A stretch of DNA of 64,000 nucleotides, taken from Diphasiastrum complanatum. Lineage: Eukaryota; Streptophyta; Lycopodiopsida; Lycopodiales; Lycopodiaceae. The translations under genes were made by a program, and so were the position numbers. Of the stretch, positions 1-64,000 are shown piece by piece (position 1 is the stretch's first letter; the number at the start of each line of letters is the position of its first letter). Location: positions 12,664,486-12,728,485 of the forward strand of contig CM055107.1 in NCBI GenBank assembly GCA_029204225.1. Reading direction: 5' to 3'. The notes beneath the pieces are model-generated. The model saw nothing but the letters and a program-made list of their open reading frames with translations. It was not told where the DNA came from and searched no databases.

Positions 1-336
1 CAATCGAAAGAGCTTCATTCTCCTTTTGTAAGGGGTTCAACAATTTAGTCTTTATCAGCTCAATGGTATCAGCCATATACTTTTCAAATTTAGCTCGATT
101 TACTGACACACACCCCTTCTCATTGGTGGCCGTGTCTACAAATGCTTTTAGGGTTTGATATTCCAACTACGTTTGTAATAATTCAGTTTTGTACTGCAGA
201 CACTCAGTTTGGTAAGATTGCGCTACTGTCCAGCTCCTTCTACAGTTTCTAATTTTGATCTTTGGTAGCAAAGTGGTCACTTTGCTCTGTCAAGATCTGA
301 TTCTTCTTTCTTGATACATCTGCTCGTATCCTCATC

Positions 337-770
337 TTAGGGGTAACCTGTAGGGTTTTTACAATCGGAGTCGAGCTGACTAGGTGCTTTTGCAACAAAA
401 GTCGGCTCTCGAATAAGACAAGTTGAAGATTCTTTGATATACCTTGTAGGTCTACGCTCTCTTTGTCGATCTTCTGGGAGATAAGTGAGATTGATCGTTT
501 TGTTGCTATTGAGCTGCAAGATCTTCTTTTGATTCGCTATTAACAAGCTGTTTGTCTGGTGTACATGAGTTTGGACCTTTGATAGGATCAATGGAGTCGG
601 AAACATGAATGTTCGATACTTCGGAAGTGTCTGACAATTTGACTATATGAGCTTTGCCCTCACGGTTTTGAGATCGATAAACTGATCGTCGATAAAGACG
701 ATACCTCGACTGAAGAATATCTTCCATTCGACAGGATCATACAGCTTGTAAGCTTTATCTGAAGTAGTAT
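337..770 (-). pseudogene. Ty1/copia pol linker fragment, copy 1
   Basis: Minus-strand reading frames give a Ser/Asn/Gln-rich stretch of the kind found between integrase and reverse transcriptase in plant copia polyproteins. No catalytic motif is present. The block is nearly the same as 11447-11856, which lies directly upstream (minus sense) of a recognisable copia RT start, and that is how it was placed. Two overlapping frames must be combined to read through, so it is frameshifted. The match to the second copy stops near 366. Positions 1-336 hold no recognised domain. The assignment to copia is inference from position and from the second copy. Confidence 0.5.
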
Positions 771-1960
771 AGATGGGATTCAATATACAGACCTAAGACT
801 AGATCAACTAGTGGCCGAGGTTTTGGACGGGTAGCTTGTACATAGAGCCCCTTCATCAGATAGTTGAGTTTATCAGACACGATGAGCACGCATGGTACAT
901 TTGAATTCGTATTATTGGATGGGATATCGTCTTGGACTGGGACACTTATTCATTGTTGCATGCTACTTTCCTCTGGAGTATTCCTCTTTTGTTGAGGAGG
1001 TCGGAATCACCTTACATGGGCTTCTTTCCCATAACAACTGCATAGGTCCATATGTAGCTCGAATATATCTCATTATTCTGATGAGAGCCTTCCAATGTAT
1101 AAATCCAGGAATTAGTTATAAATTGACTTAAAGAACTGACAACAATAGCTATGCCTAATGTGGTACAGATCATTGGTGTATCATAAGTGAATCTGTTATC
1201 GGTATGACAAGGGTACTCACACATCTGCTCCTTCTCCTCTACTGTCTAAGGGACATTGGTCCTTCAACAATTTGAGTCCTTGGCCCACTTGGTAAGTGAG
1301 CTCCCTTACAAACTCATCAAATTATTTTTAATCAAACATGTTGTAAATGTATATTTGCTAAGTAATATAGATTAAACTTCTGCTTCCCTGTCTCTTAGAT
1401 TTGAATACCTAGACAATATTGAGCTTCGCCAAATCTATCATGTCGAATTATGAAGACAACATTCATTTCTTATCTTTTATTAGTTCGACACTAATTACTG
1501 AAGAGAAGTGTGTCATCTATGTACAAAGTGACAATAATAAAAAAATGTTGCACTGACTTGAAGTAGACATCCTCTAGAACCATGCTCTAGTAGATTGCTT
1601 CAAGCTGTAAAGTGTTTTATGGAGTTTTACATACACAATTGTTTTTGCCTCATCAACAATGTAACCAATCAAATTGTATCATGTAGATATCTTCTTCGAT
1701 AACTCCACTCAACTAAGCTATCTATACATCCCATTTGATGTATCTCCAGATCGGCTACAGCAACATATGACAGTAGAAGTTTGATTGAAGAATGCTTAAC
1801 TATTGAGCTGAAGGTCTCAGTACAGTCAACATTCTATATCTAGAAATTCCTATTGCAACAAGTCGAGCTTTTCTCCAATCATGTTTCTATCCACCTTGTA
1901 TTTGATTTTGAATATCCATTTGCAATCAAACTATATTTTTGTTGGCCATCAAATCTACAC
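771..1960 (-). pseudogene. Ty1/copia RT-RNase H remnant, copy 1
   Basis: Read on the minus strand, about 1860-1930 encodes a WIFKIKYKVD-type motif typical of the start of copia reverse transcriptase. About 1080-1220 encodes a block with the spacing of the copia RT/RNase H junction (a small-domain RPDI-like stretch followed by VVSSLSQF). No YVDD box survives, and there are many stops and small indels. The block aligns along its length with 10224-11300 and 11857-12960. It ends at 1960 where the younger copia element begins, so it appears to be that element's insertion target. Confidence 0.6.
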
Positions 1961-2236
1961 AGTTAGAATCTAAAGTAGGAATAATTGTGCTACTGTATTG
2001 TGGGTCCTATCAGTGGATAAGGATCAGTTGGCCTCGCCACGAGGCAAGTCGACGGGACACGCGTCCCGCCAATGACAACCTGGGTCATGCATGGGTTGCT
2101 TGAGTGAACAACTATATGTACAGTGTAATTTCGTTTTGAGAAATATAGTTGCTATGTGAGCTTGCTGTGGAGAGTGTTTTCTGTCTGTGTAACTGTGTAG
2201 CATGATCTGTGTTCTTGTGCAAAGCAAATTCTAAGT
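1961..2236 (+). repeat. 5' LTR of copia element
   Basis: This is a direct repeat of 7745-8016. The near-terminal inverted repeat is TTAGAATC at the start against AATTCTAA at the end. The outermost dinucleotides are AG and GT rather than TG and CA if the PBS directly follows the LTR. It contains two adjacent GC-rich perfect hairpins at 2031-2045 and 2053-2068. No clear TATA box was picked out. Confidence 0.9.
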
Positions 2237-2248
2237 TGGTATCAGAGC
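2237..2248 (+). other. Primer binding site (initiator tRNA-Met)
   Basis: TGGTATCAGAGC, complementary to the 3' end of plant initiator methionine tRNA, sits immediately after the 5' LTR. It would prime minus-strand DNA synthesis during reverse transcription. Confidence 0.92.
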
Positions 2249-2774
2249 CGTATAGGGAGTGTACACAGTACATCATCGCCGTTGAAGAGACTTCGGGAGA
2301 ACTGTCTTATGAGAGTTTGGGGTTTACGGCGGGTTGAAGACGGAAGGAGAAACACTGGTGCAGAGAGTTTAACACACAGAAGCTTGGTAAGCTTGAGACT
2401 GTGTGAGGATTCAGAGACAAGGGTTGTCGGCTGAAGCAGAACCTCAGCAAACGAAATTTTGAAATTCCGAAGTAGGCTATTCGGTGTTTGTAGTCAGTGT
2501 GCAATCAATCGGACATCGTTTGACAAACGGTGTGATCCTTCAGCTTTCCAGTAGTTAGGGCGACCACAGAGCAATTGATTTTGGCCAGCCAGAGAGCTGT
2601 GAAAAGAAAGCCAAGTTTAAGGTCTGTGAGAAAAACCCTGATCTAGGGTTTGGAAGCCCAAAAAGCAAAGTTTTCTCTCTATTCTGAACTATTTTCCGAG
2701 CTAGTAAAAGCACGTAGGAGGGCGCCCTAGCAGTGCGAGCCTGATCAGGAGTGGCCGTGGGACAGCCACGAAAG

Positions 2775-2776
<2 letters not shown>

Positions 2777-2829
<53 letters not shown>

Positions 2830-2920
2830 TGAGAGAGAGATGAGAGAGAGAGAGAGAGAGAGAGAGGTGAGAGACGAGAGAGGAGAGAGATGAGAAGGAG
2901 AGAGAGAGAGAGAGAGCAGA
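2777..2920 (+). repeat. (GA)n compound microsatellite in copia leader
   Basis: GA-dinucleotide runs are interrupted by single-base variants and lie in the untranslated leader between PBS and Gag. Apparent Ser/Leu repeat proteins on the opposite strand here are translations of the repeat, not genes. Confidence 0.95.
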
Positions 2921-3668
2921 GATTGTTGAAAAATCCTCAAGGGAGCCATAGCTCAAAAAACGTAGAAGGAGGAAGAGCCTGCAGGCAGATCGCACGCGGT
3001 GGAGAGAGGTGGGTTCCTAGCGTTCGGAGTGAGTAGTGCTTGTAGGCGCGTGGATCAACGCGGCAAAGCATCTAGGACCGTAGGATGAGTCCCTATGAAG
3101 ATCAATGATTGAGATCATGCTTTTGGAAAGCAGTGTGAGCCTTGGATCGGAATAAGCCATTAGATGGCAATTCAAGGGGCTGTGAAAGTTTGAAGGGCAA
3201 TTGGACCTTCAGGTTCATTAAAAATTTTCATACTGAAATGGGAGTTGGGTCCCTTCACAAGTGCAGAGTGAAGTTTCTTCAAGGTGAAGAAACAGTTCAA
3301 AAACAAAGAAAATCCCTATTTTTGGGTCCTTTGCCCGTTTTGACCCAAATGAAAGGCTATAACTTCCAAACGAAGGGCACTAAGATTGTACCTGCAAGTA
3401 CGGTACAACAAAACAGAGTGATTGTAGCGAAGAAAGTGTTTTGGAGTGCACCAGAAGTGATTTTCACCATTCTACTGGACACGAAGTTGGGAGTTGACAA
3501 CTTAGTGCATTTCGGAAGGCGACGCTGATTTGGCTTTCAAATTGGTGGAAAAGCGGCGAGTGGCCTGGTAAGGGAAAAAGTGTAGGTCATTATTTTCAAC
3601 TTCTGACATCACTGTCGGCCTCGACATACTATTTCTAGCCTACGACAGAAGTTTCAAGCAGTTTTGCG

Positions 3669-4480
3669 ATGACAAACATGGGAGAGTCCATTTTGAGTGA
3701 AAGTAGCAAATTGGACGGGATTTCCAACTATGCAGTGTGGAAATTTATGATGAAAAACATACTGATGGAGAAAGAACGTGTGGGAAGTCGTCACAGGTGA
3801 TGAGAGAAGGCCGCCAAATGAAGCGGATATCAAAGTGTTCGACAAAAAGATGAGGAAAGCTTTGACCTTCATTAACTTGTCAGTGAAGGATCACATCATT
3901 ACCCACATATGTGATGTTGTGACACCCAGACAGGCATGGGATGTGCTAAAGGAGCAGTTCGAGACGTCAAACCCGTCAAGAATCATGTTTCTGAAGTCAA
4001 AGTTGAATAGTGCCCGCATGGAACAAGGAGAGCACATTCGGACATACATGACCAAAATCAAGACAATGAGGGATGAACTACATTCTATTGGTGAGCGCAT
4101 ACGTGATGTGGAGCTGGTGCACAATGCATTCTGCGGCATTGCAGAACCCTATCAGATGTTTGTTGAGCGGAATGGCATCAAGAGAAAGGTTGCCAACCTT
4201 TGACGAGCTCATAGGAATCTTGATGTAGGAAGAGCAATAGTGAGAAATGGTGAAAGCTAGACGTCAAAATACTGACGACACGCCAAGGACAAGGGCAAGA
4301 AGAAGTCTAATCAACAATTTGCCAAGTCTCAGGAGGATGTGGGATCTTCCAGTAAGCCAAAAAGAAAGGCAAGTGCTTCCATTGTGGTAAAAAGGGCCCA
4401 TTGGAAAAGTGAATGTCGCAAATTCTTGGTAGAACAAGGCAAGGGAAAACCAAAGCAAGCAGGTAACCTTGTCGATGAGG
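3669..4480 (+). pseudogene. Copia Gag (frameshifted)
   Basis: The frame opens at ATG 3669 with the usual copia Gag start (a KLDG-type motif, then a Trp-containing YAVWK segment). One base appears to be lost near 3778, moving the frame to 3778-4203. That segment has the UBN2-type Gag helical region with its AWDVL and KIKTMRDEL motifs. The frame shifts again near 4200, just after a KRKV segment. A CX2CX4HX4C zinc knuckle at about 4366-4415 is split by a one-base insertion after the second Cys, so no intact nucleocapsid is made. The first ATG was chosen because similarity to copia Gag begins there. Confidence 0.85.
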
Positions 4481-4760
4481 GTGAGATTGAAGACTCTAGC
4501 ATCCTCATATCTGCATTATCATCTAATCAAGATGATCAAGCGTGGTATATTGACTTGGGAGCCACAAGACACATGACAAGTAACAAGAATTGGTTCAGTA
4601 GCATGAAAGTGTTGGATAATGGAAACATCCGTTTCACAGGCAAATGGCGAGGTGCGCAAGATCAAGGGGATAGGCACTGTTTCATTCCAACTACCTGATG
4701 GAAAAAGCAGGATGATCAGGGAGGTACTTTATGTACCAGGTTTGAAGAAATCTACTTTCT
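4480..4760 (+). pseudogene. Copia aspartic protease, active site altered
   Basis: The frame containing WYIDLGATRHMT at about 4543-4578 is the retropepsin of the polyprotein. The expected catalytic triplet Asp-Ser-Gly reads Asp-Leu-Gly here (codon TTG at 4555-4557, consistent with TCG to TTG). The reading frame is lost around 4640, and the downstream protease strand motif (VLYVPGLK) is in another frame at about 4720-4750. The enzyme would normally cleave Gag-Pol. This copy is inactive on two counts. Confidence 0.85.
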
Positions 4761-4818
4761 GTTGGAGTCATTACTAATCAAAATTTGAAAGTAGAATTCG
4801 CCCCATGATCGTTGCTTT

Positions 4819-5720
4819 GTGAAGGATGTGAACCAAAAGTTCAAAGTTATTGTGGATGGAGTAAGGGAGCCCAATACAAAATTGTACAGGTTGAATGCTA
4901 CAATCAAGGGGCAACATGGACTTGTATCGTCCATTCCATCGCAAACTGAGTTGTGGCATAAGAGGCTTGGTCACTTGAACTTGGGAAGTCTCAATTTGAT
5001 GAGGAAATTGGAGATGGTAATAGGATTGCCTACCATTGAAGACCACTTGAAATCGATGTGCGAATCATGTGTATATGGGAAGCAACATCGAGAGAAGCTC
5101 AATAAAGGGGGTGTTGCAAGAAGAAAGAACATCCTAGATTTAATCCACACAGATTTATGCGGGCCTATGAGGACCATGTCCTTAGGTAAAGCCTTCTATT
5201 TCATCACCTTTATTGATGATATGTCACGAAAGACGTGGATCTACTTCTTGAAGAAGAAATCAGATGCATTTGACAACTTCAAGAGCTTCAAAGCATTGGT
5301 CGAAAATCAAACAGGTAGGAAGATCAAAGTCCTAAGATCAGATAGTGGAGGTGAGTACAAGTCTAGTGACTTCAGTGATCTTTGTGATCAATGTGGGATT
5401 AAGAGACAATTTACGCAAGCTCATACTCCTGCTTTCAATGCTGTAGCTGAGTGCATGAATTGTACAATTGTGGAAAGTGCCAGATCTATGCTAGCTGAGA
5501 TGAAACTACCAAAGGATTTTGGTCAGAAGCATGCAGTACGGCAGTCTATCTTCAAAATAGAAGTCCTACCATTGCCATACCAAAGATAACACCTGAGGAA
5601 ACATTCACGAAGAAGAAGCCAAAGGTGAACCACTTGCGAATCTTTGGATGCAAGGCCTTTGTACACATTCCTAAGGAAGAGAGATGTAAACTTGATGTGA
5701 AAGCTATTCAATTGCATATT
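4819..5720 (+). pseudogene. Copia integrase (GAG-pre-integrase plus rve core)
   Basis: An open stretch of 256 codons contains the His/Cys zinc-binding region (ELWHKRLGH, then CESCVYGK). The catalytic core has Asp in HTDLCGP (5152-5154), Asp in RSDSGGEY (5341-5343) and Glu in AVAECMN (5449-5451). All three catalytic acids are therefore present, although the usual NGVAERMN context has changed. A frameshift near 5545 moves the rest of the domain to another frame, ending at a stop near 5731. Integrase would join element DNA to the chromosome. Confidence 0.9.
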
Positions 5721-5739
5721 CCTAGGATATGATAATCAC

Positions 5740-6336
5740 GTGAAGGGCTATAGATGTTTTGATCCAGTGGAAAACAAAGTCCATATAAACCGTGATGTTA
5801 TCTTTGATGAATCCAAGATGTATGAAGACGAGGATGTTGAGAAGATAGATACATCCAGTGAGAAAGATTGTATAGTGAGAATACCACCTGATGATGATCC
5901 ATTCATTGACCTTCCGAGTGATGAACATGAGGATACATCTCAAGATACTACTACTCAACCTCAAGAGACAGGTTGGAGAGGTAGGGACAAACCTTTTGGT
6001 GCAAGAAGGATTGAAATTGCAGGTGACAAACGCAAGGAGAAGGATGTACCATGGGATACATTTTCACCGGGAAGCCGATCACCTGACAGGAAGCTCCTAA
6101 AGTGGTTTGAGAGATTGTTGGAGAGCCGCGACATGGATGACTTTCCAGGATCATCTAGCCAGGGAGAGCTACGAAGATCAACAAGAGAGAAGACACAACC
6201 TGAGAGGTATGAAGCAAATTATGCTCTCTTATCTAGTATTATTCACAACAAAGAACCTTCGACTTTTGGTGAAGCGAAGGGTGATGACATTTGGGTCAAG
6301 GCCATGGGAGTAAGTACCATGCAGATGGAAGTATAG
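5740..6336 (+). pseudogene. Copia integrase C-terminus and pol linker
   Basis: This frame starts with the conserved KGYRCFDP segment at the integrase C-terminus. An acidic, low-complexity linker follows, then the RRSTREKTQPERY motif seen before copia RT. At about 6308 the conserved segment between the linker's WVKAM and the RT's KYHADGS is missing: roughly 80-100 bases that normally encode the first RT strand are deleted. This internal deletion alone would abolish RT folding. Confidence 0.82.
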
Positions 6337-7010
6337 CAAAGCACAAGGCAAGATTGGTGATCAAAGGGTATGCACAAAGTAAAGGCATCGACTATGAGGA
6401 GACCTTTGCACCGGTATGTAAGTGGAATACTCTACGTCTACTTGTTGCTTTAGCTTCACATTTTGGTTGGCCTTTGCAACAGATGGATGTGAAATCTGCT
6501 TTTCTGAATGGCGAGTTGGAAGAAGAGGTGTTCATGGATCAACCTAAAGGCTTTGTAGCGAAGGGACAGGAAAATAAAGTATGTCGCTTAAAGAAAGCAC
6601 TTTATGGTCTTAAATAGGCACCACATGCGTGGTATAGCAGGATTGATGCCTACTTTCATTCAAAGGGGATAGTGAGAACACACTCTGATCCAAATCTATG
6701 TGTCTTATTCTTTGATGGTATGGTTGCTTTGATTTCTATTTATGTTGATGACCTGATTATTACGGGAAATAATCAAGAGATGATAGACATGATCAAGAAA
6801 GACCTCATGGAACAATTTGAGATGACAGATCTCAGTCTAATGCATTATTGCCTTGGAGTAGAGGTGTGGCAAAAAGGACATGAAGTGGGTCTAACACAGG
6901 TGAGATATGTCAAACAGTTGCTACACATGTTTAGGTTGCAGGATTGCAAACCAGTGAATACTCCTATTGAGCCAGGTAAAAAGCTTTCTAAGCTTGATGA
7001 GTCATAGTCA
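6291..7010 (+). pseudogene. Copia reverse transcriptase
   Basis: RVT_2-type reverse transcriptase. Visible motifs are [40 protein letters not shown] and the catalytic box YVDD (6741-6752). A TAG interrupts the frame at about 6615, where the family has a sense codon before APHAWY. A second TAG lies at about 7005. Catalytic aspartates are retained in the YVDD box. The N-terminal deletion and the stops make it non-functional. Confidence 0.92.
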
Positions 7011-7690
7011 TTTGATGCTACACTGTATAGGCAGTTAGTAGGGAGCTTGATTTACCTTATCACAACTAGACCAGATATATGCTATGTTGTTGGCATTGTA
7101 AGTCAATTTATGGCAGCACCTACGGAAATGCATTGAAAGGTAGCTAAACGCATTTTGCGTTATGTGAAAGGCACTTCAGAGTATGGCTTGATTTACAAGA
7201 AGCATGATGGTTTACCTGAGTTGTGTGGCTATGTGGATGCGGATTGGGGAGGTTTCTATGATGATCGTAGATCCACCACAAGGTATGTATTTCAGTTTTG
7301 TGGTAGTTGCTTTTCCTGGTCTAGTAAGAAGCAAAGTACAATTGCTCTTTCAACCACAGAGGCAGAGGATAAGGCAATGTGTAGTGCAGCACAAGAAGCT
7401 ATATGGTTGAGACAAATCTTGGAAGAAGTTGACATGAAGTAGAAAATACCACGATATTACATATCAACAGTCAGAGTGGCATTCAGCTAGCAAAGAATCC
7501 AGTGTTCCATGCGAGAACTAAACATATTGAGATTTAGTATCACTTTATACGTGAGAGGCTGCTGAGTCATGAAATTCATGTTGTTCATTGTAGCACAGAA
7601 GAACAACTAGCTGATATTTTCACTAAGCCACTTGTTGGAGAAAAGTTTGATAAGTTTAGATCAAAGCTTTCTATACTTAAAGTTTGTTGA
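7011..7690 (+). pseudogene. Copia RNase H and polyprotein C-terminus
   Basis: The frame continues through LVGSLIYL and TTRPDICY, with an in-frame TGA near 7134. An open segment (7155-7442) follows with DADWGG, DRRSTT, and an STTEAE motif in which the usual following Tyr is Asp. After a TAG at 7440 the C-terminal segment (KHIEI, LADIFTKP) can still be read in other frames and ends in TGA at 7688-7690. RNase H removes the RNA template during reverse transcription. Confidence 0.88.
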
Positions 7691-7735
7691 CTTTAAAGCT
7701 ATGTATATGACTGTATATTAAGTAGACTCTACTTT

Positions 7736-7744
7736 AAGGGAGAG
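7736..7744 (+). other. Polypurine tract
   Basis: AAGGGAGAG immediately precedes the 3' LTR and would prime plus-strand synthesis. Confidence 0.75.
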
Positions 7745-8016
7745 AGTTAGAATTAAAGTAGAATCACTGTGCTACTGTACTGTGGGTCCTATCAGCGGAT
7801 AAGGACCAATTGGCCTCGCCACGAGGCAAGTCGACGGGACACGCGTCCCGCCAACGACAACCTGGGTCATGCATGGGTTGCCTGAGTGAACAACTATATG
7901 TATAGTATAATTTCATTTTGAGAAATACATTTGCTATGTGATTGCTGTGGAGAGTGTTTTCTGTTTGTGTTACTGTGTAGCATGATCTGTGTTCCTGTGC
8001 AAAGCAAATTCTAAGT
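7745..8016 (+). repeat. 3' LTR of copia element
   Basis: This is a direct repeat of 1961-2236. It keeps both GC hairpins unchanged (7813-7827 and 7835-7850) even though surrounding bases differ between the LTRs. The following TACAT (8017-8021) may be the right target-site copy. Confidence 0.9.
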
Positions 8017-8021
8017 TACAT

Positions 8022-8959
8022 ATCATATCTTTTTATGATAGTGAAAATCTTGAGTCGTCGTTCTTGACTATTATGATATTCATGGTCTATTTTTGGTTTA
8101 CCTAAAAACCATGTGCCGGTGATTTGTCGACGCTCCTTAATGTAGTTTGGCAGCTTGACTTCGTCGCTTGATATTCGTTGTGCTCTTTTAGTAGCTGGAA
8201 TTTGTTACAAGAATCTTCTAACATGCCCCCACTATGAATTTGGTGACAGTCCCTTGGCAACTTGCATATGTCTTCGGTGTTGGCGTGCATGGCAATGTGA
8301 AACCATTGCGAAAGAAGGTGAAAAGGGGTATAGACAAGAGGGGGGGTGAGAATCGGGTAAAAGTGAGAAAAAAAAATGCAAAAAATTTAACTTTAGAGGG
8401 GGGAAACAGAGAAAGCGTATATACAATTGATTGAGGAAATAAAAGAAAAATAAGAAAGATAAAATGAAACGAATGTTGAAAAACAAGAAAATAAAAGTGA
8501 GTTTTTGAATGCTTTTTATGAACTTATTTTTCTTTTCTTCAAATAATTTTTTTTTTTCGAAAGATACAAATGATTGATATATGCTTTATGGAGCTTGCTC
8601 GAGTTGCTTGCCCTTATGATCTTTGGTATATCGGATCTCACGGTGGGTTTGAACAACCACGCGGACAAATCGAGACCACGATGAACTGCGTGTGATGGAT
8701 TGCAAGCAGATTGGGTTGAACGTCGGGTGCATATTTCCCATGAATCCCGTCATATACCATCGTTCCAACCTCGCGATATTGACGAAGGATGTTACTAATA
8801 GGCGATGGTAGTTCCATTATAGAGGGATTTTATCCTTGATGGTCGTCGTCTTGAAGGCTTCATTGGGTTTGAAACAAAACTCGCCAAAGTAGAGATCCAG
8901 TTGGTATCCACTTTAGCGGCTGTCAAAAGTGTCTCCACGTTCTAGTAGGCTTCCAGAAT
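8022..8959. other. No recognised gene
   Basis: Short open frames on both strands show no family resemblance. Positions 8340-8570 are A-rich with several homopolymers. I see nothing supportable here. Confidence 0.6.
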
Positions 8960-9290
8960 AATGATATCTGGAGAATTAGTCGCATCGCTTATTATTCATT
9001 CTTTGGACATTTGGACATATTACTGGAGAGTGGGGGCCTTCTTGGAGGGTGCACTATTATCCCTCCTAGTTGGGCCCTTGCCACTGGAAGCTTCTTTTTT
9101 AGGGCTTCCTTCAGGCTATAAGTAGGGAATCTGTGTCATTTGTTATTCAGCTGATGATATTGATCTCTCTCTTTAGTCTTCTTAATCTGTCTCTTTCCTA
9201 CTTTCTAGGGTTAAGTCTTGCTTATGAGATGCTTTCATAACTTAGCTCTAGATCAATTGTGGCTTCATAGGATGTGTATGTTTTCATACA
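8960..9290 (+). repeat. LTR-like dispersed repeat (inverted copy at 23.3-23.65 kb)
   Basis: The sequence from about 8990 to 9275 matches, in reverse complement, 23310-23640. Shared blocks include the TTTGGACATATTACTGGAGA block and the TAGCTCTAGATCAATTGTGG block. The copy at 23.3-23.65 kb precedes a minus-strand Gag-like frame, so the repeat is probably an LTR or LTR-leader of a gypsy-type family. Termini could not be fixed. Confidence 0.55.
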
Positions 9291-9349
9291 AGCTTCAAAG
9301 CAAAATATAGCACACATTCCATACACTCCTTCCAAATCAATTGAGGTCT

Positions 9350-9993
9350 TTTTGTTCAAGAAGTCAACCAAATGAAAGCAAGTTTCCAACTCATGAAACA
9401 AGAATTTTCACAATTGCAGGGACTGGTGGCCTCCTTAATCCACGAGAAGTTGTTGCAGTCCAAAGTTGTCTAATTGGAGCAAATCATTAGCACTAAATAG
9501 GTTGCAGCCTCGGAATCGACCACCACCATGATACGAGAATTAGCACAAGATTGAACAGTAGAAAGAAGAAGCCCTCTCTTGGGCATCAGTATTGAAAAAA
9601 GGCACCAAGCCAAGTGCCTTCATTTCCTCCATCATCTCGATCACTATTTCAAAAGAAGGATCAAGCGAACAAAAGGCCCATAGCATCAAAGTTCGTGGGA
9701 TACTAGACACATATGATGCCATTGTGGAAGCTAAGCGGTTTTTTGAAACTACCTTAGGACATGTGACAAATGGGTTGGATACAACTTGGAGGACAACTTC
9801 AGATGTAGTCACATTGATCATTCGCTTCACCTCCCTGACTAGTCGTAGAGAGTCTTTACGTTGTAGAGCCAAATTACGAGGCAATACCATTTATATGGAT
9901 GATGATCTCACTTGCATTCAGGTTGAGGAGAGGTGTAAAGCCTTCCAAGAGGTCCGAGAGTTTGGTAGACGAGCTATTTATCATGATGGATAG
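9350..9993 (+). pseudogene. Retroelement ORF1/Gag-like fragment
   Basis: A frame of 133 codons (9592-9993), preceded by a decayed coiled-coil-like stretch, contains VRGILDTYDAI, WRTTSDVVTL and an LRGNTIYMDDDLT motif. The last resembles the C-terminal part of non-LTR ORF1 proteins, where an LRGT...EDLTP motif is usual. It lies just downstream of the LTR-like repeat, so it could instead be a Gag of that family. Assignment to either class is inference, and there are several in-frame stops upstream. Confidence 0.35.
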
Positions 9994-10223
9994 GTACGAT
10001 TTGCTCCCCTAGCAACTACCAGAGTTAGAGAATTGGGGTCCCTAGGCTTGGGAGCATCTCGAGGCCCCATCCACACCGTCTCTAGATTGGGGTATGGAAT
10101 TGTGATAGCATTCATTCATTATGTATAACAAATGACTGGATTGACTTCATTATTGAACGAGACCTATTGTTTTTCATGGAGACTCATGAGAGTCAGGATC
10201 ACGGGCTACCCATATTTCTAGAG

Positions 10224-11456
10224 TATAGATGGGATTCAATATATAGACCTGAGACTAGATCAACTAGTGGCCGAGGTTTTGGAGGGATAGCTTGTCTCTA
10301 TAGAGAGCCCCTTCATCAGATAGTTGAGTTTATTAGACACAATGAGCACGCATGGTACATCTGAATTCGTATTATTGGATGGGATATCGGCTTGGACAGA
10401 GACAAATCTTCATTGCTGCATGCTACTTTCCTCTGGAGTATTTCTCTTTTGTTGAGGAGGTCGGATCACCTTACATGGACTTCTTTCCATAACAAATGCA
10501 TAGGTCCATAGTAGCTAGAATATATCTCATAACTCTGATGAGAGCCTTTCAATGTATAAATCCAAAATTAGTTATAAATTGACTTAAGGAACTGACAACA
10601 AAAGCTACGTCTAGTGTGGTATAGATCATTGTGTACATAAGTGAATATGTTATCGAATGACAAGGGTACTCACACATCTACTCCTTCTCCTCTATCGTTT
10701 GAGGACACTGGTCCTTCAACAATTTGAGTCCTGGGCCCATTGGTGAATAAGACCACTTACAACTCATCAAATTATTTTCAATCAACATGTTGTAAATGTA
10801 TATTTGCTGAGTAATACCACTTCCTGTCTCTTTAGATTTGAATACCTAGACAATATTGAGCTTCTCCAAATCTATCATGTCAAATTCTGAAGACAACATT
10901 CGTTTCTTACCTTTTATTAGTTCGACACTATCACTAAAAGAAGTGTGTCGTCTATGTACAAAGTGACAATAATAGAAAAATGTTGCACTGACTTGAAGTA
11001 GACATCCTCTAGAACCATGCTCTAGTAGATTGCTTCAAGTTGTGAAGTGTTTTATGGAGTTTACATACATGATTGTTTTTGACTTCGATAATGTAACCTT
11101 CAAATTGTATCATGTGGATATCTTCTTCAATAACTCTATTCAACTAAGCTGTCTATATATCCATTTGATGTATCTCCAGATCGGCTGCAGCAACATATGA
11201 CAGTAGAAGTCCGATTGAAGAATGCTTACCTATTGAACTAAAGATCTCAGTACAGTCGACATTCTGTATCTAGAAATTCCTTCTGCAACAAGTCAAGCTT
11301 TTCTCCAATCATGCTTCTATCCACCTTGTATTTGATTTTGAATATCCATCTGCAATCAGCTAAATTTTTGTTGGTAGATAATTTGACAATAGTACATGTT
11401 TGGTTCTTGATGACAAATGGATACTCTCTATCCATGGCTTAACTCCATAGATCGGA
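10224..11456 (-). pseudogene. Ty1/copia RT-RNase H remnant, copy 2
   Basis: This is homologous to 771-1960. The open piece at 11247-11435 (minus) contains the RT start, with a YPFVIKNQT...VKL segment and WIFKIKYKVD. The RNase H-proximal part lies at about 10500-10700. Small deletions relative to copy 1 remove the frame. The linker at 11467-11826 belongs upstream of it in the pol order. Confidence 0.65.
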
Positions 11457-11856
11457 GTTGAGCTGACTAGGTGCTTTTGCGAGAAAAGTCGACTCTCGAA
11501 TAAGACAAGTTGAAGATTCTTTGATATACCTTTGTAGGTAGAGACTCTCTTTGTCGATCTTCTGGGAGATAAGTGAGATTGATCGTTTTGTTGCTACTGA
11601 GCTGCAAGATCTTCTTCTGATTCGCTATTAACAAGCTGTTTGTCTGGTGTAGACGAGTTTGGACCTTTGATAGGACCAATGGAGTCGGAAACATGAATGT
11701 TCGATACTTCAGGAGTGGCCGACAATTTGACTGTATGAGCTTCGCCCTTGTCTTTGAGATCGATAAATTGATCTTCGATAAAGATGATATCTCAACTGGA
11801 GAATATCTTCGATTCGATAGGATCATACAGCTTGTAAGCTTTATCTGAAGTAGTAT
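11447..11856 (-). pseudogene. Ty1/copia pol linker fragment, copy 2
   Basis: A 119-codon minus-strand frame with the same Ser/Asn-rich linker as 337-770. It sits directly upstream (minus sense) of the RT start at 11247-11435, which gives the family assignment. Confidence 0.55.
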
Positions 11857-13020
11857 AGATGGGATTCAATATACAGACCTGAGACTAGATCAACTAGTGG
11901 CCGTAGTTTGGAGGGGTAGCTTGTCTCTACAGAGAGCCCCTTCATCAGACAGTTGAGTTTATCAGACACGATGAGCACGCATGGTACATCTAAATTCGTA
12001 TTATTGGATGGGATATTGTCTTGGAGTGGGACACATCTTCATTGTTGCATGCTACTTTCCTCTGGAGTATGCCTCTTTTGTTGAGGAGGTCGAATCACCT
12101 TACATGGGCTTCTTTCCATAACATTTGCATAGGTCCATAATAGCTCGAATATATCTCATAACTCTGATGAGAGCCTTCCAATGTATAAATCCAGAATTAG
12201 TTATCAATTGACTTAAGGAACTGACAACAAAATCTATGTCTAGTGTGGTATAGATCATTGTGTACATAAGTGAATCTATTATCGAATGACAAGGGTACTC
12301 ACACATCTGCTCCTTCTCCTCTATCATCTGAGGACACTAATCCTTCAACAATTTGAGTCCTAGGCCCATTGGTAAGTGAGCTCACTTACAACTCGTCAAA
12401 CTATTTTTAATCAACATGTTGTAAATGTATATTTGCTGAGTAATATAGATTAACTTATGCTTCCTGTCTCTTTAGATTTGAATACCTAGATAGTATTGAG
12501 CTTCGCCAAATCTATCATGTCGAATTCTGAAGACAACATTCATTTCTTATCTTTTATTAGTTTGACACTATTACTGAAAGAGAAGTGTGCCGTCTATGTA
12601 CAAAGTGACAATAATAAAAAAAATGTTGCACTGACTTGAAGTCGACATCCTCTAGAACCATGCTCTAGTATTGCTTCAAGTTGTAAAGAGTTTTATGGAG
12701 TTTACATACATGATTGTTTTTGCTTTAGATAATGGAACCTTCGAATTGTATCATGTAGACATCTTCCTCGATAACCCCATTCAACTAAGCTATCTATTCA
12801 TCCATTTGATATATTTATAGATCGGCTGCAGCAACATATGACAATAGAAGTTTGATTGAAGAATGCTTAACTATTGAGCTGAAGGTCTCAGTACAGTCAA
12901 CATTCTATATCTAGAAATTCCTATTGCAACAAGTCGAGCTTTTCTCCAATCATGTTTCTATCCACCTTGTATTTGATGCAATTAACTACATTTTTGCTGG
13001 CAGGTTATTTGACAATAGTA
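11857..13020 (-). pseudogene. Ty1/copia RT-RNase H remnant, copy 3
   Basis: Third copy of the block at 771-1960. The open minus-strand segment 12100-12327 is the best preserved. It has the SLMYTMIYTTLDIDFVV motif of the RT/RNase H boundary, followed by HWKALIRVMRYIRA, the usual HW-R-RYL segment. The join at 11850-11860 to the copy-2 linker is shared with 765-775, so the linker-plus-block arrangement was duplicated as a unit. It ends at about 13020 against LTR sequence of a different element. Confidence 0.7.
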
Positions 13021-13312
13021 AATATGGTAGACCAGCCCTTCAGTGTTCAAGATTATCGGTCACGCCGTGATTTAATTCCATGTCAAGGCCTGTTTGTGAC
13101 TAATTACCTTGAGAGGACCCAGACACTCTAATTGAAACATATGGAATATTGTATGTTTGTGTGACGTATATAGGCAGGAGGACTGCATGAAGAGATGTGA
13201 TCTATTTATAGTTGACCTGCATGGAGATTGCATGGTTTCATGCACAAGACTCTACTCTCTATATAATGAGGTGGAGATTCTCCCGTCGACATATTGGGTT
13301 TTGGTTACCAGT
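13021..13312 (+). repeat. LTR fragment of a gypsy-type element
   Basis: This aligns nearly base for base with 18046-18337. It contains a CTATATAATG TATA-like box at about 13259. The left end is cut: the first ~38 bp present in the other copy are missing, and copia sequence abuts directly. Confidence 0.8.
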
Positions 13313-13403
13313 TTCTCTCTTCTCCTCTTGCTTCACATGGCATGGCTTGGTGTTACATACCTATGTAACTAGCAGTACTTTAGACCCCTATTAGTCCATT
13401 TAG

Positions 13404-14399
13404 TGTTGGAGGCTAAATGGCAAGGTACCCTTAGGATTAAGGGTATGTGCCCTTGGAGAAGGGCAGACAAGTGACTATACCTTATTCAGAGGTATGGAGT
13501 CACGTGACCCTTGGATAAGGGATACCCTTAGTATTAAGAGTAGGTGCCTTGGATTAAGGTACTAGTGTCCCTGATTAAGAGCAGGTAGGTGTCTATGCCT
13601 TGGATGGAGGTATGGAACCTAGAGAGGTGTTAGAAAGTCATTGGATGACTATTTTTCTAAACCTTGGGCCTCAACCTTGAACCATATCTGGTGCACAACT
13701 TGGGCAATGGGACCTAGTAGGAGGGCGCCCTTCTAAAGTGTCCATAGAGTTTCCAACTCCCACAAGAAAGGCATTCAAAGAGTCATAGGTCATGGAAGGA
13801 GTCTCTTGACCTTCCATAAGCTTTATGGAGGCTCTTGGAGATTCTTTAACTCCCCTAGGCTTCTCTCTCTCTCATTGGATGAGCATGGAACTCCATAGTG
13901 CATTGGAGAGGTCCATGGGCCATCTATATGAGGGTAGTAGGGCGCCCATTGGGAGGGGGGAGATTTCTCTTGTTTGCTTTGCTTATGCTCTAGTGTTGCT
14001 ACTAGTGTATAGAGTGCTTTCTTGTGGTAGTATGCTTGAGGTCTAGATCTTGCTTATGGTATGGGACATAAGTAGGGTTTGGATCTTGAGTATGCTATGG
14101 AGTGTTGTGGTATGCTTGTGATTTGTTTATGGTTAGCAAGGGGGTGCTAGATAGATCTTGCTTGGAGCTTGGATCTAGCTATGGTTGGGTGGTGAATACT
14201 TGAGGCCAGCTTGTTATCTATCTTTGTGTTTAAAGAGTAGGGACACAGGTGGAGGAGAGATCATTGGAGGCTTGCAGATCCTTACTTGTAGGTGGAGGCA
14301 TCCTAGCTTGGAGTTGGGGAGCATCTTGAAAGACATTTGGAGGACATTTGGAGGCTCTACCTTGGATTTGGAGGACTTCCTTACTTCTACTTGTAAAAG
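13404..14399 (+). repeat. Putative 5' LTR of a second gypsy-type family
   Basis: The segment begins TGTTGGAGGC and ends directly before a tRNA-Met-like primer site, so it has the position of a 5' LTR. It holds several imperfect copies of a CCTTRGATTAAGGG-type word between 13420 and 13570. No matching 3' LTR lies in the window, so the call rests on the PBS alone. Confidence 0.35.
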
Positions 14400-14411
14400 T
14401 GGTATTAGAGC
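14400..14411 (+). other. Degenerate primer binding site
   Basis: TGGTATTAGAGC has one change from the initiator-Met PBS. It lies 1.0 kb upstream of the Gag start. Confidence 0.55.
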
Positions 14412-14792
14412 TAGACAAAGGATGGTAACCTTTCTAACCTTCTTCAAGTTCTATTAAGATCACCAACTAAATGTTTTTTGGAAAAGATTATAGGCTTTTC
14501 TAGTTGTAGAACGTTTGCAGTTGAAGTACCCAATGAATCTAGTTCACTTTGGAAGAGAATAGTGATGCTTATAGAATTGTTTAGGGGCTGATTTTTTATC
14601 ATGTTATAGAAATTTTAAAGTGGGCTTTGGGGTTTTTAAAGTTCTGAAAAAGGATTTGTGGGATGGGTAGAGGAAGTCTTCCTCTACATACACAAATTTG
14701 TTTTGGCAAAAAAATTGACTCTAGCTATGTGTTTTGATCAAAGCTAGTGTTTTTCTTGCATAAATGAAGTGTTTAAAGTTATGATTTTCATT

Positions 14793-15097
14793 TTGAAGTT
14801 CTGATTTTCAGACCTGTAAATCTGAAAATCAGATCTGAAAAGTGAAGTTTTCATTCAAACTTCATTAGTTACACCTTTCTATCTCCTAGTTTCATGAAGA
14901 TGGCAATGTAGGAAGGGAATGGTAGTGTAACTTTGTGCATAAAACAGGTTTTCAAGTTCTGTTTTTTGTCATTATGAAGTTTTGATTTTTAGACCTGTAA
15001 ATTTGAAAATTAGATCTAAAAATTGAAGTTTTCATAACGCTTCATTAGTTACCCATTTCTAGACACTAGTTTCATGGATTTGGAAATCTAGAATAGT
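14793..15097 (+). repeat. Duplicated leader segment with palindromes
   Basis: About 125 bp at 14793-14920 is repeated in direct orientation, more decayed, at 14973-15097. The first copy contains perfect 12-bp inverted arms (14801-14812 and 14821-14832) around an 8-nt loop. The second copy keeps the loop but has mutated arms. The location between PBS and Gag is where packaging or dimerisation structures occur in LTR elements; that role is inference. Confidence 0.7.
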
Positions 15098-15445
15098 TGG
15101 AAATGTGAAAACTTTGGTTGCTTTTGTAATGACGAATGGAATTGGAATTGGAATGGGAACTTTATGTAAGCATTAGCTTGGAATAGTGAATTGAAGTGTA
15201 CATTAAAATTTGCTTTTCATTTTTGCTTTTGATTAAGGCAAATGTAGCTTGTTGTTATTTTCCTCTTAAGCTTGGATTAAGCTTGAAATAGTAGGCTTGG
15301 ATTGAGCTTACAAACAATAAGATTGAATGAGTAGAAGTAAATGCTTTTTATTTGCATTGGATGTAACAATTCAAGCATTTCTATCATTCTAATTTGAGCA
15401 CTTGTTGTTGTATTTGCATAATAGGAAAACACACAAGCAACCCCA

Positions 15446-16375
15446 ATGAATCAAACCAATGAAAACCCAACATTTGATCAATCAAACCCATCCAATGTGG
15501 CACAAGCTCTTGAACTTTTATACCAACAAATTCAAGCCACTAACAAGCAGCTTCTTGAAACTAATCAAAGAAACCAAGACTTAGAGTCTAGATTAGCCAA
15601 TCAGAAGAAGCATGTAGTTCCACCTCCCGTAAAAGTGTTTAAGGGGAGAAGAAAGATAGGAACTTACAAGTGGTAAGTTCTTGGCTAAATGTTTGGAACA
15701 AATACTTTGTCATGAACCAATTCCCTGAACCTGAAAAGTTATCCACTGTCACCATGTTCCTTGAAAGAAGATCCTTAGTTTGGTGGGATGACTTAGTTGC
15801 AAAGGGCAATCAACCTTGTACATGAGATGATTTTTGCAAGCTTTTCAGGGATTATTTTCTACCACTTTTAGATGACTATGAACACTTCCAAAAGTTGAGT
15901 CATCTAACTATGAATAAAGGTTTGGAACAATTTATTCAAGATTTTCATGAGTACTTGAATCCACTTTATAGTGATATTCCGCCTAAGGTACAAATGTTAA
16001 TGTTCATTTATGGGTTACCAAAATATTATCAAGTGGATGTTCTTAGGAACCATCCAAAAACCCAAGAAGATGCTATTAGGGCTACAAAATACTTTGATGA
16101 CACACCTAAGCCACCTAGGGGTCAACAACCTAATGAGCAAAAAAAAGGTTTTCAATTTAAGAGGAGAGATAGGGAAGCTGTTAGTGAAACACATCCCAAT
16201 TCCAACAATCTTAAGAAAACCAAGAAAAACTTTAAAAACCATCAAGGTGGCATTGATAAAGCTGAAGCTCGTAAGAAGAAGCTGTGCTTCAAGTGCAATG
16301 GCGAGGGTCACCTTGCATGAGATTGCGTCAAATAACCAACTTCTACCTCAGGTAATCTATCTTGAAGTATGAGAT
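15446..16375 (+). pseudogene. Ty3/gypsy Gag with CCHC zinc knuckle
   Basis: The ATG at 15446 opens a Gln/Asn-rich N-terminus. The frame breaks at about 15676, and the retrotransposon Gag core continues in another frame. Its WWDDLVAKG-like segment at about 15780 is followed by a TGA where a Trp codon is expected (about 15821), then an intact stretch 15895-16320. That stretch has FIQDFHEYL, a basic tail and the knuckle CFKCNGEGHLA. The final Cys of the knuckle falls after a TGA at 16318-16320. Gag forms the particle and binds element RNA. The protease normally downstream is absent. Confidence 0.85.
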
Positions 16376-16439
16376 GGATGTATTTTGTCCTTAGTTCTTT
16401 AGTCTTTGGACCTAATGACCTTAAGTGCATTAAAAGTAA

Positions 16440-17110
16440 AGAAATTGAACAAGGTAATCGTTAAGAATACATATCCACTTCCATGGATGGATGACCTAAT
16501 AGCTTATCTTGATGGTGCTGGGTACTTTACCAAGATAGATCTAAGGTCGAAATTACATCAGATACGCATTAAGACATAAGATATATGAAAAATTGGGTTT
16601 TGAACTCGCTTTGGTCACTACAAATTTTTAATGTTGTCTTTTGGTTTGACCAATGCACCGGCAGCTTTCCAATAGATGATGAACGATTTGTTCTGGCCAT
16701 ATTTGGAAAGATTCATAGTGGTATTCTTAGATAATATCCTAGTGTTCAGTAAGACTTTGGCGGAACATAAAGAGCATCTTAGGATTGTCTGGGACATCCT
16801 AAGAAGGGAAAAGCTCTTTGCCAGAGAGTCTATGTATGACTTTTTTTGCGAAGGAATTGTCCTACTTGGGGCATAAGATTTCCGAACAGGGAGTGGAGAT
16901 TGAGGTCGATCGTATCCAGAGGGTTATTGATTGGCCTATTCTCACCACAGTTCGGGAAATCAAGTCTTTCTTGGGGTTTGTAGGATTTTTCCATCGACAT
17001 ATTCTCCAATTTGCTCGATTGGCAATTCTCCTTATCCAGGCCTGGAAAGGCTATAAGAAGCTAAGTCAGAGGGCTAAGAGTCCACTAGTGGTGTAAACGG
17101 AGGATATGAA
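16440..17110 (+). pseudogene. Ty3/gypsy reverse transcriptase, catalytic box mutated
   Basis: Motifs in order are YPLPWMDDLI, FTKIDLRS, FGLTNAPAAFQ, the catalytic box read as VVFLDNILVFSK, and the thumb region YLGHKIS...FLGFVGFFHR. The second catalytic Asp is Asn (codon AAT at 16733-16735, a one-base change from GAT). Several stops and frame changes occur. Sequence between the Gag knuckle and the RT is only about 100 bp, so protease and early RT are deleted or this belongs to a different element from the Gag. Confidence 0.9.
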
Positions 17111-17480
17111 TAATTGTTTTGAGTTGCTTAAGAAAAGTGTCACTTCAGCACCAATACTAATAATTGGCGATCCTAATAAGGCTTTTGTGGTTAGGACCAA
17201 TGCCAGTGATTATGCTATTGGAGCTGTTTTGATGTAGGATGGACATCCTGTGGCTTATGAACTCAGTCTAGGTATTGTACCTATGAGAAAGAACTGTTTG
17301 CAATTGTTCATTCCTTAAAAAATTGACGACATTACTTGTATGGAGCCAGGTTTGAAGTTTTGACCGATCATCAGACTCTTCGATATTTTTGTGATGTTAT
17401 AAATTTAAAGAGGAGGCAAGCTAGATGGGCTGAACTGATGCAAATCTTTGACTTTTCTATACGTTATTGTAAATGAAGTC
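17110..17480 (+). pseudogene. Ty3/gypsy RNase H
   Basis: Across frames one can read NASDYAIGAVLM, PVAYE, YEKELFAIVHSLKN, FEVLTDHQTLRYF and RRQARWAELMQIFDF, which is the RT_RNaseH_2 region in its usual order. TAG and TGA codons interrupt it. There is no integrase downstream before the putative polypurine tract, so about 1.5 kb of normal pol is missing. Confidence 0.85.
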
Positions 17481-17994
17481 AAAATACTCTAGGATTACAA
17501 AAGAGTATTTGGGATACTCGGAGTTGAGTTTTAATCATTCTATATCTTAATGATTTTCCTAGAGATTCTAGTTGAATGAGTTATCATATCTTAGAATTGG
17601 ATTCTAAGGATAGTTGTACTTGGAAGCTTTTTATAAATTGTCTGTCAGAGTTTGGGGACAATTTCATACTGTAATTATTATTTATTTTCTTTAACTTTAA
17701 TCTCCTAAGTTAGGGAATATTTCACTTAGTGGTTCATGTAAGTATTTTACATGAAGGTGATTGTTACTAACTTGTGTTGACTGTAACCTAGTTGAGAAAT
17801 TTATTGCTTGGTGTACTTTTTTTCAAACTTGAGTTGTACTCCAGAACAGAGATATAGGTTTATCTGTGAGTACTTGTTTGATAAAGAAGTCAGACTAAGA
17901 GTAATGATCTCCTCGGTTAATATTGTAAGTTAAAGGAATTGTTCTTGTAATTCTTTCCTGTCTTGAGGAGCTTCTAAGGACAAAAGCAGTTTAA

Positions 17995-18007
17995 GGAGGG
18001 AAGAATG
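17995..18007 (+). other. Candidate polypurine tract
   Basis: AAGGAGGGAAGAA directly precedes TGCTATGGCC, the probable start of the 3' LTR. Confidence 0.5.
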
Positions 18008-18337
18008 CTATGGCCATATTTGGTTAACGACCTGGAATAGTCCTAATATGGTAGACCGGCCCTTCAGTGTTCAAGATTATTGGTCACGCCGTGATTTAAT
18101 TCCATGTCAAGGCCTGTTTGTGACTAATTACCTTAAGAGGACCCAGACACTCTAATTGAGACATATGGAGTATTGGATGTCTGTGTGACGGACATAGGTA
18201 GGAGGACTACATGAAGAGATGTGATCTATTTATAGTTGACCTGCATGAAGATTGCATGATTTCATGCACAAGACTCTATTCTCTATATAATGAGGTGGAG
18301 ATTCTCCCGTCGACATATTGGGTTTTGGTTTCCAGCA
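18008..18337 (+). repeat. 3' LTR (truncated) of gypsy element
   Basis: This follows the polypurine tract and matches 13021-13312 over 18046-18337. It has the same TATA-like CTATATAATG at about 18285. Similarity ends abruptly at 18337 in both copies, so either the LTR is broken here or the other copy continues into different sequence. Confidence 0.75.
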
Positions 18338-21300
18338 ATTGAACTTGTAGGAAGTCAAAAAAGTTTTAAAAAATGACCATTTTTGGTGATTTTTGGGGGA
18401 TGGATCTCTCAAAATCCATAAGGAGATCATTCTGGAATTGATTACAGCATGATTAGCATTTCTTTTTACCTTCCCAACAAGCTATCAGACCTGTGAATTG
18501 ATGGCCGGTGGCTTATGCACCATCTCCATCAAGTTTGAAGCTATTTTGACTTCTACAAATCAAGAAATCTTCGTTCTCAGCCTATACTGCATCTTAGGAT
18601 CAGTATGAATGCTTCGTGGAAGTCTAATTGATTTCTTAAGACTGCTGGTAACATCAATTTTGGGCTAGGATGGGTTTTTTCACGTTTTTGCATGATACCT
18701 TCTTGTGGAAGTGTGCCCTACTATAGTTTTTCGGACACTCTGATCTCGCATGGGTGTGAAGCCTAGGTGGCAGACTGACATGGCAAGCATCTTGTTCACT
18801 TGGTCTCCCTCTATACTGAGCTTTACAGCACCCAATTTGGTGTCCTATAGCCAAAGTTAAATTTTGCAAAATTTGGAATTGTTCTGATTGCATGCCAGTC
18901 ATTTCCCTAATTGGTAGTACTGTGTTTGCATGGATTAGTTGCATGCTGATTCTCAGAGTGATTTTGACATGCATGAGGGATTTACAATCAGTTTGAGTGG
19001 TCATATGCATGGGCTTTGACAATTGGGTCACAAATCAGTGTTAATGGCTAACAAATTCCGTAAAACCGAAGTTTACGTAAAAAAATTCCGTAATGACGTT
19101 TATGACTGATGTAGTGTGCTTTGCATGCCAGTTTGACATTGGGTTAGTAACATTAGGAATCGCACAATGTTTCGATTTTTTCGACTTCGATTGCCTTTTT
19201 ATACTAACAGTATTTTCGTCAGAATTTTCGAATTACGTAAAATAAAGAAAAAAAACAGAGTTTTCCGAAAAAAATCAAAATTTTGGTCATTTTTTCGTTA
19301 TCTATGGAATCAGTGTTGATTAGTGAATTGATTAAACTGAGTTTATCAGTCAGAATTGATCATAGTGTTTTCACTAAGTCTAAATTATTTCCTGGTGATA
19401 GATAAGTTAAAATTGACAGAAGGAACAACAATGAATTGCCGACCGTTTTTACTGTGTTTCTTTTAACTTTTGGAGTTTGGAACTCCCAGATTGAAAGTTG
19501 AAATTTGAATATATTTTGTTTTTGTTTAGTTTCAATTGATAAAAATTGCAAATCAGTTACTTGTCTGATAGTTTTATAATCGATCTTGATCAATAGAAAT
19601 CAATCAAGTGAACGTTTGTGCAAGATACTCGTTAAATTTGAATTAAAATCGTCAAACAATATGAAATGACTAGATTGGATGAGTGTCAATAGTATTCTTT
19701 ATCTAGTCAGTAAATCTGATAGGATACGGTTCAAGAATTACTGAAAATCCTATTGGTGGAATTTCCATTCATGTAATTTCATATTCTACGTTTGGATAGG
19801 TTTTGTCAATATAAGCGGAGTAATGCCAAACCAGTCAATAAAAAGAAAAAACAGTTCAATTTTATTGTAATAATAGGAATTACATAACTGATTTCATTTC
19901 CAGTAAAATCCTATGGTGAATTATATTCAAAAGATTAGACTAGTACAGTTTCACATACTAGTAAATGATTTTTGATATATCAGATATTCAACCCAGGTAT
20001 AGGACTGAAATGAAATTGTTTTATACTTTTTCCTACAGTAATTTATTTTTAAACATTTACTAATGTCGTTACGTCTTCTGGGTACCTTAGCTGAAATAAA
20101 TCTTTAGGGAACTGAAAATTCTAAATACAAAAGAAGAGTGGACATCAGAGGTAGTAAGTGTGATCTGGAAATGTATTTCGCAATCCCCAGAAAAAAAATT
20201 GCTTGATACTGGTTATTAATTTCCTAATTAGAATTCAGTTGAATTCGTAACTGATATTTTTGTAACCATTGAGTTATCTGCAGTTTTGGATGTCAATTGT
20301 GATATTAGAAGTGGAATCTGATACGTGGATTACACTGGATCTGTTAGTGTCAGAAACTTGTCCTAAATTTGATGCATTAGTAGGGTTTCAAAGCTTGTCA
20401 ATAACCAGAAAGGTTCAGAGTGTAATATTGAACCATATTAATTCTTCTATCTAAGTCACATAGTCAGATGTGGATTTTGGGTATCCATCTGATAGGCATG
20501 CCAGTCATCCAAATAAATAGCATTCTCTAGTGTTTGGGAACAAGAGATAATTTCCTATAGTGATTGTAGGACAGCTAGATGATCAATGGATCTCTAGAAT
20601 ACCAGATAAGACGATTAAGGATTTTCTGGAAGGAAAAGTTGATGGTATGGAACACATCAGTAATTTTGGAAAGGAAATTTGAGGACTGTAAAGATTTGAT
20701 GATCAATGGTGTGTTTAGTACCTAGTCGCGATATGGGAAAGAAGAAAACCATTCGATCAAATGTGGGGTATTTTGGAAAATTTTGAGGTTTAATCTAGAT
20801 CCTAATGTGGTATCTCATTATTTACAAAATCAAAGGCCCTCAAATCTATTTCTCACTTTCTTAATTAATTTTTTTACTTCTTAGTAATTTTGAATATCAA
20901 ACATCAGACTAGTTTATATGAATTCTTTCCAGCATGAAGTTATTCTTCTAAAAGATTGTTATGTCATATAAAGTACTACTTGTGTGAATAGATTTAGAAT
21001 TCAGATAAAATTCTAAGGTCAAAATGTTTCAATTTCTTAAACCATAAAATTTCTCTATTGCATAAATGGATTTCGATGGAATAGTAGTTTCTATCACTCA
21101 GATTGAAAATATTTCAAGAAATCATGTGTGTAATAAGGTAAAGCACTTATTACTGACTTTTCTAGGATTTAGATATTTTCGTATATCATCTTTCTAGTTA
21201 ACTTTTATGGAAATTTATAATTTCTTTAAAAGGAGGAGTGAAGTGGTGGGATAAAATTCTATTCGGGAATCTGTTGGTTGCATAGCTTTCGGAAGATAAC

Positions 21301-21820
21301 CAGCTAGTATATAGAAATGAGATTGGATCTGAAAGGAATTTCGGATAGATTTAGAGTAAGATGCCTAATTGAAGTTTTTCGAAATTCATAATGGATCCAA
21401 GAATAACATTTGAAATGATATTCAGCAGGACTTTGGGTATCTAGATGTGATTCTGGATTGTAATCTAAAGTTTTTGTAGTTGAAGATGATTGTCATTTGG
21501 TGTGTTTTCTATCTTTAATTACCAGTGGTTTATAGAACTTGAATATCTCGCATTTCAGTTAAAGAATCCTGATTGGAGAGTATTTCTAAAATCTAGTATT
21601 TTCCCTGTTGGAAAAGATTTTGGCATGATTCTTACTTTTCCTGAGTTATATAGAACATATACTCCAGTATCCTGTAAATAATTATGTATGGTTAAAGAGA
21701 TCATCCTAACAAAGGATAGCTAAAATGGAGAAATATGCACCAGCATGGCCAAAAGCCCAAGGTATCCATAAGGCCCAGGAATGAGAAATAGCAATGGCAC
21801 ACAGTACCCTCAAGGCCCAT
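18338..21820. other. AT-rich spacer, no recognised gene
   Basis: Only short frames occur and none resembles a family I know. A purine-rich run AAAAGGAGGAGTGAA at about 21230 followed by TGGTGGGATA could be a decayed polypurine tract/LTR junction, but no partner LTR was found. Confidence 0.55.
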
Positions 21821-21821
21821 A

Positions 21822-22250
21822 TCACGAGAAGAGTAGCATGCCAAAAGCTCCATAAGGTCCAAGAAAATGCTCACGAGAGAAATCAGAAGGACTACAACTC
21901 TCAAGTCCTATAATACCACTCGTAAGAGCGACAAGAGGAACAATTACAGAATTATTATCAGAAAATATAAGAAGGCGAAGTACTGGTAGAAAGTCATGCC
22001 ATTCAGAGATAGGCGGATGAGAATGGACATAGTCAAACCACTTTGACCTAGCAGAACCCTTTAAGAAAAAAATTGCATCAAAAATCTTATTAGGACCTGG
22101 ACAAGTTGGTCGAGAAGTATCAAAGTAATACTGAAGACGTGTGAGGCATTTGTTGAACATTTGTTCAGATAGTATATCACTATAAAAAACAAAAGGATAA
22201 TCTAAAGGGAATAGAGACCGAAAATCAGAAGTCGTGATAAAAAATAAAAT
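21822..22250 (-). pseudogene. Gypsy-type Gag-like fragment
   Basis: The minus-strand frame contains a segment resembling the retrotransposon Gag core: LTRLQYYFD, then KIFDAIFFLKGSARSKW, then HDFLPVL. This has the spacing of the family's leucine/aromatic positions, with the conserved AR-W step. Upstream residues in the same frame are hydrophobic, Phe-rich translation of AT-rich DNA and are not convincing protein. The fragment lies about 1.1 kb downstream (minus sense) of an LTR-like repeat. Moderate confidence only. Confidence 0.45.
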
Positions 22251-23051
22251 TAAAAGTAAGAGAAAAGAATATGTAACCCAATGATCCAAATAATTTGGGT
22301 GGTTTTTATTTTTATTTTTTATAATGGAGCGTAAAAAATGAAGAAAAAGTGAAAACAAAATCAACGATGAAAATGAATTATGAAATTGAAACGCAAATGG
22401 AACGGAAACTAAGAACAAATAACGAAAGACAAAATGAAAAATGTGATGGACAACACAAACTACAAAATGGAATGGAAATACCAAAACAACATCCACAGGC
22501 AGAAAGTTAAGTCAGACAAGACGCTAATCAAGTGGACGAACTGAAGGAGAGGACATTAGTCGTCACAACAGGTACGCCAATAAAAAGATGTAACAAATAG
22601 TGTAGGTAGTACCTCGCAACTGCAAAAGAGAGCGTACTGCTGAAAACGGTAGTAAAATGAAGAGATACCAGACAGCCACCAAATAGAGATAAAAAAATGT
22701 TTTTGGGCCACTTTGTAGTTGGAAATTATGCGAAATAAACTACGTATAGGCTGTAGAACGCTGCTAGACATGTGCCTGGACAGCCACCAATCAAATCTAT
22801 CAAGGAACAACGTTGCAGCTGGAAATGAGACGCTGGACAACCACCAAGTAATGCTGCAAGAAATGCTGGAAAAAAAATGCTTCAAGTAGGCTGAAAAAAC
22901 AGCAAGTAAGAGGGTGGCAATGGGCAATAACAGTCTGCAATCAAATGTGAAAAATGGCTGCAAACGGAGACAAAAATGGACAAAAGTGACAAGTATAAAA
23001 GGGCTGGACAGTCTGCAAACAAGCTGACTTAGGCGTCGAAAATAATATGTC

Positions 23052-23055
<4 letters not shown>

Positions 23056-23083
<28 letters not shown>
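23056..23083. repeat. (TA)n microsatellite
   Basis: A run of TA dinucleotides. The Tyr-Ile repeat frames here are its translation. Confidence 0.95.
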
Positions 23084-23086
<3 letters not shown>

Positions 23087-23289
23087 TGGCCGCCACAATT
23101 AGAGAAAGTACTTTTGCTAACTGTCCGCTAAAGCTCCGCCAAGGAAAATGCTCTGGTGGAAGCTAGTCTTGTTCCAAACTGTGCTGAATGTTGCTGAAGC
23201 AAAGAGATGAAAACCCTCAGCAAAGAGGGAAAAAAAAATCAACAAGAAAAGTGAGCGCCCAATCAAAAAATCAGATCTAAAATTCACAA

Positions 23290-23650
23290 TTCGGGAATGA
23301 AGCCACAATTGATCTAGAGCTAAGCTATGAAAGCATCACATAAGCAAAACTTAACCCTAGCTAAACTATAAAAGCATCACATAAGCAAGATTTAACCCTA
23401 GAAAGCAGCAAAGAGAGAGATTAAAAAGACTAAAGAGAGAGATCAATATTTAACAAATGACACATATTCCCTACTTTGGCCTTAAGGAAGCCCTAAAAAA
23501 AAAGCTTTTCATTGCAAGAGCCTAATTGAGAGGGATAATAGTGCGCTCTCCAAAAAGGCTCCCACTCTCCAGTAATATGTCCAAATGTCCAAATAATGAA
23601 TAATAAGGCCCAAGGCCAACCATAAAGTCTAAGTGTCAAAAAGGGCCCAA
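23290..23650 (-). repeat. LTR-like dispersed repeat, minus copy
   Basis: This is the reverse-complement match of 8960-9290. It carries an internal partial duplication of about 45 bp around the CTAGGGTTAA...GCTTATGTGATGC segment (23325-23405) that the plus copy has once. It lies 5' (minus sense) of the Gag-like fragment at 21.8-22.25 kb. Confidence 0.6.
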
Positions 23651-24880
23651 GGCTTGCATAAAGTAAAGTAAATATAAATGAACTTGGCGAATGTAATGAG
23701 CCGAGTCCATAACTCTATCCACATAGGAAAACTCCATCAACTATTTCAAACATCATTGTGACACCATGCCTTCATCCACAAAACTACTTTTGCCGCTAAG
23801 GTGGTCCTTTTCGTAGGCAAATTATATATGCTCATGGATGAAATTTCTTCTACAAGCTTACTTTTATTTCTTTTGTGATTTGATGTTTTAATACTCATTG
23901 GTTTGTGATGTGGCCCGACAAGGAACAATGATGTCATGAGCATCACTTAGACATGACAAGTTGTGTATAACATAGTCTAAAATGGTAATATCTTGCATAA
24001 CCTAGAGCACATAATAGCAAAAAAAAAATTCTAAAATTGCCTTAACCATAGTTCTACTTGTCAAAGAAAATGAGGAGCATTTGCAAAATTTCACGTAGCA
24101 AACATTATGCTTAATATAAGCTCAATTTATTGGACGTACGTAAATTCTCTCAAAGACATGGCACGCCAACATTGTTGTCAAATACCATTCATTTTTTAGA
24201 ATATTTCTATTCTTGTGTTTGTTATCCCATATAGGGCTTCCTACTCCATTCAAGTCCATAGGCTGCATATAACATGTCTAAAACATCGCCATGCTCACAG
24301 AGTAACCAGTACACTCAATTTTTGTTTCTTTGCCAGGGATGGAGAGCAAATTCTTTACAAGGGTTAAGCTCCGGAGAGCAAAGGAGATCAATTGAGTTCT
24401 GCATCCTTACTTCACAATTCTCACATGTTTTCAATGATTAAAGTTAATCTTTTGCAATTATTCTTAAAAAGAAATTGTTGTTGCCACCTATGTTAACTGG
24501 AAAAACCTGTAAAAATTGACTTGTCTACTGCCTCTTCAGGTTGACAGTGTTTATGGAGTCCTGAAGTTAAGACGATGAATATGATGATACATCTAAGTGC
24601 TACCTACAGCACTCGCTCTAAAGGTATCAATGAATGTGCATTAAGGTCATTGAAAAATTTGAGAAACCGATGTTAGCCTGCTGTTTCTTAAAAAGAGACT
24701 TTCCAAGCTTTTGAATGAATGGCGAGTGGATAGTAACTCCAGTATTTGGACATTCACACCTCCATATTGCTATTCTAATACAAAAGCATACCTTTTATGA
24801 TGCAAAAACATTGCTCATGGAGCTTAATTCTTAGTGGCATTTGGTACTTGAATGTGATAAAGAGAAACTTGCTATCATGC
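23651..24880. other. Spacer 3' of the L11 gene
   Basis: AT-rich DNA with no recognised coding sequence. A short segment at about 24338-24395 preceded by TTTGCCAG looks exon-like, but no family was recognised and no partner exon was found. Confidence 0.5.
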
Positions 24881-24881
24881 A

Positions 24882-26162
24882 TTAAAGCACTACTTTCTGT
24901 TTTGGATTCAGAACAGGTGGATCAATATCAATCCCCATGTTGGCTGCAGTTCCAGCTACAATTCTCATTGCTGAATCAATTGAGCTGCAATTCAAATCAG
25001 GCAGTTTCTCTTTGGCAATTTCTCGTACTTGATCAAGAGTAACTTTTCCAACTTTCTCTTGCTGAGGATTCTTGGATCCCTTCTGTGCACCTAAGGCCAA
25101 ATACATCCACAATAAAGCTTTTAAAGCTGCTGCCAATCCACATTCACAGAACTGGACAATAAGACTACATCGGAGCTGTACAAACAGCTTAAAAGAGAGA
25201 ACTATGACATCATGTCATGCAGAAACCTGAAAGCGGGTTTCAAAGATATAAAAAAAACAAGGTACCTGCAGCTTTTAGAAGTAGAACAGATGCAGGAGGT
25301 GTTTTTAAGACAAATGTAAAGCTTTTATCCTGCAACGAAATCCTTCTGAAATAAGAAGTTTGTCTAGAGGAATAGCAGAAGTTAAAACAAATTGGAAACC
25401 TTGACGCTTCTACAGTAAATGACATTTGACCATTATTACTTTTATTATATCCATAATTTAACAAGGAGAGATGCATAAAAAATAAAGATAATAGCACCCT
25501 TGAAGTTTGATGGCACAGTTGAACTTTAAGCTTTTTACGATTCCTGAATTCAACTAAAAGTTTAATAACCTTTCAAGTACGGTAGATTATTTATCTTATA
25601 ATGTTCCATTATCTAGCTTCAAGATGGATTCAAACATTCCAAACAAAACACACAGAAAAGGAATTGTCAATCACTAAGAACATACCCCCAAGTACATGTC
25701 CTACAAAGTGGATTATGATAACAGAAGACGGTTGACAAAAAAAGAGAAAGAAATGGACTGTGATTTGGGTTTGAAATAGCTCTCAAGAACAATAACCCAC
25801 GTGATCTTCTTCATCAACTAAACCTCTCAGATGTATGGCAAATAATCGACATACATTTTAATTGACTTATGTCTTTGAAACATTTTGTTACTTACATCAT
25901 AAACAGTAATCTCTACAGGAATAACATAACCAGGTTTGTCTGCAGTCTTTGCATTGTACTCCTTACAAAAGGCCATAATGTTGACACCTTTGGACCCCAG
26001 AGCAGGGCCTACTGGAGGTGCAGGTGTTGCTTTTCCTGCGTCTAGTGCAAGCTTTACAATTCCAACCACTGCCAGATAAACACAAAACATTCAGAGCACA
26101 TCGACACTTTGCAGGCAGAGAAACATACGATGCACCCATGGATGAGAGAGAGAGAGAGAGCG

Positions 26163-26212
<50 letters not shown>

Positions 26213-27239
26213 GTCCCAAATGATGTACATAAATAGTCCAATTACCTGTAGTCAAAATCAGAGAAGTGCAAATGCATCTTTAAGTGGAAATACTGACTAG
26301 AATATTACATGGTGGAACTGCTTAGCTGCCACTAAGAGTCTAAATTGCTACTAAACTCAAATTCTACAAGCCATTCTATCATAACAATCAACATGTGAAT
26401 ACCAGAGTGAAACTGTCCTTGTGTCTGATATGCAAAATATGACTGTAATGTAGTTACTGGCATCATAGCCTGCTATTGTAAATAGGCTTTTCTGTTCCTT
26501 ATTGCTAAAGAGCTTGATAATTAACGAGTTTGAAACCTGTTTGTCAGATTTTCTTAATGAGGAACTTCTTATTGACAGACAAAAGGAAGAGGTTCCAAGC
26601 ATTCGTTAGTTCCTTGCTGTCAATATGAAAAGTGTAGATCCTTCTTTTGATCATTCATCTGTAGCTACTCATCTCTCCACTAGCGTATTGAACATCATGT
26701 AAATACAATTTGACAAGGTTTTGGTGGAGTAGCAAAGTCTGGCCTCACCTTAAAAACAAGTACCTGGACATTTTCTGTAAAAGCAACTAGAAAATGACTT
26801 TTAGTGGTCAGCATTGGTTGCTGCCAAAATGGATCCTGGTTCACATGTGTCCAGCGACTATCATAGTCTGCTCTTATCCCAGTGACATCTGCAGAGGAGG
26901 ATGTACCACCTCTTATAGGTTCTATTACCCTGATATATGAATGAGACATGAGCCAACACAGATCTGATCTTGATCTTTTATGGAAGATAATGTGAGTCTG
27001 ATCAAGAATGAAAAAAAGAAAACAAAACCGCTTTAGATCTATTGACTTATGAATGTAAACATACTACTGCTCTTCAAACTCCTCTCATAAATCAATGACA
27101 TAGTCCTCTCCCAAAATGTGTTGGTTGCATCCAACCTCAATCTATTAATCTATTTTTATAGTCAGAAAGAGAGAGCATAATTCACGTTTTGTCCTAACCA
27201 AGAGGAATACTTCTTGAATATGACTCAATATTTCTTCAG

Positions 27240-27307
<68 letters not shown>

Positions 27308-30300
27308 TGAGCTTGAGTGTTTCTACTAGCTATGGCTACCCCAAGCAAGCTGCTCCAGCTCTCTCCAATACAAGCGGCTAACTGAGGCTGTTACAAGCTC
27401 AGGAGAAATTGGTTAAAAACCTAGACGGGACACTTACAAATGCCCCAAGGAGGAGCCAAGTCTAGATGCGGAAAAGCCACAAGTTCTAAACTAAACTGTC
27501 ATGACACCTGGATCACCATCATGTTTTAGTGTTGATTGGGGCCTCAATGATTAGGTTTGCACCCCTATAAATGCAACCCTGAGCATATGCTAATCCTTCT
27601 TCTGTAAGTTTACTGCTGCAAACGGGTTCCTTGAATAATAAATATTTTGCTCATGTTGGCTCTGAAATTTAAGCCTTGAGAATCAGAGTTGTCAACTCCA
27701 CTGGTGGAAATCAACAAAGAAGTGTGTTAGAATTTCCTCTGCATTTCCACTCTCTTCAATTCCAAAAGTTTTGCTTTTTCCCTAGCGCAAAAGTCTCTCG
27801 GATTTCAAGCAAAGCAGGCTTCTGTAATGGCGACATCTCTAAGTAGGCAATTCTACAATCTTCTCCCTCTTTGTCGTCACCTCGCTCCAATTCAGATAGA
27901 ATTCTGTAGCAATATCTTTCAGTTTCATAAATTTTAGCTTCATTTCTATGATAGTATGGTACACAGATTTTTCTAAAAGTTTAACATTCAAGAAGGTTCT
28001 CTTAATATCACACTCGATCTTCTCCGTGCCTTGGGCTGCAATTGATAGGGTAGCTCTGATTAAGTCAAACTTTACCAACAGTGCAAAGACTCATCATAAT
28101 TGTAGCCTTTGGCAACCAATCTGGCTTTGTGCCTATCAATCGTGCCATCAAATTTCAGCAAAACCTGGTTTTGTTACTGCCGCAGAACCAACGATGGAGG
28201 AGATCTAAAAGGCAGCAGAGACCTCCAAATCAATATAGCCCAGCAACAGGTGGCCACGCCTGCCTAGCAGTGACAACAAAGCATTGTGATGATCCCATAA
28301 GTAACCTTGAGCCAAAGACTATCTAATATCGAACTCAACTATGGTTGAGAAGTACACGTTCCTTATCCAGAATCAGACCTGGACTCTAGGGAAGTCACCT
28401 CAATCGAGAAAAGCCATCAAATGCACATGGGTATCCACAAGACCAAGCAGGATGGTGCTCCATGAACAGATCAAATTCTCTTCATGTAGCTCAATACTAA
28501 ACTTGCTGAGAACCCAATTGAATCACTGGTAGACCAAATTGAGCTGATACTTATCTGTTTTCTTACGTTTAGTGTTTGGTTTTACGTTTTTATTTGCAAG
28601 ACATTGATTATTTCTATTCACAATGGCTATTTTACTCACTAGGTGGTAGGCCTCTACTGGAGGGCCACACCATTCTGGGATATGACTGCTTGAGTAGACT
28701 TAATCATGATGAAGGCTACACTAAAGAGCAAGGCAACAATCAAATAAAGTCCCTACTTACTCATCAAAAAATAAATTTATAAGATTTCAGAAGAAAAAGC
28801 TTATAATTCCAATTTCCCTTGAGTTTGTTGTATGACAATCATTGCTCTTCCTTAATCCATTGTTCCTGAGTGATGCCATATATGTGATTTATATTCATAA
28901 TACCTTGTGTATATCCATAAGCATGTAACTTTGTAGCTATGGTAGTTGTGTCACGCTAGTTTTGAAGAATGGCTTCAATTCCATGGTCCATACTAGAACC
29001 ATAAGAGGTGGTCCATAATGAATGATGCCTCCGGTTATGTATGGAAAACTTCATTGAGGTTAGAGACTTGAAGTCCATCGTAAAGAGCTCCACGTAGTAA
29101 GGAGTTGGTTGAGAACATTTTGGCTACAAGTCCATCTAGCTTTGCATATGGCTACCTTACTACCTGATTGACAGACTATTTCCCAAGAATCTAATATGTT
29201 GGCTTAAACCCTCGTACAACATATCTTATTTGCACAAAGTTCATACAAGAGCAACTATGTCACGTGCTAAAGCAAGTGCGATGTGCCGGTTTATGTTACT
29301 AGTTATATTAATGTGCTAGTTTCTAAACAGGTCTCCCTTACATTATTTCGTATGACTACTTGAGCAGTCAACACCAATTTCATCCGCATAAAGTTGTTAT
29401 TGCCACTATCCTTGTGAATGTTATTATTTGTAAATCAGACTGAAACACATTTGTCTGTCCTAGAGCTATGAGGCCTCGCGGAATCAACACTGTCAATATG
29501 AAGGCATTGCAAATGCATGGATTTCTTAGCCTTTTGACAAAGTCGCCCATTTTCATACATGAGCTTGATACGCATCTTACAACTTTTAAAACATAAACCT
29601 TTCAAAGGTACAGTAAGTTACAGGAAACATCTTGGCGACAAAACTTAGCAAGAACAGTCAAAATACTCGTCCATTGCCTCCCAGAGTCTCCCGAAACCCT
29701 CTAAAGAATGACAATCGATCAAGTGAGCTGTTTCGAACAGCGCTAAGAACAGCAAGTTCCGCTTTAGCCTGAAGGTGCAATGTCCTTTATCATTATTCAT
29801 ACCAATTTAAAAAATGCCAAGCACTTGTGACTGCATATGAAGATCTTCCTTTTGATGATGGTTATATCCATGTGATGTAACAGCTAGAAGTTGATTCTAT
29901 CTGAAATCTTAGCAAATAAAATCAAAGTTTCTGTTACTAACTAATGACTTGTAAGGAAAATGAACCGTCACTGGTGCCATCCACATCAGATTGCTAAATT
30001 GAAGTAAAACTTCCAAAATAAATGGCTCAGAGCTCAAACTTCGAAACAATTTGTGGATGCTTTCACAAACCACACATTGAAAAGACAGCAGTTGTGAGCG
30101 GTTCTTCAGCACCATCCAACCCTATCTCGTAATAAGACAAGTCAGTTTACTCGAAAGCGATACCCTTGCAAATCCAAACAAAAGATGATACCTTTCTTGG
30201 CTTTTCCTGATGGTTTGGGAGGCGCCATGGCAACCACTCTCAACCCATAGCTCCCACTGGAGTTTGCTATTCTCAATGTGGCACTAGTAGCAGTAGTAGC

Positions 30301-30474
30301 TCTTAGAGTTTGGCCACTCAAACTGCTACTCATGCTGCCGCAATTGCATGACGATGGAGGAGATGAAACTGATAGTGTGGTTGGGAGATGATGATGATGC
30401 CTGTTGCTGTTAGCGATGGCGCTTGTGGGTTGTGCATTGCGCAACGACAAGGAGGGTGCTGCTGCCGTTGCCAT
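24882..30474 (-). CDS. PRPL11: Plastid 50S ribosomal protein L11 (uL11c), nuclear gene, 4 exons
   Basis: Exons on the minus strand are 30192-30474, 25896-26068, 25266-25329 and 24882-25090 (stop TAA 24882-24884). They total 729 nt, or 242 aa. Every junction obeys GT-AG and phases join without a break. Exon 1 encodes an initiator Met (30474), a Ser/Thr/Ala-rich plastid transit peptide of about 80 residues with a His4 run, then [11 protein letters not shown]. Exon 2 carries the L11 N-terminal domain with its proline-rich [13 protein letters not shown] loop. Exon 3 has [12 protein letters not shown]. Exon 4 has the RNA-binding domain ending [13 protein letters not shown]. In the family, L11 binds 23S rRNA at the GTPase-associated centre and assists elongation factors in plastid translation. 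An in-frame upstream Met at 30633 exists, but MATAAAP is the usual plastid-protein start. The gene appears intact. Confidence 0.96.
26143..26210. repeat. (GA)n microsatellite near L11 exon 2 acceptor
   Basis: The repeat has (GA)n on the plus strand and (CT)n in the L11 transcript, about 75-140 nt upstream of the exon 2 3' splice site. Two C interruptions occur at about 26161 and 26165. Confidence 0.95.
27241..27304. repeat. (CT)n microsatellite in L11 intron 1
   Basis: About 31 CT units on the plus strand, read as GA in the L11 transcript. The Glu-Arg repeat frame across it is an artefact. Confidence 0.95.
27950..28078 (-). pseudogene. Copia reverse transcriptase scrap
   Basis: The minus-strand frame has a TLSIAAQ...[11 protein letters not shown] segment resembling the copia RT motif that normally reads IAA...DVKTAFLNG. 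It lies inside L11 intron 1, antiparallel to the scrap at 28200-28520. Confidence 0.45.
28200..28520 (+). pseudogene. Copia RT N-terminal scrap
   Basis: The plus-strand frame includes [12 protein letters not shown]...RKAIKCTWV, the usual start of copia RT (an NQTW...WV segment). Upstream in-frame stops and no downstream RT motifs show it is a short remnant inside L11 intron 1. Confidence 0.55.
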
Positions 30475-30760
30475 AGCTGAATGAGCCACAGACACAAACC
30501 GTAGAAGGAAAAAAAGGAGAGAAGAAGCCGAAGATAAGAGGAAGGAAGAGAGAAGGGCTGGCCAAATGAGAAATGCTCTAGGCCTAGAGAAGTAAAGAGA
30601 GTAAAATTTGTCTTTGGACTGATCTGGCCTCACGATCTCTCAAGGGTTTTGGAGCTTTAGAGGTGCCTTCCAAAGGGGAGAGAGTGCCTTGCAAAGGGGA
30701 GACAGTGTGTTGCTAACTCTTGACTACAAGATGGTTCATCCTTTTCCCCTTATCCAAAGG
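30475..30760 (-). promoter_or_regulatory. L11 5' UTR / promoter-proximal region
   Basis: On the minus strand the 80 nt before the ATG are strongly pyrimidine-rich (CTTC/TTCC runs), as in many plant ribosomal-protein leaders. An AAAACCCTTGAG segment resembling a degenerate telo-box lies about 170 nt upstream (30640-30650). I see no clear TATA box, which is common for plastid ribosomal protein genes. Transcription start is not determined. Confidence 0.45.
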
Positions 30761-32400
30761 TTGTGAGGGCTTGGGCTTCATGGGTGGTTGAGCTATTCGG
30801 TGAGGAACGTGGCATCCTCACAAATGAACTCATTTTGCAGGGACTTCTGAGGATGCGAAACAATGCCTTAGTGGCCTTTGACATCCTCTTCCGATGTTTT
30901 TACATTTTCTTTGTTGTATGGACACCTCGAGTTGAGCTAGGACAGCTAATTTGCTTTTTTATTTTTAATATTTTGCCAAACCAACCAAGCAATCAATCAG
31001 GTTGTTCAATATGCCAACAACAAGCACTCGCTCAACGGGATGCTACTTTCTTGGAGATTAACTTGACGTAGACATCCAACACAAGTGCGTTGAAGATTAT
31101 GTTGACAGCACACCAACATGAGCTCCACATAGCTAGTCGTAAAGAAATCTCATAACCAACCAAGCTTACATGCCAAGACACCAAAGAACATAAGTTGAGC
31201 CAATCGGACCAATTCTCATAGGAGCCAGTTGGGTGGATGCCCATGAGGGTAAACCCCATGCTTGAAAATACTTACAAGGTTAAAAGTGGGCCTTGCACTT
31301 GCATTTGGCACAAAGGTGAAACTAAGAATGGTAATCAACATTAAATCCCATAACAATTCTTTGAAACACATTCATATGGTCAGTAGCTAGTCTCCATGGC
31401 CATGGCTAGCGTTGGTAATGGGAGGTGAGATCTTGCACTAAAATCCTAAAGCTTGTCTAGGAGCCAAGTTTATCATCATGTGTCTCCTCTCATAGTTGTC
31501 TTACCACATTTTCCCCCTCATAATTATTCTAGAATTTGGCATGGCCTCTTCATCTAGAAACACTATGCTAATTTGGTATTGCGTGTTTTTTGTCAGAATG
31601 GAAAATTCAACTGTTGAGTGTAATATCTATACATAAATAAATGGTCCAAACAAAAATAGAAAAATTATCTTCTCATCCTGTGAGCGTAAGTCCATAACCC
31701 AATGAGCACTTGTAGAATATTGTACCGTGGAATAAAATAGACTTGGGCCATGTAAATAAGATTATATAGAAGGCCGAAAGTCTAAGTTGCTAAGTTTCAA
31801 GTTGTTAGTCAAAGTCAAGTTGGTGGTAGGTAGAATGTGCTTCTTTGTGCACCATAGATTAAGTTGTGTTTTCTTTGAAGGGCTAGGATTCAATCCTTGC
31901 CTCAATGAAGTAGCCAATAGAAGCACAGGGGCAAGGGCCTCCCCAAAAATAAAAAGGCACCTCTTGTACTCCATTGTTCATGTTCAATAGAGAGGAGGAA
32001 TCTCTACCAATTTGGCATTTGAGCATCCTCATGTGCTTGCTTTCTATTTTCAAATGTTCTTCGTGAATGATGCTATTTTTCTAACCTCTTTCGGTTGTCT
32101 TTTGTGGTTGATCTTTCTTGATGTTTCTCCAAATTTAGAGGTAGATTAAAAGCACATGAGCTAGTCTCCCTCACCCTCTTTCTCTCTCCCTTTATCTAAA
32201 TCCCTGAATGTGGTGTGTAGTTAATGTTAGACGGTTGGGTTAGAGTAGTGTTAGCTTTAGGAAGCACCTAGAGTTAACAACTAGATCTAAGTTAGACATC
32301 TATCCTTGTGTTTTAACTCTTTTGACACTTGTTTTTCTTTTTTGTTGTTGATTTGTTCTATGCTAGAAAACCTTTATTTTTGAAGGAAAAAGTGAGTAAA
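30761..32400. other. Spacer, no recognised gene
   Basis: Short frames only. The 102-codon plus-strand frame at 30763-31071 lies head-to-head with L11 and shows no recognised domain, so I do not call it a gene. Confidence 0.5.
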
Positions 32401-32429
32401 AATATCATCATACATTGATTTCTCACAAA

Positions 32430-33110
32430 CCGTTGGAAACTAACTCTCGCACGACTGACAACAGCATGAGGACACAGTCCCATCCTTTCATAGAAGCCTG
32501 CAAGAGTTACTTCCCATCAAATTGTAGAACAGTAGAAAGTACCAAAAGAATCCCACTTGAAAAACCAAAAAAATTTGTGAAATTGCTCTGTAACCTTCGC
32601 CACTCCTGCTAAAGCTAAATCTCTTTGAGACAAACTTGCAAACGAGTTTGCAAGAGTTCCTAAGCAATCTAAGAGGCCCTACGAGAGTTCCAAAAATCTA
32701 GAAATTGCCAAATCCAGCTAGAACTCTCGCAAACACCAAAATTTTAAGTTTCTGTTGCAACTAACCTTCCACTCCTGCTGAAGCTTCCTCATACTGAGTC
32801 TTACAGACGAGTCTATGAGAGTTCATTTTGCATCAGTAAACTAGGAGAGAGTTCCGAAGTTTTCTTAGTAAAATTACAAAGAAAACTAAAAAATTTCAAA
32901 AAACTGTGAACTCTTGCATAAGTAACCTTTGCAACCTGGTCCAATGAGTTCAAAAATTTATTTTCCATCTAAGGCCAAGTCTGCGAGAGTTGATATGAAG
33001 AGTTGATGAATTTGTGGGCCAAAAAGCGATCAAAAATCCATTCAAACATCAATAACTTCCAGATTTGCAAGAGTAAACATTCGCCGATTTAAACCAAGCA
33101 AGATCCATCC
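32430..33110 (+). repeat. Diverged tandem repeats with GAGAGTT words
   Basis: Segments starting at about 32592, 32762 and 32927 share an AACCTT...CTCCTG(A/C)...GAGAGTTC layout, giving units of about 165-170 bp at low identity. They lie upstream of the gypsy Gag fragment, so they may be its leader. Confidence 0.45.
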
Positions 33111-33414
33111 TAGATCCAGCTGCAATTAAATGGGTGAGAGTATGTTTCCAGTAGATCTCAAGATATCGGATTTTTTGTCTGTAAAGCAGCACAAAGAACC
33201 TTCGCAAGCATCATCAATAGGTAGGTCTACCTCAAATCCATTTATAGTGAAAATTTTAGGGCATTATAAGCAAGGATCAGAGAGGTATGAAGGAAAAACT
33301 AAGAAAAAAGGCTAAATTTACACTATTAGCCACTAAAGCATATCATATTCCATCAGATCTAGATTCAGTTTTGCACATCCGTCAAGATCCAATATGTCTG
33401 AACTTCACTGACGA

Positions 33415-33720
33415 ATGAATCTGAGATATGGATTATCAGTACCAAAAAGAAGAGAAAACTCGGTGCCTAACATACCAGGAATTGTTGCCGCACCAGTTGA
33501 AATTGAAGCAGGACCTACTAAGATGGACCCAATGGGTCAACCCTTACAAGTCATACCCTTGCAAGCATTCCGGAGGGCACCTCGCCTCAAGATGCCAAAA
33601 TATGATGGATCAACCGACCCCATCATATTCCTCTAGATCTACGAACAAGCGTGCAAGATTTACGCTGATTGAGAAAAAGTTGAAGTTGTTCCCCATGTCC
33701 TTAGTAGCTGCAGCGCATGC
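33415..33720 (+). pseudogene. Ty3/gypsy Gag N-terminal fragment
   Basis: The frame 33415-33636 has RRAPRLKMPKYDGSTDPIIFL, and a TAG follows where the family reads into the Gag core. The following residues (IYEQACKIYAD) continue in frame. The combination of a PKYDG-DP motif and the next helix is typical of plant gypsy Gag. It is cut at about 33721 where an inverted-repeat element starts. Confidence 0.7.
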
Positions 33721-34606
<886 letters not shown>

Positions 34607-34689
34607 TTTTCTCGAAGAAGATTAACCATAGATTATAGACTCTTTTACAAATGAACATACAACAAAAGAAAACTTAAATAGGCAAAAGT

Positions 34690-35340
34690 CTATCAGCCTC
34701 CTTGGAAAGTAGAAGGGGAGAGATGATAAAGTCATCATTCCCAAATTCCCTACTGTTCTTTTCTAACCATATGTTCCATACAGTTATAATCCTAATGCGT
34801 TGCCAAAAAACATTAACCTTCACATCGTCAAAAATAATATCGTTCAACAGCACATCGTATGACTAAATCTCCTGAATCTGGTATGAAAACAAGCAATAAA
34901 TAGATCAGTCACTGACTTCCACAGAGAAACATGGCAGTGAAAAAAGGTGAGACATATCTTCATCTAATATTTTTCATTTAGACCAGACATGTGCAGCATC
35001 CCCTCTATAATGTGCCAAGACAGGAAGAGAAAGCTGAAGAATCCTGAGAGAGAAGACTCTAAGTTTGCCCATCTTAATTTTGTGCGTGCGACGAAATCTG
35101 GCTTTCCACTTGGCATTAGACCAAGAGAAAGTAAAATTTGGCTCTTTGGTGGCAGTGAAGACGGAAGAGTAGGAGATTTTGCCAGAATTGTCCAAATCCT
35201 TGAAAAGCCAATTAATGTTGTGGTTCGTGGAAGTGGACGTAGAAAGAGGCCCAAGGTCCCCGTGAAAGAAAACGTAGGAGGGGAAGTTGGTTTCACGAGG
35301 AGTAAGCCCAAGATCAATTTTGAGCCGGGACAGGCTAATG
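34690..35340 (-). pseudogene. Plant LINE reverse-transcriptase C-terminal (zf-RVT) fragment
   Basis: Read on the minus strand with frame changes, one sees a basic segment KIKMGKLRVFSLRILQLSLPVL, shown here in parts: KIKMGKLRVF then LPVLAHYRG. Next comes the zinc-ribbon-like EDMSHLF-HCHVSLWKSV, then further downstream IWLEKNSREF. This order (scaffold Trp/Phe helix, LPV, H-L-HC, W-ERN-R-F-like) is the zf-RVT region that ends ORF2 of plant L1-type LINEs. The HC motif requires skipping one base near 34940. No RT core or endonuclease is present. Confidence 0.6.
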
Positions 35341-35437
35341 AAGTATATGTAGTTCAGGATGTGTCCCCGGGTAACAAACCCTTATGAGATAGACTAGGAC
35401 AAAGTCTATTTTGCAGCAAAGCCAGAGGTTTTGCATA

Positions 35438-35580
35438 AAAGGTTTGCAAAGGCACAAGGCACCACATATTTGAATGACCAACTGCAAGAATTGGTCACCC
35501 AGAATATGCTACTTGGGCCTACTTGTTTATTGAGTCATATATTGGAATATGTCAATAAGTACAAAATATTTCATTCCAAA
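35438..35580 (+). repeat. Dispersed repeat, copy A
   Basis: Direct-orientation match to about 39235-39370, including CCCAGAAT(A/C)TGCTACTTGG and GCCTACTTGTTTAT. Copies are about 85% alike by eye with small indels. Both are translatable in part (QELVTQN / QELATQN) but no family is recognised. Confidence 0.7.
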
Positions 35581-35867
35581 CTTTATGGATGAGGAATGGA
35601 TTTCCAATAGCCTTTACACTACACTAGGGAATCATGCCAAAGTCATCTAAGTCATTTTATGGTAGGATGATCTAGTGGAAAAATTATTAAAAAATCCATT
35701 CTCCTATTTCAAGGATGACTCAACTTTGATACTATCCAATATGATAGGTTAACATATCCCTCTCTTCATGGGACCAACACTCCACCTTTCCCTCGTTAAA
35801 AAAGTGGAGACCGCCTATGACTTGCCTCTTTCTCTCCGCTCTCTTTCCAAGTGTGGGGACCACCATT

Positions 35868-36014
<147 letters not shown>

Positions 36015-36410
36015 GGGCACCGTGTATGGCTTCACTTGGGGACCATCTATTCTTTATGGTGTGTTTTATAATTTCAAGAACTTTATGAAAACTTTCAGGG
36101 GTCGCTTCAATATCTTTATGACCGCAAGCAATGATGGCTTTATTTCACAAATGAATGCACTTCTTAAATAAAAGTACACACTTATAGGAGTCCTTTAACT
36201 TTTGCTTAAAGTTGGAAGTTTTTTTAAAATTAAAATCTGATTAAGAAGGGTGCAACTACAACACAATGGACCCTTCTTGCCAACACTCTCAATGATATGC
36301 TTGTTTATGACCTGTATAAGACTAATCTTGAGCACCAAGTTGTGACACTCTCACAATAATAATGGACGAGAGTAGGATTTGTACATGTAACCTTTGTGTG
36401 ATTTAAAAAT

Positions 36411-36784
36411 ATCCAAATTGTTATCTTATTGACACTTTATTCAGGATTGTCCTCTTAAGAAGAAGTTTTCTTTGGACCTTGTAGTACATCTATGGCCAAT
36501 TATCAATTGTTTATATTTATATATATACTATTTGCTTGTGCCCGTCGATGACTAGCAATGGGCACTTACCCACAAAAAGTGTTTATATATTTTTGGAGGC
36601 TATGTTTTTTTGTACCTTTTTTTTAAAACCTATTTAGCTTTTCCTTTTGCAAATGGGTGACATTTTTTGCCGGCAAATGGGTGACATTTTTGCCAGCAAA
36701 GCGTGACATTTTTGCCGGCAAAAGCTTGACATTTTTTACGGCACCTCACACATTCTCTCTCTAAAATAGTTTTATACTATGTAG

Positions 36785-36835
<51 letters not shown>

Positions 36836-37490
36836 TCATTGCTTTGGGCAAATTATTAAAAAAAATTGGAATTGATCATAAATTTTTATCACAAGAATAA
36901 TTGATCATATCACATTGTAACATCTAGGGAACACATGAACTAATATATTTCCTTATTATAATATTTCATAGTAGGCATATTAATTCACATGGGGAGACTC
37001 TTCATAGCCTACATGTTTTCTATTCTTAGTAGGCATCACATTATTTTCAAGAGAAGTTTATGGTTGATAGCTTTGCAACAACATGTAAAGAAGTTTTAAC
37101 TAGCCTTCTTGATTGACTGCATAATTTTCTTACAACACACACTAGCTAATTAAAGTATTTGGCTATCATTTTGATGACTGGCTTTATGTCCTACAATCCA
37201 TAACAAATAGGTTTCTTTATGGAATTCAAGACTATGGCCACAATATTAGCCCATAAAATACTAATAATTTCCAATTTCTAAGCAACTTTTGCAAAAGATA
37301 AACCTTTTCTAAGATGAACTACACAAAATTAAAAACTTCATTTACTTGCAAATCATGAGATATAATCGCATACACATATAGTGCCAAATCCCTCACACTT
37401 ATTTACTCATAGCTATGTACGAACCACAAATATCCCCAACATAAGCTAGTCGACATACATAAACTTCTCGATACTCTTACATGTCACAAG
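36411..37490 (-). repeat. Right inverted-repeat arm
   Basis: Reverse complement of 33721-34606. It carries an extra segment at about 36490-36830 with four short TTTTTGCCGGCAAA-type repeats (36665-36735) and (TG)n at 36786-36830, absent from the left arm. Confidence 0.8.
36786..36830. repeat. (TG)n microsatellite
   Basis: About 22 TG units inside the right arm. Confidence 0.95.
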
Positions 37491-39234
37491 AAATTGTTGT
37501 AGTCATTTGGGCTACCAGCGAGGGCATATAGACTGCATCATTCTAAATATGCCACTCAACAACTTGAAAGGCATGCCTAAAGAGAGTCCATTTATATTCT
37601 TGCATTCCAATATCGACAATGCACTCGATGTTTGCATTAGGAGCAATAATGTTTGTCGTCTACAAATGCAGTGTATGAAGAGTTGTAAGGAGTCCACAAA
37701 AAATTGTAGGGAGTGAGATGAAAATCAAACCACAACACTATTTAGATTTTTTGAAAGTTGGAAAAATGCATAGAGTTTTTCTACTAAAAGGCTATTCATG
37801 TAATTTAAAGAAGAATATGCACAAAGCATACTACCATATATCACATATCCAAGCACTAGCAAGTACTCACAAACTAATTCAAATATTATAGCATATAGAC
37901 TTGATGTAATCACCCACAAATTGAAACTGGACTTACTAAAAAGACGTAAAATAATTGGTGGGTAACATGGTTACAATTTACTATTTTGATACCTCTACGA
38001 TGCTACCAATCCCCATAGGTCCACGAGCGCAATGGATCTTAATGAAATAAATTGAGTAGTTCCATAGTGTGACGTCGCCAGAATAATTATCTCCCAAGGT
38101 GGGTACAATGAGCAAGATTTGGAGCACAACAACAAGTACGAGGAGACATTTTTGTTGGTGGAGTGGGTTAATATCAATGCCTTTATTCTTCATCTTATAT
38201 TTTCCTACACAATGCACACAAATTATAACCAATTCTCAGATCTTACAGATTCCACACACACAATACTCTATAAATAACACTACACATAAACGAATCAAAA
38301 AACAATTGGACAACAACAGAACAACAATCCCTTGCAGGAAAATTTCTCTATATAAATTAGCATAACCTCCCAAAAATCCACAACCTGTAACCACAATGTT
38401 AGAGGCAACAAGGGGATGAAATACAATTCTAGAAACAGTGGAACACAATGCTAATGATCAAACAACGCATAAATAGCAATGATAATGCAGTTCACAAGAG
38501 AATCGAGAGTGATAGAAAGGAGAGGCACTAAGCATAACAACTTCTCCTCCTTCCCTCGTCACCTCTCTCTGTCTCCTCCTACATGTGAATAAATATTATG
38601 TAGGAGGAGCTTCCTTCTAATGTCTACGAGGGTGTGAAGGGCTGTGCCTTTTCATGGATGGGCACCACTTATCTTCATTAATAGGTCCAAATCTTAAAAG
38701 CCAAGCCCTTAATTTGTCTTTAACTACTAAAAGTGGCTTCAACCTACAATTACAAAGTTGGGCTGGCACCTGACAAACCAAGAAATCAGGGGAATATGCT
38801 TCTTTAGTAGATATAAGTCAAACATAAATTTATAAATAGACACATTTTTAGTGAAAGTGCAACCGGCCATAATGGGCCATTTAGGTGTCAATTTAATGCG
38901 GTTCCGCATTGGCATAATGGCGTGCGGTGATGATTTTGCTTCAAAAATAGCATATAAAAAGGCCTTTTTCCTTGCAAACAAATTTTTTTTAACATACTAA
39001 GTGAATGCACCACCCCTGGCATGTTTGCTACCACCTTTGCCAGCCATACTGTGGCATTAGTCTATTTCTTATGTGCGAGTATTTGTCCATTGCTTGAAAG
39101 GGCACGAAAGTCTTTATATGTCACTAGAAAATGCATCACCCCTGATGCATTATGGCATGAATGCTACCAGTGAGTCTCCTACAAAGTCTTTGACATTTTA
39201 AATAATGCGCCAAAATGGCACATTACCTTCCATA
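37491..39234. other. Spacer, no recognised gene
   Basis: Several frames of 60-88 codons show no known domain. The segment 38510-38720 is pyrimidine/purine rich and may be repeat-derived, but no partner copy was found. Confidence 0.5.
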
Positions 39235-39764
39235 GAAGGTTTGGAAAGGCACCACATGTCAAATATTTGAATGGCCAAGTGCAAGAATTGGCCACCCAGA
39301 ATCTGCTACTTGGGCCTACTTGTTTATGCTATCATATTGGATTATTTCAAGAAGTACAAAATATTCATGATCCTCAAATATTGGCAACGGTCATGCATGA
39401 ACCCCACCTCATGCAACTAACTAAGATGCTTGAATCTACCAACAAGCTTTCAAATGTTACACGAGTCAGCTTTTACGTGTTGGTGGCCACATGCAGAAGA
39501 TATGATCATGAACAAAAGAGTCATCGAATAAGCCCTTTGTGTACTCATAAAACTTCGTGCCAGCTTTATTACTCTTTTTTTTTGCCCGTTTTGCTACTTG
39601 CACCAATTTCCTTCGTCATTTCCACTTTACTACATCCGCGTTATGCTTTTGTGATCCATTGCTTTCTTGCTTGCTTGTTACCATTGCGATCTAGCACACT
39701 GTTTTTACATATGTACAATCCTACAATCACCACTACTACTACTCAGCAATGGCGATTGACTTAG
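39235..39764 (+). other. Unrecognised 165-codon frame with shared repeat
   Basis: The frame opens in the repeat shared with 35438-35580 and continues past it for about 130 codons. A plausible soluble first half (QEVQNIHDPQILATVMHEP, LTKMLESTNKL) is followed by a hydrophobic, less protein-like second half. The shared repeat suggests a decayed mobile-element gene. I do not recognise it. Confidence 0.3.
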
Positions 39765-40127
39765 TGGTACCTGCTAACGTCAACTAGATCTCTTCCCCCA
39801 ACACAGCTCTGGCCATTGCCATGTCCCCCTCCATCAACGTTACCCTTCCACTCACCTCCTCCCCTATTCGTCCAACCAGCATTCCCACCATAACCGCCAT
39901 CACCACTCCACTCATCACCATCATCACGATCACCACCATTTCCATGACTGCACAACTCCCTCCACCCATCATAGAAATGCCACTTTTGGCGAGCTGGGAT
40001 ACTCAGGCGCTGGGTTGCTGGATAGCCTTAACGGGCCTCCAACAACAACTCCACCAGCTGCTCACTAAAAGAGCTACTGAGCAATCTCGTGGCCAACTAG
40101 TGGCCGGGAAAACACTGCAGGTCTCCC

Positions 40128-40226
<99 letters not shown>

Positions 40227-40870
40227 AGAAAGTCAAAAGCCCGGGTCCAAGCCCTTCATGGCCCCAGTTTAACAAGGCCAATCTGGCAGCTCAACACGAA
40301 GATCAGCTCGTGCAGAACCTCAAGAACGAGCTTGACCCAAAAAAGATAGCCCAACATACTTACCAATCAGATTGCTAGCACCTCGTGCTGATATCTAGGG
40401 AGCTAGAGCTGGCATGAGAGTCTCTCAAAAACAACAAGAGGTCTCTCAAGGACTTAATCTACACCTTGGAGTGCAACGTCTCCAGGGAAAAAACAACAGC
40501 AACACAAAACCAGAAAAACTTCGCCGCTCGACATGCCTCCCTAGAACTCAAGGTCAAGAAGGTAGAGCAACAGGTGAAGGCATATTAAGCTGCCCTTGAT
40601 TAATTGGTTGCGGCTACAGAAGAAGAAACGCCAGCCTCTCAAAAACTCTAGAAGAAGAGGGTTGAGCATTACAAGGACCTCTCAGCTTGGTCGATCCAGC
40701 TATACAAAGACTAACAAGCAGTCCACGAGGCCATGCTCAACACATGAGACACCTAGGTGGCGACCCTACGTGCCGCACTCCAAGAAGACGAGCAGGCCCT
40801 CAAGGATGTGGATCACGAGCTGAAGGTGTTGAAGAAGCAATTCACCGTCATTCTAGAATTTTCCACTGCT
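39751..40870 (+). pseudogene. Decayed coiled-coil protein gene, stops at C-to-T sites
   Basis: A frame rich in Thr/Ile/Pro (39821-40130) runs through a (GA)n tract encoding Glu-Arg repeats. It then passes into a Leu/Lys/Glu/Gln heptad-like region with NLKNELDPKK (to 40375), and in a shifted frame from about 40395 to 40860 with KVKKVEQQVKAY and DVDHELKVLKKQF. At least eight stops interrupt the second part. Each is TAA, TAG or TGA where CAA, CAG or CGA would suit the heptads. The protein family is unknown; a long coiled coil is the only structural inference. It may derive from a retroelement Gag or a host gene. Confidence 0.45.
40132..40225. repeat. (GA)n microsatellite
   Basis: About 47 GA units, open in the surrounding plus-strand frame. 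Confidence 0.98.
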
Positions 40871-42210
<1,340 letters not shown>

Positions 42211-42955
42211 TGGGGCAAGGGAGATAGAAGAATGCGAACGGAAAAGAGAGCAGAATTATTGTGGAATAGCTCTCTTGTTCTAATCCACTGCTAAATGCAA
42301 AAATAGTCTAATAGACAGTTTATGCTAAATGTGATCACAACTTTAAGTATTCTGATTGCCCAACATGATCTTAAAAATTAATTCATACTCTAAAACAAGA
42401 GTACAGTCCACTAAAGAAATTAGAAATGATTTGTGTGTGGTACTACTGAAATCAGATTCAATGTGAAGTATAGTCCTAAAATAAATGGAAGAGCAGTATG
42501 ATAACGCGAGCTCCTCAGGCATCAAAGACAACCATCGTTTGATCAAAAACTGAGGAGTCGTAGACGTCCGTGTTCTGATCAGAGTGAATAAACAAGCGCG
42601 ATCAAACAGCAATGAAAGTGCATTCAATCACAACAAGCATTCATCTACGTTGTACACAGATAAAAGCAAGTTGCTGCTATATTACACTGAAGCACAATAC
42701 AAATAGCAAATACAACCAAAAATTACGGCGTAATTGGGAGGCTCAAATAATGTGTCTCATGGACGGAGCAACATGTAATATGTGCTTGGATGATCTATTT
42801 ATAGACTTCATCCGTGTATTAATTACATTGAATGCTTGTCACCTAATTAGGAAAGTTGTTGTACTTGGAAGTATATGGCTTCTGTGACAATTGTACACAA
42901 TATTTATGGTCAATAATTCAGCATCGTTGACGCGGACGAGGACGTCGCTGGAACA
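42211..42955 (-). repeat. 3' LTR of minus-strand copia element
   Basis: The first ~400 bp match 49156-49613. The LTR reads TG...CA in either direction (plus: TGGGGCAAGG to GCTGGAACA). On the minus strand it is preceded by a purine run AACGAGGAA, a plausible polypurine tract, and carries a TATA-like TCTATAAATAG at about 42793-42805. The length of 745 bp is inferred from these borders. Confidence 0.7.
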
Positions 42956-43099
42956 TTCCTCGTTTATTTTAGACGACCTTCGGGATTTTTCTCTCTCTCT
43001 TCGCATTTTTCGCAAGGAGCCGAAGGTGCGCTAAAAAAGACGGTGATGTCTTTAAAACAGTTTAATGCATGAAAATAGATGACCTTCGGGATTTTCTCT

Positions 43100-43630
43100 T
43101 GTCATGTACTTTTAGTACATCAGTGCTTATACATGCAAGATAATATCCAATGTAAGCTTTGTAGGCCCAAAAGGAGCTATTAGCCTTACGAACAAAGCGG
43201 TTCTCTCTTTAGGCCCTTTAAAGTAATTAATAAGGATAATAGGCCAACAAGGGCCCAATGTAGTTTGAATAATGCCTAACAAGGGCTAACTATCCCTCAA
43301 GATAGTTAAGTTAAGTTAAGTAAGAGCATTGTCTATAACTAGGCAAGAGACATCAATTTGTGAATCTTTTGGCTCATTTGAAAGTGAGAGATTCTAGCTT
43401 TCTTGTGAATGTGAGCCATAGGGATCTCCATTGCTAGGTCTCATGTGTCCTATCCACATGAATCAATGCTCCATTTCCATTGGTTGTACTCTTCCTTTTA
43501 TTGCTAATGTGATTCCATTGTGATCTCCATGTTTCTAGCTTTCTGTGGATATCTTGAATGCTTTCTACTTTTCTTGCTCTTAGCTTTACTTCCATTGTGA
43601 TTGCTATTTGCTTAGATTTGGCACATGACA
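43100..43630 (+). repeat. 5' LTR of gene-carrying element
   Basis: 531 bp with perfect 8-bp inverted ends TGTCATGT and ACATGACA. The first ~185 bp are repeated at 47047-47230. Confidence 0.85.
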
Positions 43631-43635
43631 TTTCT

Positions 43636-43647
43636 TGGTATCAGAGC
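43636..43647 (+). other. Primer binding site (initiator tRNA-Met)
   Basis: TGGTATCAGAGC, five bases after the 5' LTR end. Confidence 0.9.
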
Positions 43648-44370
43648 ATAGATCCATGATTCATGATGATTCTATGTGATTTCCATTAGATTTGATGAGT
43701 TTATTGTTTTTGTAGCTTTCTTTTTGCTATATTTTTAATTTTGAATTTTTCAGTTTTGTTTAGACGAATTTTTGACATTCAATTTTGAAGGCTGTCAAAA
43801 TAGGTGATTAGGATTTTGCTTTCACTTGATTTGAATTTTCCAAATTTGATCTGAGGTTTTATTTCTAGTTTCTTTCCATATGATTTTAGAACATTGTCTT
43901 AGGTTTGATCTGATCCATATGGCATGTCATTTGGATTAGTATCCAAAAAGTTGTGACAAATTTTGATTTGTAGCTCTAGTTTTGTTAGTTTTCTTTCTTC
44001 AAAATTCTCAACCCTGTTCTGTTGTTAATTTGACGTATTAAATCACATTCAATCAATGATTTGATCCATATTCTGATAGAGCTCGTTTTTAGCTTTTCAG
44101 AGGTACTGAGTTTGTGTGATTTGGATCAATATTGAGTAAGTTATGATCAAATTTGTGGAGATGGGTCAGAACTGCCAGAATTTTGAAATTTTTTTGTGGA
44201 TTTTTTCAAGTGAGAGAGAAGCACTTCAATATTTCAGCTTTGGAGTTTTGTTTCTCTTGTAAATATTTTTCGAATTCTTCATTTTGAAGTTTTATTTTTT
44301 TAAAAAAGAAGAAACGAAACCTAACCCTACCTACCTACAGCCCTAACGCAACCTAGCCTAGCCTAACCCT

Positions 44371-44374
<4 letters not shown>

Positions 44375-44415
<41 letters not shown>
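44375..44415. repeat. (CT)n microsatellite
   Basis: About 20 CT units at the 5' edge of the captured-fragment cluster. It follows a CTAACCCTA-like telomere-type segment at 44320-44371. Confidence 0.95.
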
Positions 44416-44417
<2 letters not shown>

Positions 44418-44419
44418 GT

Positions 44420-44600
44420 AGGCGGAGATCGCGATCCACTGGGCCAGTGACATCCAAAGCCCGAGCCCTTCTATCATTCCCCTCTTCAATCCCATACTCC
44501 ACAGACTCGCCTTCCCTCAGAGATCGAAAGCCATCAATTGTTCCATCTACTACAAATTTCTGCACATCCATATCTCCGACTAAAGGTTCAGTCTGGATTT
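44420..44600 (-). pseudogene. Captured cold-shock-domain fragment (antisense)
   Basis: The minus-strand frame encodes DGFRSLREGESVEYGIEEG followed by ARALDVTGP, which is the C-terminal half of a plant cold-shock domain (family wording GFRSL-EGE-VE-...-A-DVTGP). The first half with the RNA-binding KGFGFI/FVH motifs is absent or replaced. The frame runs into Glu-Arg translation of the CT tract, so it is not a gene in its present form. In the intact family the domain binds RNA and single-stranded DNA. Confidence 0.65.
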
Positions 44601-44650
44601 GGATAATTATCTGCGCGGATGTGTTGCTGACAGTCATAATTTTATGACTG

Positions 44651-44905
44651 TTGAGTAAACTCGAGGATGAAAAGCATCTAAATCAGAAAAATAATCATGG
44701 TGAAAATCATGAGGATTGGAAAGATATTGTTCTAAGAGGTGGTTCGTTGAAGGAAGTGGATCTCGATCAGGGCGTGAACGGCTGGGCCTCTCCTCTTGGC
44801 AGTGTGTTCATGGTCCGTGGCTGCAACTATTTTGTGAAGAAGCTCAAATCGCCTTCAGGAGACTCGATATTGAAACTTCTTGGCGTAGATTGGCTTGAAT
44901 CTGAT
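44651..44905 (+). pseudogene. Captured DUF1336 (EDR2-like C-terminal) fragment
   Basis: The plus-strand frame contains VNGWASPLGSVFMVRGCNYF then KSPSGDSILKLLGVDWLESD. This matches the start of DUF1336, the C-terminal domain of ENHANCED DISEASE RESISTANCE 2-like plant proteins (usual wording WA-P-G--F-VRG-NY----K-P-G---L---VDW). About 60 residues of a domain near 200 residues long are present. The rest is replaced by antisense sequence of another gene, so this is a fragment. Confidence 0.7.
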
Positions 44906-45060
44906 GCGAGTACCTGTTTTGCCACCACATCTGCTCCCAGTGCCTTCAACTCCTCAATCAAATCATCACGCCTCACAATGTTGATTGTTTTGATGCCCCA
45001 ATGTTTTGCAAGCTGAATGGTTTGCCTTATAGACTCTTCCACAGCTTTCAAGTCCTGGAA
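44900..45060 (-). pseudogene. Captured enoyl-reductase (MECR-like) fragment (antisense)
   Basis: The minus-strand frame encodes TIQLAKHWGIKTINIVR then LIEELKALGADVV. This is the nucleotide-binding strand-helix-strand of the mitochondrial 2-enoyl-thioester reductase branch of zinc-type alcohol dehydrogenases (usual wording QLA---GI-TIN--R...L---GAD-V). The usual glycine motif before QLA is not preserved. The fragment is about 50 residues of a ~360-residue enzyme. It abuts the DUF1336 piece in opposite orientation. Confidence 0.6.
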
Positions 45061-45232
45061 CGGGCGCCCGCTGTTTGAAGTCGAAGGACTGAAGATCCAC
45101 ACTTCATCTTCTCTCACTTCCTCCAACTCCTTCGGTTGAGATTGGCTTCGGTTATGTCTTTTCTCTCTCTACCGCCCTCTTTCTCTCTCCGTCGGTTACC
45201 TTGTCTCTCTCTCTCTCCTCGCGACTTCGGCT

Positions 45233-46740
45233 ATGAGCAACACGACTCATATGGAGACTCTTTGGGCTATGATGAAAACTATTGTGACCAAAATAAAAAC
45301 CATGAGCCATACCAATCAAATCAATCTAATATTGATGGCGGTTTTTATAGTAGTGATAGTGATGACGCTATATTCACGACAATCAAAACATTATCGCAAT
45401 TCACAAGGTGATAAATCACCAGGGAACATTGGAACAACGAGCACAACAATCTATAGCAGCCAGAGGTGTGCCAACGAATGTTCATCAAAATGTCCAACAA
45501 ACAGGTGAAGCTTCAAGGACCCGACATTTTGAGGATGATGAACAATCTGATAGTGGAAGTCAAGACTCAAATCAAGGAGTGCACATTGATATTGATCCCA
45601 AAGGAACAGTCAACATTGGGAATTTGCTACAAACATGCCTTGGGAATCAAAATGGTAGTGATCAAGAGGAAATGTCTCGTATGAAAGATCCAATGCAGGA
45701 AACGAATTCAAATGAATCTGATGATTCTTCATCAAGATTATCAGAGGATGAACCAGAAGTGCAATTTGATGAGGAAAAGCAGTTACCAATGACGGAAAAG
45801 CCTATTCAACAGATGGATCAGCCAATTTCATCAACAGCTCTTGATTTCCCATTGAATTCACAGAAAATGGACAATCAACATTTATGCAGTGCTATAGAAT
45901 GTACACAACTTTGGCAACATAAATGTAATTCTCAATTTGAATCGACCCAAAAAATTCCAATTGTAAATACAATGTCAATGCAAGGACATCGAAAATCAAC
46001 TGAGGACAACAAACATGATGCGGAGGATTATGACAATATTTTTGTTTTCAATATTGATCTTCAATTGAGCAAGACAAGGGCCAATTCAGGCAAAAAAGTT
46101 GTCAATGGGACAAATCACTCAAGGACCCTATCTTCCTTGAGATCACCAGAATTATCACATCACATTCAACCAGAAAACTTATCTGAAACATCTTGTGAAA
46201 TAGGATTAACAGACAAGGATACAACTGATCTATATGAATGTTTCACATTCAATATAGAGTGCACAACGAAATGTGACGAAACTTGTATTATACAAGCTGG
46301 AAATTGTCCTAGCTATGAGATGGGACAAACAATCAAAGATCCATTATATCACAGTTTGTGGTTCAAAATATTCGAAATGTCAATTTTTTGAACATGATGA
46401 TCTAATCTACGAAAGATTCTTCGTAGAGGCTTTGAGTGAAAGGGAAATTAATACTCTTTGCAAGCATCTCATTCACTCAATATTCTTGGAAATGAATGTC
46501 CATTCAGAATATCGATTGTCATTTCCAGAGATCAATCAAAGCATCTTGGTTCCTATATTGAAGATTAAATATGCCAATAGTTCCTTCATGCAGGATCTTC
46601 ACAATTCAGATGCAAGGCTTGTGGTTATCATTGAAGCATTTGGATTGAACAACAAAGTGACTACCAAACAACATGACAAAATCTTCAGCCCAGCAAAGCT
46701 GGATACAATGCCAAAATACGATCCTAAAGGAATTGGATAG
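45233..46740 (+). CDS. Unrecognised long frame in gene-carrying LTR element
   Basis: The main open stretch is 45408-46391 (327 codons if opened at GTG 45408). A preceding frame with an Asp/Asn/Tyr-rich segment ends at 45411, and a following frame (46273-46740) contains YERFFVEALSEREINTLCKHL, seen in part as FVEALSEREI. The frames probably formed one ORF of about 450-500 codons before two small indels near 45408 and 46380. It is acidic and rich in Ser, Asp, Glu, Gln and Asn (EDDEQSDSGSQDSNQG), with Cys pairs near 46250-46300 (ECTTKCDETC). No known Gag, Pol or host domain was recognised. It could be a divergent Gag or another captured gene. Confidence 0.5.
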
Positions 46741-47046
46741 ATCATCCAATTTGTCACGATGCCGAAGAAGCAGACAAAAGAGGATATTGCAATTTGGGTT
46801 ACAATAAGCAATATGGTGCTTCATCAACCTCTTTTTTGACCATCAGTTTTTTCCTCCATGGGAACAAGGAATACAGTCTGAAGCTAGCAAAATGGATTCA
46901 ATTCGATAGCTTTGGATCTGTAATGGGGCAATAAATTATTATTTTTTGAACGACACACCCTTAGTCATAACTACTTAACCAAGGCGATCCAGCTAATCAG
47001 ACAAGCGTCTTCATTTTTGAGGACAAAAATGTTTAAGTAGCGGGAG

Positions 47047-47230
47047 TGTCATGTACTTTTAGTACATCAGTGCTTACACATGCAAGATAATATCCAATGT
47101 AAGCTTTGTAGGCCCAAACGAAGCTATTAGCCTTAAGAACAAGGCGGTTCCCTCTTTAGGCCCTCCAAAGTAATTAATAAGGATAATAGGCCAACAAGGG
47201 CCCAATGTAGTTTGAATAATACTTAACAAG
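47047..47230 (+). repeat. 3' LTR (truncated) of gene-carrying element
   Basis: This matches the first ~185 bp of the 5' LTR at roughly 92-95% by eye. Similarity stops at 47230, where unrelated sequence beginning TGTTGCGGAAGC starts. Confidence 0.85.
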
Positions 47231-47658
47231 TGTTGCGGAAGCTTTTTCGTTTCGTGTTTCTCTCTTCTGATTCGCAAACAATTTTCTATCTTTGAATTTT
47301 CTTTTCGTGCGGAAGCTCTTACGGGATCCCAGACACTCGACTACACATCACATAGCATATTTTATTCTAGCAATCAAGAGACACAGCACAAGGCCAAGAG
47401 ATACACGAAATAGAGCGACTATATTGTCAGTTTGGTTTTAGAGCTCTGCTCGTTGGCAGACTTTCATGCACAACTATGGTATTTTGATTTCTTACTCTAT
47501 TTGCTACGTCTCTCTCTGTTTCTTACAGATCTCTATAAAATTTTCATCACTTTTTTTTTCTTTTTTTTTGGTTATGATCCAGAGAGGATCGTTTATACCT
47601 CCACTGTGTGGAGTTTACAAGATAGCCAAATGTAGAATCACAAGACTAGTTAACGTAA
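47231..47658. other. Unassigned sequence between nested elements
   Basis: It begins with TG at the break of the truncated LTR and holds a T-rich run at 47550-47570. It may be another LTR fragment, but no partner copy was found. Confidence 0.4.
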
Positions 47659-48345
47659 TCAAGAGTGCTTCCCATAGATGCATGATTCACAAAAGAAAGA
47701 TTTCCTATCTAATGAAGAAGAGAAACTCAGTACATCAACTAAATTATTACAAGGCATATAAGAAAGTGATCTTGTATTCACGTGTCCAGATCGACTATGC
47801 CACAGAACAGCACTATCGTTTACATTTTCATTAGAGATACTAGCTAATGCAACTGAATTAGAGAGTATGTAAAAATTTTCGAATCTAGTGCATGTAGTCA
47901 GAGTAGTATCTTCCTCGAGTATTGTACACTGCTCAGATGAGAAAGTAACAGTGTAGCCCTCATCAGTTATCTTAGAGACTGATAATAGGTTCTTTGACAA
48001 CTGAGGAACATGAAGGATGTTAGGAACACAAATGGACAGATCGTTGTTGAAGCTGATCTTCACTGCTCCTTTGCCTTCCATGCGTATGGTGCTAGAATCT
48101 CCGAGGTAGATAAATTGGTCTTTGCTGTAAGTTGTGTACTCCGTAAACCATTCCTTGCCACAGGTCATGTGTTGGGTAGCGCCGCTGTCCAGGTTCCAGC
48201 TATCACAGTCTTCGCTGCTGCTGTAAGCCATTAACAAGTGTGTTTCTGCTCCTTGAATTCCGCCATGTTGGAGGAGTCTGGCTGCTACTGTTGTTGCTAT
48301 TTCTTTGCCTTGTTGTAAATCCTGATGCGACACTCCTTGATGTCA
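47659..48345 (-). pseudogene. Copia protease and GAG-pre-integrase domain
   Basis: The minus-strand frame of 224 codons has the retropepsin site WNLDSGATQHMT (about 48163-48200) with the catalytic Asp-Ser-Gly intact. It continues with LHVPQLSKNLLSVSKI and the pre-integrase zinc region LWHSRSGHVN...CESCIYGK. It stops at about 47660, where unrelated sequence begins, so the integrase core and RT are gone. A frameshift separates it from the zinc knuckle upstream. Confidence 0.9.
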
Positions 48346-49109
48346 TGATTAGCACTTTTGCAATATTTGCAGAAAAGCTTCTTACGCGATCCACCATGCT
48401 CACCTTGAGTGTGAGGCTTCTATTGTTTTTGCTGCACTTGATTCTTACCCTTGGAATAGTCTTTTTTCTTGGTGTATAGAGCCATGGATTTGTCTTTGAT
48501 GGATAGGCTACTAGTCTTTCTCCGCATTTCTTCTTGAAGAAGATGACCGATCACCTTTTGAAGAGTGAGGTCGGGTTGTGTGGAGATCATCACCACAAAG
48601 TGCTCATAGGACTTTGGAAGAGAAGAAAGCAAGATCATAACGGCATCATCATCTTGAATAGAACATCCTATAGTTAATAACTGATCTAACAGGGACTTGA
48701 AGCTGTTGATGTGAGAAGTGATGGCAGTAGAATCAGACATGCTAAGAGTAAAAAACTTCCTTCTAAGATGTAATCTTGTCGTTACATCGTGAGTCTCATA
48801 AAGACTTGATAACAAGTCCAATGCTTCCTTAGAGGTTTTGCACGTGCTAACATGAGATATTTGGGAGTCGGCCAGATTGAGCATGATACATGTTAGGGCC
48901 CTCTGATCTTTGATCCTCCAGGCCTTTGCTTGATTACCATGTTTCAGTTTCAGGTCTACACCTTCTACTACATCCCAAAGATCTCTATCTATCAACATCA
49001 TTCTAAGTTTTAACTTCCAGATGTAGAAGTTAGAACCATTGAGCTTGTCAATGACTCTAGCTTCACTGAGTGATGAAGATGAAAAGCTACCTATATACAA
49101 ATAGAACAA
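48336..49109 (-). pseudogene. Copia Gag with CCHC knuckle, one in-frame stop
   Basis: The minus-strand frame of 229 codons starts near the Gag N-terminus (KLNGSNFYIWKLKLRMML, DLWDVVEG). It runs through the UBN2-type region (LLSSLYETHDV, LLSSLPKSYEHF) to a TAG at 48420-48422. The same frame continues past the TAG into CKYCKSANHDIKEC, the CX2CX4HX4C nucleocapsid knuckle (about 48336-48385). The start at 49109 lies 28 nt after the primer site, which fits a short leader. Apart from that stop, Gag is remarkably well preserved. Confidence 0.9.
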
Positions 49110-49137
49110 AGTTAATCTCTCGGTTTATTTGAGCTAC

Positions 49138-49149
49138 GCTCTGATACCA
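49138..49149 (-). other. Primer binding site (minus strand)
   Basis: Reverse complement reads TGGTATCAGAGC, six bases from the LTR edge at 49156. It fixes the orientation of this copia element as minus. Confidence 0.9.
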
Positions 49150-49155
49150 ATCTGA

Positions 49156-49767
<612 letters not shown>

Positions 49768-49936
49768 CTTTACTATATGGATATTACACTTTATTCGTGC
49801 CCCTAAGGAAGTTTTTTAAAATTTCGAGCCTTTTGGTGGAAAACTTGGTTTTCATCATACGGTCAATGCACATTATAGGGATTCAATCTAACGGTGTACT
49901 TTTTAAGCACTGGTGCACTAAGAGATACTAAAATTT

Positions 49937-50110
49937 CTATAAAAGGGAAGATGACTACAACCCTAAGTTTCACTCTTCTTGCTCTCCCTCTCTCTCTTGC
50001 TTTAGCTCTCTCGGTTTGCTTCTCTACTGCTGCTATCTCTGCTTGGATGAGAGGAGACCTGTGAAAGCTTGCGGAAGAGTATTCGGGTGGAAGATACTGC
50101 ATACTAAGGT
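49937..50110 (+). promoter_or_regulatory. Possible TATA box with CT-rich leader
   Basis: CTATAAAAG at about 49937 is followed about 20-60 nt downstream by ACAACCCTAAG (telo-box-like) and a CT-rich stretch, then a GTAAGAAA donor-like site at 50109. The layout resembles a plant promoter and first exon, but no protein was recognised downstream. It could be LTR sequence. Confidence 0.25.
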
Positions 50111-51767
50111 AAGAAAGCTATTGATTGTTTGGTTGAATGATCGTATACATCTAAGGAAGTGCGTTTGCTCGCTTTGTTGGAAAGGGAGTGTGCTCACAAC
50201 ATACTGTGATTGTCATAGATTGATATTACATTCTTGCTTTCATTAAACATGATTGGAAACATATACGTGTGGGCGCTACCTCAAGAGCAATTGTGACCAT
50301 TACTATGGGTATGTTATTCATCTCTTCGCATACTATGGTGCTTCTGACAACGAACAGTCACTGGAGTTCTTTGTAGCAATGGTTCATGCATGTTTGATAC
50401 ATTTTTCGCAAAGCATGATGGGCCGTTGGCCAGCGGAATCTGTTGGCTAGAAGTCCGCACTTCCTCTTGCGGTTTGCTGATGGTTACCATCTAAAATGCG
50501 ATGGACCATTTCCACTTTCCGCTTTTTCAAAATTGATTACAAATGGCTGCCATCTGAAATGGCCGCCATCTGAAATGCGATGGATGTTCATCACTGTCTA
50601 CTATTATTCGGAAAATAAAAAATGTAGAAGTCTATTGATGATGCATGTTATTGGCTCTACGTAAAACTTTTGAATATTGGCTGTCCAACACAATAGCTGC
50701 TTGTCTCAGTAACAACTTTTGATAGTAATGAAAGATGTGATATGCATTTGCTCATGAAGTTAACAATACATGCGGTTATCGATGGATATAACCATGAGAT
50801 ATTATTTCCAACCTTTAGAATTTCTAAAAGTCGTTAAACTTTCTACAGATTCATGATTCCTCATGGTCTTACAATACACATGCCATGATGGAATAGGATT
50901 TACTTATAATAGCATGGTGATATGGCCACACAAAAAGTCGGCTTTCTACAAAATTGCCAAGCTAGATTTAGAACTAAATTTACAAAAGGAATTATATTTT
51001 AAACACGTATTTTGAAGCCAAACTTTGGACTTGTTGCATATTCGGAATTTGCCAACACTCACTAATACAAGTCCTACACTTATGGCCTGAAAGATCCAAA
51101 AAAACATTGCTTTGAATTTTAGACTAAAAAATTTGTGACCTGTAGTCTGGCTGCTAAAAACAAAGCAAACATTGGAAAGGCATCAACTCCATTGTTGAGT
51201 CTTTCTATGCTCCTCTACTTGTCCAGGTTATCTTATTGTGTGGCACCGTTTATTAAATGTCATGGGATGCAAACTTATATGCGTCGACACCTCGGAAAAC
51301 ATCAGGCGGACTAAGTCTTATCTAGATGTTGTAAGATCTTTGCAATCAGTCTTCCGGAGAACCACAGTCGAGGGATGTGGGTCCTTATGATGTAGAATTA
51401 GATTCAAGTTCAGATAATACTTAGGGCAATGCATAGATGCATATATTTTAAAATACATTGTAAATGCTCCAGGTGGTAGGGGTTGTTACCGCCATTTTCC
51501 ATAATATAATAGACAAACTCTTTTGCAAAATCAGTTGTTATGGATGTTTGTTGAATGCCTCATACGATGTTTGAATATTTTCATTTGAATGTGAGATTCA
51601 AAATCAGTTGTGATAGATGTTTGTTGAATATCGCATAAGATGTTTGAATATATTCAGATGCTAGTCATCATGTTGTTGTAGTTATAATGAAAGTATTGTC
51701 AATTTAAACGATGTTTTTATCGTTAGATGATACCAATTTGCATGGATGAATCAAAATATCAATCATA
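50111..51767. other. Spacer, no recognised gene
   Basis: Short frames without domains. Two copies of an ATCAGTTGT(T/G)AT(G/A)GATGTTTGTTGAAT-like phrase lie at 51530 and 51603, about 73 bp apart. Confidence 0.5.
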
Positions 51768-52203
51768 TCAAAAATATGTGTAATTTGGTGTGTTGTAAAT
51801 TCTCGAGTTCAATTCTGAAAATGGACTTTGGAAAAGTCCAAAATTAATTGAGACATTATTATCACCTAAATCAATGATTCTACTTACTGATAATAGATTC
51901 CTAGAGAGTTTAGGTATATACAAAACATTTGATAGTAGTTTGAATTGATCGTGCTGGAATTTCAATCTTATAGTGTCTTCTCCTTCGATAGTGTGAGTGT
52001 TATCGTCGCCAAGATGAACGAACTTTTTTTGTACTGTAAGGTGTATAGGAGTGAAAATACTCACGGTGACTGGTCATATGTTGAGTAGCTCCAGAATCCA
52101 GAAACCAAGAATTATCCAATAGTGCTTTTCGGTCTTTGACCATAATTGCTCCTTCGTCCATGTTGAGATTGGGAGATGCTTGTGGAGGCCTATGATTCCA
52201 CAT
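51768..52203 (-). pseudogene. Copia protease fragment
   Basis: The minus-strand frames contain WFLDSGATQHMTSH (about 52065-52110) and, in a second frame, HLGDDNTHTIEGEDTIRL and LYIPKLSRNLLSVSRI. These are the two halves of a copia retropepsin with an intact Asp-Ser-Gly. One frameshift near 52030 separates them. Integrase and later domains are absent. Confidence 0.85.
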
Positions 52204-52880
52204 TATCCAAATTAAATGTTTTATATTGTAAATTTTTTTGGCTAGAAGGAGTAGTGGTATAGGCTATCTCCTCATGATTATCAATCAGACAGAGGAATAA
52301 TTCTTCCTCCACATAGCTAGCTTGTAAATTAGGACAATTCATTTTTGAATGTCCCTCTTTACCACAAGCTGTACACCAAATGTTAGCATTTGATTTCGCT
52401 TTCTTCCTCTTAGCTTTAACATCAAACATCTGGACTTTTAAGTCCTCCATTTCTTTCGCGAAAATCTCTACACTTTTCCTTAATGGATCTGTCTTTTCTG
52501 ACTTTTTCATTCTTTGTCTCTGAGTTCTTACTCTTAGATTTCCTATAACTAGTTTCTTCTTCAAACGACGAAGAATCAGAAGACTCTTCTTCATCTGTTG
52601 AATTAGATTCTAATTTAGACTTCGTAGACGAGTCAGATTCTTCTATTATGTTATGTTTATGCTTCTTATTAGTATTATTTCTATCATTTCTTCTTCTTCT
52701 ATCGGATGACTCAGAACTATATTCATATGGTGTAGATGTAGTTTTCGAAGATGGTTTATGCTCTAATGGTGGATCAGGGTGTTGTTCAAACTTGGATTCA
52801 GAACTAGTATCAGATCTGTGTTACGAAGCTAAAGATTCAAATGAATTCGGTAAATTAGCAAGCTCTCGCTCAAATGTATC
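52190..52880 (-). pseudogene. Copia Gag C-terminal half with zinc knuckle
   Basis: The minus-strand frame has a Ser/Asp/Glu/Lys-rich segment at about 52560-52880, a basic helix EMEDLKVQMFDVKAKRKKAK, and a CTACGKEGHSKMNC knuckle (CX2CX4HX4C, about 52330-52375). The acidic Ser-rich part is repeated at 53643-53835 on the far side of a foldback. Several stops and frame changes occur. Confidence 0.75.
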
Positions 52881-53123
52881 ATTAGAGAAAATTTGAACAC
52901 AAAAGAGGCCTTTCTAAAAGATACTTTTTATTTTTTTTCTCAAAAGTTTCTTCCACATGGTCTAATCAAAACACTCAAATTTGAAATCTACGTAACGTAG
53001 ATTCTTCAAATTGATTTTCTTTTCTATTTAAAGAAACTATAATTTTGCATCCGGGGCAGCCCGTAAATAAGCCATTTTATCTGTAGTATAGTATGTAGCT
53101 CAACCAAAAAAAAAAAAAGCAGT

Positions 53124-53465
53124 GTAACTTTTGAACGACAGCTTGGATTGAGACGATTACAGTGCCATTAGAAAGCCCTCGACGAGAGCTTGTCAATCAC
53201 ACCCAACATGACCCAGTTCTGAGCCACGGTGAAAACGTTATGGCCAGTCAAAGTTTTGGTCGGTCAACACTTGGTCAACCCGATATCTATGCGCTTGAAA
53301 GAGATATCGGGTTGACCAAGTGTTGACCAACCAAAACTTTGACAGGCCATAACTTTTTCACCGTAGTTCAGAATTGCGTCAAGGAGTGTCATTGAAAAGC
53401 TCTCGTCGAGGGCTTTCTAATGGCACCGTAATCGTCTCAATCCGAGTTGTCGTTCAAAAGTTATG
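53124..53465. repeat. Foldback hairpin, ~160-bp arms
   Basis: Arms 53124-53288 and 53302-53465 are inverted copies at about 85% overall. The inner 27 bp (53262-53288 / 53302-53328) are perfect, the next 20 bp have 2 mismatches, and the loop is 13 nt. Weaker pairing extends to about 53082 and 53500. Sequence of the arms resembles an LTR-element leader. A transcript would form a long near-perfect RNA duplex. Confidence 0.88.
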
Positions 53466-53642
53466 ATTTTTTCAGCCACAGACTATACTATGCACATAAT
53501 AGCTAACCATCGAAGACTGTGTGGGTAGGACTGCTAGCAGAAAAAGATTTTATTTTAATATTTTACATTGCCAAAAAATTGTCATGTTATGTGGCAATCC
53601 TTATAGGGCCCTTTCCAAGGCGGCGGATCAGATGGATCGGAT

Positions 53643-53835
53643 GACTCAAAGCTATATTCAGATGGTGTAGATGTAGTTTTCGAAGATAGTTCATGCTCAT
53701 GTTCAGATTCTGGTTCTAATGGTGGATCAGGGTCTTGTTCAAACTCGGATTCAGAACTAGTATCAGATCTGTGTTACGAAGATGAAGATTCAGATGGATT
53801 TGGTGAATTAGCAAGCTCTCGCTCAAATGTATATA
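53643..53835 (-). pseudogene. Second copy of acidic Ser-rich Gag segment
   Basis: Direct repeat of 52706-52880, with a ~20-bp insertion. On the minus strand it encodes SDTSSESEFEQDPDPPLEPE. A TAA interrupts both copies at the same codon, so the duplication postdates that mutation. Confidence 0.7.
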
Positions 53836-54079
53836 CAAGTCCTACAAAAGTGTTGTAAAGATTATCAAACACTTCAGGACTTAATCTAACTCTTATTGGT
53901 GACTTTCGCAGATTCTGAAAATACAAATTGCATGTCTTTCTATAAACTTTTAAACGTTGTGCTCATTCTAAACGTTTTTGCTCAATAATTGTGTGTGGCT
54001 AATCTTGTGGCATACATTATATGAATAAGATTCAGCGGACTTAGTACACTTAAAAATCATGAAAAGACAAAGATTGGTC

Positions 54080-54097
54080 TCCCCGACAATGGCGCCA
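54080..54097 (-). other. Gypsy-type primer binding site (minus strand)
   Basis: Reverse complement reads TGGCGCCATTGTCGGGGA, close to the TGGCGCCGTTGCCGGGGA-type sites seen after the 5' LTR of many plant gypsy elements. An LTR would lie at higher coordinates, possibly beginning TGTGGTAG at 54103. Confidence 0.6.
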
Positions 54098-54102
54098 AGT
54101 TA

Positions 54103-55015
54103 TGTGGTAGCCTAGTCATTATAGATTTTAACAAAATTAGTGAATTAAGTAGTATAAAAGGTTTTATCATTCCCCAAGAGAGAGAGAAAAATCTTCTCTT
54201 TCAGATCGATAAGTGTACGAAGGTGATGGATAGATGGTGGTTGTAATATTCAAAGCAGAATACTACAATGACAAATCTGGTTATCCAAAGATATTGAGTA
54301 AATTGGCGTCCAGAGACACCAAGGATGAAATGATTTGGTCAAGGTTTGAAGGTCTAGAAGGGTACATTATCTTCCAGGCTCTTAGGACAACAGTAAGCAA
54401 ATTAATTTGACAGCAACAAGCAAAAAGATCCTTCACAACAGAATCTATTCGGCTTTTGATTCCTCTTAACAAACACATATAATTTGTTCTTATCACAGAA
54501 AGCAAAGAAAACAGAACATCAATTAAGTTCTTTATTTCAACACATAGCTCATTCAGAATTAAAAGAGATTCTGTTTAGAGTTATGCTTTAGGCTTCGGCT
54601 AATTCTCTGCACACATTAGTTAGAATTGTCGCTCCCAGATGTCGCCTATAAATCCACGTTAGAAAATCTGGAATTCAGTACAAGTGAAGAGTAAATGTCG
54701 CAACAGATGTCTATCAAAATCAGTTACAGAATAACTCAGAGTGTGTTTGCTCAATTGATAAGAAGTGTAACTGTAACAGATTTAAGAGGAAAGGAATGCA
54801 CAAGCTATGAAACTAGCTCTCTTCTCTCTATTCATAGCTGAATCTCTGCATGAGTCTGGTTGTGAGTGTCGCCCTTATAGAAATGAACACCGGCCTAACC
54901 GTTGATCACCAACTGTTAAGGTGTCGGTTGGAATCAGCTAATTTATTGCTCTAGAACGTCGCCCAAAATGTCGCGAGTTCTTAATTGCAAATTTACAAGA
55001 TGCAAATAGGCCTTT
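54103..55015 (-). repeat. Putative gypsy LTR fragment with TGTCGC words
   Basis: The call comes from the adjoining primer site. The segment contains at least five TGTCGC or CGTCGC words (54627-54965) and TATA-like sequences on both strands (CTATAAATC at about 54648; TTCTATAAGG on minus at about 54873). The right border is not determined and no second LTR was found. Confidence 0.35.
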
Positions 55016-55043
55016 ATATGAATTTAGGCACTATAGCATATTT

Positions 55044-55920
55044 TCATGTACGAAATTTGAATACTTTACAATATAAAACATTTAATTTGGATAATGTGGA
55101 ATCATAGCCTCCACAATGTTGTGACTGCAATCGCTTTGAGAACCTTGTAATCCTGGATCTCATGATTAGTGCATTTGCAATACTTACAGAACATCTTTTT
55201 CTTTGACTATGGATCTGATAATTGTTCTTGACTTTGCGTCGGTTTTTTATATGATGTGGACTGCTTAGAGCTTTTCTGCTTTTGTCATTTTGATCCTTTG
55301 GTGACATATAGAACATGAGATGATGAAGTCGATGAAGCATACGCGTCTTGACTTCTACGATTATCTTCTTGCAACAACATAGTGATAACTCTAGTAAGAG
55401 TTAAATCTGAGTGTGTCGTTATGATCATCACTCAGTTCTCATATGTAGAGGGCAAGCTTGAAAGCAATGCCATAATTGTGTCTTGATCGTCTATGACTGA
55501 TCTGACAACGGCCATTTGTTGCAAGAGATTCTTAAACTGGTTAATGTGATTCTGAAGTGAATCACCATGACATCTTGAGTGTGAGGAATTTTCTTCATAG
55601 ATGTAACCTGAAAGTTATGTCCCTCACATCATATAGTGAGCTCAGGATGTCCCATACTTCTTTCGAAGTTTTAGCTTCAAACATGTGGCCAATCTGAGTG
55701 TCTAATATATTAAGAATAATAAGCGCGAAAGCTTTACCATCCTTCGACTTCCACTTTGAGTCGTCTGTGTCGTCTTCAGGCTTCACTTTGATACATGTGA
55801 CAACATCCCACAACTTGTTGGCAATTAGCAAAGTCTTCATCCTAAATTTTCACAAATAGTAATTGGATCCATTTAGCTTGTCTGCGATAAGACTAGCTTT
55901 ACTTTCATAATCCATTTGGA
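55044..55920 (-). pseudogene. Copia Gag remnant
   Basis: On the minus strand, KLNGSNYY lies at about 55860, followed by the open segment 55595-55840 (LLIANKLWDVV, AKTSKEVWDILSSLYDVRD). Further down there is a degenerate knuckle CKYCKCTNHEIQD in which the final Cys is Tyr (about 55150-55190). Stops and frameshifts break it. It is related to but distinct from the Gag at 48336-49109. Confidence 0.8.
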
Positions 55921-56168
55921 ACTTTAGTCTATCGAAAAATTGATGACGTTAAGAGAGATATATCATGTTGCTCTACAACTGGAAATCAATTATCTGATAC
56001 TAAAATTTGATACCGGTTGCTTTTGGTTGGACATTGTAGCAGATGATGGAATATCGGTTTCAGTTTCTTCCTACAAGGGCTCATTTCATATTAGTGTCTT
56101 TTTGCATTATGGAGCTGGTGAATTTCGTGGTAATGTAGAGGTTTGCAAGAAACTTCTCGAGTGAGCTG

Positions 56169-56689
56169 TGTGAAGGATTTCAGATCATTCAAGATCCAAT
56201 CCATGTCCCTGATCATTGGTTACAATAAGGAGCAAGCCAACAATCCTGCCAATGTAGAAAAATCAATATCTACATACAAAATGCGATGCAAACTCTAAGA
56301 GATACTGATCAAACATGAACCAAAACATAAAAAATGTTTGTTGTTCGTACAATTACAATACCCTACTGTATTTCACATGTGTGGAACCAAAAATAGCAAA
56401 ATATGAGCATTCTACACACAAGATTGTAAGATATCACCAAGATAGTGCAAGAATGAGTAGTAGAACCCAAAGAGAACCATGTATAGTGATGAAATGGGAG
56501 AGAGAAGAGAATATATGTCTCTTCACGAGTTACATCCTTTTATAGAGTGTCCAAACCCTATTTGGCCACTTGGCTTTCCACGTGGCATCATGGCCTCACA
56601 TGTGTGGAATCCACTTATGTACAAAATTTACATTATACTACATGGTTTTTGATCAAGCTAGATTTGCCAATTTTTGGCAACTCTTCACA
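56169..56689 (-). repeat. 3' LTR of short element
   Basis: 521 bp with terminal inverted repeat TGTGAAG/CTTCACA. It matches 57618-58029 over its first ~410 bp. Confidence 0.85.
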
Positions 56690-56830
56690 CTCCTCCTCAA
56701 ATTTAGCTTGATCTATTTACAACTCTCTTTCTAGATGAATGAATGCTTTTAGAAGTTTCTAAAAAATTCAGCTACAAACAAGGAAGACTCCAATAGAGAA
56801 TGATGTCCATGAAGGATCTTTCACCACTTC

Positions 56831-57016
56831 TTAGCTTCTTGATTTGCTCCATGTAGTCTTCTCCAACCAAACTTTTACCATCTCCTCCACACCTGCAACA
56901 ATCTCCATCAACTCATTCATCTCCAATAAGGATTCCATCCTCACCTTCCAAGTAGAATAGTTGATTGAGGTAAGCCTATCATTGCTCTCCAACATAAAGC
57001 CTCCACTTGTAGCCAT
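56831..57016 (-). pseudogene. Copia Gag N-terminal stub
   Basis: The 61-codon frame starts MATSGGFMLE and has the typical RLTSINYSTWKVRMESLLE copia Gag opening. It ends at a stop before the Gag core, and nothing else of gag-pol remains between here and the polypurine tract. Confidence 0.75.
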
Positions 57017-57617
57017 GTTGAAGTGACCTGATCTTCTTCTTTCAACCTGTTATAATGCACAAAGCACTCTCTTGAATGTCAACAAATGGACTCAAGAAGA
57101 AATCACAAAGATATGGAACCTCTCAAATCTCTTCTAGCACTCTAACTAGAAAATCAGCACATAGAATAGTGAAATCTTGATCAACCTATGATCTATCCTC
57201 AATCTAATGATTTTTGCCACTTCCTAAGATTGAAACACACTCAAATGAAGTTCAGTAACCTCAAAAACTAGAGATCCAATCAAAATTAGGGTTTTGACAA
57301 AATCACAAAAAATTGAATATCCCAAATTCTACATGCAATTTCTAAAAACTTGATATATCTTCTTGTAGACTCCAATGAGACCTTTCTAATGCACTAAAAA
57401 TCATCTAAATCCAGTAAGCCAAGTGTGAAATCAAAATTGATCAAGTATATAACCCTATATTGAGTTTTGACCTACAAAAGATCAATTCTACACATGCAAA
57501 AATGCTAATTTTTGAGTAGAGATCAATCTAGCATGCTCTAGCATTGGTAACTCCTCCAAATCCTTGCTAAAGATGGATGATCCTTTCATAACCTGAAACA
57601 CAATATCTCTGATACCA

Positions 57618-58029
57618 TGTGAAGGATTTCAGATCATTCAAGATCCAATCCATGTCCCTGATCTTTGGTTACAATAAGGAACAAGCCAACAATCCTACCA
57701 ATGTAAAAAAATCAGCATCTACATACAAAATGAGATGCAAACTCTAAGAGATACTGATCAAACATGAACCAAAATATAAAATATGTTTGTTGTCCGTACA
57801 ATTATAGTACCCTATTGTATTTCACACGTGTGAAACCGAAAATAATGAAATATGAGCATTCTACACACAAGATTGCAAGATATCACCAAGATAGTGCACC
57901 AATGAGTAGTAAAACCCAAAGAGAACCATGTATAATGTTGAAATAAGAGAGAGAAGAGAGAAGATATGTCTCTTCACGAGTTACATCCTTTTATAGAGTG
58001 TCCAAATCCTATTTGGCCACTTGGCTTTC
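57618..58029 (-). repeat. 5' LTR (truncated) of short element
   Basis: About 410 bp matching 56169-56580. The distal ~110 bp are replaced by unrelated sequence. Confidence 0.85.
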
Positions 58030-58367
58030 CCTCCAAAATGTAAACCCTACTATTTTTGGGTCTAGATTCAATGTACCTAAAGTTCAATTTTGAATCTCTC
58101 TCAAACTCGACTACCAACTTTCCCACACTTTCAAAAAGTGTTTGTTGAATGTATTTTAAACTCATATAACTCCAAAAAGTTTATCTCTAAGTCTAAAATG
58201 AGTTTTGGCCTCTTATTGACAATTTACCAAAATATGACTAAACTAGACTAAACTAGTTGAAATCTCTCACAAGTAGTAGGTTGAGCGGTTGGGTGCTATG
58301 GTGCTCGCGTTGTGTTGTCTTGAGGATCTACTAACGTGGCGGGCAAGTAGGATCTTACTTGGTTGTT

Positions 58368-59416
58368 TCAGACAGTTTTACCACAGATGAAACATCTGTT
58401 GTTCAATGGCCATTGCGTAATGGCATAGCCATCTTGTATGGCTAGTGGATCTGGTCTTTCAGGTGGATATTCATGATAAGTCAAGGAATGTCCAGATTGT
58501 GACTGTTGTTCTTCATATTGTTGGACTGTATGTGCTTGGATAGGCTGATATGAAGGACAAGCATTAACAGGATGCGTAGCCAGGCAATGTGGGCACCATA
58601 TTGGTTTTCGTCTATAAGGAACTTGTGCAGGGTTTGGCTGACCAAACATACTGCGTTGGATAGACCTCAGGGCATTTTGAAACTCATCTATGAGTTTCTC
58701 CATTTGTAGTTGGTGTTGCTTACTAAGCAACTCCAATTGGGACTTCCAAAGCTGATCTTGGGTATTCTCGATCAGCTTCGACTCATGGACAGGAGCACAT
58801 GGTGCTCTCCTTTCTTTGGATTCATCAACATTTGATCCTTCGTCTTCTTCCTTGATGGCATCAGACATAGCTAAATTTAGACTCATATATTCATCATTGG
58901 ATTTAAGCTCGCGTTTGATCCATCTTGAAAGGCCGACTAGAAACCAGATGATGAGCATTTGTTCGGAGGGCTGCTCTTGTACTTGACTTTTGAGGCGTTT
59001 GAAGTGCTCGATATAGTCTCGTACGCGTTCATCTTTTGCCATCTTGATGTTACTTAATTTGACAAAATGACTCTCTATCAAACGAAATGGCTTGAAACGC
59101 TTCATAAAGGACACTTTCAAAATTGACCAGTTTGTCTTATTTTCACGATCAAGGTTACAAAACCGATCTCGTGCTTTAGCGATCATGGTCATGGAAAACA
59201 ATTGGACCATAGCGTCAAGAGATGTTTTGCCGTAAACGTCACATGCATTCTCAAATATTTGCAAAAAAATTTGAGAGTCTGAACTACTGTCAAACTTTGG
59301 TAGATCTAACTTGGGTGTTCTCCTTTCAAGATGAGCTCCGTGAGTGGCAAAAGCTCCATTCAGTTGTGTTCTGGCGTATGATGCTTCTACGCCATGAACA
59401 TGGGCTTGTGCTTATG
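58368..59416 (-). pseudogene. Ty3/gypsy Gag, long open frame
   Basis: The minus-strand frame is open for about 350 codons from a TAA near 59417 to TGA at 58368. Features in order are a His/Gly/Arg N-terminus; PKLDLPKFDSSSDSQIFLQI (an LPKFDG-like start); the Gag core with LFSMTMIAKARDRF, NWSILKVSFMKRF, RVRDYIEHFKRL and LIIWFLVGLS; a coiled-coil-like Gln/Leu stretch; a CPHC...H...C cluster; and finally CFICGK, the start of a CCHC knuckle cut by the stop. An internal Met at 59264 is a possible start, but similarity extends upstream of it. No protease or RT follows. Confidence 0.88.
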
Positions 59417-59639
59417 AAGACTCAGCTCTATCAGACTCTTGTCCCTCTAATGGGTTTGTGGATGGCTCGTGGAGTTGAGACCGCATTCGGTAGAATCTAT
59501 GATGTCTGATTTGTTTAATTGTAGGGGACCGCATTTCGTATGGATAACTTGCTAGGATATTTAGATCAGTATGGTGTTCCATTCTGTACTGTTTTGTTTT
59601 TTTTGTGTTTTGTGTGGATTTTTGGTGTTTTTGTCTTTT

Positions 59640-60290
59640 TTAATCAATTAATTAATTTTTTTTTGTACCAATCCTGAAAAAACGTGAAAAATCTCGAAAA
59701 CGAGAAATTTTTGAAAAACAAAACAATTAGAGAATCCTGAAAATTTAAAAGAAATTCCCAAAAACTGAAAATTATATCAACTTAAATAGCAAAAAGCAAA
59801 AATTCCGAATGTTGCTAAAGCCAAAAAATGTGAAGGTTTAGGGGCAAAACAAAAAATGCGCCAGTTGAGGGCTATGCCGAAAAAAATGACAGTTTAGGGC
59901 GATAGTGAAAAACAAAAAATGCGACGGTTTAAAAGCGAAAAATGCTAAGGTTTACAAAAAAGCAAAAAACTGAAAAATGAGGTTGGTTGAAAAAAACAAG
60001 AAAACTAATTTCTACAAGCATTCAAGAACCAAAACTCGAAAAAGCACAAAAAAAGCTCAAAAACGCACGAAGAAAACTAAAAACCGATCAAAAAAATCTC
60101 GGAAAAGCTAAAAATAAATGCGAAAAAACACGAAAAAAAAAACTCGAAAACGCACGAAAAAAGCTCGAAAACGCACGAAAAAAAATGCAAAAACACTCGA
60201 AAAAAAGAAGAAGCAAAGAAACCGAGAAATGTCTAGAAGAAGCTCAGAACGCGGTCGAAAAAACTCGAAAAAAATAGGACGCAATAGAGA
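59640..60290 (+). repeat. A-rich region with CTCGAAAACGCACGAAAAAA-type repeats
   Basis: A-rich DNA contains irregular repeats of AAAAATGCG/CGGTTTA words (59825-59955) and then of CTCGAAAACGCACGAAAAA-like units (60030-60200). The Lys/Arg-rich frames it yields look like repeat translation rather than a protein gene. Confidence 0.6.
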
Positions 60291-60299
60291 TTTTACATT

Positions 60300-60670
60300 G
60301 GCTGACCCGGTCGAGATGGGAACGGAATGTTTCGGTCGAGATTTGATGCTCAGACGCGGTCGAGATTTGAACGGAATGCACCGGACGAGATTTGAAGCTC
60401 AGACGCGGTCGAGATTTGAACGGAATGCTCCGGTCAAGATTTGAAGCTCAGACCCGGCCGAGATTTGAATGGAATACTCCGGTCGAGATTTAAAGCTCAG
60501 ACCCGGTCAAGATTTGAATGCCTTCTGGCTTGGTTGAGATTTGAAGGAGAGGTGCGAACGAGATTTCTCAGAGAGGGCGCGGTTGAGATTTCAAAAGAAT
60601 GCCCCGGTCGAGATTTTAAGTAGAGATGCGGGCGAGATCTAACTGAAATGCTTCGGTCGAGATCTGATGA
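60300..60670 (+). repeat. Minisatellite, ~25-bp units in dimers
   Basis: About 14 variants of a CGGTCGAGATTTGAA-centred unit spaced 22-27 bp. Two alternating forms (tail ...CGGAATGCTC and tail ...GCTCAGACG) make a ~50-bp higher-order repeat, clearest at 60334-60510. Units decay toward 60670. Confidence 0.85.
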
Positions 60671-62586
60671 AATGCTTAGACATTAAATGTGAAAATTTTA
60701 AAAATCAACACCACTGCAAAGATGAACATTTGCCTGATGCCATTCCAAAGATGATTGCCGAATCTCCATGTCCAGAGATGAACATTCATTTGCCGCCATT
60801 TCTAAATATGGCTTGTCCATATATTCAGACGAGTTTTTTACTATATTGGTTCTTACTTTACCTTTTGAAAACCATACTTTACTGTCATTGTACTATTTAT
60901 TTCTTTTTTCTCTATGACGCCTAAGCTTTATCATTTTCATGTGCATCTTCTTGTAGAGTATGGTCCGCTTAGGACAAGGAATTCAAAGAATCAACTCAGA
61001 TTCCGAGATGATCCATTATAGAGAGGGGGGGGGGGGGGGGGGGGGGGGGAAATCAAATCATTTGGATTTATGGTCATTGGGAGCATTATATCTTATTAAT
61101 CCACATTCATTAAAACATCATGATTTCCATTCGGTTACTCAATTGATAATTTATATGTGCCATATGAAAAAAGTGGTATTTTAGATTATTGTGAGAACTT
61201 GAAAACATATGGTAATGCAAATATCAAGGGAGTATCATGATACACATGAAATCCTAAAAACGGATTGAAATGTTACAGACTTCTTTGAGAGAGCTTATAA
61301 CTAGTAATGATGAGATGAAAGTTGCATTTCAAGCCATGCGAATCTCATAATTAAAGATATGGACTTGTTGAATAAGAAGACAAAAAGTAATTAAAAAAAT
61401 ATGATTGCCAACAAAGGATATTCGAGATCTTTCATCAAGAGAGTCACCGAAAAAGAAGGATCCATGCATTTAAGTAAGTGTTACCGTTACTATTTGTCCT
61501 TAATGTTGTTTGAAATTTTTCGCTTTCATACAATCACGAGTTGTCATATATCTATTTGTCTCCATTTCCTAGGAGAAGTTTTAGCATTGTGCTTTATAAA
61601 ATACATAGATTGTTTGCACAAATTTTTTAATCAACCTTCTTCTAACAATGATATTTGTTGTGCAGATGCACATTGGTTGTTCTCGAGCATTTCATAGATG
61701 CCAATTCCATTGGGAAGTCATTAGGTTCCTTTCTAACTTATAAGTCAACAAAATCAATGTGAGCACAAGTAGAATGAGTAAAATAAAAACTACTATCATA
61801 AGGAACATTATGAACGAGGTTGAAAAATTTCTGGATAGCACTTTACTTAGAACTTGCTCTAATCTACTCAAAACTTCATACAAATTTCAAAGTTGAGGGC
61901 TGTCTATACAGTGATGGATCTGCCCATCTTTTTCCCTTGAAATTCCGCTCATATAACAGTGTTTTACACTCAAAACAATTTCTCAATAGGCACTACTTTT
62001 AAGCCAACATGAAGTAGACAATCTAGACAAGTGGGGGATATATTATGGAGTGCACTCCCACACCTCTCTAGGACTTTGATAATCTTCAAAGCAATGCCGC
62101 AATGTGCACACCGTTTGATATTTCTGCCACTAGAACTAGGACTAAACTAAAGAACTCCATTTCCCAAGCATCAAATGATAGAATCAAAAGTTCTCTTGAT
62201 TTAAAAGCCATTCTTGGGCATTAAAAATATGCACGTGGCTTTTCATGTGCAAATTTGTGCAATTAATCCAGATGGAACTGTTTACAATCAATCTGCAACT
62301 CATCATCATGTACTTGACATGATTTCAAGCACATAATAACAAAGGAAAAGTTCACTCGTTGCAAGCATATGTATTTTGTTTTGGAATTAGATATTGATAA
62401 TACTATGTGCATCCACCCACCAAATCTCTCATCATTTGAACTATTTCAAATTCTAAATAGAACTAGACATGTGCCTAGTTGACATGGACTATATTGCATA
62501 TATTATTTTTGAAATTGTCGGAAAAAAAAAAAGTTTATGTTAAAGGAGTGCAAGCAATGACAATTTTCATTTAATTACATCTTGTG

Positions 62587-62588
<2 letters not shown>
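60671..62588. other. Spacer, no recognised gene
   Basis: AT-rich, with a 25-base G homopolymer at 61025-61049. Frames of 60-98 codons show no known domain. Confidence 0.5.
61025..61049 (+). repeat. (G)25 homopolymer
   Basis: An uninterrupted run of 25 G following GAGA. The poly-Gly frame here is an artefact. Confidence 0.9.

Positions 62589-62675
<87 letters not shown>
62589..62675. repeat. (TC)n microsatellite
   Basis: About 43 TC units, uninterrupted. Confidence 0.97.
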
Positions 62676-62678
<3 letters not shown>

Positions 62679-62780
62679 ATTTTAGACAAATATAAAAGTA
62701 GGGGAGTGAAATTTTATATGAGTTAGAATATTTACCTCAAATTGGAAGATTAAGTTATAAAGAAAAGCAAAAAATCAAAG

Positions 62781-62974
62781 CACACCATGTGCAGACAAAT
62801 TTTGAATAGCCACTACATTTATTGGACACCAATTGACCTCTTCTTGCACCCTAAACTTGCTCAAAAATAATTACTCGCACACCATGTGCAGACAAATTTT
62901 GAATAGCCACTACATTTATTGGACACCAATTGACCTCTTCTTGCATCCTAAACTTGCTCAAAAATAATTACTCA
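62781..62974 (+). repeat. 97-bp tandem duplication
   Basis: Units 62781-62877 and 62878-62974 are the same except for about two transitions. The unit starts CACACCATGTGCAG. It is non-coding as far as I can see. Confidence 0.95.
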
Positions 62975-64000
62975 CAAAATGCCAAAGCCAAAAATGTCCA
63001 ATTCTTTGTCAGTTCATGGTATGTAGCTACATGCACTCCATGTTGGAACCAACGCTCTGCTGGTTGAAGAAGACCTACACATCTATAACTACAAACATGA
63101 GTTGATTGAAGCTCATGTTTGACCCTTTTCATCATTCAGTTATTTTCACCCTGGAGTTTATGTACTCGGAAAATGTAGCCGTCATTCAAGTGAACATGTT
63201 TTTTGTAAGATCAAAATTTTGGGAAAGCATTTCTCTATTTTTTTCAATGAAGTGAACCACTGTTTTAGTCATAAAGACCACTTCAAGAGTATTATCAGAG
63301 AAATATTCATATGAGCAACTCAACATTCCAGGGCCCAATGTTCTAGATTGCATACAGAATGCTCATTCTGTAACGATTCACAAACTTGTCTGCATTCCGC
63401 TCTGTAACGTTGTGCAGAATACTTCTTTATGTGATTTTAGTTAATAAAAAGTTTTTGTGAAAAAACTTCCAAGTTCATAAGTACTTATAGGAGCTAAAAC
63501 TAAACTCCATGAGAGCTAATCAGGAAGAGCTTTTACATCTTGGAATAAGCTAGTGGGCAAGAATAAGCTCCTCTGAATCAAGTGCTAAGAAATTCAATAC
63601 TTGATCAATTGAGAAGATGTAAGCTGCCTAGCACATACTTTGGAATCCCAAATGGGGAAGAGGGTGCATTCTAAAGCTATCTTAATGATTTCGAGCTACC
63701 TCAAAACACAAAAATCTGCTTGAAAACTTGCATCTGATATAACACTGCCATACTCATCTATAAAAGCTCATGTCTATATTCCTTATTTAACATTATTGAC
63801 TTTAGACACACCCCATAAGAAAACTAACTATTTGACATGTTCAATGATTGTGAAAGGCCTCTCTTCCCAAGTCAAAACATGATTTTTTTTAGCGAGGCGA
63901 AAATGTCACTCACTCTTTTTTATATTGCGAAGAGCAAGACCATCAGTGAATTGAAAAAGACAAACGAAGGCAGCAATTGGGTCCTTGTGAAACTACACCA
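62975..64000. other. Spacer to window end, no recognised gene
   Basis: No coding similarity or repeat partner was noticed. Confidence 0.5.

What the first reader, a model, noticed from the sequence alone, without database searches (positions are those of the whole stretch)
43100..47230. LTR element that carries pieces of three unrelated host genes in mixed orientation
Between well-formed LTR ends and a tRNA-Met primer site there is no recognisable Gag or Pol. Within about 700 bp lie an antisense cold-shock-domain piece, a sense DUF1336/EDR2-like piece and an antisense enoyl-reductase-like piece, end to end. This is the layout of a gene-transducing retroelement (maize Bs1 is the known precedent). 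Sense plus antisense fragments in one transcript could generate small RNAs against three parental genes.
Basis: partly seen in the sequence, partly recalled or inferred. Interest (0 to 1): 0.82.

Follow-up and report, generated by a model that had tools for sequence, protein, structure and literature searches.

The report
Broken retroelement with scrambled gene scraps
A decayed plant jumping gene carries short scraps of three ordinary genes, pasted in different directions; the scraps look real, but how they got there and whether they do anything could not be settled from this stretch alone.

Summary
A degenerate LTR element lies at 43100-47230. The 5' LTR is 43100-43630 (531 bp, TGTCATGT...ACATGACA), and a 12-base initiator-Met-type primer site starts at 43636. 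The 3' LTR is cut after 184 of 531 bp, so "well-formed LTR ends" is true on one side only. No Gag or Pol domain was found. In the leader lie three partial cellular coding pieces: half a cold-shock domain (antisense, about 44440-44547), the start of an EDR2_C domain (sense, about 44650-44912), and part of a zinc-type quinone/enoyl reductase (antisense, about 44914-45027). Independent searches back the two antisense pieces; EDR2_C rests on Pfam alone. "End to end" is too strong: two open antisense stretches are unassigned. No DNA-transposon ends were found, and the RNA shows no special fold. Maize Bs1 is the nearest precedent, but transduced genes are described as usually sense. Parental genes, spliced versus genomic origin, copy number and small RNAs could not be tested: the whole-genome search did not complete. 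The mosaic fits template-switching capture; I lean slightly to DNA gap repair over reverse transcription. Interest is moderate.

The parts
43100..43630 (+). 5' LTR, 531 bp, TGTCATGT...ACATGACA
43636..43647 (+). primer binding site TGGTATCAGAGC (initiator tRNA-Met type, recalled)
44367..44418 (+). TC-rich stretch with (TC)21 at 44374-44415, left of the mosaic; with 45175-45223 it forms an imperfect, low-complexity direct repeat ending CTCGCG
44440..44547 (-). C-terminal half of a cold-shock domain (profile positions 32-65 of 66)
44548..44640 (-). unassigned open stretch joined in frame to the cold-shock piece; no PDB match for 44545-44640
44630..44651 (+). perfect 10-bp inverted repeat with 2-bp centre near the switch of orientation
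44650..44912 (+). open stretch running into the first 41-46 residues of EDR2_C (profile 1-46 of 213, from 44783)
   Evidence: homology upstream of 44783 is recalled, not tested
44914..45027 (-). part of the nucleotide-binding half of a zinc-type quinone/enoyl reductase (ADH_zinc_N 6-41 of 129)
45028..45168 (-). unassigned open stretch in frame with the reductase piece; no plasmid match, three PDB hits at E 1.1-1.3
45366..46391 (+). 341-codon open frame of unknown kind, probably part of a longer frame broken by frameshifts (inferred)
46258..46740 (+). 160-codon open frame, likely continuation in another frame; unknown family; model of 46366-46737 has pLDDT 37
47027..47046 (+). weak polypurine-tract-like stretch ending GCGGGAG before the 3' LTR
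47047..47230 (+). 3' LTR, truncated (184 of 531 bp), 10 differences from the 5' LTR

Best explanation
A non-autonomous, now dead LTR element carries in its leader a patchwork of about 0.6-0.7 kb copied from at least three unrelated cellular genes. Shown: the element's structure, the three pieces, their orientations, and that each breaks off inside its domain on at least one side. Inferred: the patchwork was made by serial template switching while a gap in the element's DNA was repaired, each switch copying 100-260 bp of genic DNA in either orientation between TC-rich ends. Inferred also: the element is inert, and any transcription would start from the LTR or a neighbour.
For: Mixed orientation, with each piece cut inside its domain. 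A sharp reductase breakpoint at 45027: of the 80 loci kept, 74 align from query residue 8 and 6 from residue 11, and the query matches only 2 of 7 near-invariant bacterial columns upstream. A perfect inverted repeat near an orientation switch, one of five distinct complex ones in 64 kb. The far end of the reductase piece reads AAACAG|GTAC, like an unspliced exon end. A TC direct repeat brackets the mosaic. The locus is damaged elsewhere: the 3' LTR is cut, and no integrase was found beside the Copia frame that adjoins it. No transposon ends were found.
Against: Filler DNA cited for maize is 1-131 bp and local (PMC2686159 passages); this is about 700 bp from apparently unlinked genes. The splice-like hexamer and the inverted repeat may be chance (about 6% for the latter). 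The TC repeat is low-complexity and barely beats shuffles (38 against a maximum of 34 in 200). No intron sequence was recognised inside a piece, which suits an mRNA origin as well.
Confidence: 0.4

Rival explanations
1. Retroviral-type transduction: cellular mRNAs were packaged and copied by template switching during reverse transcription, antisense pieces arising from switches during plus-strand synthesis; the chimera then integrated.
For: Position between primer site and 3' LTR; no intron recognised in the pieces; Bs1 precedent with three genes; a maize survey counts 425 LTR elements with gene fragments.
Against: Two of three pieces are antisense, while transduced genes are described as usually sense. 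In that maize survey no LTR element held pieces of more than one standard nuclear gene under its conditions. No second copy is known (whole-genome search unanswered).
Confidence: 0.32
2. A gene-capturing DNA transposon (Helitron, Pack-MULE or CACTA) carrying several fragments inserted into the LTR element and lost its ends.
For: In a 22-Mb maize region 187 Helitrons, 9 MULEs and 5 CACTAs held gene fragments against 20 LTR elements. That such elements can carry several fragments in either orientation is recalled.
Against: Inverted flanks score no better than shuffles; none of the 5 Helitron-like 3' ends of the window lies in the element interior.
Confidence: 0.15
3. An already shuffled chimeric pseudogene or antisense transcript was taken up in a single step.
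For: A 113-codon antisense frame (44827-45168) runs open through the reductase piece into its neighbours.
Against: Open frames of that length can be chance; no free-standing chimera could be searched for.
Confidence: 0.1
4. Assembly chimera.
For: Neighbouring microsatellites and a perfect 130-bp tandem repeat at 49354-49614.
Against: Several separate joins within 700 bp between flanks of one element are hard to get by misassembly (inference); reads were not available.
Confidence: 0.03

Closest known systems
maize Bs1
   Same: LTR element with segments of three unrelated host genes (PMC13317346 section 4)
   Different: Bs1 segments gave a chimeric gene that is transcribed and translated (their common sense orientation is recalled); here two of three are antisense, pieces are 100-260 bp, and no Gag is recognisable
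maize LTR elements with gene fragments (PMC2774510, passages)
   Same: host gene fragments inside LTR elements
   Different: none of the 425 held more than one standard nuclear gene under that survey's conditions
Pack-MULEs and Helitrons
   Same: gene fragments inside a mobile element
   Different: no terminal inverted repeats or Helitron end found here
complex filler DNA of double-strand break repair (PMC2686159, passages)
   Same: mosaic of patches of different origin
   Different: this one is much longer than the 1-131 bp cited, and from apparently unlinked genes
chimeric retropseudogenes of Magnaporthe made by LINE template jumps (PMC2104539, listing and abstract start only)
   Same: copies of different transcripts fused directly
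   Different: LINE-made, in a fungus; no LTR element

Membership tests
LTR retrotransposon | pair of direct terminal repeats around an internal region | tested here: met
   184 bp at 94.6%
LTR retrotransposon | both LTRs complete with TG...CA ends | tested here: inconclusive
   5' LTR yes; 3' LTR cut at 184 of 531 bp, its CA end not seen
LTR retrotransposon | primer binding site next to the 5' LTR | tested here: met
   TGGTATCAGAGC at 43636, 5 bases after the LTR; tRNA identity recalled
LTR retrotransposon | polypurine tract before the 3' LTR | tested here: inconclusive
   only a short GCGGGAG
LTR retrotransposon | target-site duplication | not testable with these tools
   3' end lost at 47230
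autonomous LTR retrotransposon | gag and pol | tested here: not met
   six-frame Pfam scan of 43638-47045; single frames
Bs1-type gene-transducing retroelement | pieces of several unrelated host genes | tested here: met
   parental genes not identified
Bs1-type gene-transducing retroelement | pieces retro-copied from spliced mRNA | not testable with these tools
   no plant genes could be searched
Bs1-type gene-transducing retroelement | pieces in the sense of the element (usual for transduction, PMC7264820) | tested here: not met
   two of three antisense
Bs1-type gene-transducing retroelement | the chimera transposed (further copies) | not tested
   The genome search did not complete; no other copy in the window
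Pack-type or Helitron element | terminal inverted repeats, or CTRR end with hairpin | tested here: not met
   simple scans only

The most novel reading that the evidence does not exclude
A retro-mobile element family that assembles mosaics of several unrelated host genes in both orientations by alternating-strand template switching in the particle, so that its transcripts carry antisense segments against two parental genes.
Probability: 0.15. Interest if true: 0.7.

Novelty: new variant of a known kind. Interest (0 to 1): 0.42.

Why it matters
Capture of several genes by one LTR element looks rare: a maize survey found none among 425 elements with gene fragments under its conditions, though Bs1 is described elsewhere with three. 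A mixed-orientation case would show that capture is not limited to sense mRNA read-through. If copies share the mosaic, the strand-switching step becomes testable. If only this copy has it, the case shows how break repair can mimic transduction.

Tried and rejected
Hairpin source of small RNAs: the 721-nt region folds no better than shuffles. Nested Helitron, MULE or CACTA: no ends found with simple scans. Hidden Gag or Pol in the 341- and 160-codon frames: no family at E up to 1 in Pfam or NCBIfam; no PDB hit for the 341-codon frame (the 160-codon frame was not searched in PDB); the AlphaFold model of 46366-46737 was uninformative at pLDDT 37. More host pieces in the two unassigned stretches: 44545-44640 had no PDB match; 45028-45168 had no plasmid match, and the nearly identical query 45025-45168 had three PDB hits at E 1.1-1.3. 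LTR pattern in viral contigs: nothing. Set aside as chance: other weak Pfam hits of the element scan, best TetR_C_42 at 0.016; DUF4886 at 0.0032 in 47231-47699; FoxA and electron-transfer flavoprotein models at 0.15-0.18 in NCBIfam. The top PDB hit of the reductase piece, an antifreeze repeat (0.011 and 3.5e-4), sums weak matches of 2.5 to 4.7 bits each. In one search the query matches 2 of 7 near-invariant upstream columns (a serine and a glycine), with 13 query residues inserted after them; I treated this as chance but cannot exclude a diverged remnant. The Bs1 paper by DOI was not held.

Full report
WHAT IS THERE. The element starts at 43100 with TGTCATGT. Its 5' LTR ends at 43630 with ACATGACA (531 bp), and a primer site TGGTATCAGAGC follows at 43636. 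On the right, the repeat starts at 47047 and stops at 47230 after 184 bp, with 10 differences (8 transitions; K2P 0.057). At the 1.3e-8 rate quoted in a methods passage of PMC4290129 that is about 2.2 million years, but it rests on 35% of one LTR. The remaining 347 bp of the 3' LTR give no match elsewhere in the window at E 1e-3. That the source is a plant is inferred from the element types and from EDR2_C (recalled as a plant family).

SURROUNDINGS. The element lies between two copies (42207-42538 and 49152-49483, 91.6%) of a repeat. The right copy adjoins a minus-strand Copia gag (48420-49124, Retrotran_gag_2, 2.2e-43) and a frame with Pol_BBD and gag_pre-integrs (47659-48342). No integrase was found in 47231-47700 on the minus strand (three frames); 42539-43099 was scanned in one minus frame only. 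The Copia therefore looks truncated too, and the locus is nested and broken.

THE PIECES. Cold-shock domain, minus strand: Pfam 1.9e-4 for the open frame and 3.5e-5 for 44440-44547, below the curated cut-off (24.0 against 27 bits). The PDB search lists 30 hits, the best at 2.7e-5. NCBIfam's five cold-shock models score 0.0015 to 0.079. In plasmids 95 records match weakly, and all 8 listed are annotated cold-shock protein. EDR2_C, plus strand: 9.3e-11, 42.4 bits against a cut-off of 24.7, covering profile positions 1-46 of 213. It rests on Pfam alone; PDB and NCBIfam gave nothing. DUF1336 as an older name is recalled. Reductase, minus strand: Pfam 2.8e-4 and 4.5e-5 (below cut-off); a Caballeronia plasmid at 62% identity and 1e-4 (best of 27 records). 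In genome contigs 87 of 584 candidate stretches encode relatives; 80 were kept, the top one at 74% identity and 4e-12. All nine columns that are invariant in those 80 loci within the piece are kept in the query. The name MECR-like is compatible but not proven: mitochondrial enoyl reductases appear in PDB only at 0.057-0.064, NCBIfam has no reductase match, and names no functions.

IS IT MORE THAN CHANCE. Two neighbouring 4.9-kb stretches, scanned in six frames and listed to E 0.01, gave only Atrophin-1 and DUF3915, which I read as low-complexity matches. Their E-values reach 8.8e-5, so E near 1e-4 alone would not convince. In the element's own six-frame scan the cold-shock piece is 0.0032 and the reductase 0.0066. 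What carries these two is the agreement of independent searches, and that they are not simple sequence.

JOINS. The reductase homology begins at 45027: 74 of 80 loci align from query residue 8 and 6 from residue 11. Upstream the query matches 2 of 7 near-invariant columns, with 13 query residues inserted after them. It ends near 44914 at AAACAG|GTAC. A perfect inverted repeat at 44630-44651 lies between the antisense and sense blocks. After a filter for simple sequence (474 rows down to 6, one repeat counted twice) it is one of five distinct repeats with arms of 10 or more and a short loop in 64 kb; by my arithmetic, a chance placement of one of the five in the 721-bp mosaic is roughly 6%. A TC-rich direct repeat brackets the mosaic (score 38, maximum of 200 shuffles 34). 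Each is suggestive only.

THE REST OF THE INTERIOR. Frames of 341 and 160 codons fill 45366-46740 and look like one longer frame broken by frameshifts (inferred). No family was found.

MECHANISM. Shown: structure, pieces, orientation, breaking-off inside domains. Not shown: whether capture used RNA or DNA, whether the mosaic ever moved, whether it is transcribed. I lean to template-switching gap repair (0.4) over reverse-transcriptase template switching (0.32) because of the mixed orientation, the splice-like edge and the broken locus. The length of the mosaic against cited fillers (1-131 bp, PMC2686159 passages) argues the other way.

LITERATURE. PMC13317346: outline with abstract, and section 4. 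PMC7264820: parts 1 and 2 of 3 of the text. Passages only: PMC2774510, PMC2773423, PMC4290129, PMC3726574, PMC11963269, PMC4838847, PMC8277862, PMC2686159. Listing only: PMC2104539. In ten paper searches I saw no listed title or abstract start that describes an LTR element with several host genes in mixed orientation; most listed papers were not opened, and subscription papers, the Bs1 paper among them, are not held.

CHANGES AFTER CHECKING.

Noticed in passing
47659-49124, minus: Gag (Retrotran_gag_2 2.2e-43), Pol_BBD and gag_pre-integrs of a seemingly truncated Copia; copies of a repeat, probably its LTRs, flank the focal element (42207-42538, 49152-49483).
   Followed up: partly
47231: The sequence after the cut 3' LTR starts TGTTGCGGAAGC, like the end of yet another LTR element (resemblance recalled).
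   Followed up: no
30142-30639, minus: Open frame with a transit-peptide-like start and [13 protein letters not shown], resembling the first exon of a plastid ribosomal protein L11 gene (recalled; Pfam gave no L11 match).
   Followed up: partly
364-1945, 10222-11397, 11451-13023: Three copies (pairwise 88.8-91.6%) of a long repeat around Copia gag and integrase frames at 3766-5589: likely LTRs of a nested or tandem element.
   Followed up: no
49354-49614: Perfect 130-bp tandem duplication inside a repeat copy, directly followed by (TC)76.
   Followed up: no
60304-60518 and 60031-60207: 49-bp minisatellite (4.4 copies) beside an A-rich 21-45-bp repeat array.
   Followed up: no
33722-34429 and 36832-37492: Inverted repeat of about 700 bp at 85% identity, about 2.4 kb apart.
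   Followed up: no
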